64,000 nt of DNA from an uncultured Alphaproteobacteria bacterium. Its GTDB lineage: Bacteria > Pseudomonadota > Alphaproteobacteria > HIMB59 > GCA-002718135. Numbering within the stretch: the first letter of the stretch is position 1; each line of letters starts with the position of its first letter. Made by a program: the position numbers and the translations under genes. Where the stretch lies: contig CACMQB010000001.1 of NCBI GenBank assembly GCA_902615745.1, forward strand, positions 90,349 to 154,348. Direction: 5' to 3'. This document shows positions 1 to 64,000 of the stretch, piece by piece. Under the pieces are notes generated by a model. The model had not been told where the DNA came from and searched no databases. It was given only the letters and a program-made list of their open reading frames with translations.

Positions 1-1349
1 TAGTCGATTATATTTTGAATCAAATGAGATTGACCAATTGGTTGATATTGTCCTCCCATAACTCCATAAGAATACAGTGTCTCATCATTCTTATTAGTTA
101 TTAGCCCAGGGATTATTGTATGAAGTGGTCTTTTATGACTATCAATTGAGTTGGGGTGACCATCTTCTAATCTGAAATTTACACCTCTATTTTGAAAAAG
201 AATTCCTGTTTTATTACTTGTAATTCCACTTCCAAAACCATGACATATTGAATTAATAAATGATACAGAATTCAAATCTCTATCTACAACACTTAAATAT
301 ATTGTTTCAGGGTGAGAAGTTACATAACCTTTTTTGGAAGAATAAATTTTATTTTTATTTATTCTAGAGCATAAAGAGCTAATATATTCATTACTTAAAT
401 AATCTTTTATATTTATATTATTAAAATTAGGATCACCAAATATTGTTTCCTTAACCTCAAAACATATTTTTGAAATCTCAGCTTCAAGATGATATCTTTC
501 AAAACTTGAAGGATGGTATTTTTTGATATTTAATTTCTCAGTCATTGCCATCATCATCAAAACAACTAATCCAGGACTATTTAAGGGGCATTGATGGATC
601 TTTGAATTTCTATATGAATTTGTAATTGTTTTTGAAAATAATGTTTTTTGATTATAGAAATCTTCTTCTGTATGAAGTCCTCCAAGTTTATTTAGTGTCT
701 TAACCATATCTTTAGTTATTTTACTTTGATAAAATCCTTTAATTTTATTTTTTGAGATGACTCTTAAAGTATTTGCTAAAGGAATATTCTTAAAAACTTC
801 ACCAAAACTATAACTGAGATTTTCATTTAAAAATAATCTTTTAGAGTTAGAATTTTTTTTAAGTTTTTTTTCATTCTCTTTCCATGCAATAGCCTCAACT
901 TCATGAACAGGAAATCCATTTCTAGCAAATTTTTCTGCACCATTTAAAACTTCTTTAAAATCAATTCTTCCAAATTTTTCATGCATAGAACACCATGCAT
1001 GAACTGCTCCAGGAATAGTAACTGAATGCGGACTAGTTAAACCAATATTTTTTATTTTATTATCTTTATAAAACTGTAAATTTGCTTTTTTTGGAGCGAT
1101 TCCTGACCCATTTACAGCAATTGGTTTTTTCCCATTCATCGAAATAATTGCAAAACAATCTCCACCAATTCCTGTTGCGCTAGGACACACTACAGCTTGA
1201 ACAGCTGAAGCTGCAATAGCAGCATCAACTGCATTTCCACCTTTTTGAAGTACATTAATTGCTACCATCGAGCTTAATGGGTTTGATGTTGCCACCATGC
1301 CATTTTGTGCTAAAACATTAGATCTTCCAGGATAAGATAACTTTCTCAT
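1..1349 (-). CDS. Gamma-glutamyltranspeptidase-family Ntn hydrolase (3' end cut by window)
   Basis: Reading the minus strand from an ATG at 1349 gives 449 residues with no stop before the window edge, so the C-terminus is missing; family members run about 530-580 residues. Family signatures seen are the N-terminal PSATGIGGD block (residues 56-64), the autoprocessing/catalytic threonine in [11 protein letters not shown] (Thr349), and a glycine-rich MGGQYQPIG block near residue 431. These enzymes self-cleave at that Thr and hydrolyse or transfer gamma-glutamyl groups, classically from glutathione. The N-terminus ([10 protein letters not shown]) is not a signal peptide, unlike periplasmic GGT. 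A cytoplasmic relative such as oxamate amidohydrolase (HpxW-like) is therefore possible. The family is secure; the substrate is not. It is divergent from rpmJ across 57 bases. Confidence 0.88.
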
Positions 1350-1370
1350 AATAAAACAGATAATATATGT

Positions 1371-1399
1371 TTGACAAAACAAATCCCAGAATTTAAAGC
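1371..1399 (+). promoter_or_regulatory. Candidate rpmJ promoter
   Basis: A perfect TTGACA (1371-1376) is followed after 17 bases by a weak TAAAGC (1394-1399). If used, transcription would begin within a base or two of the rpmJ ATG at 1407, making the message leaderless or nearly so. The -10 match is poor, so this is tentative. Confidence 0.3.
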
Positions 1400-1406
1400 G
1401 CTTTTT

Positions 1407-1532
1407 ATGAAAGTTAAATGTTCATTAAAAACTGCCAAAACTCGGGATAAGGATTGTAAAGTTGTGCGTAGAAAAGGCAGAATTTATGTAATTAACAAAA
1501 AAAATCCCAGAATGAAAGCAAGACAGGGTTAA
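1407..1532 (+). CDS. rpmJ: 50S ribosomal protein L36
   Basis: A 41-residue basic protein beginning [17 protein letters not shown] and ending [12 protein letters not shown]. This is the longer, zinc-independent (C-minus) form of L36: it has the characteristic [17 protein letters not shown] core and lacks the paired CxxC/CxxxxH zinc ligands of the 37-38 residue form, although two isolated cysteines (5 and 17) remain. L36 binds 23S rRNA in the large subunit. The gene stands alone on the plus strand, away from any ribosomal operon, as is usual for this form in alphaproteobacteria. Its stop codon overlaps the end of convergent trxB by 4 bases. Confidence 0.95.
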
Positions 1533-2476
1533 TTAAGAGACTCCGCTATATATTTTTCAGCTTCTAAAGCAGCCATGCAACCCATACCAGCAGCAGTAAC
1601 AGCCTGCCTATAAATTTTATCTTTTACATCACCAGCTGCAAAGACTCCCTTAATACTTGTTTCAGTACTATCAGGTTTAGTAATTATATAATTTTCCTCA
1701 TCCATTTTTAACTTATCAATAAAAAGTGAAGTAGCAGGATCATGTCCTATAGCTATAAATGCACCATTTACATCTATAGTTGTTTTGGTGCTATCTAATG
1801 TATTCTCTAAAATAATTTTTTTTAATGTATTTGGATTTTCATCTCCAACAAATTCAGAAACCTTACTATTCCAAATTACTTCAATTTTTTTATTATTAAA
1901 CAATCTTTCTTGTAAAATTTTTTCAGCTCGCAAACTATCTCTTCTATGAATTAACAATACCTTTGAAGCAAATTTAGTCAAAAACATTGCCTCCTCTACC
2001 GCACTATTACCTCCACCTATCACTGCTACTTGCTGATCTTTAAAGAAAAATCCATCACAAGTTGCGCAAGCAGAAATACCAAATCCTTTAAATTTTTTTT
2101 CACTTTCCAGATTAAGCCATCTAGCTTGTGCACCTGTTGCAATAATTATTGATTTGGATACAAATTCTTTCCCTGACTCAGTTTTGGAAATAAATGGATT
2201 TTTTTCAAAATCAACTGACGTTACAATATCATTATGAAAAATAGTTCCTACTTTTACAGCTTGTTCTTTCATTTGTTCCATAAGCCAAGGTCCTTGAATA
2301 ACATTTTCAAATCCTGGATAGTTTTCTACATCCGTAGTAATAGTTAGCTGACCACCTGGTTCTAAACCCGAAACTAAATGTGGTTTTAAATTTGCTCTTG
2401 CTGCATAGATTGCAGCTGTGTAGCCCGCTGGTCCAGAACCTATAATTAATACATCATTTTCTATTTTTTCAGTCAT
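1529..2476 (-). CDS. trxB: Thioredoxin-disulfide reductase
   Basis: A 315-residue flavoprotein that transfers electrons from NADPH through FAD and a redox disulfide to thioredoxin in the cytoplasm. Seen: the N-terminal FAD-binding [10 protein letters not shown] motif (residues 13-22), the redox-active CATC at 137-140, the NADPH-binding [10 protein letters not shown] (154-163) and the C-terminal FAD motif around [10 protein letters not shown]. The length is normal (E. coli TrxB 321). It is the last gene of a leftward run from carA and lies 17 bases after the 2OG-oxygenase-like gene. Its stop overlaps the end of convergent rpmJ. Confidence 0.97.
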
Positions 2477-2493
2477 ATAATTAAGTTAATAAT

Positions 2494-3114
2494 TTAGTCA
2501 CTTTTTTCAACTGGCCAATCTGTATTAAAAGAAACATAATTTATTTGAATACATCTTCTCTCTTTTTGAATATCTTTTAATTCAAGTCCATGCCAAGTAT
2601 CATCCCCTGAAGAAAAAAAATAACCACTGTTATGAATATATTCAATTGTTTTAACTAATTTAAAATTTTTATCATATAGGTCGGTACCTAAATTTGAAGC
2701 TTCATTATATGGGTTTGCCCAAACCATCATCGTCATTAACTTTTCTGAGATATCTTTATGTGGTTTTAACCAAAATCCCTTTTTATCTCCAATGACTTCT
2801 AATCTCACATATGAATTTGATAAATCTTTATCAATTATTTTCGATATTTTGTTAACCATTTCTATACTTTGTAAAGACTGAATTAATTTGGTTAGATATG
2901 GAAAATTTTGACAATTATTTTTTGTTATAAAAAGTCTTAATTTACCATCAACTCCTTGACCTGTATGATCGGCAGCTCTTGTCCCATCGTACATTCTATC
3001 TCCTGACGGAATATTACTATAGGAAATTTCATCTAATGCGCCTTCTTCTAAGCAATTACTAAATACCCAATGATTAAAGGGAAAATCTGCATGAGCTAAG
3101 TTCTCAAGATTCAT
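2494..3114 (-). CDS. Small 2-oxoglutarate/Fe(II) oxygenase-like protein
   Basis: 206 residues, ATG start. I do not recognise an orthologue of known function. The layout suggests a double-stranded beta-helix 2OG-Fe(II) oxygenase: a candidate HxD pair at His119/Asp121 (KPHKDISEK), a distal His175 (DDTWHGLE) 54 residues later and a following Arg187 (ERRCIQINY) that could bind 2-oxoglutarate. The order and spacing fit the family; the assignment is inferred from motifs alone. No signal peptide or membrane segment is visible, so it is probably cytoplasmic. It overlaps the upstream ELM1-family gene by 11 bases, so the two are likely co-translated and may share a substrate or pathway. Confidence 0.6.
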   Translation of the reverse strand: MNLENLAHADFPFNHWVFSNCLEEGALDEISYSNIPSGDRMYDGTRAADHTGQGVDGKLRLFITKNNCQNFPYLTKLIQSLQSIEMVNKISKIIDKDLSNSYVRLEVIGDKKGFWLKPHKDISEKLMTMMVWANPYNEASNLGTDLYDKNFKLVKTIEYIHNSGYFFSSGDDTWHGLELKDIQKERRCIQINYVSFNTDWPVEKSD

Positions 3115-4066
3115 TTTTCCTTTCTATAATTCTTTTTTTTATAATTCCAGCAATTCTTTTGCTTTCTTCTAGTTTCGTATATGTCCAATTTTCTAATTTG
3201 TCTAAAGTATTAAAATCTCTTGTTATATTCATTTTTTTAAATTCTTCATGGAATCTTATAAATCTTTTACTTTTTCTCTTCATTGGCAATTGATAAACAT
3301 AAATTGGTTTTCCAGATATACTTGCTTCAGAAATCATAGAGGTTGAGTCAGAAGTAATAATAAAATAACTAGAATTATAAAGAGCAAATTCGTATGGATT
3401 TTTTCCTTCTCCAAACCATAAGGTAGATATAGATTCTAATTCTTTTTTTAAAATATTTTTAATTTCTTGATTAGTTCTTCTTGAGGTAACAACTAAAATT
3501 TCTTTATTATTATTATTATAGTTCTTTATTTTTTTTATTCTCTCACAAAGTTCAAAAGTATTTTCTTTTGAGAAATGATAGTGATTATTTTCACCTCCAA
3601 TAATACATGTAATCAAATTTTTTGGATTAATTTCATAATGATTTTTTAAATTCTTAGTTTTTTTAAAATGATGTATTGCACCTGTTGAATTGATTATATT
3701 TTCACCATATAAAGCATCATGATTTGGGGCAATAACAAATGAAAAGTATTTTGAAGAAATTTTTGGGTTTTGAATATGAATATTAATTATATCAGGATAT
3801 TTTTTTTTAAGATAGACAGATAAGTAAACACTTTTTCTTCCACAACTAATAACTACATTAGGTATTTCGTTTGTAGGTAAGTTATTTTTAAATATCCAAC
3901 TAAAAATAGGAAGTATCCCAGGTTGTAATCTATTCCAAGGAAAAATTATTTCAGTTTTAACTTCTTTTATATTTATACCTAATTCATTTGCCAGACCTTT
4001 TGTCTGACTTATCATTCCTTGTGAACCATCAGTTAATGACCAAATTTTAGGATTGTCTATATTCAA
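3104..4066 (-). CDS. ELM1-family (mitochondrial-fission ELM1-like) protein
   Basis: 320 residues with the hallmarks of the ELM1/DUF1022 family: N-terminal WSLTDGSQGMISQTKGLA, an ISCGRKSVYLSVYL segment near residue 73 and a C-terminal SDSTSMISEASISGKP block resembling the nucleotide-sugar site of glycosyltransferase-B folds. The family is widespread in alphaproteobacteria and plants; its bacterial biochemical role is unsettled and a glycosyltransferase-like activity is only suggested by fold. The start is TTG (4064-4066), overlapping the greA stop as TTGA. The next in-frame ATG (residue 18) would delete the conserved N-terminus, so TTG is preferred. It overlaps the following oxygenase-like gene by 11 bases. 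Confidence 0.82.
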   Translation of the reverse strand: MNIDNPKIWSLTDGSQGMISQTKGLANELGINIKEVKTEIIFPWNRLQPGILPIFSWIFKNNLPTNEIPNVVISCGRKSVYLSVYLKKKYPDIINIHIQNPKISSKYFSFVIAPNHDALYGENIINSTGAIHHFKKTKNLKNHYEINPKNLITCIIGGENNHYHFSKENTFELCERIKKIKNYNNNNKEILVVTSRRTNQEIKNILKKELESISTLWFGEGKNPYEFALYNSSYFIITSDSTSMISEASISGKPIYVYQLPMKRKSKRFIRFHEEFKKMNITRDFNTLDKLENWTYTKLEESKRIAGIIKKRIIERKNES

Positions 4067-4536
4067 ATGTATTTTACTGTTAATATTGTATAACTTTTTA
4101 AACCTTTTGGACTATTGATTTCAACATTGTCTTCTTCTGTTTTACCAATCAAACCTCTTGCTAAAGGACTGTTAATTGAAAGTTTTTTATTTTCAATATC
4201 TGATTCATATTCCCCAACAATTTGATATTTTTGTTTTTCTCCACTTTCATCATCTTCTATTTCAACTGTTGCACCAAACTTAATATCGTCACCTTCAACA
4301 GATTTAACATCTATTACCTCTGCTTTACTAATAGCACTCTCTAAATCTATAATTCTTCCTTCAATTAAACTTTGTTGTTCTTTAGCATATTGATATTCTG
4401 CATTTTCAGATAAATCACCGTGGCTCCTAGCCTCGGCAATTGCTTCAATTATTTTTGGTCTATCCTCAGAGGTTAATTTTTTTAATTCATCTTGTAATTT
4501 TGTATAACCCTCAGCCGTCATAGGAATTTTATTCAT
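4063..4536 (-). CDS. greA: Transcript cleavage factor GreA
   Basis: 157 residues, the normal length. The N-terminal coiled-coil hairpin carries the two acidic tip residues Asp41 and Glu44 in HGDLSENAEYQ; they enter the RNA polymerase secondary channel and stimulate cleavage of backtracked RNA. The C-terminal half (about 80-157) is the FKBP-like domain ending SPKGLKSYTILTVKYI. The ATG at 4536 gives the canonical MNKIPMTAEGY start. The gene sits 40 bases downstream of carB and overlaps the ELM1-family gene, consistent with the alphaproteobacterial carAB-greA linkage. Confidence 0.97.
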   Translation of the reverse strand: MNKIPMTAEGYTKLQDELKKLTSEDRPKIIEAIAEARSHGDLSENAEYQYAKEQQSLIEGRIIDLESAISKAEVIDVKSVEGDDIKFGATVEIEDDESGEKQKYQIVGEYESDIENKKLSINSPLARGLIGKTEEDNVEINSPKGLKSYTILTVKYI

Positions 4537-4576
4537 AAACTCATGATGATTTATTTATTTTTTATAGTCAATAAAA

Positions 4577-7500
4577 TTAATTTATAGTTTGAAGACTTTT
4601 TATTGTGAATTCTTGTGATTTCATATGTTCAATTGCATCTACAGCAACTTTAGCTCCAGCTATTGTCGTGTAATATGGAATATTATACATTAATGATGTT
4701 CTTCTAATACTATAGCTATCTCTAATAGATGATTGAGTTTTTGTTGTATTAATTACAAGCTGAATTTCATTATTAATTAAAGAGTCAACTACATGAGGAT
4801 TACCTTCTTTTACTTTATTTACTATTTTTGTCTTGATGTTATTAGTATTTAAGTACTCAGCAGTCCCTTTAGTTGCAAGTAGATTAAAATCTAATTCTTT
4901 TAACTTTTGTGCTATCTCAAAAATGAACTTTTTATTATCATTATCTATTGATATAAATACTGTCCCTTTAGATGGAAGAATATTACCACAGGCTATTTGA
5001 CTCTTAATATATGAAGATAAAAAGGTTTCATCTATTCCCATAACTTCTCCTGTAGATTTCATTTCAGGACCTAATATTAGATCAACTCCATCAAATTTAT
5101 TGAAAGGAAAAACAGATTCTTTTACGTTAAAGTTTTTTAATTCATTAATTTTATAGTCATTCAAAATTGCATTAAGATTTTCGCCGACCATTACTTTTGC
5201 TGCAATTTTTGCGACTGGAATACCTTTTGATTTGGCTACAAATGGTACTGTCCTGCTGGCTCTGGGGTTTACTTCTAAAACATATATTTTTTTATCTTTA
5301 ATTGCTAATTGAGTATTCATTAATCCTACAACATTAATTTCATTGGCAATTTTTGATACCCATTCAATTATTTTATTCTGAGTTTCTTTATTAACTGAAT
5401 AGGGAGGTAAGGAACAAGCACTATCTCCAGAGTGAATTCCTGCTTCTTCGATGTGTTCCATAACCCCAGCTACAAATATTTCTCCATTTTTATCTCTAAT
5501 TATATCTACATCTATTTCTTTGGCATTCTCAAGATACTCATCAATTAAAATTACATTATTTGATGAAACTTCAAGAGCTTCATTAGAAAATGATTCCAAA
5601 TTATCTTTATCATATGCGATTTGCATAGCTCTTCCTCCAAGTACATATGAAGGTCTAACTAAGACAGGATATCCAATTTCTTCAGCTTTTTCTAAAGTTT
5701 GAACTACAGTATTTGCAAAAGCATTTTTTGGTTGAGCAATATTTAGTTTCATTAATATTTCACTGAATCTATCTCTATCTTCAGCTAAATCTATTGCTTC
5801 AGTCGAAGTGCCAATAACTTTTATTCCAGCTTCTTCTATTTCTTTTGCAATTTTTAATGGAGTCTGACCTCCAAATTGAACTAATACACCAAGAACATTT
5901 CCTTTATTTTTTTCTTTGTTATAAATTTCAATAACACTTTCTGCGGAAAGTGGTTCAAAATATAATCTATCAGCAGTATCGTAATCAGTTGAAACTGTTT
6001 CTGGGTTACAATTTATCATTATAGTTTCAATGCCCTTTTCTTTTAATGCATAGACAGCATGTACACAGCAATAATCAAATTCAATTCCTTGACCTATTCT
6101 ATTTGGCCCACCTCCAAGAATTATTACTTTGTCTTTTGATGTAGGATTTGCTTCACAGAATTTAGTATTTTCAAAATCCCAATCATAAGTAGAATAAAGA
6201 TATGGAGTTTTAGAACTAAATTCACCAGCACAAGTATCCACAAGTCTGAAGACAGGATTAATATCGTTATCATTTCTAAATTTTCTTAATTCTTTTTCTT
6301 TAATATTTAATATTGATGAAATTTTACTATCTGAGTACCCCATTTTCTTTGCATATAATATTGTATCTTTGTCGAGATCCTTCTTTTTTAAGATTTTTTC
6401 GAAATCAATTATTCTTTTAATTTGATATAAAAACCATTTATCATATTTTGTAATTTGATTTATTTCATCAACTGATAACCCAATTCTAAGCGCTTCTCCT
6501 ACAACTAACAAGCGTTGAGAAGATTGTATTTTAAGTTCATTCGAAATTGTAATTTTATCATTTGAGCTAATTTTTGGTTTATCAAAACCAGTTAGGCCGT
6601 ACTCAAGAGAATTAAACCCCTTTTGAATTGATTCATTAAAAGATCTCCCTATACTCATTGCTTCTCCAACTGATTTCATGGATGTCGTTAAGTCAGAATT
6701 AGCACCAACAAATTTTTCAAAAGTAAATCTTGGAATTTTAGTTACAACATAATCAATAGTTGGTTCAAAACTTGCGGGTGTTGTCGTAGTAATATCATTT
6801 TCAAGTTCATCCAAAGTATAACCTACTGCTAATTTTGCAGCAATTTTTGCTATTGGAAAACCTGTAGCTTTTGATGCCAACGCAGAAGATCTACTAACTC
6901 TTGGGTTCATTTCAATGACATTAATTTCTCCATCTTCTGGGTTTATTGCAAATTGAACATTTGACCCACCAGTATCAACACCTATTTTTCTGAGAACCTT
7001 AATGCTAGCATTCCTTAAAATTTGATATTCTTTATCAGTTAATGTTAGGGATGGGGCTACTGTAATGCTATCTCCAGTATGAACACCCATAGGATCTACA
7101 TTTTCGATTGAACAAACAATAATACAATTATCCTTATTATCTCTAACAACTTCCATCTCAAATTCTTTCCAACCTGAAACAGATTTTTCAATAAGTATCT
7201 GATTTGTTGGGCTAGCATTTAAACCCCTATTACATAAATCAATAAAACCCTCATCATCATAGGCAACACCACCTCCGGTACCTCCAAGTGTAAAACTTGG
7301 TCTTATGACAAGAGGTAAATTTAATTCATTTTTTACTCTTTTTGACTCTTCAATAGTGTTTACCACGTAACTTTTTGGACAGCTTAGACCAATTTCTTTC
7401 ATGGCATCTTTAAACTTTTGTCTATCCTCAGCTAATTCTATTGCTGTTGGATTAGCTCCAATCATTTTTACTCCGTGTTTTTCAAGTATACGATTATTAA

Positions 7501-7807
7501 AAAGTTCCATTGAAACGTTTAAAGCAGTTTGCCCTCCCATAGTTGGGAGAAGAGCATCTGGTTTTTCGATTTCGATTATTTTTTCTACAAATTCTTTAGT
7601 TATAGGTTCAATATAAGTTTGATCAGCTAATTCTGGATCAGTCATTATTGTTGCAGGATTTGAATTAATTAATACAATTTTATAACCTTCATCTTTGAGA
7701 GACTTACATGCCTGAGCACCAGAGTAATCAAATTCACAAGCTTGACCAATAACTATAGGACCTGCACCTACTATTAATATTTTATTTATGTCAGTTCTTT
7801 TTGGCAT
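4577..7807 (-). CDS. carB: Carbamoyl-phosphate synthase large subunit
   Basis: With the ATG at 7807 the protein is 1076 residues beginning [22 protein letters not shown], matching E. coli CarB in start and length (1073). Upstream in-frame codons only add a non-homologous stretch inside carA. It makes carbamoyl phosphate from bicarbonate, ATP and ammonia delivered by CarA, feeding pyrimidine and arginine synthesis. Two homologous ATP-grasp halves are visible, each opening with a nucleotide-site block ([11 protein letters not shown] and [11 protein letters not shown]). A C-terminal MGS-like allosteric domain follows ([14 protein letters not shown] onward). It overlaps carA by 17 bases, implying translational coupling. 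Confidence 0.97.
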
Positions 7808-8960
7808 TTTTCTCAATAAGTTTATAAAATTCTTCAAACAAATAATGACTATCATGTGGACCAGGGGACGCTTCTGGATGATACTGAACACTAAATACCG
7901 GCAAATGCTTATGTCTCAAACCTTCATTAGTCCCGTCAAATAGTGAAACATGAGTTTCAATTATATCTTTATTAAAACTATTTCTATCAACTTCAAAGCC
8001 ATGATTTTGTGAAGTAATTTCTACAATGCCTGTTGTAAGATTTTTGACAGGATGGTTTGAACCTCTGTGACCCTGAAACATTTTTTTAGTCTTTGCATTC
8101 AATGCCAATCCTAAAATTTGATGCCCTAAACATATTCCAAATATCGGAATACTATCATCAATTAATTTTTTTATCACATCAACTATTTTACTACCTGTAG
8201 CATAAGGATCACCAGGGCCGTTGGATAAAAAAATTCCTGAAGGATTAGTTTCTATTATTTCTTCGTAGCTAGAAAATAAGTTTAATACAGTTGGGTTAAG
8301 ATTAAATTCATTTAGATTTCTTAAAATATTATTTTTGATACCAAAGTCTAAGCAAGTGACATTATATTTAAATTGGTTTTTAATTGATTTGTTACTTTTC
8401 CATATTCCTTTTTTCCAATTATAGTTTTGTTCTGTCGATACTATTCCCGCCAAATCTAAATTTTGAAGACCTTTCCACTCATTTATTTGAGTTTTAAGTT
8501 TTTCAATTTTATTTTCACCTTCTCCAAAGTGAATAATTGCGGCCTTCTTAGCTCCCTCAACAGATAATTTCTTAGTTAAGTATCTAGTATCAATTCCAAA
8601 AATACAGGGAATGTTATTTTTTAAAAAATATGAATTTAAGTCATTTTCTGCTCTCCAATTTGAATACTCTGATAATGGCTGATTTATTACACAACCATCA
8701 GCATAGATTTTTTTTGACTCTTGATCTTCTTGATTTGTACCTACAATCCCAACATGTGGAAAAGTAAATGTAATGATTTGTTTTGTATATGATGGATCAG
8801 ATAGTGCTTCTTGATAGCCTGTTTGAGAGGTATTAAAACAAAGTTCACCTACGGCAGCCTTTTTCTCTCCTAATCCATAACCCCATAAAATTTCACCATT
8901 TTCTAATACAAGAGCTGCAGTTTTATTGTGTATATGTGGTTTTTTTTTTAAAACTTCCAT
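7791..8960 (-). CDS. carA: Carbamoyl-phosphate synthase small (glutaminase) subunit
   Basis: A 389-residue class I glutamine amidotransferase subunit that hydrolyses glutamine and channels ammonia to CarB. The nucleophile is Cys277 in FGICLGHQ and the His361/Glu363 pair lies in [12 protein letters not shown]. The N-terminal CarA domain includes [20 protein letters not shown]. The ATG at 8960 is preferred over an in-frame TTG at 8978 because the candidate promoter places the transcript start near 8980, leaving no room for initiation at 8978. It is the first gene of the leftward carA-carB-greA-...-trxB run. Confidence 0.96.
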
Positions 8961-8986
8961 TATATTTAGATGAAGCAAAATGATAG

Positions 8987-9015
8987 TTAGTAGGCATTTA
9001 TAACAATGTAGTCAA
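8987..9015 (-). promoter_or_regulatory. Candidate carA promoter
   Basis: On the minus strand TTGACT (9015-9010) and TACTAA (8992-8987) are separated by 17 bases, predicting a transcript start near 8980 and a leader of about 20 bases to the carA ATG. No known riboswitch or arginine/pyrimidine operator was recognised. It shares the 120-base divergent gap with the yqeY promoter. Confidence 0.5.
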
Positions 9016-9022
9016 GGATTAG

Positions 9023-9050
9023 TTGAATTTAAAAAGAAGAATTATATTAT
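9023..9050 (+). promoter_or_regulatory. Candidate promoter for yqeY-dnaG-rpoD
   Basis: TTGAAT (9023-9028) and TATTAT (9045-9050) are separated by 16 bases, predicting a start near 9057, 24 bases before the yqeY ATG. This would drive the run of four overlapping or nearly abutting genes to 14286. It is inferred from consensus match only. Confidence 0.45.
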
Positions 9051-9080
9051 TAAATTAAATTTATTAGAAAGTGAAAAAAT

Positions 9081-9536
9081 ATGAGCTTAAAGGATAAAAT
9101 TGAAAGTGATTATAACAATTCTATCAAAGAAAAAGATAGTAATTCCATCAATACTTTAAGATTAATAAAGAGTGCTATTAAAGATAAGGAAATTTCTCTT
9201 AGAGGTAAGCAAGACTCTTTGACCGATTCTGATATTTTAAGTTTACTTCAAAGTTTAGTAAAACAAAGAAAAGATTCAATAGAAGCTTTTGAAAAAGCGA
9301 ATCGGAAGGATCTTATTGATAAGGAATTAAATGAAATCAAAGTAATAGAACTGTTTTTACCAAAACAAATGGATGAGGATGAAACAAAATTGATTATAAA
9401 GAATATAATTCAAGAGAAGAATTATACATCAATCAAAGAAATGGGTGCCCTTATGAAAATAATTAAGGAAAACTATACTGGAAAAATAGATATGGGTTTA
9501 GTAGGAAAAATAGCTAAATCTTTATTGGGTAATTGA
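9081..9536 (+). CDS. yqeY: YqeY/GatB-domain-like protein
   Basis: 151 residues, all-helical, matching the YqeY family related to the tRNA-binding tail of GatB. Typical segments are the N-terminal INTLRLIKSAIKDKEI, central KQRKDSIEAFEKANR, the ELFLPKQMDEDE block and the C-terminal MGALMKIIKE...GLVGKIAKSLL. The family is thought to act as a tRNA-amidotransferase-related accessory, but its role is not established. It commonly precedes dnaG in alphaproteobacteria, as here. The stop TGA shares its A with the dnaG ATG. Confidence 0.93.
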   Translation: MSLKDKIESDYNNSIKEKDSNSINTLRLIKSAIKDKEISLRGKQDSLTDSDILSLLQSLVKQRKDSIEAFEKANRKDLIDKELNEIKVIELFLPKQMDEDETKLIIKNIIQEKNYTSIKEMGALMKIIKENYTGKIDMGLVGKIAKSLLGN

Positions 9537-11284
9537 TGTCATTTTCAAAAAATGATCTTGAATTAATAAAATCAAAAATTCTTCTTTCACAAGAAATAGA
9601 AAAAAAAACAAAAGTCATAAAAAAAGGAAAAGATAGTTGGTGTTGTTGTCCATTTCATGATGAAAAAACTCCATCTTGCAAAATAAATGATGATTTAGGT
9701 TCTTATTACTGTTTTGGATGTGGAGCTAAAGGAGATATATTTACAATATATACAGAGCTTTATAATTTTTCATTCCCTGAAGCAGTAAAAGAATTAGCTC
9801 AAAGAGTTGGTATTAGCATAGTTGATAATTTTGATTCAAATATTAATAAAAAAAATGATAAAATTTATAAAATTTTAGAAATTTCTACAAAATGGTTTCA
9901 AGATAATCTAGAGGTAAATAAAGATTGTCAAAGATATTTAAATAAAAGAAATTTATCAGAAGAGACTATTAAATTTTTTAAGTTAGGATTTTCTTCTAGT
10001 TCAAAACAAACTCTTTATCAATTTCTAAAAGAACAAAGTTTTGAAGATAAAGAACTTCTTGAAAGCAATGTAGTAAAACTTGATAAAAATAATAAAATAC
10101 GTGATTTTTTTTATAATAGACTTATTTTTCCAATTACAAATGAATATGGAAAAATTGTAGGATTTGGAGGAAGAGTATTAGATAATTCTAATCCCAAATA
10201 TATTAATTCACCTGAAAGTGATTTTTTTAAAAAAAGAAATATTTTGTATAATCTTTTCAACGCTAAACAAACGATAAGATCAAAAAAAAATATGTTAATT
10301 TGTGAGGGTTATATGGACGTAATAAGTTTGTATGATAAAAATATAAAAACAGGTGTAGCCCCACTTGGAACTTCTTTAACAGATAGTCATCTTTTTTTAT
10401 CTTGGAAATATGTAAATAAACCAACATTGATGTTTGATGGAGATACGTCAGGTTTAAAAGCTTCTTTTAAAAGCGCTATAATGTCATTACCTTATTTAAC
10501 TCCTACAAAATTATTGCAATTTGTTATTTTGCCAAATGAATATGATCCTGATACTTACATAAATGAATATTCATTAAGTAAATTTGCAACATATCTAAAA
10601 AATCCACTTTCAATCGTAGATTTTATTTTTCAGGAATCATCAAAATCTATAGATTTACAAAAATCTGATAACAAAGTTATTTTTGATAACTATCTTGATG
10701 AGTTAGTTAGTAATATAAAGGATAGTAAAATAAAATACTTTTATAAAAATGAGTTTAAATCTTTATTTTTTAAAAAACTAAAATCTTTTTCTAGTAAAAA
10801 GCAATCAATTAAAATTATGCCAAAAACGATTTCATTAAAGGAAAAACAAATTTACTCTTTTCTCACAGCCTATTTAAATCATATGAAATTAAGACAACAA
10901 ATCTATTCAATGTTGATAGATTCTGAGTTATTAAATGATGATCAGACTGAATTCTTAAATTTTTTTCATAAATCAGAATTTTTAGAGTCTGATACAACTA
11001 ATATTAACAAAAATAAACTTCCTAATAAAGTATCTGAAATTTACGAAAAAACTGAAGATAACGGTATATTTCAACTATTTCCTTATGTTAGTTCAGATTA
11101 TGATTCTGAGGAAGCTATAAAAGAAATTAAAGAATCCATAAATAATTTAAAGACAAGACTTTCAAATTTGAAAAAAATAAATAAAAGCCTAAATGATATA
11201 GAGAATAATTCATCTTCGATGACGTGGGATGAATTAAAAAATATCACTTTAAATCTTCATGATAATGAAGAATTATTAGAGTAA
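9536..11284 (+). CDS. dnaG: DNA primase
   Basis: 582 residues from the ATG at 9536 (E. coli 581); a TTG one codon earlier is unnecessary. It synthesises RNA primers at replication forks. The N-terminal CHC2 zinc finger has Cys38, His41, Cys59 and Cys62. The TOPRIM catalytic core follows with the invariant Glu in LICEGYMDV and the DxD of MFDGDTSG. The C-terminal part, which in the family docks on DnaB helicase, is poorly conserved and Lys/Asn-rich here. The start overlaps the yqeY stop by one base, and rpoD begins three bases after the dnaG stop. Confidence 0.97.
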   Translation: MSFSKNDLELIKSKILLSQEIEKKTKVIKKGKDSWCCCPFHDEKTPSCKINDDLGSYYCFGCGAKGDIFTIYTELYNFSFPEAVKELAQRVGISIVDNFDSNINKKNDKIYKILEISTKWFQDNLEVNKDCQRYLNKRNLSEETIKFFKLGFSSSSKQTLYQFLKEQSFEDKELLESNVVKLDKNNKIRDFFYNRLIFPITNEYGKIVGFGGRVLDNSNPKYINSPESDFFKKRNILYNLFNAKQTIRSKKNMLICEGYMDVISLYDKNIKTGVAPLGTSLTDSHLFLSWKYVNKPTLMFDGDTSGLKASFKSAIMSLPYLTPTKLLQFVILPNEYDPDTYINEYSLSKFATYLKNPLSIVDFIFQESSKSIDLQKSDNKVIFDNYLDELVSNIKDSKIKYFYKNEFKSLFFKKLKSFSSKKQSIKIMPKTISLKEKQIYSFLTAYLNHMKLRQQIYSMLIDSELLNDDQTEFLNFFHKSEFLESDTTNINKNKLPNKVSEIYEKTEDNGIFQLFPYVSSDYDSEEAIKEIKESINNLKTRLSNLKKINKSLNDIENNSSSMTWDELKNITLNLHDNEELLE

Positions 11285-11287
11285 TTT

Positions 11288-13456
11288 ATGGCAAAAAAGA
11301 AAAGTAAAGTTGTTAAGAAAAAAACTAGCTCAGCTAAAAAGAAAAAAACTGTTAAAAAGAAAAAAACAGTTAAAAAAAAATTAACCAAGAAAAAATCAGT
11401 TTCTAATTCTTCTAAGAGTTCTAAATCGAAAAAAACAAAAAAAACAATAGCAAAAAAAATATCTGAAAAAACTTTAGCTAAACAGCTAAAGGAGAATAAT
11501 CCAAAAAAAATTCCAAAAGCAATTTCTGGTTTCGATGATAAAATAAAAGAAATATTTGCTAAATTAATTAATAAACATAAAATTGATGGAATATATACCC
11601 AAAAGATTATTGAAAAAGCTATTCCAAAAAAATTTAGACTAGAGCAGAATGTCAATAAATTTGTCGATTTAATTACTTCAAATAATATAAAAATTTATTC
11701 TGAAGATGAGGCAAAAGAATTAATATCTTTAGCTAAAGAACAAAGTTCTAAAAATGATGAAGCAAATGATAATCAAGAAAAAAAACAAACTGGAAAAACT
11801 GATGATCCAGTAAGGTTATATCTCAGAGATATGGGAGCAGTAGAACTTCTCAGTAGAGAGGGAGAGATAGCTATCGCGAAAAGAATTGAAGCTGGAAGAG
11901 AAAAAATGATTGGAGCTATCTGTGAAAGCCCTATGACAATTAGATCGATAATAAATTGGAAAGATGCAATTAAAGATGGAACAATGCTTTTAAGAGATAT
12001 TGTAGATCTTGAGGCCACATATGACATGTCAGATATTTCTGATTCAAAACTTGAAGATACACTTAAGCTTATCGAGAGTGGTGGAAATGAAAAAGAGGAT
12101 AATAGTAAAAATAAAAATAATGGTAATCAAGAAGAAGACAACAACGAAGAAGAACAACAACAACAAGATGATGATGATGATAGTTTAAATGTTTCACTGG
12201 CAGCTATGGAAGAAAAACTTAAACCAAAAGTTTTAAACGATTTCAATGATATAACAAAGCTATTCAAAAAACTTCAAAAACATAGTGATGAATTAATTAA
12301 TGCAGACAAAAAAAATGAAAAGAATTACCTTTCACTGGAAAAAAAATATTTAAAAATACAAAAAGAAATGGTTGCAGCAATGAAAGCTGTACATTTTAAT
12401 TCTACAACCATTGAAGCACTAATGGAGGCTTTATATGAATTAAATAAAAAGCTCCTTTTGAGAGAAGGAAAAATGCTTCGTATGGCTACTAGCGCTGGTG
12501 TTAAGAGAGAAGATTTTGTTGCTCAGTACTTGGATTTCAATTTTGAAAAAAACTGGATACAAAGTTTATTAGCAACTAAAGATAAAAATTGGGAAAAGTT
12601 TATAAATAGAAATCATATAGAAATTAATAAAAATATTGAAGAAATCAAAGAAATACAAACTGCTTCAGAATTACCTTTATCTGAGTTTAGAAGAATAGTC
12701 GGTACTGTACAGCAAGGAGAAAGATCCGCAAATAGAGCAAAAAAAGAAATGATTGAATCAAATCTAAGATTAGTTATTTCAATAGCAAAAAAGTATACAA
12801 ATAGAGGTCTTCAATTTTTAGATTTGATACAGGAGGGTAATATTGGTTTAATGAAGGCAGTAGATAAATTTGAATATAGAAGAGGATACAAATTTTCTAC
12901 TTATGCAACATGGTGGATAAGACAAGCTATTACGAGATCTATAGCCGACCAAGCGAGAACAATTAGGATACCTGTTCATATGATAGAAACAATAAATAAA
13001 ATTGTAAGAACAACTAGACAAATAATGTCTGAAATTGGAAGAGAACCTACGCCTATTGAATTAGCAGATAGGTTGCATATGCCCTTAGATAAAGTTAAAA
13101 AAGTTTTAAAGATAGCTAAAGAACCAATTAGTTTAGAAACTCCAGTAGGTGATGAAGAAGATAGTTCTCTTGGCGACTTCATTGAAGATAAAAATGCTCT
13201 TATACCTATTGATGCAGCTGTAAAAAGCTCTTTGCGTGATACTACAACTAGAATACTTTCCTCTTTAACTCCAAGAGAAGAGAGAGTTTTAAGAATGAGA
13301 TTTGGTATTGGTATGAATAGCGATCATACTCTAGAAGAAGTTGGTCAACAATTTAGTGTTACGAGAGAAAGAATAAGGCAAATAGAAGCAAAGGCTCTAA
13401 GAAAATTAAAGCATCCTACTAGAGCAAGAAAGTTAAAAACATTTCTTGACGAATAA
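11288..13456 (+). CDS. rpoD: Primary sigma factor RpoD (sigma-70)
   Basis: 722 residues, the housekeeping sigma factor. Region 1.2 is [21 protein letters not shown] (starting near 174). Region 2 contains [17 protein letters not shown] and [15 protein letters not shown], and region 4 ends with [20 protein letters not shown] (-35 recognition helix). Two oddities: the first about 55 residues are almost only Lys, Ser and Thr, with a KKKTV repeat encoded by imperfect tandem DNA, and a Glu/Asn/Gln/Asp-rich stretch interrupts the non-conserved region at about residues 265-300. The dnaG-rpoD order is the conserved macromolecular-synthesis arrangement. The stop overlaps the next ATG by one base. Confidence 0.97.
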
Positions 13457-14286
13457 TGAAGCTAACGCTTCTTGGAACAGGATGCCCTTCAATAGATTAT
13501 AAAAGGTGTGGCTCATCTAATCTAGTATTAACAAAAAATACTAAAATTTTAGTTGATTGTGGTTCTGGAGTTACACAAAGATTAAATCAAAGTGGAAATT
13601 CTTCTGCTGACATTGATGCTTTACTACTTACTCATCTACATACTGATCATGTTGTAGATTTATATCAGTTAATTATTTCGTCTTGGCATTCTGATAGAAA
13701 ATCAATTTGGAAAATATATGGACCAAAAGGCACCAAAAAATTTATAGACAAAATTTTTTTAGCTTGGCAAGACGAACGCAAATTAAGAATTGATTATGAA
13801 AAAAGAAAATCAATAAAAGCATTAAATTATAAAGTTTATGAATTTAATAAAGAAGGTAATATAAAAATAAATGATATAAAAATTAAATATTTTGAAGTAG
13901 ATCACAAACCAGTTCCATTTGCCTATGGATTCTCATTTTTTAATAATAATAAGAAACTTACAATTAGCGGGGATACAAGACCATGTGAAAGTTTAATGCT
14001 TAATGCACAGAATTCAGATGTTTTATTACATGAAGTTTTTATTGAATACGAAATGAACAAGATTTCAAAACTTAGAACAAAACAAACATTACACAACGTA
14101 AAAGAATACCATACTCCTAGCAATCTAGTTGGTAAGATTGCAAAATTATCTAATTGCAAAAAACTTGTATTAACACATTTTGTTCCAACAAGATTCAATA
14201 TTTCAAAACTTAAAAAAATAGTTAAAAGAGATTTTGGAAAGGATCCAATAATTGGAGAAGATTTATTAACTATTAAAATTAATTAA
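13456..14286 (+). CDS. Metallo-beta-lactamase-fold hydrolase, RNase Z-like
   Basis: 276 residues with the dinuclear zinc motif THLHTDH (His60, His62, Asp64, His65), a later metal-binding Asp in SGDTRP and a C-terminal LTHF histidine. The N-terminal LLGTGCPSIDYKRCGSSNLV resembles RNase Z/arylsulfatase-type MBL enzymes, and the length fits. True RNase Z would trim tRNA 3' ends. The short loop after THLHTDH and lack of an obvious exosite arm mean the substrate could be something else. It follows rpoD with a one-base overlap, which may simply reflect co-transcription. Its 3' end overlaps the convergent PanB-like gene by 8 bases. Confidence 0.8.
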   Translation: MKLTLLGTGCPSIDYKRCGSSNLVLTKNTKILVDCGSGVTQRLNQSGNSSADIDALLLTHLHTDHVVDLYQLIISSWHSDRKSIWKIYGPKGTKKFIDKIFLAWQDERKLRIDYEKRKSIKALNYKVYEFNKEGNIKINDIKIKYFEVDHKPVPFAYGFSFFNNNKKLTISGDTRPCESLMLNAQNSDVLLHEVFIEYEMNKISKLRTKQTLHNVKEYHTPSNLVGKIAKLSNCKKLVLTHFVPTRFNISKLKKIVKRDFGKDPIIGEDLLTIKIN

Positions 14287-15106
14287 TTTTATTTAATAAT
14301 TTTTCAAACTCATCATCTTTAATTTCAACAATATTCGAGGATGTTGGAAATTTTTTAGTTTTAACGTCATCTACAAAGTTTTTTAGACCTTCTACAGTGT
14401 CATCTAAAAGTTTTTCATAAGACTTGTTTGTATCTTTAAATACTTTTGCATGCCGAGGTACTCGATCAGTATTAGTTCCAATTACATCTTGTATAAATAA
14501 AAACTCAACATCACAATTTGGACCACTACCCATTGATAATGTTAAAAGATTTACTTTTTTTGTAATTAATTCTGCTACTCGATCAGGCACGCATTCTACC
14601 TCAAGACCAATAGCTCCCGCATTGTCATATGCAATAGCATCTTGATAAACTCTAAATGCTGAGTCAGCATCTTTTCCTACAGCTTTAAAACCTCCGGTCC
14701 AAGTACTCTTATAGGGAATTAAACCAATATGACTTACAGAAGGTAAACCTTCTTTACGAAGAGCTTCAATATATTTTGGACTATTGCCACAATAAACAGC
14801 ATCTGCTCCATTGTCTCTTGCTATTAAAGCTGCATCAATTGCCTTATCAATAGATGAAAGTTGACCAAGGCCAAATATCATGAAGGTATTCGGAGCAGCT
14901 TCTCTAATATCTCTTATATGAGCATCTCTGAACCATTTATTTGTTGGTACACCGGTTCTTAATGTTTCTTTTTTAAAAGATACAATTTGGATATCTATCC
15001 CAGCTTTTTCTGCTGCATAAGCTTCTAAAGCATTCGTCACGTATAGCTCAGTTAATTTAACTTTTCCTTTTTTATCAAATAAATCTTTTACAGTTAGCTT
15101 AGCCAT
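14279..15106 (-). CDS. PanB-like (ketopantoate hydroxymethyltransferase fold) protein, probably not PanB
   Basis: 275 residues that resemble PanB in order: SHIGLIPYKSTWTGGFKAVGK (PanB GHxGLTPQ...GGYKVQG) and GLEVECVPDRVAELIT (PanB LVLECVP). However, where PanB has VGDSLG the protein reads VSFKKE (near 42), the second metal Asp segment reads FGLGQL (near 78), and VKIEGG reads VYCGNS (near 104). Both Mg ligands and the Lys/Glu pair therefore appear lost, while Glu171 is kept. This comparison is from memory of E. coli PanB. The gene overlaps the melA-like stop by one base, so a role in sugar metabolism or another PEP-mutase-superfamily reaction is more likely than pantothenate synthesis. Confidence 0.7.
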   Translation of the reverse strand: MAKLTVKDLFDKKGKVKLTELYVTNALEAYAAEKAGIDIQIVSFKKETLRTGVPTNKWFRDAHIRDIREAAPNTFMIFGLGQLSSIDKAIDAALIARDNGADAVYCGNSPKYIEALRKEGLPSVSHIGLIPYKSTWTGGFKAVGKDADSAFRVYQDAIAYDNAGAIGLEVECVPDRVAELITKKVNLLTLSMGSGPNCDVEFLFIQDVIGTNTDRVPRHAKVFKDTNKSYEKLLDDTVEGLKNFVDDVKTKKFPTSSNIVEIKDDEFEKLLNKIN

Positions 15107-16470
15107 TAATTATATTGAGGTAAATAATTACCATGCGCCTCAATCATCTTATCTATCATGCTATAAATTTCATCTATTGTCAGATTAGCTCCTGTTAAAG
15201 GATCAAGCATTGCAGCATGGTATATGTGCTCTCTTTTTTTTGTTAGAGCAGCTTCTGAAGTTAGTATTTGCACATTAATATTAGTACGCATTAGAGCCGC
15301 TAATTGTTCTGGCAATTTACCAAACTTTTGAGGTTTATAACCCTTTGAATTAATTATTACAGGTACCTCTACACAGCAATTTGATGGTAAATTATCAATT
15401 AAATTATCATTCATAACATTAGCATTAATAGTAACTTCATTATTATTTGCAATTCCATCCATTATAAATGACGCATACTCATTACTTCTTTTAAGAGGCA
15501 TATCATAAATTGGAGTCATATCTTTTTCTAAATCTTTCCAAAGTTTGATATTGCTTTTGCATCTATCAATATACTCTTCTATCGGTATCTTATATTTTTT
15601 TATGACGTCATCTCTATTTTGTTTTATGAACCACGGAACATATTCAGCAAAGTGCTCACTAGACTCTGTCACAAAATAACCAAATCGTCTAAGAATTTCA
15701 TAACGTACTTTTTCATGAAGCACCTTATTAGATTCATGATCAGTTTTTTTACTTCTTGAAGATATTTCTTCATCATTTACAATTTTATCGGCTAGTTGTT
15801 TTAATCTAGGATATAAATCTTCGTTTTGATTGCCATTAATTTTCTTTTCAAATTTTTTATAAAAGGCCATATGGTTTATGCCACCACATAGGTAATCAAT
15901 ATCATTTATATTTTCATCCAAGTCTTTCGCTAGCATTTCAGCAGTTCCTTGAACAGAGTGACACAGACCCATAGCTTTGATTTCTGGAAAAGCAGTATTT
16001 ATTGCAATCATGTTTGAGCACATTGGATTTACGTATTGCAACCAAGTAGCATTAGGACAAATATCCATAATATCTTTTGCGATATCTAGTAAAACAGGAA
16101 TAGTTCGTAGACCTCTCATTATTCCACCTATACCGAGAGTATCTGCTATAGTTTGTCTTAACCCAAACTCATTAGGAATTTTAAAATCAATAACTGTGGA
16201 TGGTTCATATCCTCCTACTTGAATTGTTGTTTGAACAAAGTCTGCACCAACTAAAGCTTCTCGTCTGTCAGTATGGGAAGTAACTTTAGGTGAAACACTT
16301 AATTTTTTTGAAATTACATCTATTAAATCATGTGATGCTTTTAATCTTACAGGATCAATATCTTGTAATGCAATCTCCATATTTTTAAACTGCTCAATAG
16401 CTAAAAGATCCGTAACTATTCTTCTTGTAAAAACAGCACTACCAGCTCCAATAATTGTAAGTTTAATCAT
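15106..16470 (-). CDS. melA: Alpha-galactosidase, glycoside hydrolase family 4
   Basis: 454 residues, co-linear with E. coli MelA (451) from end to end. GH4 enzymes use NAD+ and a divalent metal to cleave glycosides by transient oxidation. Visible are the N-terminal dinucleotide site GAGSAVFTRR, GGYEPSTVIDF, the QTIADTLGIGGIMRGLRTIP block, NPMCSNM, the metal-binding Cys/His of GLCHSVQG and CGGINHMAF, and ESSEHFAEYVPWF. Substrate is probably an alpha-galactoside such as melibiose, by homology. It overlaps the PhyH-family gene by 8 bases and the PanB-like gene by one, forming a leftward three-gene unit divergent from the second GH4 gene and its ABC transporter. Confidence 0.9.
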   Translation of the reverse strand: MIKLTIIGAGSAVFTRRIVTDLLAIEQFKNMEIALQDIDPVRLKASHDLIDVISKKLSVSPKVTSHTDRREALVGADFVQTTIQVGGYEPSTVIDFKIPNEFGLRQTIADTLGIGGIMRGLRTIPVLLDIAKDIMDICPNATWLQYVNPMCSNMIAINTAFPEIKAMGLCHSVQGTAEMLAKDLDENINDIDYLCGGINHMAFYKKFEKKINGNQNEDLYPRLKQLADKIVNDEEISSRSKKTDHESNKVLHEKVRYEILRRFGYFVTESSEHFAEYVPWFIKQNRDDVIKKYKIPIEEYIDRCKSNIKLWKDLEKDMTPIYDMPLKRSNEYASFIMDGIANNNEVTINANVMNDNLIDNLPSNCCVEVPVIINSKGYKPQKFGKLPEQLAALMRTNINVQILTSEAALTKKREHIYHAAMLDPLTGANLTIDEIYSMIDKMIEAHGNYLPQYN

Positions 16471-17203
16471 TTTGATACTCCATGATTGAATTATGAGGTG
16501 CCACTTTTAAAGGAGTGTACCTTGCATGTCCAATTTCTTTATAGGGATTATTTGTTTTAGTATTAAAGCATACTATTAAAGTTCTTCTTGAGTAATTTGA
16601 ATTATTTGCCTCTGATGAATGTAAAAGATTTGCATGAAAAAAAAGAGCATCGCCTGGATCAGCTTCAATATAAATACATTCGTGTCTTTTTTCTAATTCA
16701 CGTATTCTATCTAAATCTGCTGTTTGCTCGGGAGTATCTGATACTCCATGTCCTATTCTTCCAACTTTTTGAGATCCTTTTAAAACTTTGAGACAGCCAT
16801 TTTCTTTATTAGCTTTATCTAACATTATAAAACAAGATCCCATATCTGGATATAGACATGCATTATGATACCAATAACCATAATCTTGATGCCAATCAAA
16901 ACCACCATCACCTGGTTTTTTCCAAATTACTTTTGAATGATAGTGGTAAACTTCATCTTCAAGGAATTCTTCCATTGGTTTTACAATTCTTTCATTAGTA
17001 GAAAATTTCCCAAATAAATCATTTGAAGGTTCATTCCATAATGTAATATTTAATTTACCTGTAGAACTAAACGTTTCTCTAGCTTGATTTTCTTTCTCAG
17101 AATTTCTTTCAATAAATTCAGTTAATTTAGATATCTCATCTTCTGAAAAGAGTTTTCTTTTAAGAATGTATCCATTATCTCTGAAATCTTTGAAATCTGA
17201 CAT
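16463..17203 (-). CDS. Phytanoyl-CoA dioxygenase (PhyH)-family protein
   Basis: 246 residues with the PhyH-family Fe(II)/2OG facial triad: His105 and Asp107 in DWHQDYGYW and distal His195 in ANLLHSSEAN, followed by Arg206/Arg207 as candidate 2OG-binding residues. The N-terminal DFRDNGYILKRKLFSEDEI is typical of the family. The cysteine and tryptophan pattern does not match ectoine hydroxylase. Its substrate is unknown. As first gene of the leftward unit PhyH-melA-PanB-like, it may modify or demodify a sugar-linked compound imported by the neighbouring transporter; that is inference from context only. It is divergent from the second GH4 gene across 66 bases. Confidence 0.85.
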   Translation of the reverse strand: MSDFKDFRDNGYILKRKLFSEDEISKLTEFIERNSEKENQARETFSSTGKLNITLWNEPSNDLFGKFSTNERIVKPMEEFLEDEVYHYHSKVIWKKPGDGGFDWHQDYGYWYHNACLYPDMGSCFIMLDKANKENGCLKVLKGSQKVGRIGHGVSDTPEQTADLDRIRELEKRHECIYIEADPGDALFFHANLLHSSEANNSNYSRRTLIVCFNTKTNNPYKEIGHARYTPLKVAPHNSIMEYQND

Positions 17204-17269
17204 ATTAATTTCATGTTAAAAATAAATAATAATATTGTCAAATAATTTAAGGTGTTTAAGAATAATCTT

Positions 17270-18733
17270 ATGAAAGTATCATTTCTTGGCGCAGGTAGTG
17301 TGGGCTTCACTCAAACCCTTGTTAGAGATATATTAAAAGTTAAAAAACTTCAAAATATAGAAATTTCTCTACACGATATATCTAGAAGTAATTTGTTAAT
17401 GGTAGCAGAGTTAATTCAAAAAGATATTAAAGCTAATAATCTTCCAACTAAACTTAGCATTGATCCAATTAGAAAAGAATCAATAAGAAATGCAAAATAT
17501 ATTATTAGCTGTGTAAGAGTTGGCGGTTTAGAAGCATTTGAAACTGATATATCAATCCCATTAAAATATGGTATTGATCAATGTGTTGGTGATACTATTT
17601 GTGCTGGTGGCATAATGTACGGTCAACGCAACATCCCAGTCATTTTAGACTTTTGTAAAGATATAAAAAAATATGCAAAAAAAAATGCACTTTTTTTAAA
17701 TTATGCAAATCCTATGGCTATGAATACTTGGGTAGCTAATGAGATTGGTAAAGTTAATACAGTTGGTTTATGTCATGGTGTTCAAGGTGGTGCAAAATTA
17801 ATTGAAGACTCATTAAATATTCCATCTGGAAAAATGAAATATTCTTGCAGCGGCATAAATCATATGACTTGGTATTTAGATTTGAATTATAAAGGTAAAA
17901 AAATAACAAAAGAACAACTTTCTAAATCGTTAAAGAAACATAAAAAATTTTCAAGAGATGAAAAAGTAAGAATAGATGTTCTAGATAAATTCGGATATTT
18001 TTCTACGGAAAGTAATGGTCATCTAAGCGAGTATTTACCATGGTACAGGCGTACTCAAAAAGATGTTAAGAAATGGAGCAGTCTTTCAAATTGGATACAT
18101 GGTGAGACCGGTGGCTACTTAAGAGTATGTAATGAAAAGAGAAATTGGTTTGTTGAGGATTACCCAAAATATTTAAAAAACTCTGGAATTAAACTTAAAG
18201 ATTATAAAAGATCAACTGAACATGGAAGTTATATAATTGAAGCAATTGAAACTGGAAAAAAATACAGAGGTCACTTTAATGTTATTAATAAAAAAACAAT
18301 TTCTAACTTAGATGATGATTGCGTAATTGAGAGTACAGGATACGTAGATTCAAAAGGTATAAAAATGATTGAAGGAGTAAACTTACCGCTGCAATGTGCT
18401 TCTCTATGCAGTACCTCAATAGATGTTCAAAGAATGGCTGTAAGGGCCGCTGTAAAGGGAGATATTGAATTATTAAAACTTGCTGTGCTACAAGACCCTC
18501 TTGTCAGCTCTGTATGTTCATCAGAGGAAGTTTGGCAAATGGTAGACGAGATGCTTGTTGCACAAGCTCAATGGCTTCCACAATATAAATCTAAAATTAA
18601 CAGCATTAAAAAGAATCTAAGAAAAATCAAAAATTATAAATATAATAAATCAATTAAAGGATTGACCAAAAAAACAAGACACAATCAACAGAAAAGGTCA
18701 GTTTTAGTCGAAAAAGAGGCATTTAATTTATAA
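17270..18733 (+). CDS. Second GH4 glycosidase (alpha-galactosidase-type)
   Basis: 487 residues from the ATG at 17270; an in-frame GTG at 17252 would add six residues ahead of the dinucleotide motif and is less likely. GH4 features are FLGAGSVGFTQTLVRD, ADTICAGGIMYGQRNIP-type block (here GDTICAGG), NPMAMNTW, GLCHGVQGG and SGINHMTWY (metal Cys/His), and ESNGHLSEYLPWYRR. It is a paralogue of, not a copy of, the melA gene: the middle third is divergent. The last about 45 residues form a Lys/Asn-rich tail beyond the usual GH4 end, of unknown purpose. It leads the rightward transporter operon, so its substrate is probably what that transporter imports. Confidence 0.87.
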   Translation: MKVSFLGAGSVGFTQTLVRDILKVKKLQNIEISLHDISRSNLLMVAELIQKDIKANNLPTKLSIDPIRKESIRNAKYIISCVRVGGLEAFETDISIPLKYGIDQCVGDTICAGGIMYGQRNIPVILDFCKDIKKYAKKNALFLNYANPMAMNTWVANEIGKVNTVGLCHGVQGGAKLIEDSLNIPSGKMKYSCSGINHMTWYLDLNYKGKKITKEQLSKSLKKHKKFSRDEKVRIDVLDKFGYFSTESNGHLSEYLPWYRRTQKDVKKWSSLSNWIHGETGGYLRVCNEKRNWFVEDYPKYLKNSGIKLKDYKRSTEHGSYIIEAIETGKKYRGHFNVINKKTISNLDDDCVIESTGYVDSKGIKMIEGVNLPLQCASLCSTSIDVQRMAVRAAVKGDIELLKLAVLQDPLVSSVCSSEEVWQMVDEMLVAQAQWLPQYKSKINSIKKNLRKIKNYKYNKSIKGLTKKTRHNQQKRSVLVEKEAFNL

Positions 18734-18812
18734 ATTACTCAATCTACTCCTAAATAGTACTTCTCAATAATCTAATTTTATTATAGGTTTTTTTAAATTT
18801 AGTGGAGGACAG

Positions 18813-20864
18813 ATGAAAAAAAATAAATTTAGATCCACATTACTTGCTAGCGTAGCATCAGCTACTTTTGCATTAACTAGTACAAGTGTATCTGCTAGAC
18901 CGGAAGGTGCAATAGCACTTCCATCAGCACCTGCAATTGAAAATATGCAAGAAGTTCAGTTCATTGGAAGAGATGAATTGATGAGCTATCAAGATATTGG
19001 AGACTTTGAATTTTTATATGAGCCAGAATACATTAGTGCGCTAGTTCAAGAAGGAAAACTACCACCAATTTGGGAACGTTTACCAAAAAGACCTTTAGTT
19101 TTTAATGGAGATGCAATGCCGGATGGTATTGGTCGTTACGGAGGAACTTTTAGACATACAATTGGTGGAAGACCTGAAGGATGGAACTGGACTGCTTCAC
19201 AACATCAAGGATGGGGTGGAATTAATTATACAGTTCAAGAATGTCTAACAAGAAATGGTCCAATGGTAAGATTAAAAGCTGAAGATTCTTATCCTTTACC
19301 AAACTTAGCTACTGATTGGGAATGGGATGGAAACAAACTTACTATGAACCTTATTGATGGAGCAAAGTGGTCAGATGGCGATCCATTTGATGCAGAAGAT
19401 GTGCGTTTTTGGTGGGAAGATAACGTTCTAGATGAGAACGTTCCAACAAGAATGAATGCAACCACAATGGGAGAAGGGACTTCTTTAGAAGTACTTAGCC
19501 CAACTCAGATTAGATGGACATTTCCACAAGAGGAACCTAAATTAGTTCTTCACTCCATGGCATATATAAATGGATGCCCTGGACCATCACATTTACTTAA
19601 AGAACATCACCCTAAATATGGTGGTACGTCTTATGATGATTATGTTCAAGCATTCCCTGCTGGACGTTTACCATGGGTTAGCATGGGTGCATGGACTGCT
19701 GTTGAATATAAACAAGACGAGGTAGTAATACTTCGTAGAAATCCATACTATTGGAAAGTAGATAGTAAAGGACAACAACTTCCGTACATGAACGAGATGG
19801 TGTTCCAGTTAAAAACTTGGGGTCAAAGAACGGTTGATACCTTAGCTGGTAACGCTGACTTCTCGAATATGGAGAATGTACCTTTATACTTAGAAGCTGT
19901 TAAAGAATCTAAGAGTGATGATGCACAAGCTCAACTATCTTTTAGTGGAAGAACCATGGGATATCAACTCGCCATGAACCAAGCAATTGGGTTAGGCGTA
20001 TTGGATGATCAAATGGCAGCTATTCGAGATCTAAATAGAAATTTAGAATTCAGAAAAGCTGTTAAGCATGCAATTGATGGTAAAGCATTTGCAAAAGCAA
20101 TGTCCAAAGGACCATTTGTGACAGTTTATGCAGGTGGTCTTGCTAGAGATAGTGCTTTCTTTGATGCAGATGCTACTTCATTTTTCCCTTATAATCCAGC
20201 AGGTGCAAATTCTATACTTGATGGATTAGGTCTTATAGATACTGATGGTAACGGAATTCGAAACCTTCCAAATGGAGGTGGAGATCTAGTTATTAATTTA
20301 GTTCAAAATAAAGGCAGTGATAATGAAATGTTGATTGGCGATGGAATGGCAACTATGATGGCTGAAGTTGGTATTAAAATTAATATTAAACCAATGGAAG
20401 ATACTGAGCCAACAAGACAAGCAGGTGAATGGGATTGGTTACTTGTAAGATCTCAACAAGAAATGGCCTTCCCTAATTCGGGTTATTGGTCAGATATGGG
20501 TCCTGTAACTACGTCTTCATTTGATCCTCACTTAGGAACTGATGAACACCCTCAACAACTTCAACCATTTGAGAAAGAAATCGTAAGTATTCTTGAAGAG
20601 TGGAGAGATGGTGTTGAAGGAGCAGAGGCTCAAGCATTAATGTCTCGCTATCAGAAACTATTTACAGAAAATGTTTATATGCCTGGTATAGTTCAATATC
20701 CAACAGCACTTTTGATAAACAAAAGAATTCAAAACTTAGCTGATGGAATGCCTGTTTTGGCTTATCAATGGGCTGAAGATACAGTTATCCGTGAACAGTT
20801 CTGGGTTTATCAATATGATCAATTAGATGAACTTTTCCCTGGAAGAGTTCCTGGTATTGATTAA
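18813..20864 (+). CDS. ABC transporter periplasmic binding protein, family 5 (Agp/oligopeptide type)
   Basis: 683 residues, preceded by a strong GGAGG (18803-18807). A signal peptide ends near VSA|RPEG (after Ala28). The rest has the family 5 layout, including DGAKWSDGDPFDAEDVRFWW and a RRNPYYW block. Proteins of this size and class bind oligopeptides, opines or, in the rhizobial AgpA system, alpha-galactosides. Two GH4 enzymes next door favour an alpha-galactoside or related oligosaccharide. Residue and codon use look more conserved and less Lys-rich than neighbours, as expected for an abundant periplasmic protein. A terminator-like hairpin follows before the permease genes. Confidence 0.9.
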   Translation: MKKNKFRSTLLASVASATFALTSTSVSARPEGAIALPSAPAIENMQEVQFIGRDELMSYQDIGDFEFLYEPEYISALVQEGKLPPIWERLPKRPLVFNGDAMPDGIGRYGGTFRHTIGGRPEGWNWTASQHQGWGGINYTVQECLTRNGPMVRLKAEDSYPLPNLATDWEWDGNKLTMNLIDGAKWSDGDPFDAEDVRFWWEDNVLDENVPTRMNATTMGEGTSLEVLSPTQIRWTFPQEEPKLVLHSMAYINGCPGPSHLLKEHHPKYGGTSYDDYVQAFPAGRLPWVSMGAWTAVEYKQDEVVILRRNPYYWKVDSKGQQLPYMNEMVFQLKTWGQRTVDTLAGNADFSNMENVPLYLEAVKESKSDDAQAQLSFSGRTMGYQLAMNQAIGLGVLDDQMAAIRDLNRNLEFRKAVKHAIDGKAFAKAMSKGPFVTVYAGGLARDSAFFDADATSFFPYNPAGANSILDGLGLIDTDGNGIRNLPNGGGDLVINLVQNKGSDNEMLIGDGMATMMAEVGIKINIKPMEDTEPTRQAGEWDWLLVRSQQEMAFPNSGYWSDMGPVTTSSFDPHLGTDEHPQQLQPFEKEIVSILEEWRDGVEGAEAQALMSRYQKLFTENVYMPGIVQYPTALLINKRIQNLADGMPVLAYQWAEDTVIREQFWVYQYDQLDELFPGRVPGID

Positions 20865-20874
20865 TAAATTTTTT

Positions 20875-20905
20875 AGTAAGGGGCTTAAATAGCCCCTTAC
20901 TTTTT
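20875..20905 (+). terminator. Hairpin after binding-protein gene (partial terminator)
   Basis: An 11-bp perfect stem, AGTAAGGGGCT (20875-20885) with AGCCCCTTACT (20891-20901), a 5-base loop and a following T run. It lies 11 bases after the binding-protein stop and 8 before the permease ATG. It probably stabilises the upstream message or reduces read-through so that the binding protein exceeds the permeases. Confidence 0.85.
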
Positions 20906-20912
20906 AAAAAAA

Positions 20913-21911
20913 ATGCTTTCATTTATATTCAGAAGAATTCTTTATTCAATTCCATTACTGTTCGTAATCAGTATTATAATTTTTTTTATTATTGAATTAC
21001 CGCCTGGTGATTATGCAACATGGTATGTTAGCCAAACTAAAGCTTTAGCAAATATTACACAAGAACAAGCTTTAGAACTAACAATAATGTTGAGAGAAAA
21101 ATACGGACTTAATGAACCATTAGTAATAAGATATTTCAATTGGATTAAAAATATTGTTTTAAATTTCGATTTTGGTTTTTCCATGCATTACAACAAACCT
21201 GTCAGTGAAATGTTAGGTGATAGATTACCTCGAACTCTAGTAATAGCATTAATTTGTCATTTTTTTGCTACAACTATAGGTGTTTTTATAGGAATTTATG
21301 CTGCAAAAAATCAAAATAAGTTAGGTGATAATGTAGCTACTATATTCGCTTTTTTAGGAATGACCATTCCACGTTTCTTTCTAGCATTACTAATTATGTA
21401 TTGGTTAGCAATTGTTCTAAATTCAGACAACACTGGATCAATGTACTCTCCATACTACGCTGTTCAACCAATGTCTTTTGCAAAACTATGGAATGGCATA
21501 CTTCATATTTGGCCAATATTTGTCATCGCAATAATCGGAGGTCTTGCCTACAATATGAGAGTTATGCGTGGAAATTTATTAGATGTAATGCGTATGCAAT
21601 ATATTGAAACAGCAAGAGCAAAAGGTTTGTCTGAAAATCAAACATTGTACCGTCATGCAGTACCAAATGCTTTGCATCCCCTTGTAATGTTTCAGGGTAT
21701 TGCTTTACCATATATGCTAATGGGAGAACTAGAAGCTGCGATCGTTTTATCTATTCCAACTGCAGGACCACTTTTAGTAGAATCTATTCAAAGACAAGAC
21801 ACTTATACCACTGCAGCAATTTTATTTTGCTTAACAGTAATATTAATTATTGGAAATATTATTGCTGATATTTTGCTAGCAATTTTAGATCCTCGAGTAA
21901 GACAGAATTAA
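20913..21911 (+). CDS. ABC transporter permease, DppB/OppB type
   Basis: 332 residues with an N-terminal membrane segment (residues 9-27) and the conserved OppB-type N-terminus FRRILYSIPLLFVISIIIFF. Five more hydrophobic spans and the cytoplasmic EAA-like loop ARAKGLSENQTLYRHAVPNAL contact the ATPase. It forms the inner-membrane channel with the next gene product for the substrate delivered by the 18813 binding protein. The gap to the next gene is 5 bases. Confidence 0.93.
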   Translation: MLSFIFRRILYSIPLLFVISIIIFFIIELPPGDYATWYVSQTKALANITQEQALELTIMLREKYGLNEPLVIRYFNWIKNIVLNFDFGFSMHYNKPVSEMLGDRLPRTLVIALICHFFATTIGVFIGIYAAKNQNKLGDNVATIFAFLGMTIPRFFLALLIMYWLAIVLNSDNTGSMYSPYYAVQPMSFAKLWNGILHIWPIFVIAIIGGLAYNMRVMRGNLLDVMRMQYIETARAKGLSENQTLYRHAVPNALHPLVMFQGIALPYMLMGELEAAIVLSIPTAGPLLVESIQRQDTYTTAAILFCLTVILIIGNIIADILLAILDPRVRQN

Positions 21912-21916
21912 ATATT

Positions 21917-23020
21917 ATGGAAACAACTTCAAACTTACAAAATTCATATTTTTCACTAGTAAGAAAAAGATTTTTGAAAAACAGAGTTGGAATATTAGGC
22001 TTAATTTTTGTAGGCTTTCTTATTTTCTCTGCTGTTTTTGCAGATTTTTTATCTCCATATGATCCAGCAGCAAGAGATAGTGATAGAGTTTTTTATCCTC
22101 CTCAGGGAATACATTTCTTTGATGAGGATAATAATTTTTCGTTAAGACCTTTCGCTTATGGTTTTACTGAAGGATTTGATCCTGACACATATCTTCCAAT
22201 AATGGAGATTGATTATACTCAAAAAAACTATCTTTATTTTTTTACTAGAGGATGGGAATATAAGTTTCTAGGCTTAAATTTGGACTTACATTTATTTACT
22301 ACTAAAGAAGGGTCTAAAGTTTTTTTTATTGGATCAGACGCCTATGGAAGGGATATGTTATCAAGAATTTTTAAGGGAAGTAGGGTAACGCTATTATTCG
22401 CTCTCATAGTTGTAAGTATAACAACTTTTATTGGTATTTTAGTTGGAATTAGCTCAGGTTATTTTTCAGGAAAATTTGATATAGCGTCACAAAGAGTTAC
22501 GGAACTTGCTTTAGCTTTTCCAGATCTACCTTTGTATTTATCCTTGGTAGCAATTCTTCCAAGGCAAATGGATCCATTTTTAATTTTTATCTTTATGGCA
22601 TTTATTTTATCCTCTTTACGGTGGGCTCAATTATCAAGAGAGGTCCGGGGAAAAACCCTTTCTTTAAGAAGATTAGACTATATTAAAGCAGCTGAAGCTT
22701 TAGGCTCCAATGATCTAAGAATTATTTATAGACATCTACTTCCTAATGTAACAAGTCACGTTATAGTAAGTGTTTCTTTATTGATACCTTCTGTAATTTT
22801 GACAGAAAGTTTTTTTAGCTTTTTAGGCTTAGGCATTCAATCTCCATTTGTTAGTTGGGGTCTTCAATTAAATTCTGCTCAAGATATGCGAACAATTGGA
22901 AGTTATCCATGGGTTTTAAGTCCTGTCTTTGCAATCTTAATTTCAGTTTTAGGATTTAATGCTCTTGGTGATGCTTTACGCGATGCAATTGATCCATATG
23001 CAACAACAACAAAAAAATAA
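21917..23020 (+). CDS. ABC transporter permease, DppC/OppC type
   Basis: 367 residues, longer than typical OppC/DppC (about 300). The extra length is an approximately 85-residue insertion after the first membrane span, between LSPYDPAARD and FFIGSDAYGRDMLSR, that would lie in the periplasm. The EAA loop is AAEALGSNDLRIIYRHLLPNV. Similar long forms occur in YejE/Agp-like systems. It pairs with the DppB-type permease. Its TAA stop shares its final A with the ATPase ATG. Confidence 0.92.
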   Translation: METTSNLQNSYFSLVRKRFLKNRVGILGLIFVGFLIFSAVFADFLSPYDPAARDSDRVFYPPQGIHFFDEDNNFSLRPFAYGFTEGFDPDTYLPIMEIDYTQKNYLYFFTRGWEYKFLGLNLDLHLFTTKEGSKVFFIGSDAYGRDMLSRIFKGSRVTLLFALIVVSITTFIGILVGISSGYFSGKFDIASQRVTELALAFPDLPLYLSLVAILPRQMDPFLIFIFMAFILSSLRWAQLSREVRGKTLSLRRLDYIKAAEALGSNDLRIIYRHLLPNVTSHVIVSVSLLIPSVILTESFFSFLGLGIQSPFVSWGLQLNSAQDMRTIGSYPWVLSPVFAILISVLGFNALGDALRDAIDPYATTTKK

Positions 23021-24642
23021 TGACCAATCTTGTTGAAATTGAAAATCTTCAAGTAAAGTTTAATACAGATAGTGGTGAAGTAAATGCAGTGAATGGCATA
23101 TCCTTTAATATTAAAAAGGGTGAAACATTAGCACTAGTAGGAGAGAGTGGGTCAGGTAAATCTGTTACTGCTAGAGGAATTATTCGATTACTTGCAGAAA
23201 ATGCAATCATATCTGATCAAACATCAATAAAGTTTAATGGTACAAATATAAATTCTTATTCTGAAAAAGAGTATCAAAATATTAGAGGAAAAAATATTTC
23301 AATGATTTTTCAAGAACCAATGAGTTCTCTAAATCCAATATATACAATTGAAAACCAAATTAGTGAGGTTTTAAAAATTCATGGAAAATTTTCAGATAAA
23401 GAACTCAAAGAAAAATGTCTTGAATTACTCAAACAAGTTCAAATTCCAGAACCAGAGTCTAGATTATCACAGTATCCTCATCAATTGTCAGGAGGACAAA
23501 GACAAAGAATTATGATTGCTATCGCCATAGCTAATAATCCAGATTTACTTATTGCAGATGAGCCAACTACTGCTCTTGATGTTACCGTTCAAACAGAGAT
23601 ACTTAAATTACTGCAAAGTCTTCAACAAAAATATCAAATGTCCATTTTATTTATTACTCATGATCTGACTATTGTCAGACAAATAAGTGATAGAGTTTGT
23701 GTAATGTATAATGGAAAAATTAAAGAAACAGGCATTACAAAAGAAATTTTTGAAAATCCAAAAGATGATTATACAAAACATTTATTGTCATCAGAGCCAG
23801 AAGAAAGAGATTTACATTATGATAAAAATGGAAGAAGCATACTTTCAGGAGAAAATCTTAATGTAACATTTAATACTAAAGTAAAAGTATCAGGTAGAAA
23901 TAAAGTTTTATCAATTAACGCTGTAAATAATATCAGTCTCGATCTTAAAGAGGGTGAGACTCTTGGAATTGTTGGTGAAAGTGGATCAGGTAAAACTACA
24001 TTAGGTCAAACATTATTAAGGTTAGTTGATAGAGAATCAAATACAGATGTAGAGGGTGAAATCAAGTTTTTTGAAGATCGAATTGACGGTTTATCTAGAA
24101 AGCAATTTAAGCCATTTAGAAATCAAATGCAGATAGTTTTCCAAGATCCATATGCATCTTTAAATCCACGACTGTCTGTTAAACAAATTATTGAAGAAGG
24201 ATTAATTGTAGCACTTAATATCAAAGATAAAAATGAACGGCTTAATAAAATTGAAAACATAATGAAGGAAGTTGGTTTAGAACCTAGTTCCATGCTAAGA
24301 TTTCCTCATGAGTTTTCTGGAGGTCAGAGACAAAGAATAGCTATAGCAAGATCATTTGTCTTAAATCCAAAATTTGTTCTTTTGGATGAGCCAACATCTG
24401 CACTTGATTTATCCATTCAAAAACAAATTCTAGAACTTTTACTTCAACTCCAAAAAAATCACAAAACCACTTATATTTTTATTAGTCATGATTTAAGAGT
24501 TATTAGATCAATAAGCCACAATTTAATCGTTATGAAAGATGGTTCAATTCTAGAACAAGGTGTGGCAAAAAATATATTAACCAACCCTCAGAATGATTAT
24601 ACAAAGAATTTAATAAAATCTGCTTTTGATATTATTTATTAA
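23020..24642 (+). CDS. ABC transporter ATP-binding protein, fused DppD-DppF type
   Basis: 540 residues holding two complete nucleotide-binding domains. The first has Walker A GESGSGKS (41-48), signature LSGGQRQRI and Walker B LLIADEPTT. The second has GESGSGKTT (near 313), signature FSGGQRQRI and LLDEPTS. Fusions of this kind are common in oligopeptide-class transporters of alphaproteobacteria and give the two ATPase sites in one chain. It completes the transporter encoded from 18813. It overlaps the preceding and following genes by one base each. Confidence 0.95.
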   Translation: MTNLVEIENLQVKFNTDSGEVNAVNGISFNIKKGETLALVGESGSGKSVTARGIIRLLAENAIISDQTSIKFNGTNINSYSEKEYQNIRGKNISMIFQEPMSSLNPIYTIENQISEVLKIHGKFSDKELKEKCLELLKQVQIPEPESRLSQYPHQLSGGQRQRIMIAIAIANNPDLLIADEPTTALDVTVQTEILKLLQSLQQKYQMSILFITHDLTIVRQISDRVCVMYNGKIKETGITKEIFENPKDDYTKHLLSSEPEERDLHYDKNGRSILSGENLNVTFNTKVKVSGRNKVLSINAVNNISLDLKEGETLGIVGESGSGKTTLGQTLLRLVDRESNTDVEGEIKFFEDRIDGLSRKQFKPFRNQMQIVFQDPYASLNPRLSVKQIIEEGLIVALNIKDKNERLNKIENIMKEVGLEPSSMLRFPHEFSGGQRQRIAIARSFVLNPKFVLLDEPTSALDLSIQKQILELLLQLQKNHKTTYIFISHDLRVIRSISHNLIVMKDGSILEQGVAKNILTNPQNDYTKNLIKSAFDIIY

Positions 24643-26168
24643 TGAGAAAATTAAAAAATGTAACTATCCTAGGTGCAGGCACCGCTGGCTGGATTTCTGC
24701 ATATATTCTAAGTGATTTTTTTTATACAAATAAACAAGATGTAAAAGTAACAATTGTTGATCCTTCAAGCATTCCTATAATCGGTGTTGGAGAAGGAACA
24801 ACTGGGATATTTTATGATTTTTTAAAAAGATATAATTTAGATGAACTAGATTTTTTAAGAGAAACAAAAGCTACTCTAAAGTTTGGGATTGTCCATAAAG
24901 ACTGGAAAGAGCTTAATCATCAATATTATGGACCAATTGATGACCCGCATTTATTAGCATCTAAAAAAGACCCTGAAGATTTTGAATATTTAAATGTTTA
25001 TGCAGTTGCTGCAGGTCGATCTGTTGCTGATGTACATTTACACACAAAACTAATGGAAACAAATAAAGTTCCTTTCAATCTTGAAAATAGCAGACCCGAT
25101 TTAAAAAGCCCTTTTTTCTATGCTTATCATTTTGATAACCATCTTGTTGGAAATTATTTAAGAAAAAGATCAAAAAATATAGAGATTCTTGATGAAGTTT
25201 ATACTCATGCTTCATTAAATGAAAATGGAGAAATTGAAAAACTTCATTTTGAAAGTGGTAAAGAAATTGAAACTGATTTAGTTTTAGATTGTACAGGCTT
25301 CAGAAAACTCCTTATCAATAAATTATATAATGTTGGATGGAAATCTTATCAAAAAAATTTACCAGTAAATAGAGCTATGCCTTTCTTTTTAAAATTAGAT
25401 GAAAAAAATATTAGTAATTATACTTTAGCTTGGGCACAAAAAAATGGTTGGATGTGGCAAATACCAACTCAAGAAAGAATTGGTGCTGGTTATGTATATT
25501 GTGATGATTTTACAAGTCCGGAAGAAGCAAAAATTGAAATAGAGAAAGTCTTAGGTCATGAAATAGAACCAAGAAACGATATTAAATTTACTTCGGGTAG
25601 AATAGAAAAATCATGGGTAAAAAATTGTATTGCCATAGGATTAGCTTCTGGCTTTCTTGAGCCATTAGAAGCCACTTCAATTCATAGCACTCTAATACAA
25701 ATGATTTTGTTTGCAACTGATTACCTCAAAGAAGAAATAGATTTTAATAATGAAAAAATAATGGATGAGTTTAATGATAGAGTTGGACGTCAGTTTGATG
25801 ATTTTATGATCTTTCTTAATACTCATTATGTGTCCAATAGAGATGATAGTGATTTTTGGAAATATGTTAAAAATGAATGTATTCACGAAGACACTTTGAA
25901 CCTCATTAATAAATGGAAAAATCAATTACCTAGGATGAGTGATTTTGAATTATATCTTTCAGGCCTTCCTCATGTTCAATCACAACTTTATTATCCTGTT
26001 TTAGATGGCCTAGGTTTACTCCAAAAAGATGTTGCAAGGGAAGAAATGAATAATTTTAATTTAAAGCCCTTTGCAAGAGATGAATATAAAAGATTTAATG
26101 ATCAGTATGATGATCAAATGAAAAGATTCATAAAGCACAATGATTATTTAGAATATGCATCACTTTGA
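24642..26168 (+). CDS. Flavin-dependent tryptophan-halogenase-family protein
   Basis: 508 residues with the flavin-dependent halogenase signatures: GAGTAGW dinucleotide motif (11-17), GVGEGTT (48-54), WMWQIP (the WxWxIP motif), a lysine in TKATLKFG (76 or 80) aligning with the catalytic Lys of PrnA/RebH, and FLEPLEATS carrying the catalytic Glu. Characterised members use FADH2, O2 and chloride or bromide to halogenate aromatic rings. No flavin reductase is seen in the window. The gene is translationally coupled (one-base overlap) to the last ABC gene. Its presence in an alpha-galactoside-type operon suggests the real substrate may not be tryptophan. Family confident, function unknown. Confidence 0.87.
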   Translation: MRKLKNVTILGAGTAGWISAYILSDFFYTNKQDVKVTIVDPSSIPIIGVGEGTTGIFYDFLKRYNLDELDFLRETKATLKFGIVHKDWKELNHQYYGPIDDPHLLASKKDPEDFEYLNVYAVAAGRSVADVHLHTKLMETNKVPFNLENSRPDLKSPFFYAYHFDNHLVGNYLRKRSKNIEILDEVYTHASLNENGEIEKLHFESGKEIETDLVLDCTGFRKLLINKLYNVGWKSYQKNLPVNRAMPFFLKLDEKNISNYTLAWAQKNGWMWQIPTQERIGAGYVYCDDFTSPEEAKIEIEKVLGHEIEPRNDIKFTSGRIEKSWVKNCIAIGLASGFLEPLEATSIHSTLIQMILFATDYLKEEIDFNNEKIMDEFNDRVGRQFDDFMIFLNTHYVSNRDDSDFWKYVKNECIHEDTLNLINKWKNQLPRMSDFELYLSGLPHVQSQLYYPVLDGLGLLQKDVAREEMNNFNLKPFARDEYKRFNDQYDDQMKRFIKHNDYLEYASL

Positions 26169-26217
26169 TAAATTAAAGCTTAATATTCATTTATTTTACA
26201 TGTATAGGCAATAATTA

Positions 26218-26294
26218 GGGCTCTTAGCTCAGTTGGTTAGAGCGCCCCGCTCATAACGGGGTGGTCCGGGGTTCAAGTCCCTGAGGGCCCACCA
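26218..26294 (+). tRNA. tRNA with CAU anticodon (Ile2 or elongator Met)
   Basis: A 77-base cloverleaf with encoded CCA. The acceptor stem GGGCTCT pairs with AGGGCCC (one T-G pair); the D arm is TTAGCTCAGTTGGTTAGAG; the anticodon stem CCCCG/CGGGG encloses loop CTCATAA (anticodon CAT); the T arm is CGGGGTTCAAGTCCCTG. CAU could be elongator tRNA-Met or, after lysidine modification of C34, tRNA-Ile2; TTAGCTCA and acceptor sequence lean slightly towards Ile2. The 3' 22 bases overlap, on the opposite strand, the end of the MFS gene. Confidence 0.93.
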
Positions 26295-27406
26295 TTTAAT
26301 TTTGTTGAAAAGTTAAATATAGTAAATATTAAAAAGAAAATTACACCAAATATGATTAAAAAATAATTGATATTAAAGCTTATTAAAGTACCAATGATAG
26401 TTGGACCAACAAAGGAACCAATATTTTCACATATACTATAACTTGCTACTCCAAAAACAATTAAATGGCTTTTTAAATTAGTGTTAATTAAATTGAAATT
26501 AATAAGGAATAAACTTCCTATAGATAAATAAAAAATAAAAGTAAAAAAAATGATACTAAAATAATTTTCTGTAAAAAAGAAAATAATTAAACCAGCAATG
26601 GAAATTAAGCAGAATATATTTAAAATTAAAACTTTGCTAATTTTATCTATTAATTTTCCTATTAATGGAAAGATTAATAACACTAACATTCCTGAAGTAA
26701 AATTAATTCTTCCAACATCTTTATCTGTAAAACCTTTTTCAATTAAGAATGATGGAAAAAGAGAACTCCAACCTGCATCACTAATTCCTAAAAAAAATAC
26801 ACAAATTAAAATAAATTTAATATTATTAATCACATTATAAGATAATGAAAACTCAACCTTTTCAACTTTCGTTAAGAGTATGCTCGATTTAGAAACAAAA
26901 ACTGGTAAAAATTGAAATACAATAAGCAGTATAGCGATTACATAACTTAAATAATTAACTCCATTAAATGCAATAATAAGAGAGCCCAGTATTGCTCCAA
27001 ATCCCGCACTAGACCAAAACAAAGAAATATAAAAACCTGATTTATTTTTAAATTCTGAACTAATATATGTTTCAATTGTCAAAAAATTGATATGATTTGT
27101 AAATCCCATGACAAATGTAATAATCACAATAGTGAAAATGCTGAATTGAAAAAATAAAAGTAAAAAAAATAATAATTGAATTAAAATAGAACAAATTAAA
27201 GTAAAAAATAAACTATACTTTTCTCTAATAATATTATGCAAAAATGAAGAAACAATAACTCCAAGTGCAAAAAAGGACAAAGAAAAACCAATTAAAGATT
27301 CATTATAATTTTTTAATTTAAGATCTATTGCTAGAGTAGAAGATAGAAAACTTGCTGCAAGAGCAAAAGAAAATATGATTGTCGAATAATTAATAATATT
27401 CCTCAT
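26273..27406 (-). CDS. MFS transporter
   Basis: 377 residues, about twelve hydrophobic spans, with a major-facilitator layout: an N-terminal pair of helices, LGVIVSSFLHNIIREKYS resembling the 2-3 loop, and a central GRINFTSGMLVLLIFPLIGKLIDKIS corresponding to the repeated loop in the second half. No sugar- or drug-family signature lets me name the substrate. The last coding bases, encoding the GGPSGT tail, and the stop lie inside the antisense of the tRNA. The true functional C-terminus therefore ends at the last helix (IFNFSTKLN). It is divergent from the aldolase gene. Confidence 0.8.
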   Translation of the reverse strand: MRNIINYSTIIFSFALAASFLSSTLAIDLKLKNYNESLIGFSLSFFALGVIVSSFLHNIIREKYSLFFTLICSILIQLLFFLLLFFQFSIFTIVIITFVMGFTNHINFLTIETYISSEFKNKSGFYISLFWSSAGFGAILGSLIIAFNGVNYLSYVIAILLIVFQFLPVFVSKSSILLTKVEKVEFSLSYNVINNIKFILICVFFLGISDAGWSSLFPSFLIEKGFTDKDVGRINFTSGMLVLLIFPLIGKLIDKISKVLILNIFCLISIAGLIIFFFTENYFSIIFFTFIFYLSIGSLFLINFNLINTNLKSHLIVFGVASYSICENIGSFVGPTIIGTLISFNINYFLIIFGVIFFLIFTIFNFSTKLNGGPSGT

Positions 27407-27454
27407 TATTTTTCTTGAATAATCTTTTTATACAATTAATAAAGCCTTAAAAAG

Positions 27455-28519
27455 ATGGCATTAATTTCACTAAGACAACTTTTGGATCACGCTGCAGAGA
27501 ATAATTACGGTGTACCAGCATTTAATGTAAATAACCTGGAAGCGATTAGGGCTATAATGGAAGGGGCTAAAGAGTTAAATAGCCCAGTTATTTTGCAAGC
27601 TTCTGGAGCAGCAAGAAAATACGCTGGCCCCATTTTTGTTAAAAAATTAGTAGAAGCCGCAATGGACGAATTTTCAGACATTCCAACTGTTTTACATCAA
27701 GATCATGGTGGATCTCCATCAGATTGCAAAAATTGTATCGAACTTGGATTTACTTCTGTCATGATGGATGGCTCCTTAATGGATGACCAAAAAACACCTT
27801 CAGACTTTGATTATAACGTTAGAGTTACCAAAGAAACAACTGATATGGCGCATGCCTTAGGTGTTTCCGTTGAAGGAGAAATTGGATGCTTAGGTTCTTT
27901 GGAAACTGGAACTGGGGAAAAAGAAGATGGTGTTGGTGCAGAAGGCAAACTTGATCATGATCAACTTTTAACAGATCCAGATGAGGCATCAGATTTTGTT
28001 AAGGCAACTAATGTAGATGCATTAGCTATTGCTATTGGAACGAGTCATGGAGCTTATAAATTTTCTCGACCACCTACAGGTGATATTTTAGCAATTGATA
28101 GAATTAAAGAAATACATTCAAGACTTCCAAATACTCATTTAGTAATGCATGGATCATCTTCTGTTCCTCAAGATTTAATAAAAACTATTAACGAATATGG
28201 TGGAAAAATAAAGGAAACATACGGCGTACCTGTGTCTGAAATCCAAGAAGGAATTAAACATGGTGTTAGAAAGGTAAATGTTGATACAGACTTAAGACTG
28301 GCAGCTACAGCTGCAGTAAGAAAATATTTTCATGAAAATCCCTCTCAATTTGATCCCCGAAAATATTTATTACTTTCAAAAGATGCTATGAAAGAAGTTG
28401 TAAAAAGTAGACTTCAAGAATTTGGAACTGCAGGAAATGCTTCATCTATAAACTCAATTTCTTTAGGTGAAATGTCAAAAAAATATAAATCTGGTGAGTT
28501 TAAAGCTATTATAAATTAG
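27455..28519 (+). CDS. fba: Class II fructose-1,6-bisphosphate aldolase
   Basis: 354 residues of the Calvin-cycle-type subfamily. The catalytic Asp83 and zinc ligand His84 lie in VLHQDHGG, the further zinc-binding residues in [15 protein letters not shown] and [10 protein letters not shown], and a phosphate-binding KVNVDTDLR block near residue 277. It cleaves fructose-1,6-bisphosphate to dihydroxyacetone phosphate and glyceraldehyde-3-phosphate in glycolysis and reverses the reaction in gluconeogenesis. It stands between accessory sugar modules, and would process their products. ATG at 27455 with no good Shine-Dalgarno. Confidence 0.96.
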
Positions 28520-28564
28520 CTTTTAATTATTGAAAAAAATTATTTTTTAATCCAAAATATAAAT

Positions 28565-29392
28565 ATGAAAAAAGTTTCACAGCTTGAGGAATACTTATTT
28601 GATTTAAATGGATATTTAATAATTGAAAATGCTTTAAGTAAAAAAGAATTAAAAGATCTTAATAATATTCTAGATAAATTAAAAAGTTTAAAACATAAAG
28701 AATGGGCAGGCTATGTTCATGGACACAATTATGGTGGCAAGGAAGGTTTAAATCTTCAACAAATTTATGAAGCTGGAAAACCCTTTGAAAAATTAATTGA
28801 TCATCCCTCATGGATAAATCATATGCTTCATTTTGTTGGAGGAAAAGATACATTTGATCAACATCATGGACCATTATTTATCGATGAAAATTTTGCGAAT
28901 ATTAGAGGGCAGGGAGAAGCTATTGGAATTCATTCTGGTGCTCACGAAGGAACTCAAAGAGGTCATTATAGATTTGAAAATGGAAAATTTCACTGCGGAC
29001 AAATTAATATTTTGCTAGCTCTCAATGATATAGGCCCAGGTGATGGTGGTACAGTTATTATTCCTTCATCACATAAATCAAATTTACGTCATCCAGAGTT
29101 TGATAAACATGTTATGAAAAAGGGCAAAGTTACATCAGCTGATAATATGACAGCTTCAAAAGAAATTTATTTAAAAGCTGGAGACGGACTATTATTTGTA
29201 GATTCACTTTGTCATGGTTCTGCAAAAAGAACAAATAAAGGAGAAAGAAGAATTGTTGTTTACAGATATGGGCCTTCTTGGGGTTTTTTTAGACACCCTT
29301 ATCGACCTTCAAAAAAACTACTTTCAAATCTCACTGAATTTCAAAAAAAAATAGTAATGCCTCACGAGCAAGTGCTTTCACCAAATAACTAA
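28565..29392 (+). CDS. PhyH-family protein lacking an obvious HxD
   Basis: 275 residues of the phytanoyl-CoA dioxygenase superfamily, recognised from NDIGPGDGGTVIIPSSHKSN (155-174) and CHGSAKRTNKGERRIVVYR (217-234), giving distal His218 and candidate Arg229. The proximal metal site aligns with IHSGAHEG (His123), where the position of the usual Asp appears to be Gly125. The same HGG-like form occurs in a large environmental PhyH subfamily, and loss of the carboxylate is also a mark of Fe/2OG halogenases such as SyrB2. Without structure the carboxylate could come from elsewhere. Function unknown; it stands alone between fba and the next transporter. Confidence 0.75.
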   Translation: MKKVSQLEEYLFDLNGYLIIENALSKKELKDLNNILDKLKSLKHKEWAGYVHGHNYGGKEGLNLQQIYEAGKPFEKLIDHPSWINHMLHFVGGKDTFDQHHGPLFIDENFANIRGQGEAIGIHSGAHEGTQRGHYRFENGKFHCGQINILLALNDIGPGDGGTVIIPSSHKSNLRHPEFDKHVMKKGKVTSADNMTASKEIYLKAGDGLLFVDSLCHGSAKRTNKGERRIVVYRYGPSWGFFRHPYRPSKKLLSNLTEFQKKIVMPHEQVLSPNN

Positions 29393-29485
29393 AAAAACAA
29401 GATTATTTAATAGTTAAATACATTTTTTTTATCTTGATTTTTCGATCAATTTAACTTTTAAAAGATATATTAAAGGGAGGAATAG

Positions 29486-30739
29486 ATGAAATTAATTAAA
29501 TCCTTAATTTTGTCTCTTGCAGTTTTAGTTGGGTTTTCATCAACTTCAAATGCTAGAGATATTACACTTTCAATGTGGACGCATAACCAGCTCTATGTTG
29601 ATTATTTCAATACTTATCTTGAAGAAGTGCAAGCTGCATTTCCAGATGATAATATTACTTTTGATTTTCAAGTTACGCCTGATATGGCTACAAACAGTTT
29701 AACGGCGATTGCTTCAGGTTCTGAACATACTGATCTTTTAGGAATTGAGATAAGCGGTTTTGGTCTATTTATGGTTGATGATATTATTTCAGACAACTTT
29801 GTACCACTAACAGATATGTACGGTGACATGTCTCAATGGAATCCAGGAAAAGTAGCTGCTTGGACTCACACTAATGGTGAGATATATGGAATTGAAAGTG
29901 AAGGCTGTTATATGGTCTATTACTACAACCCAAGCATTCTTGAAAGTTATGGTAAATCAGTACCAAAAACTTGGGATGAGTTTATGGAAACTGGAAAAAT
30001 TTTAGCAAAAGATGGAATTTCAATGATGCTATCTGAGTTAAGATTTATTGGAATGTACCAACAAGCTGGTGGTAAATTCTTCAATGAAGATGGTGAATTT
30101 GAAATGGATGAAGATCTTTTCATGGAGGTTTTAAAATTCCAAGAAGAAGCTTTTGCATCCGGAGTAATTAATTATACTACTGACTATTGGGGTCAAACAC
30201 CTGGTGTTCTTTACAATTCAAAGCAAACTGTAGGAACTATGGCGCCTGACTGGTATAACAACTGTTGTTTACAACCTACAGTTAAGGATACACAATCTGG
30301 TGAGTGGAGAGTTGCTCCTCTTCCTACTTGGGGAGATGAAGGATATAAAACTTTTCACTGGGGTGGAACTGGTTTTGCCATTCATAAATCTTCAGAAGCT
30401 GTAGACGTTGCTAAAAAGTTACTTGAACTCGCTTACTTTTCATATGAAGGTCAAATTGCAAAATATGATTTCTTCGGAGGAATGCCTACTTTATTGGCTG
30501 CTCTTGAAGATCCAAGAATTGCAGATAAAAAATTTGATTTTTATGGAGGTCAAAAATTTGCAGAGCCATTTATTTCTGTAGCAGGGTCAAGTGCTGATGA
30601 CTATCAGCATGTTGGTCGAGCTATTATTGATAGTGTTTCTCGTGATTTGACAACATTATTAGCAAATGGTGAAATAACTGCTGAGGAAGCTCATGAAAGG
30701 TTCATTTCACAAGTTCAAGATGAACTTGACTTTTTATAG
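29486..30739 (+). CDS. Sugar ABC transporter binding protein, family 1
   Basis: 417 residues. A signal peptide ends near SNA|RDI (after Ala23). The mature protein has the family 1 (MalE/UgpB-like) pattern, including SMWTHNQ near the N-terminus, the Trp-rich central region and FHWGGTGFAIHKSSEAV. A strong GGGAGG (29475-29480) lies 5 bases before the ATG. The sugar is not identifiable. It feeds the fused permease encoded 61 bases downstream after a hairpin. Confidence 0.9.
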   Translation: MKLIKSLILSLAVLVGFSSTSNARDITLSMWTHNQLYVDYFNTYLEEVQAAFPDDNITFDFQVTPDMATNSLTAIASGSEHTDLLGIEISGFGLFMVDDIISDNFVPLTDMYGDMSQWNPGKVAAWTHTNGEIYGIESEGCYMVYYYNPSILESYGKSVPKTWDEFMETGKILAKDGISMMLSELRFIGMYQQAGGKFFNEDGEFEMDEDLFMEVLKFQEEAFASGVINYTTDYWGQTPGVLYNSKQTVGTMAPDWYNNCCLQPTVKDTQSGEWRVAPLPTWGDEGYKTFHWGGTGFAIHKSSEAVDVAKKLLELAYFSYEGQIAKYDFFGGMPTLLAALEDPRIADKKFDFYGGQKFAEPFISVAGSSADDYQHVGRAIIDSVSRDLTTLLANGEITAEEAHERFISQVQDELDFL

Positions 30740-30751
30740 ACGATAATTTTT

Positions 30752-30777
30752 AAAGCAGGGTTTTTACCCTGCTTTTT
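30752..30777 (+). terminator. Hairpin after binding-protein gene (partial terminator)
   Basis: A 10-bp perfect stem AAAGCAGGGT (30752-30761) with ACCCTGCTTT (30766-30775), loop TTTT and a short T tail. It lies 12 bases after the binding-protein stop. It can act as a bidirectional or leaky terminator that leaves the binding protein in excess of the permease. Confidence 0.82.
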
Positions 30778-30800
30778 AAAAATCAAATCAAAATAATAAT

Positions 30801-32627
30801 ATGTCAGTTGTGAGTAATAGTAGAAGATTTAGACCCGAAAAGGTTGCGCCGTATTTTTTTATATCGCCATTTTATATTATTTTTACAATTTTTTTTCTTT
30901 TACCTACCATAGCTTCTTTTATTTTAGCTTTTTACAAATGGAAAGGCGTAAAGGCTCCTAAACCTAGAGGGTGGGGAAACTTTGAATATTTATTTTTTAA
31001 AGACCAAAACTTTTGGGAAACTTTCCAGAATACAGTATTTTATTCTGCTGGCAGTGTATTTATTACTATTCCCCTTGCTCTTTTATTAGCTCTTGCTCTT
31101 AATAGTCATAGTTTAAAACTAAAACCTTTTTGGCGTTTAGTATTTTTCTCACCGATTGTTACTTCAGTTGTTGCAGCTGCATTAACTTTCAAGATGATAT
31201 TAAATAGTGAATTTGGATTACTTAATTATGTAATTGGTTTTATTGGAATTGAACCAATCAATTGGGTTGAGTCTTCAGCAACCTCAAAGTGGTCTGTCAT
31301 GATGTTAGTAATATGGAGATGGACTGGTTTAACCTGTATTTATTTTTTAGCTGGTTTGCAATTTATAGATAGAACTTTGTATGAAGCTGCAAAAATAGAT
31401 GGTGCAACGGCTTGGCATCAATTTTGGTATGTTACGCTTCCTCAACTAGCACCAGTAACACTATTTGTTTGTATAATTGTTTCTATTGGATCATTCCAAA
31501 TATTCGAGGATGTATTTGTTATGTATAGTGGAAACGATGTTCCAACTCATGCTAAATCAATGGTTGTTTACATGATGGAAAGAGGTTTCAATCAACTCAA
31601 ATTAGGGTTCGGTTCTTCTATTGGTGTATTTATGTTCGTCTGTATTTTAGCTATATCATTATTTCAATTTAGATCATTTGCATCCAATTTAGATCAGGAC
31701 GCTAAAAAAAGTTTTATTGAGAGAATTTTATCTCCTATTATAGATTTTATTGCTAATATTTTTCCAATAGAGTCTTCTAGTTCTAGTAAAAAATCTTTAT
31801 CTCCAAAAATTGGTAAATATTCATTAAATTTTATAATAACAATTATAGGTTTGATAACACTTATACCTTATGCTTTTATGCTTACGTCTTCAGTAAAATC
31901 AACAGCAGAAATAATGGCATGGCCTCCAATTATGTGGTCTAAAAGTCCTAATTGGGAAAATGTAACAAAATTATTTACTGAGTTTCCAGCAAGTTTATGG
32001 ATATTCAATTCCTTCTTTGTTGCTATTGCTGTAACTATTCTAACAATTTTTTTATGTACTTTAGCCGGGTATGCATTTGCAAAATATAACTTTAAAGGAA
32101 AAAACAGGCTTTTCATATTTATGGTAGCAACTGCAATGATACCTTTTCCAATTATAATGATTCCTCTTTATGTTTTAGTGGGTAGAATGGGAATGAATGA
32201 TACTTTATCGGGACTAATCATTCCTTTTGTTGCTCCTGCTATAGGAATTTTTATGATGAGACAATTCATAACGTCTGTTCCTGATGAATTAATTCAAGCA
32301 GCAAGATCAGATGGTGCTGGTGAGTTTAGAATTTTTTGGCAAATAGTTGTCCCTCTTGTTTGGCCTGGTATTGCTACTCTTGCAATAATAACATTTGTTA
32401 ATTCCTGGAATAGTTTCTTATGGCCTCTTATAATATTACGGGATGACCTTAATTACACTATCCCTCTCGGCATGACGGAAGTATTTGCGCTTAGTGTTGG
32501 ACAAGAGCCGCAGTATGGACAAGCTATGGCTTTTGCAACCCTAACAACAATTCCAATTATAGTTATTTTTTCTTTTGTTCAAAAATATTACATTGCAGGC
32601 TTATCAGCTGGAGCTGTTAAAGGTTAA
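30801..32627 (+). CDS. Fused sugar ABC permease (MalF-type plus MalG-type)
   Basis: 608 residues in which two normally separate membrane subunits form one chain. The N-terminal half (about 1-290) is MalF/UgpA-like, opening with PYFFISPFYIIFTIFFLLP and carrying the EAA loop YEAAKIDGATAWHQFWYVTLP (near 194). A linker with SSSSSKKS (about 295-345) precedes the MalG/UgpE-like half, whose EAA loop is IQAARSDGAGEFRIFWQIVVP (near 497), ending SAGAVKG as MalG-type proteins do. The sequence is uninterrupted, so this is a true fusion. No ATPase gene is present in this operon, so it probably borrows one, for example the 38816 product. Confidence 0.92.
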   Translation: MSVVSNSRRFRPEKVAPYFFISPFYIIFTIFFLLPTIASFILAFYKWKGVKAPKPRGWGNFEYLFFKDQNFWETFQNTVFYSAGSVFITIPLALLLALALNSHSLKLKPFWRLVFFSPIVTSVVAAALTFKMILNSEFGLLNYVIGFIGIEPINWVESSATSKWSVMMLVIWRWTGLTCIYFLAGLQFIDRTLYEAAKIDGATAWHQFWYVTLPQLAPVTLFVCIIVSIGSFQIFEDVFVMYSGNDVPTHAKSMVVYMMERGFNQLKLGFGSSIGVFMFVCILAISLFQFRSFASNLDQDAKKSFIERILSPIIDFIANIFPIESSSSSKKSLSPKIGKYSLNFIITIIGLITLIPYAFMLTSSVKSTAEIMAWPPIMWSKSPNWENVTKLFTEFPASLWIFNSFFVAIAVTILTIFLCTLAGYAFAKYNFKGKNRLFIFMVATAMIPFPIIMIPLYVLVGRMGMNDTLSGLIIPFVAPAIGIFMMRQFITSVPDELIQAARSDGAGEFRIFWQIVVPLVWPGIATLAIITFVNSWNSFLWPLIILRDDLNYTIPLGMTEVFALSVGQEPQYGQAMAFATLTTIPIIVIFSFVQKYYIAGLSAGAVKG

Positions 32628-32628
32628 T

Positions 32629-33672
32629 ATGGAAAAAATTAAATGGGGAATTATTGGACCAGGAAGTATAGCAAATAATTTTGCAGATGGACTTAAAGGC
32701 TCTTACTCTGGCCAACTCATAAGTATAGCAAGTAAAAATGATGATCGCCGAAAAAACTTTGGTGATAAATACGATATTCATCCTGATTTTAGATTTGATA
32801 ATTATGATGATATTATAAATTCAGAACATATCGATGCTATTTATATTTCCACACCACATACTTTACACGCTGAATGGACAATAAAAGCTGCAGGTAAAGG
32901 AAAACATGTTCTTTGTGAAAAACCAGGTGCTGTTAATTTAATCGAAGGTAAAAAAATTATAGAAGCAGTAAAAGAAGCTGGAGTATTCTATATGGAAGGC
33001 TTTATGTATCGTTGTCATCCTCAAATTCCAAAACTTTTAGAGGTAATAAAAAATAAAACGATAGGAGATATCACATCAATTGAAGCTTCTTTTGGTTTTG
33101 ATATGGGTAAAACTATACCAGATCACAGATTATTTAATAAAAATTTAGCAGGTGGAGGTATTCTTGATGTTGGTCTTTATCCTATTTCTTTTTCTAGATT
33201 AATTGCAGGTGTAGCAACTGGTGAAAAATTTTTAGAACCTAAATTTATAGATGCTGAAGCGAGAATAGGTGAAACAGGTGTTGATGAAGTTGCGCATGCA
33301 AATTTAGAATTTAAAAATGGTATTAAGGCTAAAGTTTCCACAGCAGTTATGGAAAGTATGAAAAATAATGCAGTTATTACTGGGTCGGAAGGTACAATTC
33401 AGTTGCCAGATCCATGGATGCCTGGAAGAGAAGGTGGGCCTTACCATGCTAAAATAATTATTAATAAAAATGGTAATGAAGATATTATAGACGTTAAAGG
33501 ACCAGAGCATTTGTTTTTCTTTGAAGGTGAACTTGCAAGTCAGTGTATTGCAAAAGAAAAAACACAACCACCTCATCCAGCAATGACTTGGGAAGATACG
33601 TTAGGAAATCTTCAAGCTCTTGATACATGGAGAGAGAAAGTAAATTATAAACTACCACAGGATGAAATATGA
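32629..33672 (+). CDS. Gfo/Idh/MocA-family sugar dehydrogenase
   Basis: 347 residues from the ATG at 32629, one base after the permease stop; an upstream in-frame codon lies inside the permease gene and is not needed. The N-terminal Rossmann fold has WGIIGPGSIANNFA, and the family EKP motif is in HVLCEKPGAVNL (near 97). A catalytic-domain segment GILDVGLYPISF contains the usual Asp-Val-Gly and following polar residues. Family members oxidise or reduce sugars, inositols and their derivatives with NAD(P). It likely acts on the sugar imported by the same operon, together with the aldo/keto reductase whose ATG overlaps its stop by 4 bases. Confidence 0.88.
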   Translation: MEKIKWGIIGPGSIANNFADGLKGSYSGQLISIASKNDDRRKNFGDKYDIHPDFRFDNYDDIINSEHIDAIYISTPHTLHAEWTIKAAGKGKHVLCEKPGAVNLIEGKKIIEAVKEAGVFYMEGFMYRCHPQIPKLLEVIKNKTIGDITSIEASFGFDMGKTIPDHRLFNKNLAGGGILDVGLYPISFSRLIAGVATGEKFLEPKFIDAEARIGETGVDEVAHANLEFKNGIKAKVSTAVMESMKNNAVITGSEGTIQLPDPWMPGREGGPYHAKIIINKNGNEDIIDVKGPEHLFFFEGELASQCIAKEKTQPPHPAMTWEDTLGNLQALDTWREKVNYKLPQDEI

Positions 33673-34628
33673 AATATGATAGAATAGAAGGAATAGATAA
33701 AGACATTTCAAAACTTGTAATGGGATGTGATAACCAAGATGATATCAACGAAGCTTCAAAGTTGTGGGATCATTGGATTGAAGTCGGTGGTAATATGTTT
33801 GATACCGCATTCATCTATGGTGGCGGTAATCACGAAAAAGTTTTAGGACAATGGTTAAAAAACAATAACAACAGAAAAGATATTTTAATACTTGGCAAAG
33901 GTGCTCATACGCCTGATTGCAATCCTGATGCTATTTCAAAACAATTAACAATCTCTCTTGAAAGAATGAATACTGATTATGTTGATATTTATATTATGCA
34001 CCGAGATAATACTAATTATCCTGTCGAAGAATTTATGGATGTTTTAAATCAAGAAAAAGAAAAAGGTAGAATAAAAATATTTGGTGGTTCTAATTGGACT
34101 ATTGAAAGATTTAGAGAAGGAAATGAATGGGCACAAAAAAATAATAAGCAAGAAATGTCTATTCTTAATAATAATTTAGCTCTTGCTAAAATGATTAATC
34201 CACTTTGGGATGGTTGCTTATCATCTAATGTAAATGAAACATTAGAGTATCTACATTCTACTCAAAAATCTCACATGTCATGGTCAAGTCAAGCAAGAGG
34301 TTATTTTTTAGATGATAAAATTACAAATGAAATAGAGAAAAAAATTACTGATGCGGAGTCATCTTGGAGAAAGCCTGGAGAAAATTCTAGTGGACCTATT
34401 AGCTGCTATGATAGTGAAGATAATAGAGAAAGAAAAAAAAGAGCTATGGAACTAGCTGAAAAAAAAGGATGTTCTGCTAATAATATTGCAGCTAGCTGGA
34501 CCATCAATCAATCTTTTCCATCATTTGCATTAATTGGACCACGAACAATTGATGAGCTTGACACAACACTACCTTGCTTAGATATAGAATTAACAAAAGA
34601 AGAAATTAATTGGTTAAATTTATCTTAA
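33669..34628 (+). CDS. Aldo/keto reductase
   Basis: 319 residues with the aldo/keto reductase catalytic tetrad at Asp45, Tyr50, Lys77 and His111 (DTAFIYG, LGKGAH, MHRDN) and the family barrel layout, including GRIKIFGGSNWTIERF and the C-terminal ALIGPRTIDELD NADP(H)-site segment. It reduces aldehydes or ketones, or oxidises sugars, using NADP(H). As last gene of module B and coupled to the Gfo/Idh/MocA gene by ATGA, the pair probably runs successive redox steps on one imported sugar. Its 3' end overlaps the LacI-family gene by 9 bases. Confidence 0.9.
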   Translation: MKYDRIEGIDKDISKLVMGCDNQDDINEASKLWDHWIEVGGNMFDTAFIYGGGNHEKVLGQWLKNNNNRKDILILGKGAHTPDCNPDAISKQLTISLERMNTDYVDIYIMHRDNTNYPVEEFMDVLNQEKEKGRIKIFGGSNWTIERFREGNEWAQKNNKQEMSILNNNLALAKMINPLWDGCLSSNVNETLEYLHSTQKSHMSWSSQARGYFLDDKITNEIEKKITDAESSWRKPGENSSGPISCYDSEDNRERKKRAMELAEKKGCSANNIAASWTINQSFPSFALIGPRTIDELDTTLPCLDIELTKEEINWLNLS

Positions 34629-35657
34629 TTTAGTTTTTTTAATTTTGTGACTTGTTCCTTCATTTAATATTGGCTCAATTAAAGTAGAAACTTTTTTTAT
34701 TGATATATCTTGTTCAAGGTCCTGTAAAATTTTTACAGATTGTTTTCCCATTTCCATTAAAGGGTGTGAAATATATGTAAGATTTTGAGAGCTTAAATAA
34801 CTATCCTGGTCATTAAATCCTACCACAGAAATATCTTTTCCAATTTCTAATTTCATATCCTGACATTTCAACAAACAGCCTGTAAAAAAACGAAGATGCG
34901 AACAAATTATAGCAGTAGGAGGTTTTTTTAAACTTAATAAATACTTTGTTATGGCTGATCCTGACTCAACAGTTTCGATTAAACTATCTTGATAATATTC
35001 ATTTGAATATTGTAGTTGTAAATTTTTTATTGAACTTTCATAGGCAGCTTTTCGTTGTGCGCCATAATTAAAACTGCGATGAACATTGATAAAAGCAATT
35101 CTTTTATGACCATTATTTGAAAGCTTATCCATTAACAATTCAATACTTTTCTTATTATCCAGATCAATCCAAGCATGCTCTGTTTGTTTGTTAGTTCTAC
35201 CCCAGGTCACAAATTTGATTCCTCTTTGGTTTAAGAAATTAACTCTTTCATCATTTTTTTTAATTTTATAAAAAATAAATTTATCTGCTTGACTTGTGCT
35301 AATGAGTTTTTTGAAATAATTCATTTCTTCATCTTCATTTAAGCAAAATTTTGTTATTAATTCAGTATTTGTATTTTTTATCCCAAGAGTAATTCCTGCA
35401 AGAAACTGTAAAACAACGTGATCTGGTGCGTCAGGATCTATGGATGATATAAAAGCAATTGTATCCGTTTTTTTGGAAGCTAATCTTTTGGCATTTAAGT
35501 CGGGAAAGTAGTTATATTTTTTAGCTGTTTTAAAAATTTTATCTTTTGTTTTCTGTGATATATTGTCATATCCATTCAGTGCTCTTGATACTGAACTCAC
35601 TGATAAACCTAATTTTTGAGATAAACCAACAATATTTATTTTCTTGTTTTTCTTCAT
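34620..35657 (-). CDS. LacI-family transcriptional regulator
   Basis: 345 residues. The N-terminal helix-turn-helix NIVGLSQKLGLSVSSVSRALNGYD is of the LacI family, with the hinge at FPDLNAKRLASKKT. The remaining part is a periplasmic-binding-protein-like effector domain (TIAFISSIDPD..., HKRIAFINVHRSF, SVVGFNDQDSYLSS). It most likely represses module C in the absence of a sugar. The gene is divergent from module C, and the palindrome at 35707-35722 lies between them, so autoregulation is also plausible. Effector unknown. Confidence 0.93.
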   Translation of the reverse strand: MKKNKKINIVGLSQKLGLSVSSVSRALNGYDNISQKTKDKIFKTAKKYNYFPDLNAKRLASKKTDTIAFISSIDPDAPDHVVLQFLAGITLGIKNTNTELITKFCLNEDEEMNYFKKLISTSQADKFIFYKIKKNDERVNFLNQRGIKFVTWGRTNKQTEHAWIDLDNKKSIELLMDKLSNNGHKRIAFINVHRSFNYGAQRKAAYESSIKNLQLQYSNEYYQDSLIETVESGSAITKYLLSLKKPPTAIICSHLRFFTGCLLKCQDMKLEIGKDISVVGFNDQDSYLSSQNLTYISHPLMEMGKQSVKILQDLEQDISIKKVSTLIEPILNEGTSHKIKKTKLR

Positions 35658-35700
35658 AAAACTTAAAATATATTAATTAAATTAAATAATACTATTTGGC

Positions 35701-35732
35701 TTGACAAGTAAAACGTTTTACTAAATTGTCAA
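35701..35732 (+). promoter_or_regulatory. LacI-type operator overlapping a -35 element
   Basis: A perfect 16-bp palindrome AGTAAAACGTTTTACT (35707-35722) has the central CG typical of LacI-family operators. It is flanked by TTGACAA (35701-35707) and its inverse TTGTCAA (35726-35732), whose axis is shifted by 2 bp, making an imperfect 32-bp inverted repeat. The first TTGACA is also a perfect -35 hexamer. The site lies between the divergent LacI-family gene and the module C binding protein, 27 bases before the ATG. I could not assign a good -10. Confidence 0.8.
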
Positions 35733-35758
35733 ATTATTTAAAAAAAGGGAGGAAAATA

Positions 35759-37003
35759 ATGAAAAAATTTTTTTCAATATTATTAACTATATTTGTACCC
35801 CTATCTTTTACTAACGCTTCCAAGGCAGCTGGCCACATGGAAGCTGAAGTTATTCACTGGTGGACTTCTGGTGGAGAGCAAGCTGCAATTTCAGAATTTG
35901 CTAAAGCTTGGGAAGAAATGGGTAATACTTGGATTGACACTGCAATTACTGGTGGTGATAATGCAAGAGGAACGACTGTAAACAGAATTATTGGTGGAAA
36001 TCCACCAACTGCAGCACAGTTCAACGTATCAAAACAATTTGTAGATTTAGTTGAGCAAGGCTTACTTCAATCACTTGAAGAAGTTGCATCTGCAGAAGGA
36101 TGGAGAGATTTTATTTACCCACCTGAATTAATTGAAACTTGTGAATTTGAGGGTGAATTTTATTGCGTACCTGTAAATATTCACAGCTGGCAATGGATGT
36201 GGATCAACAATGACGTTTACAAACAAGTTGGTTTACCAGTGCCTCAAACTTTTGAGGAATTTTTAGCTGGAGCTCCAAAAATTCAAGAAGCTGGAATAAT
36301 TCCATTGGCACTAGGCGGTCAGGGATGGCAAGAATCTGGTATGTTTGATGTTGTTGCGTCTTCAATAATGGGCTTTCCTCTAATGCAATCAATTTATAGA
36401 GATAAAGATCTAGATGCATTTAGAGATGGAAGATTTGAGTCAGTTCTAAATACTTACAGAGAATTAAATCAATTCACAGATGAAGGTTCTCCAGGAAGAT
36501 TATGGAATGATACTACAGCTATGGTTATCGAAGGAAAAGCTGCAATGCAAGTTATGGGAGACTGGGCAAGAGGTGAATTTGCTGTTGCTGGAAAAGAAGC
36601 AATGGTTGATTATTCTTGTGTAATTCCTGGTAAAGAAAAATATGTTGCTCTTGGTGGTGATGTATTTGTTTTTCCTAAAAACGATGATCCAAAAGTAAAA
36701 GATGCTCAGCTAGCAATGGCAAGTATGATGGTTAATCAAACTGTACAAGCTAAATTTAACAATGCTAAAGGATCTCTACCTATGAGACTTGACGTAGATA
36801 CTTCTGCAGCAGACGCTTGTATGCAAATGGGTTTAGATTTAATTCAAAATCCAGATGCAATTATGAGAGAAAGTGATGATTGGAATACTCCTGCATTCAC
36901 TGCAGCTTGGGGTGATATTATTTCTGAATTTAGAAATGATCCTAATTACACTGTTGCTCAAGTAATGGACGACTTAGAAGGCGTTTTAACAAGCGGACTT
37001 TAA
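35759..37003 (+). CDS. Sugar ABC transporter binding protein, family 1 (glucose/mannose-like)
   Basis: 414 residues from the ATG at 35759, chosen because GGGAGG (35747-35752) sits 6 bases upstream and a proper signal peptide (MKKFFSILLTIFVPLSFTNA...) begins there. An in-frame upstream start at 35726 would overlap the operator. Cleavage is likely around residues 23-24. The mature N-terminus EVIHWWTSGGEQAAISEFAKAW and the KYVALGGDVFVFPKN segment resemble glucose/mannose-binding proteins of the GtsA type. First gene of module C; a hairpin follows its stop. Confidence 0.9.
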   Translation: MKKFFSILLTIFVPLSFTNASKAAGHMEAEVIHWWTSGGEQAAISEFAKAWEEMGNTWIDTAITGGDNARGTTVNRIIGGNPPTAAQFNVSKQFVDLVEQGLLQSLEEVASAEGWRDFIYPPELIETCEFEGEFYCVPVNIHSWQWMWINNDVYKQVGLPVPQTFEEFLAGAPKIQEAGIIPLALGGQGWQESGMFDVVASSIMGFPLMQSIYRDKDLDAFRDGRFESVLNTYRELNQFTDEGSPGRLWNDTTAMVIEGKAAMQVMGDWARGEFAVAGKEAMVDYSCVIPGKEKYVALGGDVFVFPKNDDPKVKDAQLAMASMMVNQTVQAKFNNAKGSLPMRLDVDTSAADACMQMGLDLIQNPDAIMRESDDWNTPAFTAAWGDIISEFRNDPNYTVAQVMDDLEGVLTSGL

Positions 37004-37012
37004 ATATATACG

Positions 37013-37042
37013 AAATGGCAGGATTAATTTATCCTGCCATTT
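37013..37042 (+). terminator. Hairpin after binding-protein gene (partial terminator)
   Basis: A 12-bp perfect stem AAATGGCAGGAT (37013-37024) with ATCCTGCCATTT (37031-37042) and loop TAATTT. It begins 9 bases after the binding-protein stop and ends 8 before the permease ATG. This is the third example of the same arrangement in the window. Confidence 0.82.
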
Positions 37043-37050
37043 AATATTTT

Positions 37051-37932
37051 ATGCCTTTTTATAGAAACATAGCTGCAAAAATAGCACTTTTACCGATGAT
37101 AGTTATATCTTTAACTGTCTTTGTCGGGTGCATTATTTATTCTTTTGTTTATTCTCTAACAAATTCGAAATTAGTTCCAGTAATGAACTATGTTGGTTTT
37201 GATCAATACGAAAGATTATTTAAACAACGAAAATGGGATGTAGCTGTTGAAAATATTTTTATTTATGGTTTTGTATTTACAATTGGGTGTCTGATAATTG
37301 GTTTTTTATTAGCAGTTTTGATTGATCAAAAAATAAGAGGTGAGAGTTTATTTAGAACAATTTTTTTATACCCCTATGCCATGTCTTTTGTTGTTACTGG
37401 TTTAGTCTGGAAATGGGTTTTAAATCCAACATTTGGTCTGGAGAATTCAATGCATATGTGGGGTATGACATGGTTTGAATTAGACTGGTTGGTAAATAGA
37501 GATCTTGCAATCTATGCTGTATGTATAGCTGCTGTTTGGCAAGGCGCAGGTTTTGTAATGGTATTAATGTTAGCAGGACTCAGAGGAATTGATGAAGATA
37601 TTTGGAAATCACTTAGTATTGAAGGTGTAGCTAAATGGAAATCTTATATTTTTGTAATTTTGCCGATGTTAAGACCAATGGTAGTAACCGCAATTGTCTT
37701 GATTGCAGCAGGTGTAGTAAAAGTCTATGATTTAATTTTAGCTCTTACATCTGGTGGACCAGGATATGCTACTACAACACCTGCAATGTATGTAATGGAG
37801 AATTTTTTTAGTAGAGCAAATTTAGGACAAGCTTTTGCAGCTTCTATAATAATGTTTATTTCAGTTGTATGTATTCTTGCTCCCTGGGCTTTTTATGAAT
37901 TTTATCTAAGAAACAAATACGCAAATAACTAA
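37051..37932 (+). CDS. Sugar ABC transporter permease (MalF/GtsB type)
   Basis: 293 residues, about six membrane spans. N-terminal membrane segment near 12-33, and an EAA loop around EDIWKSLSIEGVAKWKSYIFVILP. It forms one half of the channel for module C with the next gene, whose ATG overlaps its stop codon by one base. Substrate unknown but matched to the 35759 binding protein. Confidence 0.92.
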   Translation: MPFYRNIAAKIALLPMIVISLTVFVGCIIYSFVYSLTNSKLVPVMNYVGFDQYERLFKQRKWDVAVENIFIYGFVFTIGCLIIGFLLAVLIDQKIRGESLFRTIFLYPYAMSFVVTGLVWKWVLNPTFGLENSMHMWGMTWFELDWLVNRDLAIYAVCIAAVWQGAGFVMVLMLAGLRGIDEDIWKSLSIEGVAKWKSYIFVILPMLRPMVVTAIVLIAAGVVKVYDLILALTSGGPGYATTTPAMYVMENFFSRANLGQAFAASIIMFISVVCILAPWAFYEFYLRNKYANN

Positions 37933-38813
37933 TGTCTACTATTCCTAAAGGGCCTCGACCAAAACACCTTACAATTGGAAGAATAGGTTTGTATTGTTTT
38001 ATAATTATGTGCGCATTATTTTTTTTAATGCCCTTATACGTAATGATAATAACTTCTCTTAAAGATATGGATGAAATAAGAGCTGCTAATATTTTAAACC
38101 TCCCGAAAGAACTTAGTTTTTATGCGTGGCCAAAAGCTTGGTCTCAAGCGTGTACAGGATTTGTATGTGAGGGATTGAAGCCGGGTTTTGTTAACTCCGT
38201 GAAGATAACTGTACCTAGTGTAATTGTATCCGTAGCTTTAAGTGCACTTAATGGATATGCATTAGCTTTTTGGCGTTTTAGGGGAGCATATTTCTTTTTT
38301 GGGCTATGCATGTTTGGTGCATTTATTCCTTATCAAGTAATGGTGTACCCACTTTTAAAAATAGAAGATTTCTTAGGTATTTATTCTTCATTACCAGGTA
38401 TTATTCTTGTGCACACTATTTTTGGTATGCCAATTCTAACACTTATCTTCAGAAATTTTTACGCGAGTCTTCCAATAGATCTATTTAAAGCTGCCAGAAT
38501 AGATGGTGGTAATTTTATAAAAATATTTTTCTACGTAATTATTCCAATGTCTACTCCTATAACTATCGTAGCTGTCATTCTTCAAGTTACAGGAATTTGG
38601 AATGATTTTCTTCTAGGATTAGTTTTTGCAGGAAGAGACAACCAACCAATGACAGTTCAATTAAATAATATTGTGCAAGTAGATTATGGTGTTGCCGAAT
38701 ACAATGTAGATATGTCAGCAACAATTTTAACTTCTCTAGTACCTCTTTTTGTATACTTTATTTCTGGAAGATGGTTTGTGCGTGGAATAGCAGCTGGGGC
38801 AATAAAAGGGTGA
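37932..38813 (+). CDS. Sugar ABC transporter permease (MalG/GtsC type)
   Basis: 293 residues, about six membrane spans, with the MalG-type EAA loop IDLFKAARIDGGNFIKIFFYVIIP and the typical C-terminal FVRGIAAGAIKG. An approximately 20-residue periplasmic segment with two cysteines (SQACTGFVCEGLKPG) lies after the first span and is commonly found in GtsC-like permeases. It forms the module C channel with the preceding permease. Confidence 0.92.
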   Translation: MSTIPKGPRPKHLTIGRIGLYCFIIMCALFFLMPLYVMIITSLKDMDEIRAANILNLPKELSFYAWPKAWSQACTGFVCEGLKPGFVNSVKITVPSVIVSVALSALNGYALAFWRFRGAYFFFGLCMFGAFIPYQVMVYPLLKIEDFLGIYSSLPGIILVHTIFGMPILTLIFRNFYASLPIDLFKAARIDGGNFIKIFFYVIIPMSTPITIVAVILQVTGIWNDFLLGLVFAGRDNQPMTVQLNNIVQVDYGVAEYNVDMSATILTSLVPLFVYFISGRWFVRGIAAGAIKG

Positions 38814-38815
38814 GT

Positions 38816-39889
38816 ATGAAAAATAGTGTTGAAGTAAAAAATATATCCTTCAGTTATGGAAAAACTGAAATATTAAATGATTTAAGTCTTGATATTAAAG
38901 AAGGAGAATTCATGGTTTTACTTGGTCCTTCAGGTTGTGGAAAGACTACTTTATTAAACTGTATTGCTGGTCTTTTAGACCTAACGGATGGACAGATTTG
39001 GATTGAAGATGATAACGTCACATGGAAAGAACCAAAAGATAGATATATAGGAATGGTATTCCAATCTTACGCATTGTACCCAAGTATGACTGTTGAGAAA
39101 AATTTATCATTTGGTTTAAGAATGATGGGTACTGCAAAAGATTTAATTAATGAAAAAATTAAAAAAGCTGCAAATCTTCTACAAATAAATGAATTACTTA
39201 AAAGAAAACCCTCTCAACTCTCTGGGGGCCAAAGACAGCGCGTAGCTATTGGTAGAGCTCTGGTTAGGGATGCAAAAGTTTTTTTATTTGATGAGCCTTT
39301 AAGTAACCTTGATGCAAAACTAAGAGCTGAACTACGCTATGAAATTAAAAAACTTCATAGAGATTTATCAAATACTATGATTTACGTTACTCATGATCAA
39401 ATAGAAGCTATGACGCTTGCAGACCGTATATCTGTTATGAAAGATGGATTAATACAACAATTAGATACTCCTAAGCAAATTTATAACAAACCAGCTAATT
39501 TATTTGTGGCTGGGTTTATTGGGTCTCCGAGTATGAATTTTTTAAATGCCAAATTTGAAAAATCAAATCAAAATATAATTGTTGGTAATAAGCAAATTGA
39601 TATTTCTAAATATGAAAATATAAATAATGTGATTAATGATCAAGAAGTTGTCTTTGGAATAAGACCTGAAAATATAAACATAGAAAAAAATGAAAATTCT
39701 ATTCACTGTAAAGTTGAATTAGTGGAACCTATGGGGGCAGACACTCTTGTGTGGACTAGTGTTGAAGGTAACCCAATATCTATTAGGCTAGAAGGAAGTT
39801 CAAATTTTAATTTAAATGATGAAATAAACATTTCATTTGATATAAATAAATCTTCAATATTCGACAGTAAATCAGAGGAGAGAATTTAA
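38816..39889 (+). CDS. Sugar ABC transporter ATP-binding protein (MalK/UgpC type)
   Basis: 357 residues from the ATG at 38816, two bases after the permease stop; an upstream in-frame start at 38771 lies inside the permease. Walker A is GPSGCGKT (37-44), Q-loop MVFQSYALYP, signature LSGGQRQRVAIGRAL, Walker B VFLFDEPL. The C-terminal TOBE/regulatory domain (about 235-357) includes VVFGIRPENI. MalK-class ATPases often serve several permeases, so this one may also energise the fused permease at 30801, which has no ATPase of its own. A one-base overlap couples it to the isomerase-like gene. Confidence 0.95.
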   Translation: MKNSVEVKNISFSYGKTEILNDLSLDIKEGEFMVLLGPSGCGKTTLLNCIAGLLDLTDGQIWIEDDNVTWKEPKDRYIGMVFQSYALYPSMTVEKNLSFGLRMMGTAKDLINEKIKKAANLLQINELLKRKPSQLSGGQRQRVAIGRALVRDAKVFLFDEPLSNLDAKLRAELRYEIKKLHRDLSNTMIYVTHDQIEAMTLADRISVMKDGLIQQLDTPKQIYNKPANLFVAGFIGSPSMNFLNAKFEKSNQNIIVGNKQIDISKYENINNVINDQEVVFGIRPENINIEKNENSIHCKVELVEPMGADTLVWTSVEGNPISIRLEGSSNFNLNDEINISFDINKSSIFDSKSEERI

Positions 39890-40662
39890 TGAATAGAAAC
39901 GAAGTAACAATGCAGTTGTATACAACAAGAAAATTTCAACCTTACGAGCCAATATTTAAATTCCTATCTGAGTCTGGAATTAAAAATATTGAATTATTTG
40001 ATTTAGATAAAATTGATTTAGATAATTTTAAATCAATGATGGAAGAAAATAGTATTTCCATAAAATCTTCTCACATAAGTTTTCAAGCAATTACAAATAC
40101 AGAAGAAACAATTAGTAGGATGAAATATCTAAATATTAAGCATGCGATAGTACCTTCTGTGCCTGAAAAATTTACTAAAGATTTTGCTTCAAATTTTGAT
40201 CTTGATGAAGACACTTGGAATAACTTTGGTAAAGATCTCTCATCATATGTACAAACGTATGAAGATAATGGTCTAACTCTTGGTTATCATAATCATTCAT
40301 TTGAATTTAGACCTCTTCCTAGTGGTAAGCTTCCAATAGAATGTATGATGGATCACGATGAAAATCTAAAAATGGAACTTGATCTTGGATGGGCAGTTGC
40401 TGGAAAAGCAGATCCACTTGATTGGATAGAAAAATATAAAAATAAAATTATTGGCTGTCACTTGAAAGATTTTTTTGATGAAACAAAAAATCTATTAGAT
40501 CATAGTGAACAATCTGCTGTAGGAGAAGGTTTCATAGATTGGCCAAAGCTTCTTGCAGAAGTTAAAAAAACACCATGTGAAGTTTTTGTACTAGAACACG
40601 ATGATCCAAAAGATTATAAAGAATATACAACAAAGTCTTTAGAATACCTAGAGACAATTTAA
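39889..40662 (+). CDS. Sugar phosphate isomerase/epimerase-like TIM-barrel protein
   Basis: 257 residues of the xylose-isomerase-like (AP endonuclease 2) TIM-barrel superfamily. Metal-site segments are visible: GYHNHSFEF (near 126), MELDLGWAVAG, GCHLKDF and AVGEGFIDWP, followed by the C-terminal VFVLEHDDPKD. Members isomerise or epimerise keto-sugars and inosose derivatives, or lyse keto-glycosides. Pairing with a Gfo/Idh/MocA dehydrogenase one base downstream is a common oxidise-then-rearrange arrangement. Substrate unknown. Confidence 0.82.
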   Translation: MNRNEVTMQLYTTRKFQPYEPIFKFLSESGIKNIELFDLDKIDLDNFKSMMEENSISIKSSHISFQAITNTEETISRMKYLNIKHAIVPSVPEKFTKDFASNFDLDEDTWNNFGKDLSSYVQTYEDNGLTLGYHNHSFEFRPLPSGKLPIECMMDHDENLKMELDLGWAVAGKADPLDWIEKYKNKIIGCHLKDFFDETKNLLDHSEQSAVGEGFIDWPKLLAEVKKTPCEVFVLEHDDPKDYKEYTTKSLEYLETI

Positions 40663-41786
40663 TGAATATTGGAATTATTGGTTGTGGGAATATTTCTGAG
40701 ACTTATTTTGAATGTCAAAAAATATTCAATAATTTCAAAATAGTTGCTTGCGCTGATATTAATAAGGAAGCTGCTTCTAATGCTGCATCTAAATATAATG
40801 TTAAATCTCTATCAGTTGAGGAAATTGTAGAAAGTAATGAAATTGATTTAATCATTAATTTAACAATTCCTGTAGCCCATAAAGAAATTATTACAAAATC
40901 ACTACATAATGGAAAACACTGTTTTAGTGAAAAGCCTTTAGCAATGAATTTTGAAGAAGGTTTAGAGATACAAAAATTAGCAGATGAAAAGGGTTTATAT
41001 GTTGGATGTGCACCAGATACTTTTCTAGGAGCTGCAGGCCAAAAAGCTAGAAAATTAATTGAAGACAATAAGATAGGTAAAATTGTTCTAGGTACATTTA
41101 ATTTAATGTCTCACGGGATGGAGCATTGGCATCCTAATCCTGATTTTTTCTTTAAACCTGGAGCTGGACCAGTATTTGATGTTGGTGTTTATTACATTAC
41201 TCAATTAGTAAACCTAATTGGATCAGTTAAACAAATAAATGCAATTAGTGGAACTGCTACAAATGAGCGAACAATAACAAGCCAACCTAGATATGGTGAT
41301 AAAATTAAAGTTGAAACACCAACAACATTAATGGGATCGTTAGAATTTACAAATAATGCTAAAATCCAGTTTTTTTGTACTTGGGATGTTTGGAAAAATA
41401 ATCACTCCACGATCGAGCTCTATGGATTAGATGGAAGTATGATTGTGCCTGACCCTAATTTTTTTAGTGGCGATTTATTAATGTCTCAAAAAGATAAAGA
41501 TTGGGAAGTAATCAATAATGATAAAATGTTATTAGGTATACCTAATAAGAGTGATAATGATGGAAATAAAAAAGCAAATTATAGAGGTATTGGGCTTTCA
41601 GAAATGATTGATTCAATTGCTAAAAATCGTAAAGCAAGATGTTCACTTGAATTATCTCTTCATGTTTTAGAAATAATGGATGGTATAATAAAATCTGCAG
41701 AAGGAAAAAGATCGTATATTTTAACTACAAATCCAGAACAACCAGATTTACTAACTGAAGAAGAAATAAGTAAACTTAAAATCTAA
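40662..41786 (+). CDS. Gfo/Idh/MocA-family sugar dehydrogenase
   Basis: 374 residues. N-terminal Rossmann motif GIIGCGNISETYF, EKP motif in HCFSEKPLAMNFEEG, and GPVFDVGVYYITQLV in the substrate domain. It is paralogous to, but clearly different from, the 32629 product. Together with the isomerase-like gene and the GH1 glycosidase it suggests oxidation of a glucoside or its free sugar by NAD(P)+, followed by rearrangement or hydrolysis. The gene begins one base inside the isomerase-like stop and ends two bases before the GH1 start. Confidence 0.88.
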   Translation: MNIGIIGCGNISETYFECQKIFNNFKIVACADINKEAASNAASKYNVKSLSVEEIVESNEIDLIINLTIPVAHKEIITKSLHNGKHCFSEKPLAMNFEEGLEIQKLADEKGLYVGCAPDTFLGAAGQKARKLIEDNKIGKIVLGTFNLMSHGMEHWHPNPDFFFKPGAGPVFDVGVYYITQLVNLIGSVKQINAISGTATNERTITSQPRYGDKIKVETPTTLMGSLEFTNNAKIQFFCTWDVWKNNHSTIELYGLDGSMIVPDPNFFSGDLLMSQKDKDWEVINNDKMLLGIPNKSDNDGNKKANYRGIGLSEMIDSIAKNRKARCSLELSLHVLEIMDGIIKSAEGKRSYILTTNPEQPDLLTEEEISKLKI

Positions 41787-41788
41787 AT

Positions 41789-43150
41789 ATGTCAGAAATT
41801 AAATTTCCATCTGATTTTATTTGGGGTGCATCATCTGCAGCCTATCAAATAGAAGGTGCTTGGAATATTGATGGAAAATCTCCCAGTATTTGGGATACTT
41901 TTACTCAAACTAAAGGTAATGTTCATAATGATGAAAATGCAAATATAACTTGTGATTTTTACAATAATTATAAAGAAGATATTTCCTTAATGAAAGAAGT
42001 CGGATTAAAAAGTTTCCGCCTTTCTACTGCATGGTCTAGAATTCTCCCTAATGGTATTGGCAAAGTAAATCAAAAAGGTTTAGATTTTTACAATCGTGTT
42101 ATTGACACACTTTTAGAAAAAAATATTGAGCCTTTTATATGTCTTTATCATTGGGATTTACCTCAAATATTACAAGATAAAGGTGGTTGGTCAAATAGAG
42201 AATCTTCAGATTGGTTTACAGAATTTACAAATATTGTTGTATCGAATACTTGTGATAGGGTTAAAAAATTCTCAACTTTTAATGAACCTGTAGTTTTTAC
42301 TCTTGCTGGATACGGACAAGGAATAATGGCTCCTGGTATAAGTGATTTTACAAAAACATTACAGGCTGTTCATCATGTGAATTTATCACACGGATATTCT
42401 ATTAAAGAAATGAGATCAATTTCATCCGATCTTAAATGTGGTTGTGTAAATGTTATGGCTCCAATTAAATCAAATTCTAATAAAGAAAAAGATATTGAGG
42501 CTTCAAGAATTGCAAATGTTTTTTTCAATACTTTATTTACAGATCCTCAATATTTAGGAAAATATGATCCATATATAGCTCAGCAAATGAAAGATATAAT
42601 TAAGGATGGAGATATGAAAATAATTAAACAAAAATTAGATTATTTTGGACTTAATTTTTATTCACATTTTCATGTTCAAGCAGATCCAAGTGACAAATTA
42701 TTTATGGGAGCCAAAACAAATAATGATGCAGGTTTTACTTTACTTCCTCCTCCAGATAATGCTGAAGTAAATCCGATGGGTTGGGAAATTGCTCCATCTT
42801 CTTTTTATGATCAAATTATGCAAGTAAAAGAACAATATGGAAGTCCAGTAATTTATATAACTGAAAATGGTGTAGCAACTGAAGATGTATTATCAAAAAA
42901 AAATACGATATCAGATGAAGAAAGAATTAGTTTTTATAAACGATATTTAACCAGCTTAAATAAAGCAATGAATGATGGGGCTGATGTTCGAGGTTTTTAT
43001 GCATGGTCGTTTACAGATAATTTTGAATGGCATAGGGGATATGACATGAGATTTGGAATGGTGTATATAGACTATGAAAATCAAAAAAGAATTCCAAAAG
43101 ATTCATTTTTCTTTTATAAAAATCTTATAGAAAGTTCAGTAATTACTTAG
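41789..43150 (+). CDS. Beta-glucosidase, glycoside hydrolase family 1
   Basis: 453 residues, full GH1 length. The acid/base Glu166 is in FSTFNEP and the nucleophile Glu359 in IYITENGVAT. Other family hallmarks are FIWGASSAAYQIEGAW at the N-terminus, LYHWDLPQIL, and the C-terminal GFYAWSFTDNFEWHRGY aglycone/glycone site. No signal peptide, so it acts on imported beta-glucosides in the cytoplasm and releases glucose or a related sugar. Last gene of module C. Its stop region overlaps the convergent mlaC gene by 8 bases. Confidence 0.95.
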   Translation: MSEIKFPSDFIWGASSAAYQIEGAWNIDGKSPSIWDTFTQTKGNVHNDENANITCDFYNNYKEDISLMKEVGLKSFRLSTAWSRILPNGIGKVNQKGLDFYNRVIDTLLEKNIEPFICLYHWDLPQILQDKGGWSNRESSDWFTEFTNIVVSNTCDRVKKFSTFNEPVVFTLAGYGQGIMAPGISDFTKTLQAVHHVNLSHGYSIKEMRSISSDLKCGCVNVMAPIKSNSNKEKDIEASRIANVFFNTLFTDPQYLGKYDPYIAQQMKDIIKDGDMKIIKQKLDYFGLNFYSHFHVQADPSDKLFMGAKTNNDAGFTLLPPPDNAEVNPMGWEIAPSSFYDQIMQVKEQYGSPVIYITENGVATEDVLSKKNTISDEERISFYKRYLTSLNKAMNDGADVRGFYAWSFTDNFEWHRGYDMRFGMVYIDYENQKRIPKDSFFFYKNLIESSVIT

Positions 43151-43745
43151 TAATTTTGTTGTAGCTTATCTGATTTTGTTCAGTTAAAACTTCGTTAAAT
43201 TTTGAAAGATCATTATCAACTTTTTTTAGCATTGAATTAAATTCTGATCTTTTAGTTACAACTAATGAAATATCAGCAACAATTAAATCTATAACAAAAA
43301 ATTGATCCTTTGATTCTTTGACACGCCATGTTACAACAACTGATCCCGTATCAGTAAATATTTTCATATCAATCAGAGTTATTTGATTTTTATTGTCATA
43401 TTTTGATTTTGTTAATTCATAAGTTTGGTTTGAATAACCTTGCATCATTGAAGCTATATTTAGTGCTAAATGTCGTTTAAAATTATCAATGTAAATTTTT
43501 TTTGTATTTTTATCTGATTTTTTCCAAGCTTCTCCTGCAACAAATTTAGCAATACCAGTACCAGCAAAATTATTATTAATTGTATTTTCTATTAAAAGAA
43601 ATCTGTTTTCATTAGAGAGATTTTGATTTTTATAAGCTTCAAGTATTATATCAATTTCTCTTTTCAACCATTCTGAGGTTTCATCAGAATATAAATTTTT
43701 TGAAATAAAAATTATAAAAATAAAAATAAATAAATAAAATTTCAT
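43143..43745 (-). CDS. mlaC: MlaC-like phospholipid-binding protein
   Basis: 200 residues with a hydrophobic N-terminal signal sequence ending near NLYS|DETS. The remaining sequence matches MlaC/Ttg2D: NFAGTGIAKFVAGEAWKKSD, YIDNFKRHLALNIASMMQGY and a following beta-rich core ending WRVKESKDQFFVIDLIVADISLVVTKRSEF. In the Mla pathway it carries phospholipids in the periplasm from MlaA to the inner membrane MlaFEDB complex. It directly follows mlaA with a one-base overlap; MlaD, E and F are not in this window. Confidence 0.87.
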   Translation of the reverse strand: MKFYLFIFIFIIFISKNLYSDETSEWLKREIDIILEAYKNQNLSNENRFLLIENTINNNFAGTGIAKFVAGEAWKKSDKNTKKIYIDNFKRHLALNIASMMQGYSNQTYELTKSKYDNKNQITLIDMKIFTDTGSVVVTWRVKESKDQFFVIDLIVADISLVVTKRSEFNSMLKKVDNDLSKFNEVLTEQNQISYNKITK

Positions 43746-44530
43746 TATTCAAATTCAATGCTAATAAGAGGAAGAGGGGTTAATTCTGAGTCATCCACAT
43801 TATTAATCGCTGCTTTTCTGTTTTGATAGTAAGAACTTCTTACTGCAGCATAATAATCTACTGAATTATCTCTTAATGCATTAACTTCATCAATTATTTG
43901 TGATCTTGTATCAACTGCATTAACTGCTGTTCTCATTGGTACTAACCAAGCTTCACCCTCACTTACTGCATATGCATTAATTGGATCAGTCATCATCGTT
44001 AAAATCATTCCCGAAGTATCTCTAAGGTTTGACGGACCAAATAATGGAAGAACAATATAAAAACCATCTCCAACACCCCAGGTAGCAAGTGTTTGTCCAT
44101 AATCTTCTTCTTTTTCTTCAAGTCCGATTTTTTCAGCTATATCAAATAATCCAAATACCCCTACGGTACTATTAACAATAAATCTTCCTGATGATTGAAC
44201 TGCATTTTCACCCTGACCTTGTAGTAATTGATTAACAACAACTAAGGGAGCTCTTAAATTACTCAAAAAATTATTTATGCCACTTTGTAGTGGAGAGGGT
44301 AATTTTTTGTAGCCTTTTGAGATTGGTTCTAAAACAATTCTATCAGCTACATTATTAAAACTAAATATGGCTCTATTTATAGGCTCAAAAGGATCATATA
44401 TTTCATCCTCTATTGTCGTTGTTTCAAAATCCTCTGAGTCAGTATTTACCTGATCAGCATCACTAGCAATTACATTATAGGAAATTGAACTGAAAAATAG
44501 AAAAAATAGAATTATAATTTTTTTAATCAT
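43745..44530 (-). CDS. mlaA: MlaA (VacJ)-family outer-membrane phospholipid protein
   Basis: 261 residues. The family is shown by YDPFEPINRAIFSFNNVADRIVLEPISKGYKKLP, FIVNSTVGVFGLFDIAEKIGL and the pore-region GPSNLRDTSGMI. MlaA removes misplaced phospholipid from the outer leaflet of the outer membrane. A signal peptide is visible (MIKKIIILFFLFFSSISYNVIA), but there is no lipobox cysteine, so unlike E. coli VacJ it is probably not a lipoprotein. It is divergent from the helicase gene across 79 bases. Confidence 0.92.
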   Translation of the reverse strand: MIKKIIILFFLFFSSISYNVIASDADQVNTDSEDFETTTIEDEIYDPFEPINRAIFSFNNVADRIVLEPISKGYKKLPSPLQSGINNFLSNLRAPLVVVNQLLQGQGENAVQSSGRFIVNSTVGVFGLFDIAEKIGLEEKEEDYGQTLATWGVGDGFYIVLPLFGPSNLRDTSGMILTMMTDPINAYAVSEGEAWLVPMRTAVNAVDTRSQIIDEVNALRDNSVDYYAAVRSSYYQNRKAAINNVDDSELTPLPLISIEFE

Positions 44531-44609
44531 ATACTAATCACTAATATCTAAACTATTATTTAATATAGTTTATAAATTACATTATATATATCTGTATTAT
44601 AGCAAAAAA

Positions 44610-49633
<5,024 letters not shown>

Positions 49634-49666
49634 AATTTATTTATATATTTAAATTTAAAAATTTGA

Positions 49667-50413
49667 ATGAAATATATAACTAAATATAAATCCCCAAATT
49701 ATAATTCAAGAAACAGTTCAAAAATACAACTTATTATAATTCATTATACAGCCTTGAAAAATACCTTAGATGCTGTTTCTTATTTATGTAACAAGGAAAA
49801 AAAAGTAAGTTCTCACTATCTAATTTCTCAAAATGGAACTGTTTACAACTTAGTAAAAGATAAATTTAGAGCATGGCATGCGGGACAGGGATTCTGGCAA
49901 GAAATAACGGATATAAATTCTATTTCTATAGGTATTGAGCTTGATTACAATCCGAATGGAAAAAATAATAAATTCTCATTTAAAATGATATATTCACTAA
50001 AAAAACTTATTCTTAAATTACAAAAAAATTATGAAATTAATAAAAATAGTATTCTAGCACATTCAGATATCGCTCCTTTTAGAAAAATCGATCCTGGAAA
50101 AAACTTTCCATGGCAAGAACTCTCTACTTCAAAGTTAATTTTAAATCTAAAAAAACTAAAAAAGGTAGAAATAAAAATTATGGAAAAATGGTTTTATGTC
50201 CATAATTTGAAATCAAAAAAACAAAAAATAATTTTAGCACTATCTTTGATTGGATATGATACGCGTGAAGTCTATAAAAATTCTAAACTTTATAATAAGC
50301 TTATCACCGCATATAGAATTAGATATTTAAATTATGAAGATAAAATCAAAAATAAATCCATATATAATGATTTAATCAAACACTTATTCAATTATATGTT
50401 GACGAAAAAATAA
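49667..50413 (+). CDS. N-acetylmuramoyl-L-alanine amidase (AmpD-like)
   Basis: 248 residues without signal peptide, so probably cytoplasmic. Zinc ligands His26 (IIIHYTA), His132 and Asp142 (AHSDIAPFRKIDPGKNFPW) have the same local spacing as in AmpD (His to Asp ten residues), and YLISQNGTVYNLVKDKFRAWHAG is typical of Amidase_2. It cleaves the lactyl-peptide bond of anhydromuropeptides in recycling. The last about 80 residues resemble a degenerate peptidoglycan-binding domain (IILALSLIGYDT...). It lies just before rnpB, and its 3' end carries the candidate rnpB promoter. Confidence 0.9.
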   Translation: MKYITKYKSPNYNSRNSSKIQLIIIHYTALKNTLDAVSYLCNKEKKVSSHYLISQNGTVYNLVKDKFRAWHAGQGFWQEITDINSISIGIELDYNPNGKNNKFSFKMIYSLKKLILKLQKNYEINKNSILAHSDIAPFRKIDPGKNFPWQELSTSKLILNLKKLKKVEIKIMEKWFYVHNLKSKKQKIILALSLIGYDTREVYKNSKLYNKLITAYRIRYLNYEDKIKNKSIYNDLIKHLFNYMLTKK

Positions 50414-50426
50414 ATAAATTTATTAC
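50399..50426 (+). promoter_or_regulatory. Candidate rnpB promoter inside the amidase 3' end
   Basis: TTGACG (50399-50404) and TATTAC (50421-50426) are separated by 16 bases. The predicted start, about 7 bases after the -10, falls at 50433, exactly where the RNase P RNA P1 helix begins. The -35 therefore overlaps the last codons of the amidase gene. Confidence 0.6.
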
Positions 50427-50432
50427 GAATTT

Positions 50433-50767
50433 AGATGGTGCGATGATCGCTTGAGTAATCAAGAGGAAAGTCCGGGCTCCACTGGAAAAAAAACCAGGTA
50501 ATACCTGGCAAGTGAAAGCTTAGGGAAAGTGCAACAGAAAATATACCGCCTAAGAAGGTAAGGGTGAAAAGGTAAGGTAAGAGCTTACCGCTTTTTTGGT
50601 AACAAAAAAGGCTTTGCAAACCCTTTTTGGAGCAAGGTCAAATAGGAATAGCAATCAGTTCCAGCTGAGTTATTCGGGTAGACTGCTTGAAACAAATGGT
50701 GACATTTGTTCTAGATTAATGATCATCAATTTTTATTAAATTACAGAACCCGGCTTATGCACCATCT
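50433..50767 (+). ncRNA. rnpB: RNase P RNA (type A)
   Basis: About 335 bases closed by the P1 helix AGATGGTGC (50433-50441) with GCACCATCT (50759-50767). Conserved blocks are present in order: GAGGAAAGTCCGGGC (50463-50477), AGGGAAAGTGCAACAGAAA and ATACCGCC, GGTAAGGGTGAAAAGGT, AGAGCTTACCG, GAGCAAGGTCAAATAGG and the 3' ACAGAACCCGGCTTATGC (near 50742-50760). It is the catalytic subunit that trims tRNA 5' ends. No protein-coding gene is plausible in this stretch. It is flanked by the amidase gene and the dcw operator. Confidence 0.95.
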
Positions 50768-50815
50768 ATAAATTTATTGAGAACATACAAAGAACATTTA
50801 TCATAATTTCATATA

Positions 50816-50850
50816 CCCATTGACGCCCATATAATCCCATGGTAACCCAT
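50816..50850 (-). promoter_or_regulatory. MraZ operator: four direct repeats covering the dcw promoter
   Basis: CCCAT occurs at 50816-50820, 50826-50830, 50836-50840 and 50846-50850, exactly 10 bp apart, so the minus strand reads TGGGN, 5-base spacer, TGGGN four times. That is the repeat architecture known for E. coli MraZ binding sites. A consensus TATAAT lies at 50830-50835 between boxes 2 and 3; a start near 50842 would give a 14-base leader to the mraZ ATG, with no Shine-Dalgarno. MraZ bound here would block RNA polymerase, so the operon is probably autorepressed. The -35 is weak (TTTCAT, 50808-50813 region). Confidence 0.9.
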
Positions 50851-50855
50851 ATTTA

Positions 50856-51311
50856 ATGGATTTATTTGTATCTAAATATATTAATAAAATAGATAAGAAG
50901 GGAAGAGTTTCTCTACCTTCTAGCTTTAGAAATGTACTTCCAAAAGCTAATAGAAATGAAATTATTTTATACAAATCTATTAAAACACCATCTATTGAGG
51001 GCTGTGGTGTTGGAAGATTAAAAGAAATCGCAAAAAGAATTAATAATCTTGATTTTTTTTCCGAAGATTATGACGATTTTTCAACATCAATATTTTCTGA
51101 AATAATTACAACCAATATTGATAAAGAAGGAAGATTTTTAATTCCTGAAGAATTAAAATTATATGCTGGCATTAATACTGAAGCTGCTTTTTTTGGTCAA
51201 GGCCATTACTTTCAAATTTGGGAACCAAAAAAAGGTCTAAAAAATACTGAAGTTTCAAGAATACGTCTTTTAAAAGAAAAAAAATCATTACGAATGATGT
51301 TAACACAATAA
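50856..51311 (+). CDS. mraZ: Transcriptional regulator MraZ
   Basis: 151 residues with two AbrB/SpoVT-like halves: the first with NKIDKKGRVSLPSSFRNVL (near 10) and the second with TTNIDKEGRFLIPEELKLYAGI (near 86), including the conserved DxxGR motif in each. MraZ forms a ring and binds spaced TGGGN repeats to repress the dcw operon. The four-repeat site directly upstream strongly supports autoregulation. The start ATG is preceded by the operator and no Shine-Dalgarno. Confidence 0.95.
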   Translation: MDLFVSKYINKIDKKGRVSLPSSFRNVLPKANRNEIILYKSIKTPSIEGCGVGRLKEIAKRINNLDFFSEDYDDFSTSIFSEIITTNIDKEGRFLIPEELKLYAGINTEAAFFGQGHYFQIWEPKKGLKNTEVSRIRLLKEKKSLRMMLTQ

Positions 51312-51319
51312 AAAATAAT

Positions 51320-52258
51320 ATGAAAAATTTACATAAGTCGGTAATGATAAAAGAAATAATATCCTTTCTGCCAATAACAAAATCAATAAATGTAATAGAT
51401 GCAACTTTTGGTGGTGGCGGTTATTCAAAAACTATCCTTGAAAAATTTAATGTAAATCAATTGTTAGCAATAGATAGAGATCCAATTTCAAAAGTATTTG
51501 CAAAAGAAATAGAATCTAAATTTTCAAATTTTTCTCTAATAAATAATAGATTTAGTAAAATTGAAGAAATAGTAAATAATTCAAAGTTGAAAGAGAAAAA
51601 ATTTGATATAGTTCTTTTCGATATAGGTACAAGTTCAAATCAAATAGATAATGCGCAAAGAGGTTTTTCATTCAACAAATCTGGACCACTTGATATGCGA
51701 ATGGGCTCTTCAGATAAAAATGCTTATGATATAATTAATAATTATGAAGAAAAAAATTTAGCTGATATAATTTATCGATATGGAGAAGAGCGTTATTCAA
51801 GAGTTATTGCAAAAGAAATAGTAAAAAATAGAAAAATAAAATTTATAAATGACACAATAGAATTATCAAACATTATAAAAAAATGTTTACCTAAAAAAAA
51901 TCAATTAAAAAACAAGATTCATCCTGCAACAAAAACATTTCAGGCAATTAGAATTTATGTGAATGATGAGTTAAATGAACTAAAGACGAGTCTAGAAAAA
52001 ACTTTAAAAATTTTAAATAAAGAAGGTTTAATTTTAGTAGTTTCTTTCCAAAGTCTAGAGGATAGAATTGTGAAAGATTTTTTTAACCACAAAAGTGGTA
52101 AACGATGGCGTTCCTCCCGCCACTACCCGGAGTTACCTGATAAACTGGCAACTCAACTTAAAATAATCACCAAAAAACCAATATTGCCATCAGCTTCTGA
52201 GATTTTAGAAAATCCCAGATCTAGATCAGCAAAACTTCGGGTAGCTCAGAAAATTTAA
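51320..52258 (+). CDS. rsmH: 16S rRNA (cytosine1402-N4)-methyltransferase RsmH
   Basis: 312 residues. Begins MKNLHKSVMIKEIISFLP, with the SAM-binding DATFGGGGYSKTIL, LFDIGTSSNQIDNAQRGFSF and the C-terminal IRIYVNDELNELK...VVSFQSLEDRIVK typical of MraW/RsmH. It methylates N4 of C1402 in 16S rRNA. Second gene of the dcw cluster, 8 bases after mraZ. Confidence 0.97.
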   Translation: MKNLHKSVMIKEIISFLPITKSINVIDATFGGGGYSKTILEKFNVNQLLAIDRDPISKVFAKEIESKFSNFSLINNRFSKIEEIVNNSKLKEKKFDIVLFDIGTSSNQIDNAQRGFSFNKSGPLDMRMGSSDKNAYDIINNYEEKNLADIIYRYGEERYSRVIAKEIVKNRKIKFINDTIELSNIIKKCLPKKNQLKNKIHPATKTFQAIRIYVNDELNELKTSLEKTLKILNKEGLILVVSFQSLEDRIVKDFFNHKSGKRWRSSRHYPELPDKLATQLKIITKKPILPSASEILENPRSRSAKLRVAQKI

Positions 52259-52260
52259 TT

Positions 52261-52575
52261 ATGAAGTATACTAAATCAATTATACTCTTCTTAATTTTAA
52301 ATTTGATACTGGTTTTTTCAATGATTTTTATTGCCAACCATACAAGAGAAATCGAAAAAAATAATCATAATTTTAAAGTTAAAATATCTAAAATTTCAGA
52401 AAATTTAAAAATTAATAAAATTGAATTAGCCACTCATCAAAATGGCTCATATTTAAAAACAATGTATAAATTGTATTTTGATGAATCTCAAAATGATAAT
52501 GTTCCTCTTATTGTAAAAATGGAAGAACTTTCAAATCAAGATAAAAATTTAAAACTTGTTAGTTCAAATAATTAA
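52261..52575 (+). CDS. ftsL: Cell division protein FtsL
   Basis: 104 residues with one N-terminal membrane span (about residues 6-27) and a periplasmic coiled coil. Sequence similarity to FtsL is low, as usual, so the call rests on position between rsmH and ftsI, size and topology. FtsL joins FtsB/FtsQ in activating septal peptidoglycan synthesis. It follows rsmH by 2 bases and precedes ftsI by 3. Confidence 0.85.
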   Translation: MKYTKSIILFLILNLILVFSMIFIANHTREIEKNNHNFKVKISKISENLKINKIELATHQNGSYLKTMYKLYFDESQNDNVPLIVKMEELSNQDKNLKLVSSNN

Positions 52576-52578
52576 TTA

Positions 52579-54228
52579 ATGTTAATTAGACTGAAATTAT
52601 TTGATAGTGATTCTTTAAAATTACTTCATAGAAGAGTTTTTTTTTCAATTACAATTTTTATCTTTGTCTATTTTATATCTATTTATAGAATCTCATCAAT
52701 TATGCTCTTTCCTGATTTAATTGAGGATACTAATAATTATGTAAAAAAAGATATTAGGGGCAATATTTATGATAGGAATGGAAATATAATTGCCACCTCA
52801 ATTGAAAGCATCTCTTTATCAATTAATCCTAATAAGATAAGAAACAAAAAAGAACTTTCTAATAAATTGGGATTAATTCTTGATTTAGATATAAAAAAAA
52901 TAGAAAAAAAATTATTATCGACGAGTAAATTCGTTTGGATAAAAAGAAATATATCTCCAATTGAATATCAAGAAATAATTAATCTTGGTGAAATAAATAT
53001 CAAAGCTCACAAGGAATTTAAAAGAATATATCCCTATAAAAATACTTTATCACATATTATTGGGTATGTAGATGTTGATCAGAATGGACAGAGTGGAATT
53101 GAGAGGTATTTTGAAAATGATCTATCAAAATCACAAGACATAACTATTAGTATTGATGCTAATTTACAGCAGTTGGTTAGAGAAAATCTCTTAACAACAA
53201 TAAATAATTACAAAGCTGAATCAGGCTTAGCTATAGTTATGGATATTACTAGCGGACAAATCTTATCATCAGTAAGTTTTCCTGATTATAATCCTGAGGA
53301 CAAATCGTCATTTAATAATAATAATTTAATAAATAGAGTTTTTCAGTCTAATTACGAAATGGGATCAACATTCAAACCAATAACTGCAACTATTGGATTT
53401 GATTTAAATATTTTAGATTCTAAGATGACTTTTGATGTTACAAATAAATATTTAAATATAGGTGATCATGATAAATACAAAGAAAATGGTATTTATGATG
53501 TTGAAAAAATAATTGTTGAATCATCCAACATTGGTACTGCTCAAATTGCTACTTTGATTGGAAAAAAAAATCAAAAAGAATTTTTTAAAAAATTAGGTTT
53601 CGATAAAAAAATAAATATAGAAAACAAAGAAAGTTCACCTCCTTTAGGAAATAAAAACAATTGGGGTAAATTAGAAACAGCAACTATAGGATTTGGTCAT
53701 GGATTTGCAATTACACCTCTTCATTTAGTCAAAGCTTATGCTTCACTGGCAAATAATGGAAACGAAGTTTTCCCTACACTACAATTAAATAAACAATTTC
53801 AACAAAGACAAATTTTAAATAATATAAAATCATCAAAATTCTTTATCAATTTATTAAATTCTGTTGTTCTCAAAACTGAGTATACTGGACCCAGAGTAAA
53901 AGTAGATGGTTATTCTGTAGGAGGTAAAACAGGAACATCAGAATTATTAAATCCAAATGGTGGATATTACAAGGATAGGAACTTAACGTCCTTTATTGGA
54001 ATATTCCCTACAAATAATCCAAAATATGTAGTTTACACTGCTATTGAATATCCAAAAAAAGAAACAGGCACTAAACAAAGAATGACTGGAGCAAGAGTAA
54101 ATGCACCCCTAGTAAAAAATATTATTATAAATATTATAGGTCTTTTTAATATTTCAAAAGATAAAAATGATGAACTTCTAAAAGTAGACACAAATTTTTT
54201 ATATAGAAAATTAAATGCTACTATCTAA
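52579..54228 (+). CDS. ftsI: Septal peptidoglycan transpeptidase FtsI (PBP3)
   Basis: 549 residues with a single N-terminal membrane span (about 18-37), a non-catalytic pedestal (DIRGNIYDRNGNIIATS) and a penicillin-binding transpeptidase domain: SxxK at Ser263-Lys266 (MGSTFKP), SSN in VESSNIGTAQ, and KTG at Lys450 (GGKTGTSELL). It crosslinks septal peptidoglycan in complex with FtsW. It overlaps murE by 14 bases. Confidence 0.96.
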   Translation: MLIRLKLFDSDSLKLLHRRVFFSITIFIFVYFISIYRISSIMLFPDLIEDTNNYVKKDIRGNIYDRNGNIIATSIESISLSINPNKIRNKKELSNKLGLILDLDIKKIEKKLLSTSKFVWIKRNISPIEYQEIINLGEINIKAHKEFKRIYPYKNTLSHIIGYVDVDQNGQSGIERYFENDLSKSQDITISIDANLQQLVRENLLTTINNYKAESGLAIVMDITSGQILSSVSFPDYNPEDKSSFNNNNLINRVFQSNYEMGSTFKPITATIGFDLNILDSKMTFDVTNKYLNIGDHDKYKENGIYDVEKIIVESSNIGTAQIATLIGKKNQKEFFKKLGFDKKINIENKESSPPLGNKNNWGKLETATIGFGHGFAITPLHLVKAYASLANNGNEVFPTLQLNKQFQQRQILNNIKSSKFFINLLNSVVLKTEYTGPRVKVDGYSVGGKTGTSELLNPNGGYYKDRNLTSFIGIFPTNNPKYVVYTAIEYPKKETGTKQRMTGARVNAPLVKNIIINIIGLFNISKDKNDELLKVDTNFLYRKLNATI

Positions 54229-55633
54229 TTTATCAAAAGTTATAACTGTAAATAAAACATACAATTTTTATAAAAATAAATATTTCTCTGCAATTACTTC
54301 AAATTCAAAATTTACTAATAACAAAACGCTGTTTGTTTATGACAAAAATACAAAGGTAAAAAAGATTTATTTAGACGAAGCACTTAAGAATAAAACCCCT
54401 GCTATAATTTCTAATAAATATATTAATAATTTAAAAATTCCTCAATTTCTTGTATCTAATATTAATTTAGAGACCTATTCTTTATTAAATAAGCTTCATA
54501 ATAATCTTCCCTTTAAAACTCTAGCAGTTACGGGTACAAATGGAAAGACATCAGTTGTTTGGTATATTTCAAAAATTCTTAATTCACTAAAATATAACAA
54601 TATAACGGTAGGAACCTTGGGACATTTTATAAACGGAAAAAAAATAAATAATATAAATTTAACAACTCCTGCCTATGAGGAATTATTTAAATATGGATCT
54701 TCGAATAAAAAACAAAAAAATATTTACATTTTTGAAGCTTCAAGTCATGCCTTAGAACAAAACAGGTTAAGAAATTATCCTATAAATATTGCAGCTATTA
54801 CAAATATTTCCAGAGATCATCTTGATTACCATAAAACATTCTCAAATTATAAAAAATCTAAAATTAAACTTTTTACTAATCATTTAGAAAGTAGTGGATT
54901 TGCTATAATTAATTCAAGGTTAAAAATCTCAACAGAATTAAAAAAAAAATTAATAAAAAAAAATGTAAAATTAAAATATTTTGGAAATAAAAGTATAAAA
55001 TTAATAAAAATCAAAGATTTTGTATATTTAAACATCAATAATAAAAAATATAAACTGAAAGATCTCAAACTTAAAACAAATATAGAATTAGAAAATTTAG
55101 AATGTGCCATTACTTGTTGTTTAGCACTTAATATTAGTAAAAACAAAATCATAAAAGTATTATCAAAAGTTACTAATCCTTCAGGTCGCCTAGAAACAAT
55201 TGAATATAAGAAAAAAAAATCAAAAATTATTATTGATTATGCACATACACCAGATGCTTTAAAAAAAATACTTCTTGCATATAAAATCAAAAAATTAAAA
55301 CCAGCAATTTTATTTGGTTGTGGGGGTGATAGAGATAAAAGTAAGCGAAAATCAATGGCATTAATTGCAAATAAATATGCTGGTAAAATTTATATAACGG
55401 ATGACAATCCTAGAAATGAAAATCCATCTAAAATAAGAAAAAATATCTTAAAATATTGTCCTAGAGCTATTGAAGTATCTGATAGAAGAAAAGCAATTAA
55501 AGTAGCTATCAAAGAATTAAAAATGAATGAAATTTTAATAGTAGCAGGAAAGGGGCACGAAAAATTTCAAATTTTAAAAAATAAAACAATTAAGTTTGAT
55601 GACTTTAAAGTTGTGAAAGAATTATTAAATTAA
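54215..55633 (+). CDS. murE: UDP-N-acetylmuramoyl-tripeptide synthetase MurE (meso-DAP-adding)
   Basis: 472 residues. P-loop TGTNGKTSVVW (near 108), carbamylated-Lys region typical of Mur ligases, and Asp397-Asn-Pro-Arg400 (DNPRNENP), the motif associated with meso-diaminopimelate rather than lysine. It adds the third amino acid to UDP-MurNAc-Ala-Glu in the cytoplasm. The protein is very Lys/Asn/Ile-rich. It shares one base with murF. Confidence 0.95.
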   Translation: MLLSNLSKVITVNKTYNFYKNKYFSAITSNSKFTNNKTLFVYDKNTKVKKIYLDEALKNKTPAIISNKYINNLKIPQFLVSNINLETYSLLNKLHNNLPFKTLAVTGTNGKTSVVWYISKILNSLKYNNITVGTLGHFINGKKINNINLTTPAYEELFKYGSSNKKQKNIYIFEASSHALEQNRLRNYPINIAAITNISRDHLDYHKTFSNYKKSKIKLFTNHLESSGFAIINSRLKISTELKKKLIKKNVKLKYFGNKSIKLIKIKDFVYLNINNKKYKLKDLKLKTNIELENLECAITCCLALNISKNKIIKVLSKVTNPSGRLETIEYKKKKSKIIIDYAHTPDALKKILLAYKIKKLKPAILFGCGGDRDKSKRKSMALIANKYAGKIYITDDNPRNENPSKIRKNILKYCPRAIEVSDRRKAIKVAIKELKMNEILIVAGKGHEKFQILKNKTIKFDDFKVVKELLN

Positions 55634-57000
55634 TGATCGAATCAAATAAATTAGAAAAATATATAATATCTAAAAAAGATAAAATTAAAATATCAAGTAA
55701 AGATATTAAAAGTGGCGATATATTCCTTGCTTTAAAAGGTAGAAGATTTCATGGAAATAAATTCATAAATGAAGCAATAAATAAAGGTGCAAGATTTTGT
55801 ATAACTGATAAGAAAAATTTTAAAGCGAATAAAAAAATTTTATATGTAGATAATATTTATAAATATCTTTCAGAAATAGCAAAAAGAAAGCGAGATTTAT
55901 ATAAAGGTAAAGTAATAGGTATTACTGGCAGCGCCGGTAAAACAACTTTAAAAGAAACCCTAGCATTTTTCTTAAAAAAAGATCATATCATTTCTTACTC
56001 AAAGAAAAGTTATAATAATCATTTAGGTGTATTAATATCTTTACTAAATTTAAATTTAAAATCGAATTTTGCAATTTTTGAAATTGGAACAAATAATTTT
56101 GGTGAGATAAAAATTCTTAGTAATTTAGTTAAGCCATCAGAAGTATTTATTACTAATATACAATCTACACATCTTGAAAATTTCCAAACTAAAAACAATA
56201 TTGCCAGAGAAAAATCTGATATTTTTATTTCAAAACATAATAATAATAGACAAAAGCTATATCTAAATGTTTCATCTAAATCCGAAAAAATTTTAATTAC
56301 AAAGGCTAAAAAAGAAAAAAATCTAAAAATAATTCGTATTGATAATTTTTCAAAAAATTATTTTATTAAAAAAATATCTCCTTTTAAAAAAATTTATAAA
56401 GTAACTTTATCAATTAATAAAAAACTTATTAATATTATTACTAAAGTAGTAGTAATGCATAGATTAAATAATTTATTATTTTGTCTTGCATTTTATAATG
56501 AAAATTCTTTAAATATTAAATCAGTTGTAAATCGTTTCAAGTTTTTAAAACCAGTTGAAGGTAGGGGGTTAGTTCATAAAATTTCTTTAAATAATAAAAA
56601 AATAAATATTATTGATGAATCTTATAATGCTAATCCAGATACAATGATGCAAAGTATACAAAACTTAAATAACATAAAATTAAATAATAATAAAAAAATA
56701 ATAATAATTGGAACGATGAATGAACTGGGAAATAATTCTTATAAAATTCATTATAAATTACTAAGACAATTAGATGACAATATTTTTAAATTTGTAATTT
56801 TATGTGGCGAATTCTTTGAATTATCTATAAAAAATTTTTTAAATCCAAAAAATGAATTTATCTATTTTAAAAATACAAATAAAATCATGCGATTTTTAGA
56901 AGATAAAGTGCATAATAATGACATTATTTTAATTAAATGTTCTAATTCAACAAAAATAAATAAGTTTGCAAAAACATTATTAAAGCAGGTATCGATTTGA
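55633..57000 (+). CDS. murF: UDP-N-acetylmuramoyl-tripeptide-D-alanyl-D-alanine ligase MurF
   Basis: 455 residues. N-terminal SGDIFLALKGRRFHGNKFI, P-loop ITGSAGKTTLKE (near 96), and IDESYNANPDTMMQSIQNL in the C-terminal half, all MurF signatures. It adds D-Ala-D-Ala to make the pentapeptide precursor. Its TGA stop is contained in a TTGA that also supplies the mraY TTG start. Confidence 0.95.
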   Translation: MIESNKLEKYIISKKDKIKISSKDIKSGDIFLALKGRRFHGNKFINEAINKGARFCITDKKNFKANKKILYVDNIYKYLSEIAKRKRDLYKGKVIGITGSAGKTTLKETLAFFLKKDHIISYSKKSYNNHLGVLISLLNLNLKSNFAIFEIGTNNFGEIKILSNLVKPSEVFITNIQSTHLENFQTKNNIAREKSDIFISKHNNNRQKLYLNVSSKSEKILITKAKKEKNLKIIRIDNFSKNYFIKKISPFKKIYKVTLSINKKLINIITKVVVMHRLNNLLFCLAFYNENSLNIKSVVNRFKFLKPVEGRGLVHKISLNNKKINIIDESYNANPDTMMQSIQNLNNIKLNNNKKIIIIGTMNELGNNSYKIHYKLLRQLDDNIFKFVILCGEFFELSIKNFLNPKNEFIYFKNTNKIMRFLEDKVHNNDIILIKCSNSTKINKFAKTLLKQVSI

Positions 57001-58085
57001 TTAAATATTTAGCCTTTGAATACCAATCTTTATTTAGTTTTCTAAATATTTTTAGCTATATAACATTCAGAGCTGGCGCTTCTGTTCTTACCGGATTATT
57101 TTTTTCTCTAATATTTGGAAATTATATTATTAATAAATTATCTAATATTCAACCAACTGGCCAGCCAATAAGAGATGACGGTCCGGAGTCACATTTAATT
57201 GCAAAAAAAGGTACTCCTACAATGGGTGGATTATTGATTATTCTAAGTGTTTTTGTCTCCACCATTATTTGGGGTGATTTACAAAATATTTTTATATGGA
57301 TTTTACTTTTAACTATTTTGATTTTTGGATCTATTGGTTTTGCAGACGATTACAAAAAAATAAAATCAAATACAAGTGAGGGTATTTCATCAAAAATAAG
57401 AATTATATTTCAAATTATTTTTTCATTTTTCATTACATATTTAATTCTGATTAATTTAGATCCAAGCATAAGCAAATCTATGACATTTCCTTTCTTTAAA
57501 AATTTAATTATAGATTTTGGAATATTCTATTTTCTAATTTCCATATTTATAATTATTGGATCGGCTAATGCAGTAAACTTAACTGATGGGCTTGATGGTT
57601 TAGCAATTGTCCCTGTAATGATTGTTGCTATGTCATTTGCATTCATAGCTTATGTTTCAGGTAATATAGTTTTTTCTAATTATTTACTTATCCAATATAT
57701 TCCTGGAACTGGTGAATTAGCAGTTTTTTGTGGCTCTTTAATTGGAGCTGCTTTAGGTTTTCTATGGTTTAATGCACCGCCTGCTAAAGTTTTTATGGGT
57801 GATACTGGATCTTTAGCATTGGGTGGATCTTTAGGCTCAATAGCGATAATATGCAAACATGAAATTCTTCTTGCAATAATAGGAGGGTTATTTGTTCTAG
57901 AAACCTTGTCTGTTGTAATCCAAGTATTTATTTTTAAAATGACAGGAAAAAGAGTATTTTTAATGGCTCCACTACATCACCATTTTGAAAAAAAGGGATG
58001 GCATGAGTCAACAATAGTTATTCGTTTTTGGATAATTACTATTGTATTAGCTTTGATAGGCTTAGCTACTTTAAGAATAAGATAA
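56997..58085 (+). CDS. mraY: Phospho-N-acetylmuramoyl-pentapeptide transferase MraY
   Basis: 362 residues, polytopic. The start is TTG (56997-56999); the resulting MIKYLAFEYQSLF aligns with the N-terminus of E. coli MraY, while the next ATG is far inside. Conserved are FRAGASVLTGLFFSLIFG, DDGPESHLIAKKGTPTMGG, NLTDGLDGLAI and GDTGSLALGG, and PLHHHFEKKGW. It makes lipid I from undecaprenyl phosphate. The stop overlaps the murD ATG by one base. Confidence 0.96.
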   Translation: MIKYLAFEYQSLFSFLNIFSYITFRAGASVLTGLFFSLIFGNYIINKLSNIQPTGQPIRDDGPESHLIAKKGTPTMGGLLIILSVFVSTIIWGDLQNIFIWILLLTILIFGSIGFADDYKKIKSNTSEGISSKIRIIFQIIFSFFITYLILINLDPSISKSMTFPFFKNLIIDFGIFYFLISIFIIIGSANAVNLTDGLDGLAIVPVMIVAMSFAFIAYVSGNIVFSNYLLIQYIPGTGELAVFCGSLIGAALGFLWFNAPPAKVFMGDTGSLALGGSLGSIAIICKHEILLAIIGGLFVLETLSVVIQVFIFKMTGKRVFLMAPLHHHFEKKGWHESTIVIRFWIITIVLALIGLATLRIR

Positions 58086-59401
58086 TGTATTTAATTTACG
58101 GAATTCAAAAATCAGGTCTTTCTATTGTAAATTATTTTGAAAATAAAAAAATAAAATTTAAGATGTGGGATGATAATCCAATAGTAAGAAAAGCTATAAA
58201 AAAAAATTATAATAAAGATTATTTTTTTAATATTAAAAAAGATAATCTGAATGATTTTGAAAAAATTTTTGTTAGCCCAGGTATATCTTTAAGACAAAAA
58301 AAATTTCAAAAAAAAAATATATCTAAAAAAGTAAATAGAGACTTAAATCTATATATTTCTAATTTAACAAATCAAAAGATTGTAGCTATTACTGGAACAA
58401 ATGGGAAATCCACAACAACTAAATTAATAGGAGATATTTTAAAAAAAAATAATATTAAAACATTTGTTGGTGGCAATATTGGAGAATCATTATGCAATGC
58501 TTTTCTTTTGAAAAAAAAATATAAAGTTCATGTTATCGAATTAAGCTCCTTTCAATTAGAAACTGTTAAGTTACTTGATAGCAAAATATCAGTAATAACA
58601 AATTTATCTAACGATCATTTAGATAGGTACAAAAGTATTAGTGATTATATTAATCAAAAAAAAAATATTATTTCTAAAAATGGAATTAATTTGTTGTCCA
58701 TTGATGACATTTATTCTAGAAAAATATTTAATCAAAAAAAAATTAAAAATAAAATTAGTTTTTCTTTAGTCGATAAATCAGCTGATTGTTTCGCTAATAA
58801 TGATTATATTCTAGATAATTACTTCAAAAAAAACAGAAAATTATTTATAAAAAAAATTTCAAAAGATTTAGATGGTCATTTTAATATCCAAAATATTTTA
58901 ATAGCATACATATGTAGCAAAATATTAAAAATTCCAGAAACTAATTTTCTTAAGGTTATTAAAACATTTAAGGGTCTTCCATTTAGATCATCTACAGTTT
59001 TTACAAATAATAAATTAAAAATAGTAAATAATAGTAAATCTACTAATTTAAATTCAACAATAAATTCAGTTGTAAATTACAATAATATTTACCTAATCTT
59101 AGGAGGTATAGCTAAAGAAAAAAATTTTGAAATTCTTCTGAAATATAAAAATAAAATTAGTTGTGTATATACCTATGGAAAATCAGGATCTTTTATTGAA
59201 AAAAAATTAAAAAAAGAATTAGTTGTAAAAAGATCGGCAAATTTAAAATCAGTTATCAAAAAAACCTTTAAGGATATTAAAAAAAATTCAAATCAATCAA
59301 CTATATTGTTCGCTCCTGCATGTGCCTCTTATGATCAATACAAAAATTTTGAAGAAAGAGGCATACATTTTAATAAATTAATTAAAAATTATATAAATTA
59401 A
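58085..59401 (+). CDS. murD: UDP-N-acetylmuramoylalanine-D-glutamate ligase MurD
   Basis: 438 residues from the ATG at 58085; an in-frame start at 58028 within mraY is rejected because it adds non-homologous residues. P-loop ITGTNGKSTTTK (near 101), VIELSSFQLET and ISNDH-like LSNDHLDRY typical of MurD. It adds D-glutamate to UDP-MurNAc-Ala. Extremely Lys/Asn-rich, with many A-tracts (up to 9 A) in the DNA. Confidence 0.94.
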   Translation: MYLIYGIQKSGLSIVNYFENKKIKFKMWDDNPIVRKAIKKNYNKDYFFNIKKDNLNDFEKIFVSPGISLRQKKFQKKNISKKVNRDLNLYISNLTNQKIVAITGTNGKSTTTKLIGDILKKNNIKTFVGGNIGESLCNAFLLKKKYKVHVIELSSFQLETVKLLDSKISVITNLSNDHLDRYKSISDYINQKKNIISKNGINLLSIDDIYSRKIFNQKKIKNKISFSLVDKSADCFANNDYILDNYFKKNRKLFIKKISKDLDGHFNIQNILIAYICSKILKIPETNFLKVIKTFKGLPFRSSTVFTNNKLKIVNNSKSTNLNSTINSVVNYNNIYLILGGIAKEKNFEILLKYKNKISCVYTYGKSGSFIEKKLKKELVVKRSANLKSVIKKTFKDIKKNSNQSTILFAPACASYDQYKNFEERGIHFNKLIKNYIN

Positions 59402-59403
59402 CC

Positions 59404-60465
59404 ATGGAATATTTAAAAAATTGGTGGACCTCAATTGATAGAATTAACATAATATTAATATTATCATTGGGTTTTACAGGATTAATACTTTCATTTTCCA
59501 TAGGCGAAAATTTATCTATAAATAGACACTCTATTTTTTTTCTTTTTTCAATTTTCTTACTTATTGTGCTATCAGACTTAGATAGTAAAAATATAAGAAG
59601 AATTTCATTATTTTTATTTATTATTTTATTAATAATAATAGTGTTAATACTTTTTTTAGATTATGAAGTTAAAGGTGCTAAGAGATGGTTCAAAATATTT
59701 AACTTTACACTACAACCTTCAGAGATAATTAAGCCTATTTTTGTCATATTGACTGCATGGTGTATAAGTAAATCTATAGAAGATAAAAAATTTTATTTAC
59801 CATTACTGTTTGTCTTTTTCTTCTTGCTTTTATCTTTAATACTTATGCAACCTGATTTGGGAATGACAGTTTTACTGTCAGCAACTTTTTTTTGCCAGTT
59901 ATTTGTTGCTGGTTTATCAATTTTTTTAGTTATTGTTGCATTTTTATTTATATTAGGAATATCAATCTTTTCTTATTTTACTTTTGATCATGTTCAATCA
60001 AGAATTAATTCATTTCTTGGTGGGTTAGGTGGGACTGATACATACCAAATAGATTTAAGTATTCAAGCTTTCAAAAATGGCGGGCTACTTGGTAAGGGTC
60101 CAGGGCAAGGTATTTTAAAAGAAAAAATTCCTGATGCTAACACAGATTTTATTTTTGCTGTTGCTGGAGAAGAATTAGGATTTATCTTTTGCTTAATCAT
60201 TATTTTTATAATTCTATCTATTATAGTAAGAAGCTTGTTAAAAGTTCTACAACTTGAAGATCCATATAAAATTATAGCAATTAGTGGTTTAATTTGCTCA
60301 TTTGGATTACAATGCTTAATTAATATCTTTAGCTCGTTAGGTCTTATACCAACAAAAGGTATGACACTACCATTCGTAAGCTATGGAGGTTCTTCCATGA
60401 TATCAATAGCAATATTATTTGGTTTTTTATTATCACTTACAAATAGAAAAAATGAAGAATTATGA
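59404..60465 (+). CDS. ftsW: SEDS peptidoglycan glycosyltransferase FtsW
   Basis: 353 residues, about ten membrane spans. SEDS-family landmarks: KGAKRWFKIFNFTLQPSEIIKP, LMQPDLGMTVLL, GPGQGILKEKIPDANTDFIFAVAGEELGF and the C-terminal KGMTLPFVSYGGSSM. It polymerises septal glycan with FtsI. The ATG at 59404 follows murD by 2 bases; its TGA overlaps murG as ATGA. Confidence 0.95.
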   Translation: MEYLKNWWTSIDRINIILILSLGFTGLILSFSIGENLSINRHSIFFLFSIFLLIVLSDLDSKNIRRISLFLFIILLIIIVLILFLDYEVKGAKRWFKIFNFTLQPSEIIKPIFVILTAWCISKSIEDKKFYLPLLFVFFFLLLSLILMQPDLGMTVLLSATFFCQLFVAGLSIFLVIVAFLFILGISIFSYFTFDHVQSRINSFLGGLGGTDTYQIDLSIQAFKNGGLLGKGPGQGILKEKIPDANTDFIFAVAGEELGFIFCLIIIFIILSIIVRSLLKVLQLEDPYKIIAISGLICSFGLQCLINIFSSLGLIPTKGMTLPFVSYGGSSMISIAILFGFLLSLTNRKNEEL

Positions 60466-61547
60466 AAAAAAATTTTTTACTAATTACAGGAGGAACAGGC
60501 GGGCATGTTATACCAGCGAAAAATTTTGCTAATTATTTATCTACCAAAAATATAAAATGCACAATAATAACTGACAAAAGAGGCTATAAATACTTTAATA
60601 ATTATAATCAAAAAATTTATATAATTAGCTCATCAAATTTAAATGGGAACATAATATTTAAAATCTTTGGCATATTTCAAATTTTATTAGGATTAATTCA
60701 ATCATATATTATTATATTTTTATTAAAACCATCCCACTCTATTTCGTTTGGAAGTTATGCTTCGTTTTCTCCAATGTTAGCATGTATTTTATTTAAACCA
60801 TTTTATAAAGTTAAGCTCTATATACATGAACAAAATTCAATAATGGGCAGAACGAATAAATTTTTTCTAAATTTTATAAATAAATTATTTTTAAATTTTG
60901 ATATTAAATCTAAAATCAACTCAAAGTTTAAAGGTAAAATATTTATAGTAGGTTCTCCAGAAAATAATTTTAAAGAAAATACTAAAATAAGTAATAAAAA
61001 TTCTAAGATTAACTTTACAATTTTTATTTCTGGTGGAAGTCAAGGTTCAGAATTTGTATCAAACTTTGCAACAAATCTAATTAAAATTGTAGATAATGAA
61101 AAAATTATAAAAGCTAATTTTATATTTCAGTGTTCTAAACATTTGATAAAAAAACAAGAGGAAAAATTAAGAAATATTAAATCACCAATCATTTTACAAG
61201 ATTTTTTCATAAATGTAGAAGAAATACTAGCTAATGCTAATTTAGCAATATGTAGAGCTGGAGCAGGCACAATTGTTGATTTAATTAATTTTAAAGTACC
61301 CTCAATATTAATCCCTCTACCTTCTTCAAAAGACAACCATCAATTTTTTAATGCTAAAATATTAGCTAAACATGACTTAGCTATAATTATCGATCAAAAT
61401 AATGATGATTTAAACAAAGCAAAAAGATATATTTATGAAATATATACTCATACAAAAAAATTAGAATCAATGAATAAAAAATTTGATATGATTCAAGTTA
61501 AAAACTCTAACACTTTAATTTATAAATTAATACTAAATGAAAATTAA
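60462..61547 (+). CDS. murG: UDP-GlcNAc: lipid I N-acetylglucosaminyltransferase MurG
   Basis: 361 residues, GT28 fold. N-terminal ITGGTGGHVIPA, SFGSYASFSPM, IHEQNSIMGRTNKF, GGSQGSEFVSN and ICRAGAGTIVDL...PSILIPLPSSKDNHQFFNA, the donor-binding site. It makes lipid II from lipid I at the membrane. Starts in ATGA overlap with ftsW, and overlaps murC by 11 bases. Confidence 0.95.
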   Translation: MKKNFLLITGGTGGHVIPAKNFANYLSTKNIKCTIITDKRGYKYFNNYNQKIYIISSSNLNGNIIFKIFGIFQILLGLIQSYIIIFLLKPSHSISFGSYASFSPMLACILFKPFYKVKLYIHEQNSIMGRTNKFFLNFINKLFLNFDIKSKINSKFKGKIFIVGSPENNFKENTKISNKNSKINFTIFISGGSQGSEFVSNFATNLIKIVDNEKIIKANFIFQCSKHLIKKQEEKLRNIKSPIILQDFFINVEEILANANLAICRAGAGTIVDLINFKVPSILIPLPSSKDNHQFFNAKILAKHDLAIIIDQNNDDLNKAKRYIYEIYTHTKKLESMNKKFDMIQVKNSNTLIYKLILNEN

Positions 61548-62907
61548 TGGTAAAATTCATTTTATAGGTATTTCAGGAATAGGAATGTCTGGTATTGCAG
61601 AATTGATGTTAGATAAGGGATATTTGATTCAGGGTAGTGATATATCTGTAAATGACAACACAAAAAGATTAAAGAAAAAAGGTATAAAATTTTTTTTAGG
61701 ACATAATAAAAAAAATATTAAATATGCCAATGCCGTTGTTTATTCATCAGCTATAAAAAAAAATAATCCTGAAATTAAACAGGCATATATTAAAAAAATC
61801 CCTGTTCTTTCTCGAGCTGATATGCTTTCAGAATTAATGAAAAATAAAAAATCTATCGCCATTGCTGGATCTCATGGAAAAACTACGACTACTAGTTTGG
61901 TTGGAAATATTTTTAATCAAGCAGGTTTAGATCCTACTATAGTTAATGGCGGTATTATTAATTCTTTTTCCAACAATAATCGCTATGGAAAAGGGGAATG
62001 GATGATTGTTGAGGCAGACGAAAGTGATGGTACCTTTTTAAAACTGCCACATCAAATATCAATTATAACTAATTTAGACATTGAACACATGGATTTTTAT
62101 AAATCAAAGAAAAATTTAATTAATGCATTTGAAAAATTTATAAATCTGCTTCCGTTTTACGGAACCACAATAATGTGTTATGATGATAAGAATCTTAAAT
62201 TACTAATAAACAAAATAAAAACAAGAAATATTTTATCTTATTCAATAAAAAATAAAAATGCAGATGTATTAATCTTTGACATTATTCAAAACAAACTAAA
62301 AACTTCCTTTAAATTAAAAATTAACAATAAAATTATTCATTCTTCTAATTATAAATTTACTATCAATGCAATCGGAAATCACAATATTTTAAATGCAACT
62401 GCAAGTATTGTTGCAGCTAAACTAAATGGAATAAAAAATAAAGATATTAATAATGCGTTGACTAATTATGTTGGTGTAAAAAGAAGATTCTCATTTATTG
62501 GAAAAAAAAATAAGTCCTTTGTATACGATGATTATGCGCATCATCCAACAGAAATTGCAGCTACATTAAGTGCAGCTAAAAGTCTAAAAAATAAAGTAAT
62601 AGTTGTTTTTCAACCACACAGATACACTAGAACCAAAATACTAATTAAAGAATTTATAAAAGTTTTATCAAAAGTTGACTATTTATTTTTATTAGAGACT
62701 TATTCTGCTGGAGAAAAGATTATCAAGGGTGCAACTTCAAAAGATATATTTTATAAAATATTAAAAAAAAATAAAAATACTACATATTTAAAGAATATAA
62801 GTGATTTAAATAAATTATTGAAACCTCATACTATGAATCAAAATACCATTGTTTTCATGGGCGCGGGCTCAATATCAAGTATCGCAAAAAAATATTTGAA
62901 TAACTAA
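61537..62907 (+). CDS. murC: UDP-N-acetylmuramate-L-alanine ligase MurC
   Basis: 456 residues. N-terminal FIGISGIGMSGIAELML, P-loop AGSHGKTTTTS (near 110), EADESDGTFLKL and DDYAHHPTEIAATL, which are MurC signatures. It adds L-alanine to UDP-MurNAc. It starts inside murG and its stop overlaps murB by one base. Confidence 0.96.
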   Translation: MKINGKIHFIGISGIGMSGIAELMLDKGYLIQGSDISVNDNTKRLKKKGIKFFLGHNKKNIKYANAVVYSSAIKKNNPEIKQAYIKKIPVLSRADMLSELMKNKKSIAIAGSHGKTTTTSLVGNIFNQAGLDPTIVNGGIINSFSNNNRYGKGEWMIVEADESDGTFLKLPHQISIITNLDIEHMDFYKSKKNLINAFEKFINLLPFYGTTIMCYDDKNLKLLINKIKTRNILSYSIKNKNADVLIFDIIQNKLKTSFKLKINNKIIHSSNYKFTINAIGNHNILNATASIVAAKLNGIKNKDINNALTNYVGVKRRFSFIGKKNKSFVYDDYAHHPTEIAATLSAAKSLKNKVIVVFQPHRYTRTKILIKEFIKVLSKVDYLFLLETYSAGEKIIKGATSKDIFYKILKKNKNTTYLKNISDLNKLLKPHTMNQNTIVFMGAGSISSIAKKYLNN

Positions 62908-63800
62908 TGTCAAAAAAAATTTTAGAATTAGCTGATAAACTTAAAAGTAAAATTTACACTGATTATAATGCTGGTAAACATACTTGGTTCAGAACGGGAG
63001 GTAATGCAAAAATATTTGCTATAGTTGAAGATAATTTAGAGTTAGAAATTATATTGAATGAAATAAATAATGAAAATTTTTACATATTAGGTTCAGGTTC
63101 AAATCTTTTAATTAGAGATAATGGTTACAATGGAACTCTTATAAAATTAGGCAAAGGTTTTAATTCTATTAATATTAATGATAACAAACTTGAAGTTGGC
63201 GCTGGTATTTTAGACATTAATTTATCAAATTATGCATTGAGACAAAATATAGAGGGTTTTGAATTTTATAGTGGTATTCCAGGGTCAATAGGTGGAGCAG
63301 TTAAAATGAATGCTGGTTGTTATGGTTCGGAAACTGTAGATGTTATAAATAGTATTGAAATTAGCGATAATTTTGGCCAAAGAAAAACAATCACAAAAGA
63401 TAAATTAAATCTAAAATATAGATCTTCAAAAATTAATAATACAGATATAATTACAAAAGCTATATTTAATTTTAATTATGGAGATCAAGAATTAATCAAA
63501 GAAAAGATTAATGAAATAAAAAATAAACGTTTAGAATCTCAGCCAATTAAAAATAAAACTTCTGGCAGTACTTTTAAAAATCCTAAAAATTTTCATGCAG
63601 CAAAATTAATTGAGGAAGCAGGATGCAAAGGTACCAATTATGGAGATGCATATGTAAGTGAAAAACATGCGAATTTTTTAATAAATAGGGGAAGTGCTTC
63701 AGCAACAGATATAGAAAACCTAGGTAAAAGTATTGTTGAAAAAGTATATGCCAAATTCAATGTAAAATTGGAATGGGAGGTAAAAATAATAGGTGAGTAA
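62907..63800 (+). CDS. murB: UDP-N-acetylenolpyruvoylglucosamine reductase MurB
   Basis: 297 residues, type II (short) form. FAD-site TWFRTGGNAKIF, GSGSNLLIRDNGY, YSGIPGSIGGAVKMNAGCYG, catalytic Ser in SGSTFKNP near residue 216 and a C-terminal EWEVKIIGE with the catalytic Glu region. It completes UDP-MurNAc synthesis. The ddl GTG start lies inside its last codons (8-base overlap). Confidence 0.96.
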   Translation: MSKKILELADKLKSKIYTDYNAGKHTWFRTGGNAKIFAIVEDNLELEIILNEINNENFYILGSGSNLLIRDNGYNGTLIKLGKGFNSININDNKLEVGAGILDINLSNYALRQNIEGFEFYSGIPGSIGGAVKMNAGCYGSETVDVINSIEISDNFGQRKTITKDKLNLKYRSSKINNTDIITKAIFNFNYGDQELIKEKINEIKNKRLESQPIKNKTSGSTFKNPKNFHAAKLIEEAGCKGTNYGDAYVSEKHANFLINRGSASATDIENLGKSIVEKVYAKFNVKLEWEVKIIGE

Positions 63801-64000
63801 TAAAAAATTTTTAATTTTAGAAGGAGGTAATAATGAAGAGCATGATGTATCTTTAGTAACCTCTAGAGAAATTCAAAAAATTCTAAATCAAAATAAATTG
63901 AAGTTTAAGACATTAAGAGTTAATCCTAAAAACTTTCATAAAAAAATAATTAATTATAAAAATTTTGTTTGTATTAATGCTTTACATGGACCTTTTGGAG
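63793..64000 (+). CDS. ddl: D-alanine-D-alanine ligase (5' part, cut by window)
   Basis: Only the first 69 codons are present. Translation from GTG (63793-63795) gives MSNKKFLILEGGNNEEHDVSL, with the ligase N-terminal GGNNEEHDVS motif (11-20), and at the edge INALHGPFGE, the conserved ALHGxxGE. Ddl supplies D-Ala-D-Ala to MurF. Its position after murB is the standard alphaproteobacterial dcw order. A GGAGG at 63820-63825 is inside the coding sequence and not a start signal. Confidence 0.9.
   Translation, partial: MSNKKFLILEGGNNEEHDVSLVTSREIQKILNQNKLKFKTLRVNPKNFHKKIINYKNFVCINALHGPFG

Follow-up and report, generated by a model that had tools for sequence, protein, structure and literature searches.

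A putative LexA box beside a MraZ box array threaded through the predicted mraZ promoter of a streamlined alphaproteobacterium

MraZ operators and LexA links at mraZ

The MraZ operator of Escherichia coli, Pmra, consists of direct TGGG repeats with a 10-bp period that precede mraZ, the gene heading the dcw operon, and the E. coli protein carries the same DxxGR motifs as the MraZ considered here. Pmra comprises three boxes with TGGG on the coding strand, which lie 3' of the -10 and are followed by a longer leader, whereas the boxes described below are in reverse orientation, are threaded from -35 to -10 and leave almost no leader. In Burkholderia cenocepacia, PmraBc carries four repeats, each made of a 7-nt unit and a 3-nt spacer, and MraZ binding to them was detected by gel shift (PMC7761207). 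It shares the four repeats and the 10-bp period with the present locus, but its repeats lie 3' of the -10 and extend over the start site, and no LexA box is described in the excerpted text of that paper. Direct repeats also precede mraZ in mollicutes, where the box differs (AAAGTG[T/G]) and where, according to the excerpted part of the source, the mraZ promoter of M. genitalium is the only MraZ site in the genome and no LexA input is described (PMC8475190).

A connection between LexA and this operon has been drawn in other bacteria. In gut Firmicutes, mraZ is a candidate SOS gene and one Firmicute site is bound by Bacillus subtilis LexA in vitro (PMC3998124), and LexA boxes are mentioned in the 5' region of the E. 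coli dcw cluster (PMC3265435). These cases concern other LexA motifs and phyla than the direct repeat GAACN7GAAC that stands beside the MraZ array here. The reported alphaproteobacterial LexA motif is GTTC-N7-GTTC, which reads GAACN7GAAC on the other strand (PMC8565304; excerpted text of PMC12700426). The Caulobacter LexA regulon is defined by this same box, and the excerpt of PMC12700426 names lexA, recA and translesion-polymerase genes as its targets; neither mraZ nor dcw occurs in that excerpt, nor were they returned by a term search of the main text of Caulobacter LexA papers.

The locus analyzed here lies in a 64,000-nucleotide stretch of DNA (the window, 28.8% GC) from an uncultured marine alphaproteobacterium, probably a member of the HIMB59/AEGEAN-169 group, with a genome of 1.48 Mb, in keeping with the streamlined alphaproteobacterium envisaged by the initial annotation. 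The mraZ product (Table 1) contains both DxxGR DNA-binding motifs, DKKGR and DKEGR, and its R17 aligns with R15 of E. coli MraZ. Similar amidase-rnpB-mraZ orders are found in other alphaproteobacteria (class loci L177, L181, and L184), and the ftsL-like small ORF of the dcw operon had no family match in the Pfam comparison. Judged from its sequence, the region 5' of mraZ probably controls the dcw operon through two inputs, namely a promoter threaded with MraZ boxes and a LexA box.

The named relatives of this bacterium are uncultured marine alphaproteobacterial genomes and MarineAlpha5 bins. In the comparisons below, the genus sample comprises genomes of the same genus with mraZ plus upstream sequence and yields 63 distinct upstream sequences, the class sample comprises 70 loci, one per genome, from a class-wide alphaproteobacterial draw, and the sister family includes one single-contig genome of 1.41 Mb.

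Table 1. Features in and around the mraZ control region, in window positions.
Feature	Position	Strand	Remarks
N-acetylmuramoyl-L-alanine amidase gene	49667..50413	+	PF01510, E 5.7e-29
rnpB (RNase P RNA)	50431..50773	+	Rfam RF00010, 307.9 bits; directly 5' of the control region
Putative LexA (SOS) box, GAACN7GAAC, GAACATACAAAGAAC	50781..50795	+	Same word at lexA, recA, umuDC and ribonucleotide reductase of the genome
MraZ box 1 (CCCA)	50816..50819	-	5' of the -35
Predicted -35, TTGACG (array spacer 1)	50820..50825	+	Invariant in 63/63 genus sequences
MraZ box 2 (CCCA)	50826..50829	-	Within the promoter spacer
TATAAT (array spacer 2)	50830..50835	+	Initially annotated as the -10; read here as promoter spacer, possible minor promoter
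MraZ box 3 (CCCA)	50836..50839	-	Within the promoter spacer
Predicted extended -10: TG (50840-50841), G, TAACCC (50843-50848)	50840..50848	+	17 bp from the -35
MraZ box 4 (CCCA)	50846..50849	-	Overlaps the second half of the -10
Predicted transcription start, 50855 +/- 1	50854..50856	+	From the position of the -10
mraZ, 151 aa	50856..51311	+	PF02381, E 1.8e-12; matches MraZ structures 1n0e and 9qlr
Continuation of the dcw operon: rsmH, ftsL-like small ORF, ftsI, murE, murF, mraY	51320..58085	+	Pfam families

The MraZ box array and the promoter predicted within it

Directly upstream of mraZ, four CCCA units (TGGG on the minus strand) follow one another at an exact 10-bp period (region sequence CCCAttgacgCCCAtataatCCCAtggtaaCCCAtatttaATGG). 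The array proper (50816-50850, CCCAttgacgCCCAtataatCCCAtggtaaCCCAt) ends with a T five bases before the ATG. Both the spacing and the end point had been noted initially and hold, and the gene that follows is a genuine mraZ heading the dcw genes. Over both strands of the window, the strict four-box pattern is matched a single time, where about 4e-6 occurrences would be expected in the whole 1.5-Mb genome, and the only perfect three-box matches genome-wide are the two overlapping ones within it. Candidates for further MraZ sites were set aside, as the next best carry two mismatches in three boxes and the total of 18, against 7 for the reversed control, is a modest excess. With at least three TGGG boxes at a 10-bp period, a cognate MraZ bearing both DxxGR motifs and a site kept in relatives, the proposed reading of the minus-strand repeats as a MraZ operator is supported. 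Such an array is in itself of a known kind and routine. The suggested E. coli-type layout does not apply, since the boxes lie on the opposite strand and are interleaved with the core promoter.

The boxes, their positions and their conservation emerge directly from sequence comparison. The search for the periodic array in related genomes, which had been suggested as a check, recovered all four boxes at the 10-bp period in 62 of the 63 genus sequences, the exception being locus L113, where box 2 reads ACCA. Across the 70 class loci, the longest CCCA chain 5' of mraZ comprises five boxes in 2 loci, four in 26, three in 18 and two in 17. Four boxes are thus the commonest count among the alphaproteobacteria sampled, and the number is ordinary rather than unusual, as had first been thought. 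The composite pattern CCCATTGACnCCCATnnnnTCCCATGnTATCCCA, allowing at most two mismatches, is present in 86 of 385 alphaproteobacterial genomes, once in each, with no match to the reversed-pattern control. Variants of the array include a degenerate box, ACCA, located 10 bp past the last CCCA and overlapping the start codon as ACCATG in loci L106-L113 and L116-L135 (the sister family and apparently several diverged genus members). The Rickettsiaceae loci L092-L094 and L096 have just two CCCA boxes in the 95 bp covered 5' of mraZ; these stand about 60-90 bp from the gene start and have a TnnTAA spacer. The column 14 bases 5' of the first CCCA, which falls between the LexA box and the array, is split evenly between A, C, T and G over the 63 genus sequences, while its neighbors are strongly A/T.

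The spacers of the array hold a predicted core promoter of the housekeeping type, TTGACG-17-TAACCC, in which TTGAC and the -10 stand 16-18 bp apart and the -10 carries a TG extension (TGGTAACCC) and lacks the T at -7. In the genus, TTGACG, TG and TAACCC are invariant and TTGAC-N15-TGnTA is present in 63 of 63 sequences; spacer 3 (TGATAA) is constant save for its third base, a G in the window, whereas spacer 2 (TATAAT) is variable at its middle positions. A -10 is not expected to vary more than its surroundings, and spacer 2 does, so that the constancy of spacers 1 and 3 needed an explanation. In the class sample, TTGAC-N15-TGnTA is found in 34 of 70 loci and the N16 version in 17, with none at other spacings between 10 and 21 and about 0.5 in shuffles. 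When the first element is relaxed to TTGA, either spacing is found in 57 of the 70 loci, and 37 of the 39 matches to TTGA-N16-TGnTA share one register with the MraZ boxes. By this comparison, TTGAC-17/18-(TGn)TAt is a predicted class-wide promoter, a -35 plus extended -10 (TGnTAT) interleaved with MraZ boxes.

The initial annotation had placed the -10 at TATAAT, covered by the repeats. The hexamer is present and perfect. Read as the -10, it would be preceded at 16 bp by a poor -35 (TTCATA) and followed by a 14-nt leader, with MraZ boxes on either side, and no other element would matter. Its positions 1, 2 and 6 (T, A, and T), which are key to a -10, are each shared by 62 of the 63 sequences of the genus. 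The sister family has an invariant TATAAT, preceded at a distance of 17 bp by TTTACT or a close variant. The conservation in the genus might reflect a second promoter, though the T-flanks also belong to the MraZ box. The usual T at -7 missing from TAACCC is a further point against the promoter preferred here. Nevertheless, the genus has no clearly conserved -35 at 16-18 bp from TATAAT, conservation is stronger in its spacers 1 and 3 than in the hexamer, and class members often have TCTCAT, TGCCAT or GTTTTC in spacer 2 (TAnnnT in 17 of 36), whereas TTGAC and TGnTA hold their spacing. Conservation at both levels thus weakens TATAAT as the main -10: the class promoter is practically invariant in the genus while TATAAT drifts, and a -10 at TATAAT is considered rather unlikely. 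Only in the sister family does the hexamer qualify clearly as a -10, and there the reading holds; here it probably does not.

Moving the -10 from TATAAT to TAACCC shortens the predicted leader from 14 nt to about 0-1 nt, and the mraZ message is predicted to be leaderless. The near-leaderless dcw message proposed initially is thereby supported as a prediction, while the leader of about 14 bases is not borne out. In the genus, the first T of the -10 and the start codon are 13 nt apart in 51 of the 63 sequences, compared with 30-194 nt across class members, which suggests an almost complete loss of the leader in this lineage. The sister family has a promoter of the form TTTACT (or a close variant)-17-TATAAT, which predicts a leader of about 7 nt. 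The absence of a Shine-Dalgarno sequence before mraZ, also remarked on at first, is real and says little, because such motifs are scarce across the window (an SD-like 4-mer in 8 of 50 genes versus 5.1 in shuffles). A five-codon upstream ORF (ATGGTAACCCATATTTAA) runs into the mraZ start, the two overlapping in TAATG; since relatives such as L040 lack its stop, it is treated as a coincidence. At the lexA loci of the genus (L225-L274), 2-6 nt separate the end of the LexA box from the start codon and the operator contains a -10-like TATATA, so this gene also looks leaderless from its sequence.

A putative LexA box between rnpB and the array

Outside the stretch covered by the initial annotation (50811-50855), and missed there, a GAAC-N7-GAAC direct repeat lies between rnpB and the array, 8 bp past the rnpB 3' end, 20 bp 5' of the array and 24 bp 5' of the -35. 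It matches the alphaproteobacterial LexA box and stands in a promoter region, and the genome encodes a LexA with the box at its own gene. The LexA regulon of this genome was judged from pattern matches with their flanks. GAACN7GAAC occurs 17 times in the whole genome versus 15 times for the reversed control, and since this density does not exceed the control, the signal lies in position and not in number: 12 occurrences fall within ORFs, and the remaining five, all intergenic, lie at lexA, recA, umuDC, ribonucleotide reductase and mraZ. The ribonucleotide reductase box (L148, G000:C4 near 8388) lies between that gene and a divergent response-regulator gene, and its position suggests SOS control of one or both.

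Within the genus, the box is found at lexA in 50 of 50 loci and at umuD in 20 of 20. At mraZ it is perfect in 57 of the 63 sequences and has one mismatch in the other 6, the chance of a perfect box there being 0.0005 in shuffles. The second half-site of the mraZ box has decayed to AAAC or CAAC in the diverged genus members L108, L109 and L111-L114, while no mismatch is seen in the lexA and umuD boxes sampled from the same part of the genus. In the stretch examined, the sister family has rnpB-mraZ and no LexA box.

In the class sample, 24 LexA boxes within 350 bp 5' of mraZ were found in 22 of the 70 other alphaproteobacterial genomes, where 0.4 would be expected from five control patterns and 0.62 from shuffles; counts in other bins are close to controls. 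These 22 genomes span about 18 families by their family labels, and the remaining 48 have no box within the stretch examined. A clear LexA is encoded in 22 of 22 box-bearing genomes, and the box is present in 0 of 15 genomes without one (Fisher p 0.0017, uncorrected for phylogeny). The distance between box and -35 is 26-202 bp across the class. Wherever rnpB is visible upstream (L164, L173, L177, L181, L182, L183, and L184), the box lies between rnpB and mraZ, no convincing gene separates it from mraZ, and only spurious-looking ORFs occupy the rnpB-mraZ gap that holds it in L173, L177, L181, L183 and L184. Loci L177 and L181, from one family, carry two LexA boxes about 76 bp apart, at about 250 and 326 bp 5' of mraZ.

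The proximity of the repeat to the rnpB 3' end and its variable distance from the promoter in the class would also fit a remnant of rnpB 3' processing or the site of another regulator. This origin appears very unlikely in view of the recurrence of the word at lexA, recA and umuDC in this genome and its constancy at lexA and umuD in the genus, the restriction of class boxes to genomes with LexA, the sister family in which rnpB precedes mraZ without the box, and the match to the reported motif (PMC8565304).

Proposed control of the dcw operon

A MraZ ring bound along one helix face, as the 10-bp period would allow, would mask the core promoter in its entirety and keep RNA polymerase out, whereby MraZ would repress its own operon; steric repression, raised in the initial annotation, is supported by the layout as the likely mode of MraZ action. 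Transcription would start at the mraZ ATG or one base before it, giving a leaderless message. The LexA box upstream of the -35 would make mraZ, and with it the dcw genes that follow, part of the SOS regulon. From its position it is inferred that LexA bound there may hold part of operon transcription off until DNA damage, and that its cleavage would then raise mraZ and dcw transcription by freeing either the main promoter or a weak one overlapping the box. The additional MraZ might subsequently damp the operon again, which is speculation.

Because the box does not lie on the promoter, either here or in the class, repression of the main promoter by LexA is not obvious. LexA may instead act on a separate weak promoter overlapping the box (TTGAGA at 50777 and TATCAT at 50799-50804), giving a longer, SOS-only transcript through the MraZ array and leaving the leaderless promoter independent of LexA. 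The pair matches the consensus at 10 of 12 positions in a scan, the LexA box abuts a -10-like hexamer at umuD and ribonucleotide reductase as well, and the distance to the main -35 would be accommodated. On the other hand, within the genus there is no clear conservation of the hexamers, with TAnnnT present after the box in 34 of 63 sequences, and AT-rich DNA gives such matches by chance, 7 having been found versus 6.6 in shuffles. They were thus not retained as an upstream promoter and are kept only as a rival account of the LexA response, one regarded as quite possible, if somewhat short of an even chance. In the broader proposal, the entire dcw operon would be under direct LexA control in many alphaproteobacterial families, exerted from a conserved box next to the MraZ-threaded promoter, and DNA damage would change division and cell-wall transcription and the MraZ level without a dedicated division inhibitor; this is seen as an even call.

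Both the reverse-oriented, threaded promoter layout and an alphaproteobacterial LexA box at mraZ appear to be undescribed in the open-access literature searched, in which no paper naming alphaproteobacterial LexA at mraZ was found. The threaded promoter offers a clear model of MraZ repression, and in this genus the leader appears to have shrunk to almost nothing in a streamlined genome with all regulatory sites kept. If LexA control is true, Alphaproteobacteria would be a third major lineage with a link between LexA and mraZ or dcw, based on a different LexA motif. The LexA box by the array suggests that the SOS response reaches the master division and cell-wall operon across much of the Alphaproteobacteria, as has been proposed with unrelated motifs for Firmicutes and E. 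coli.
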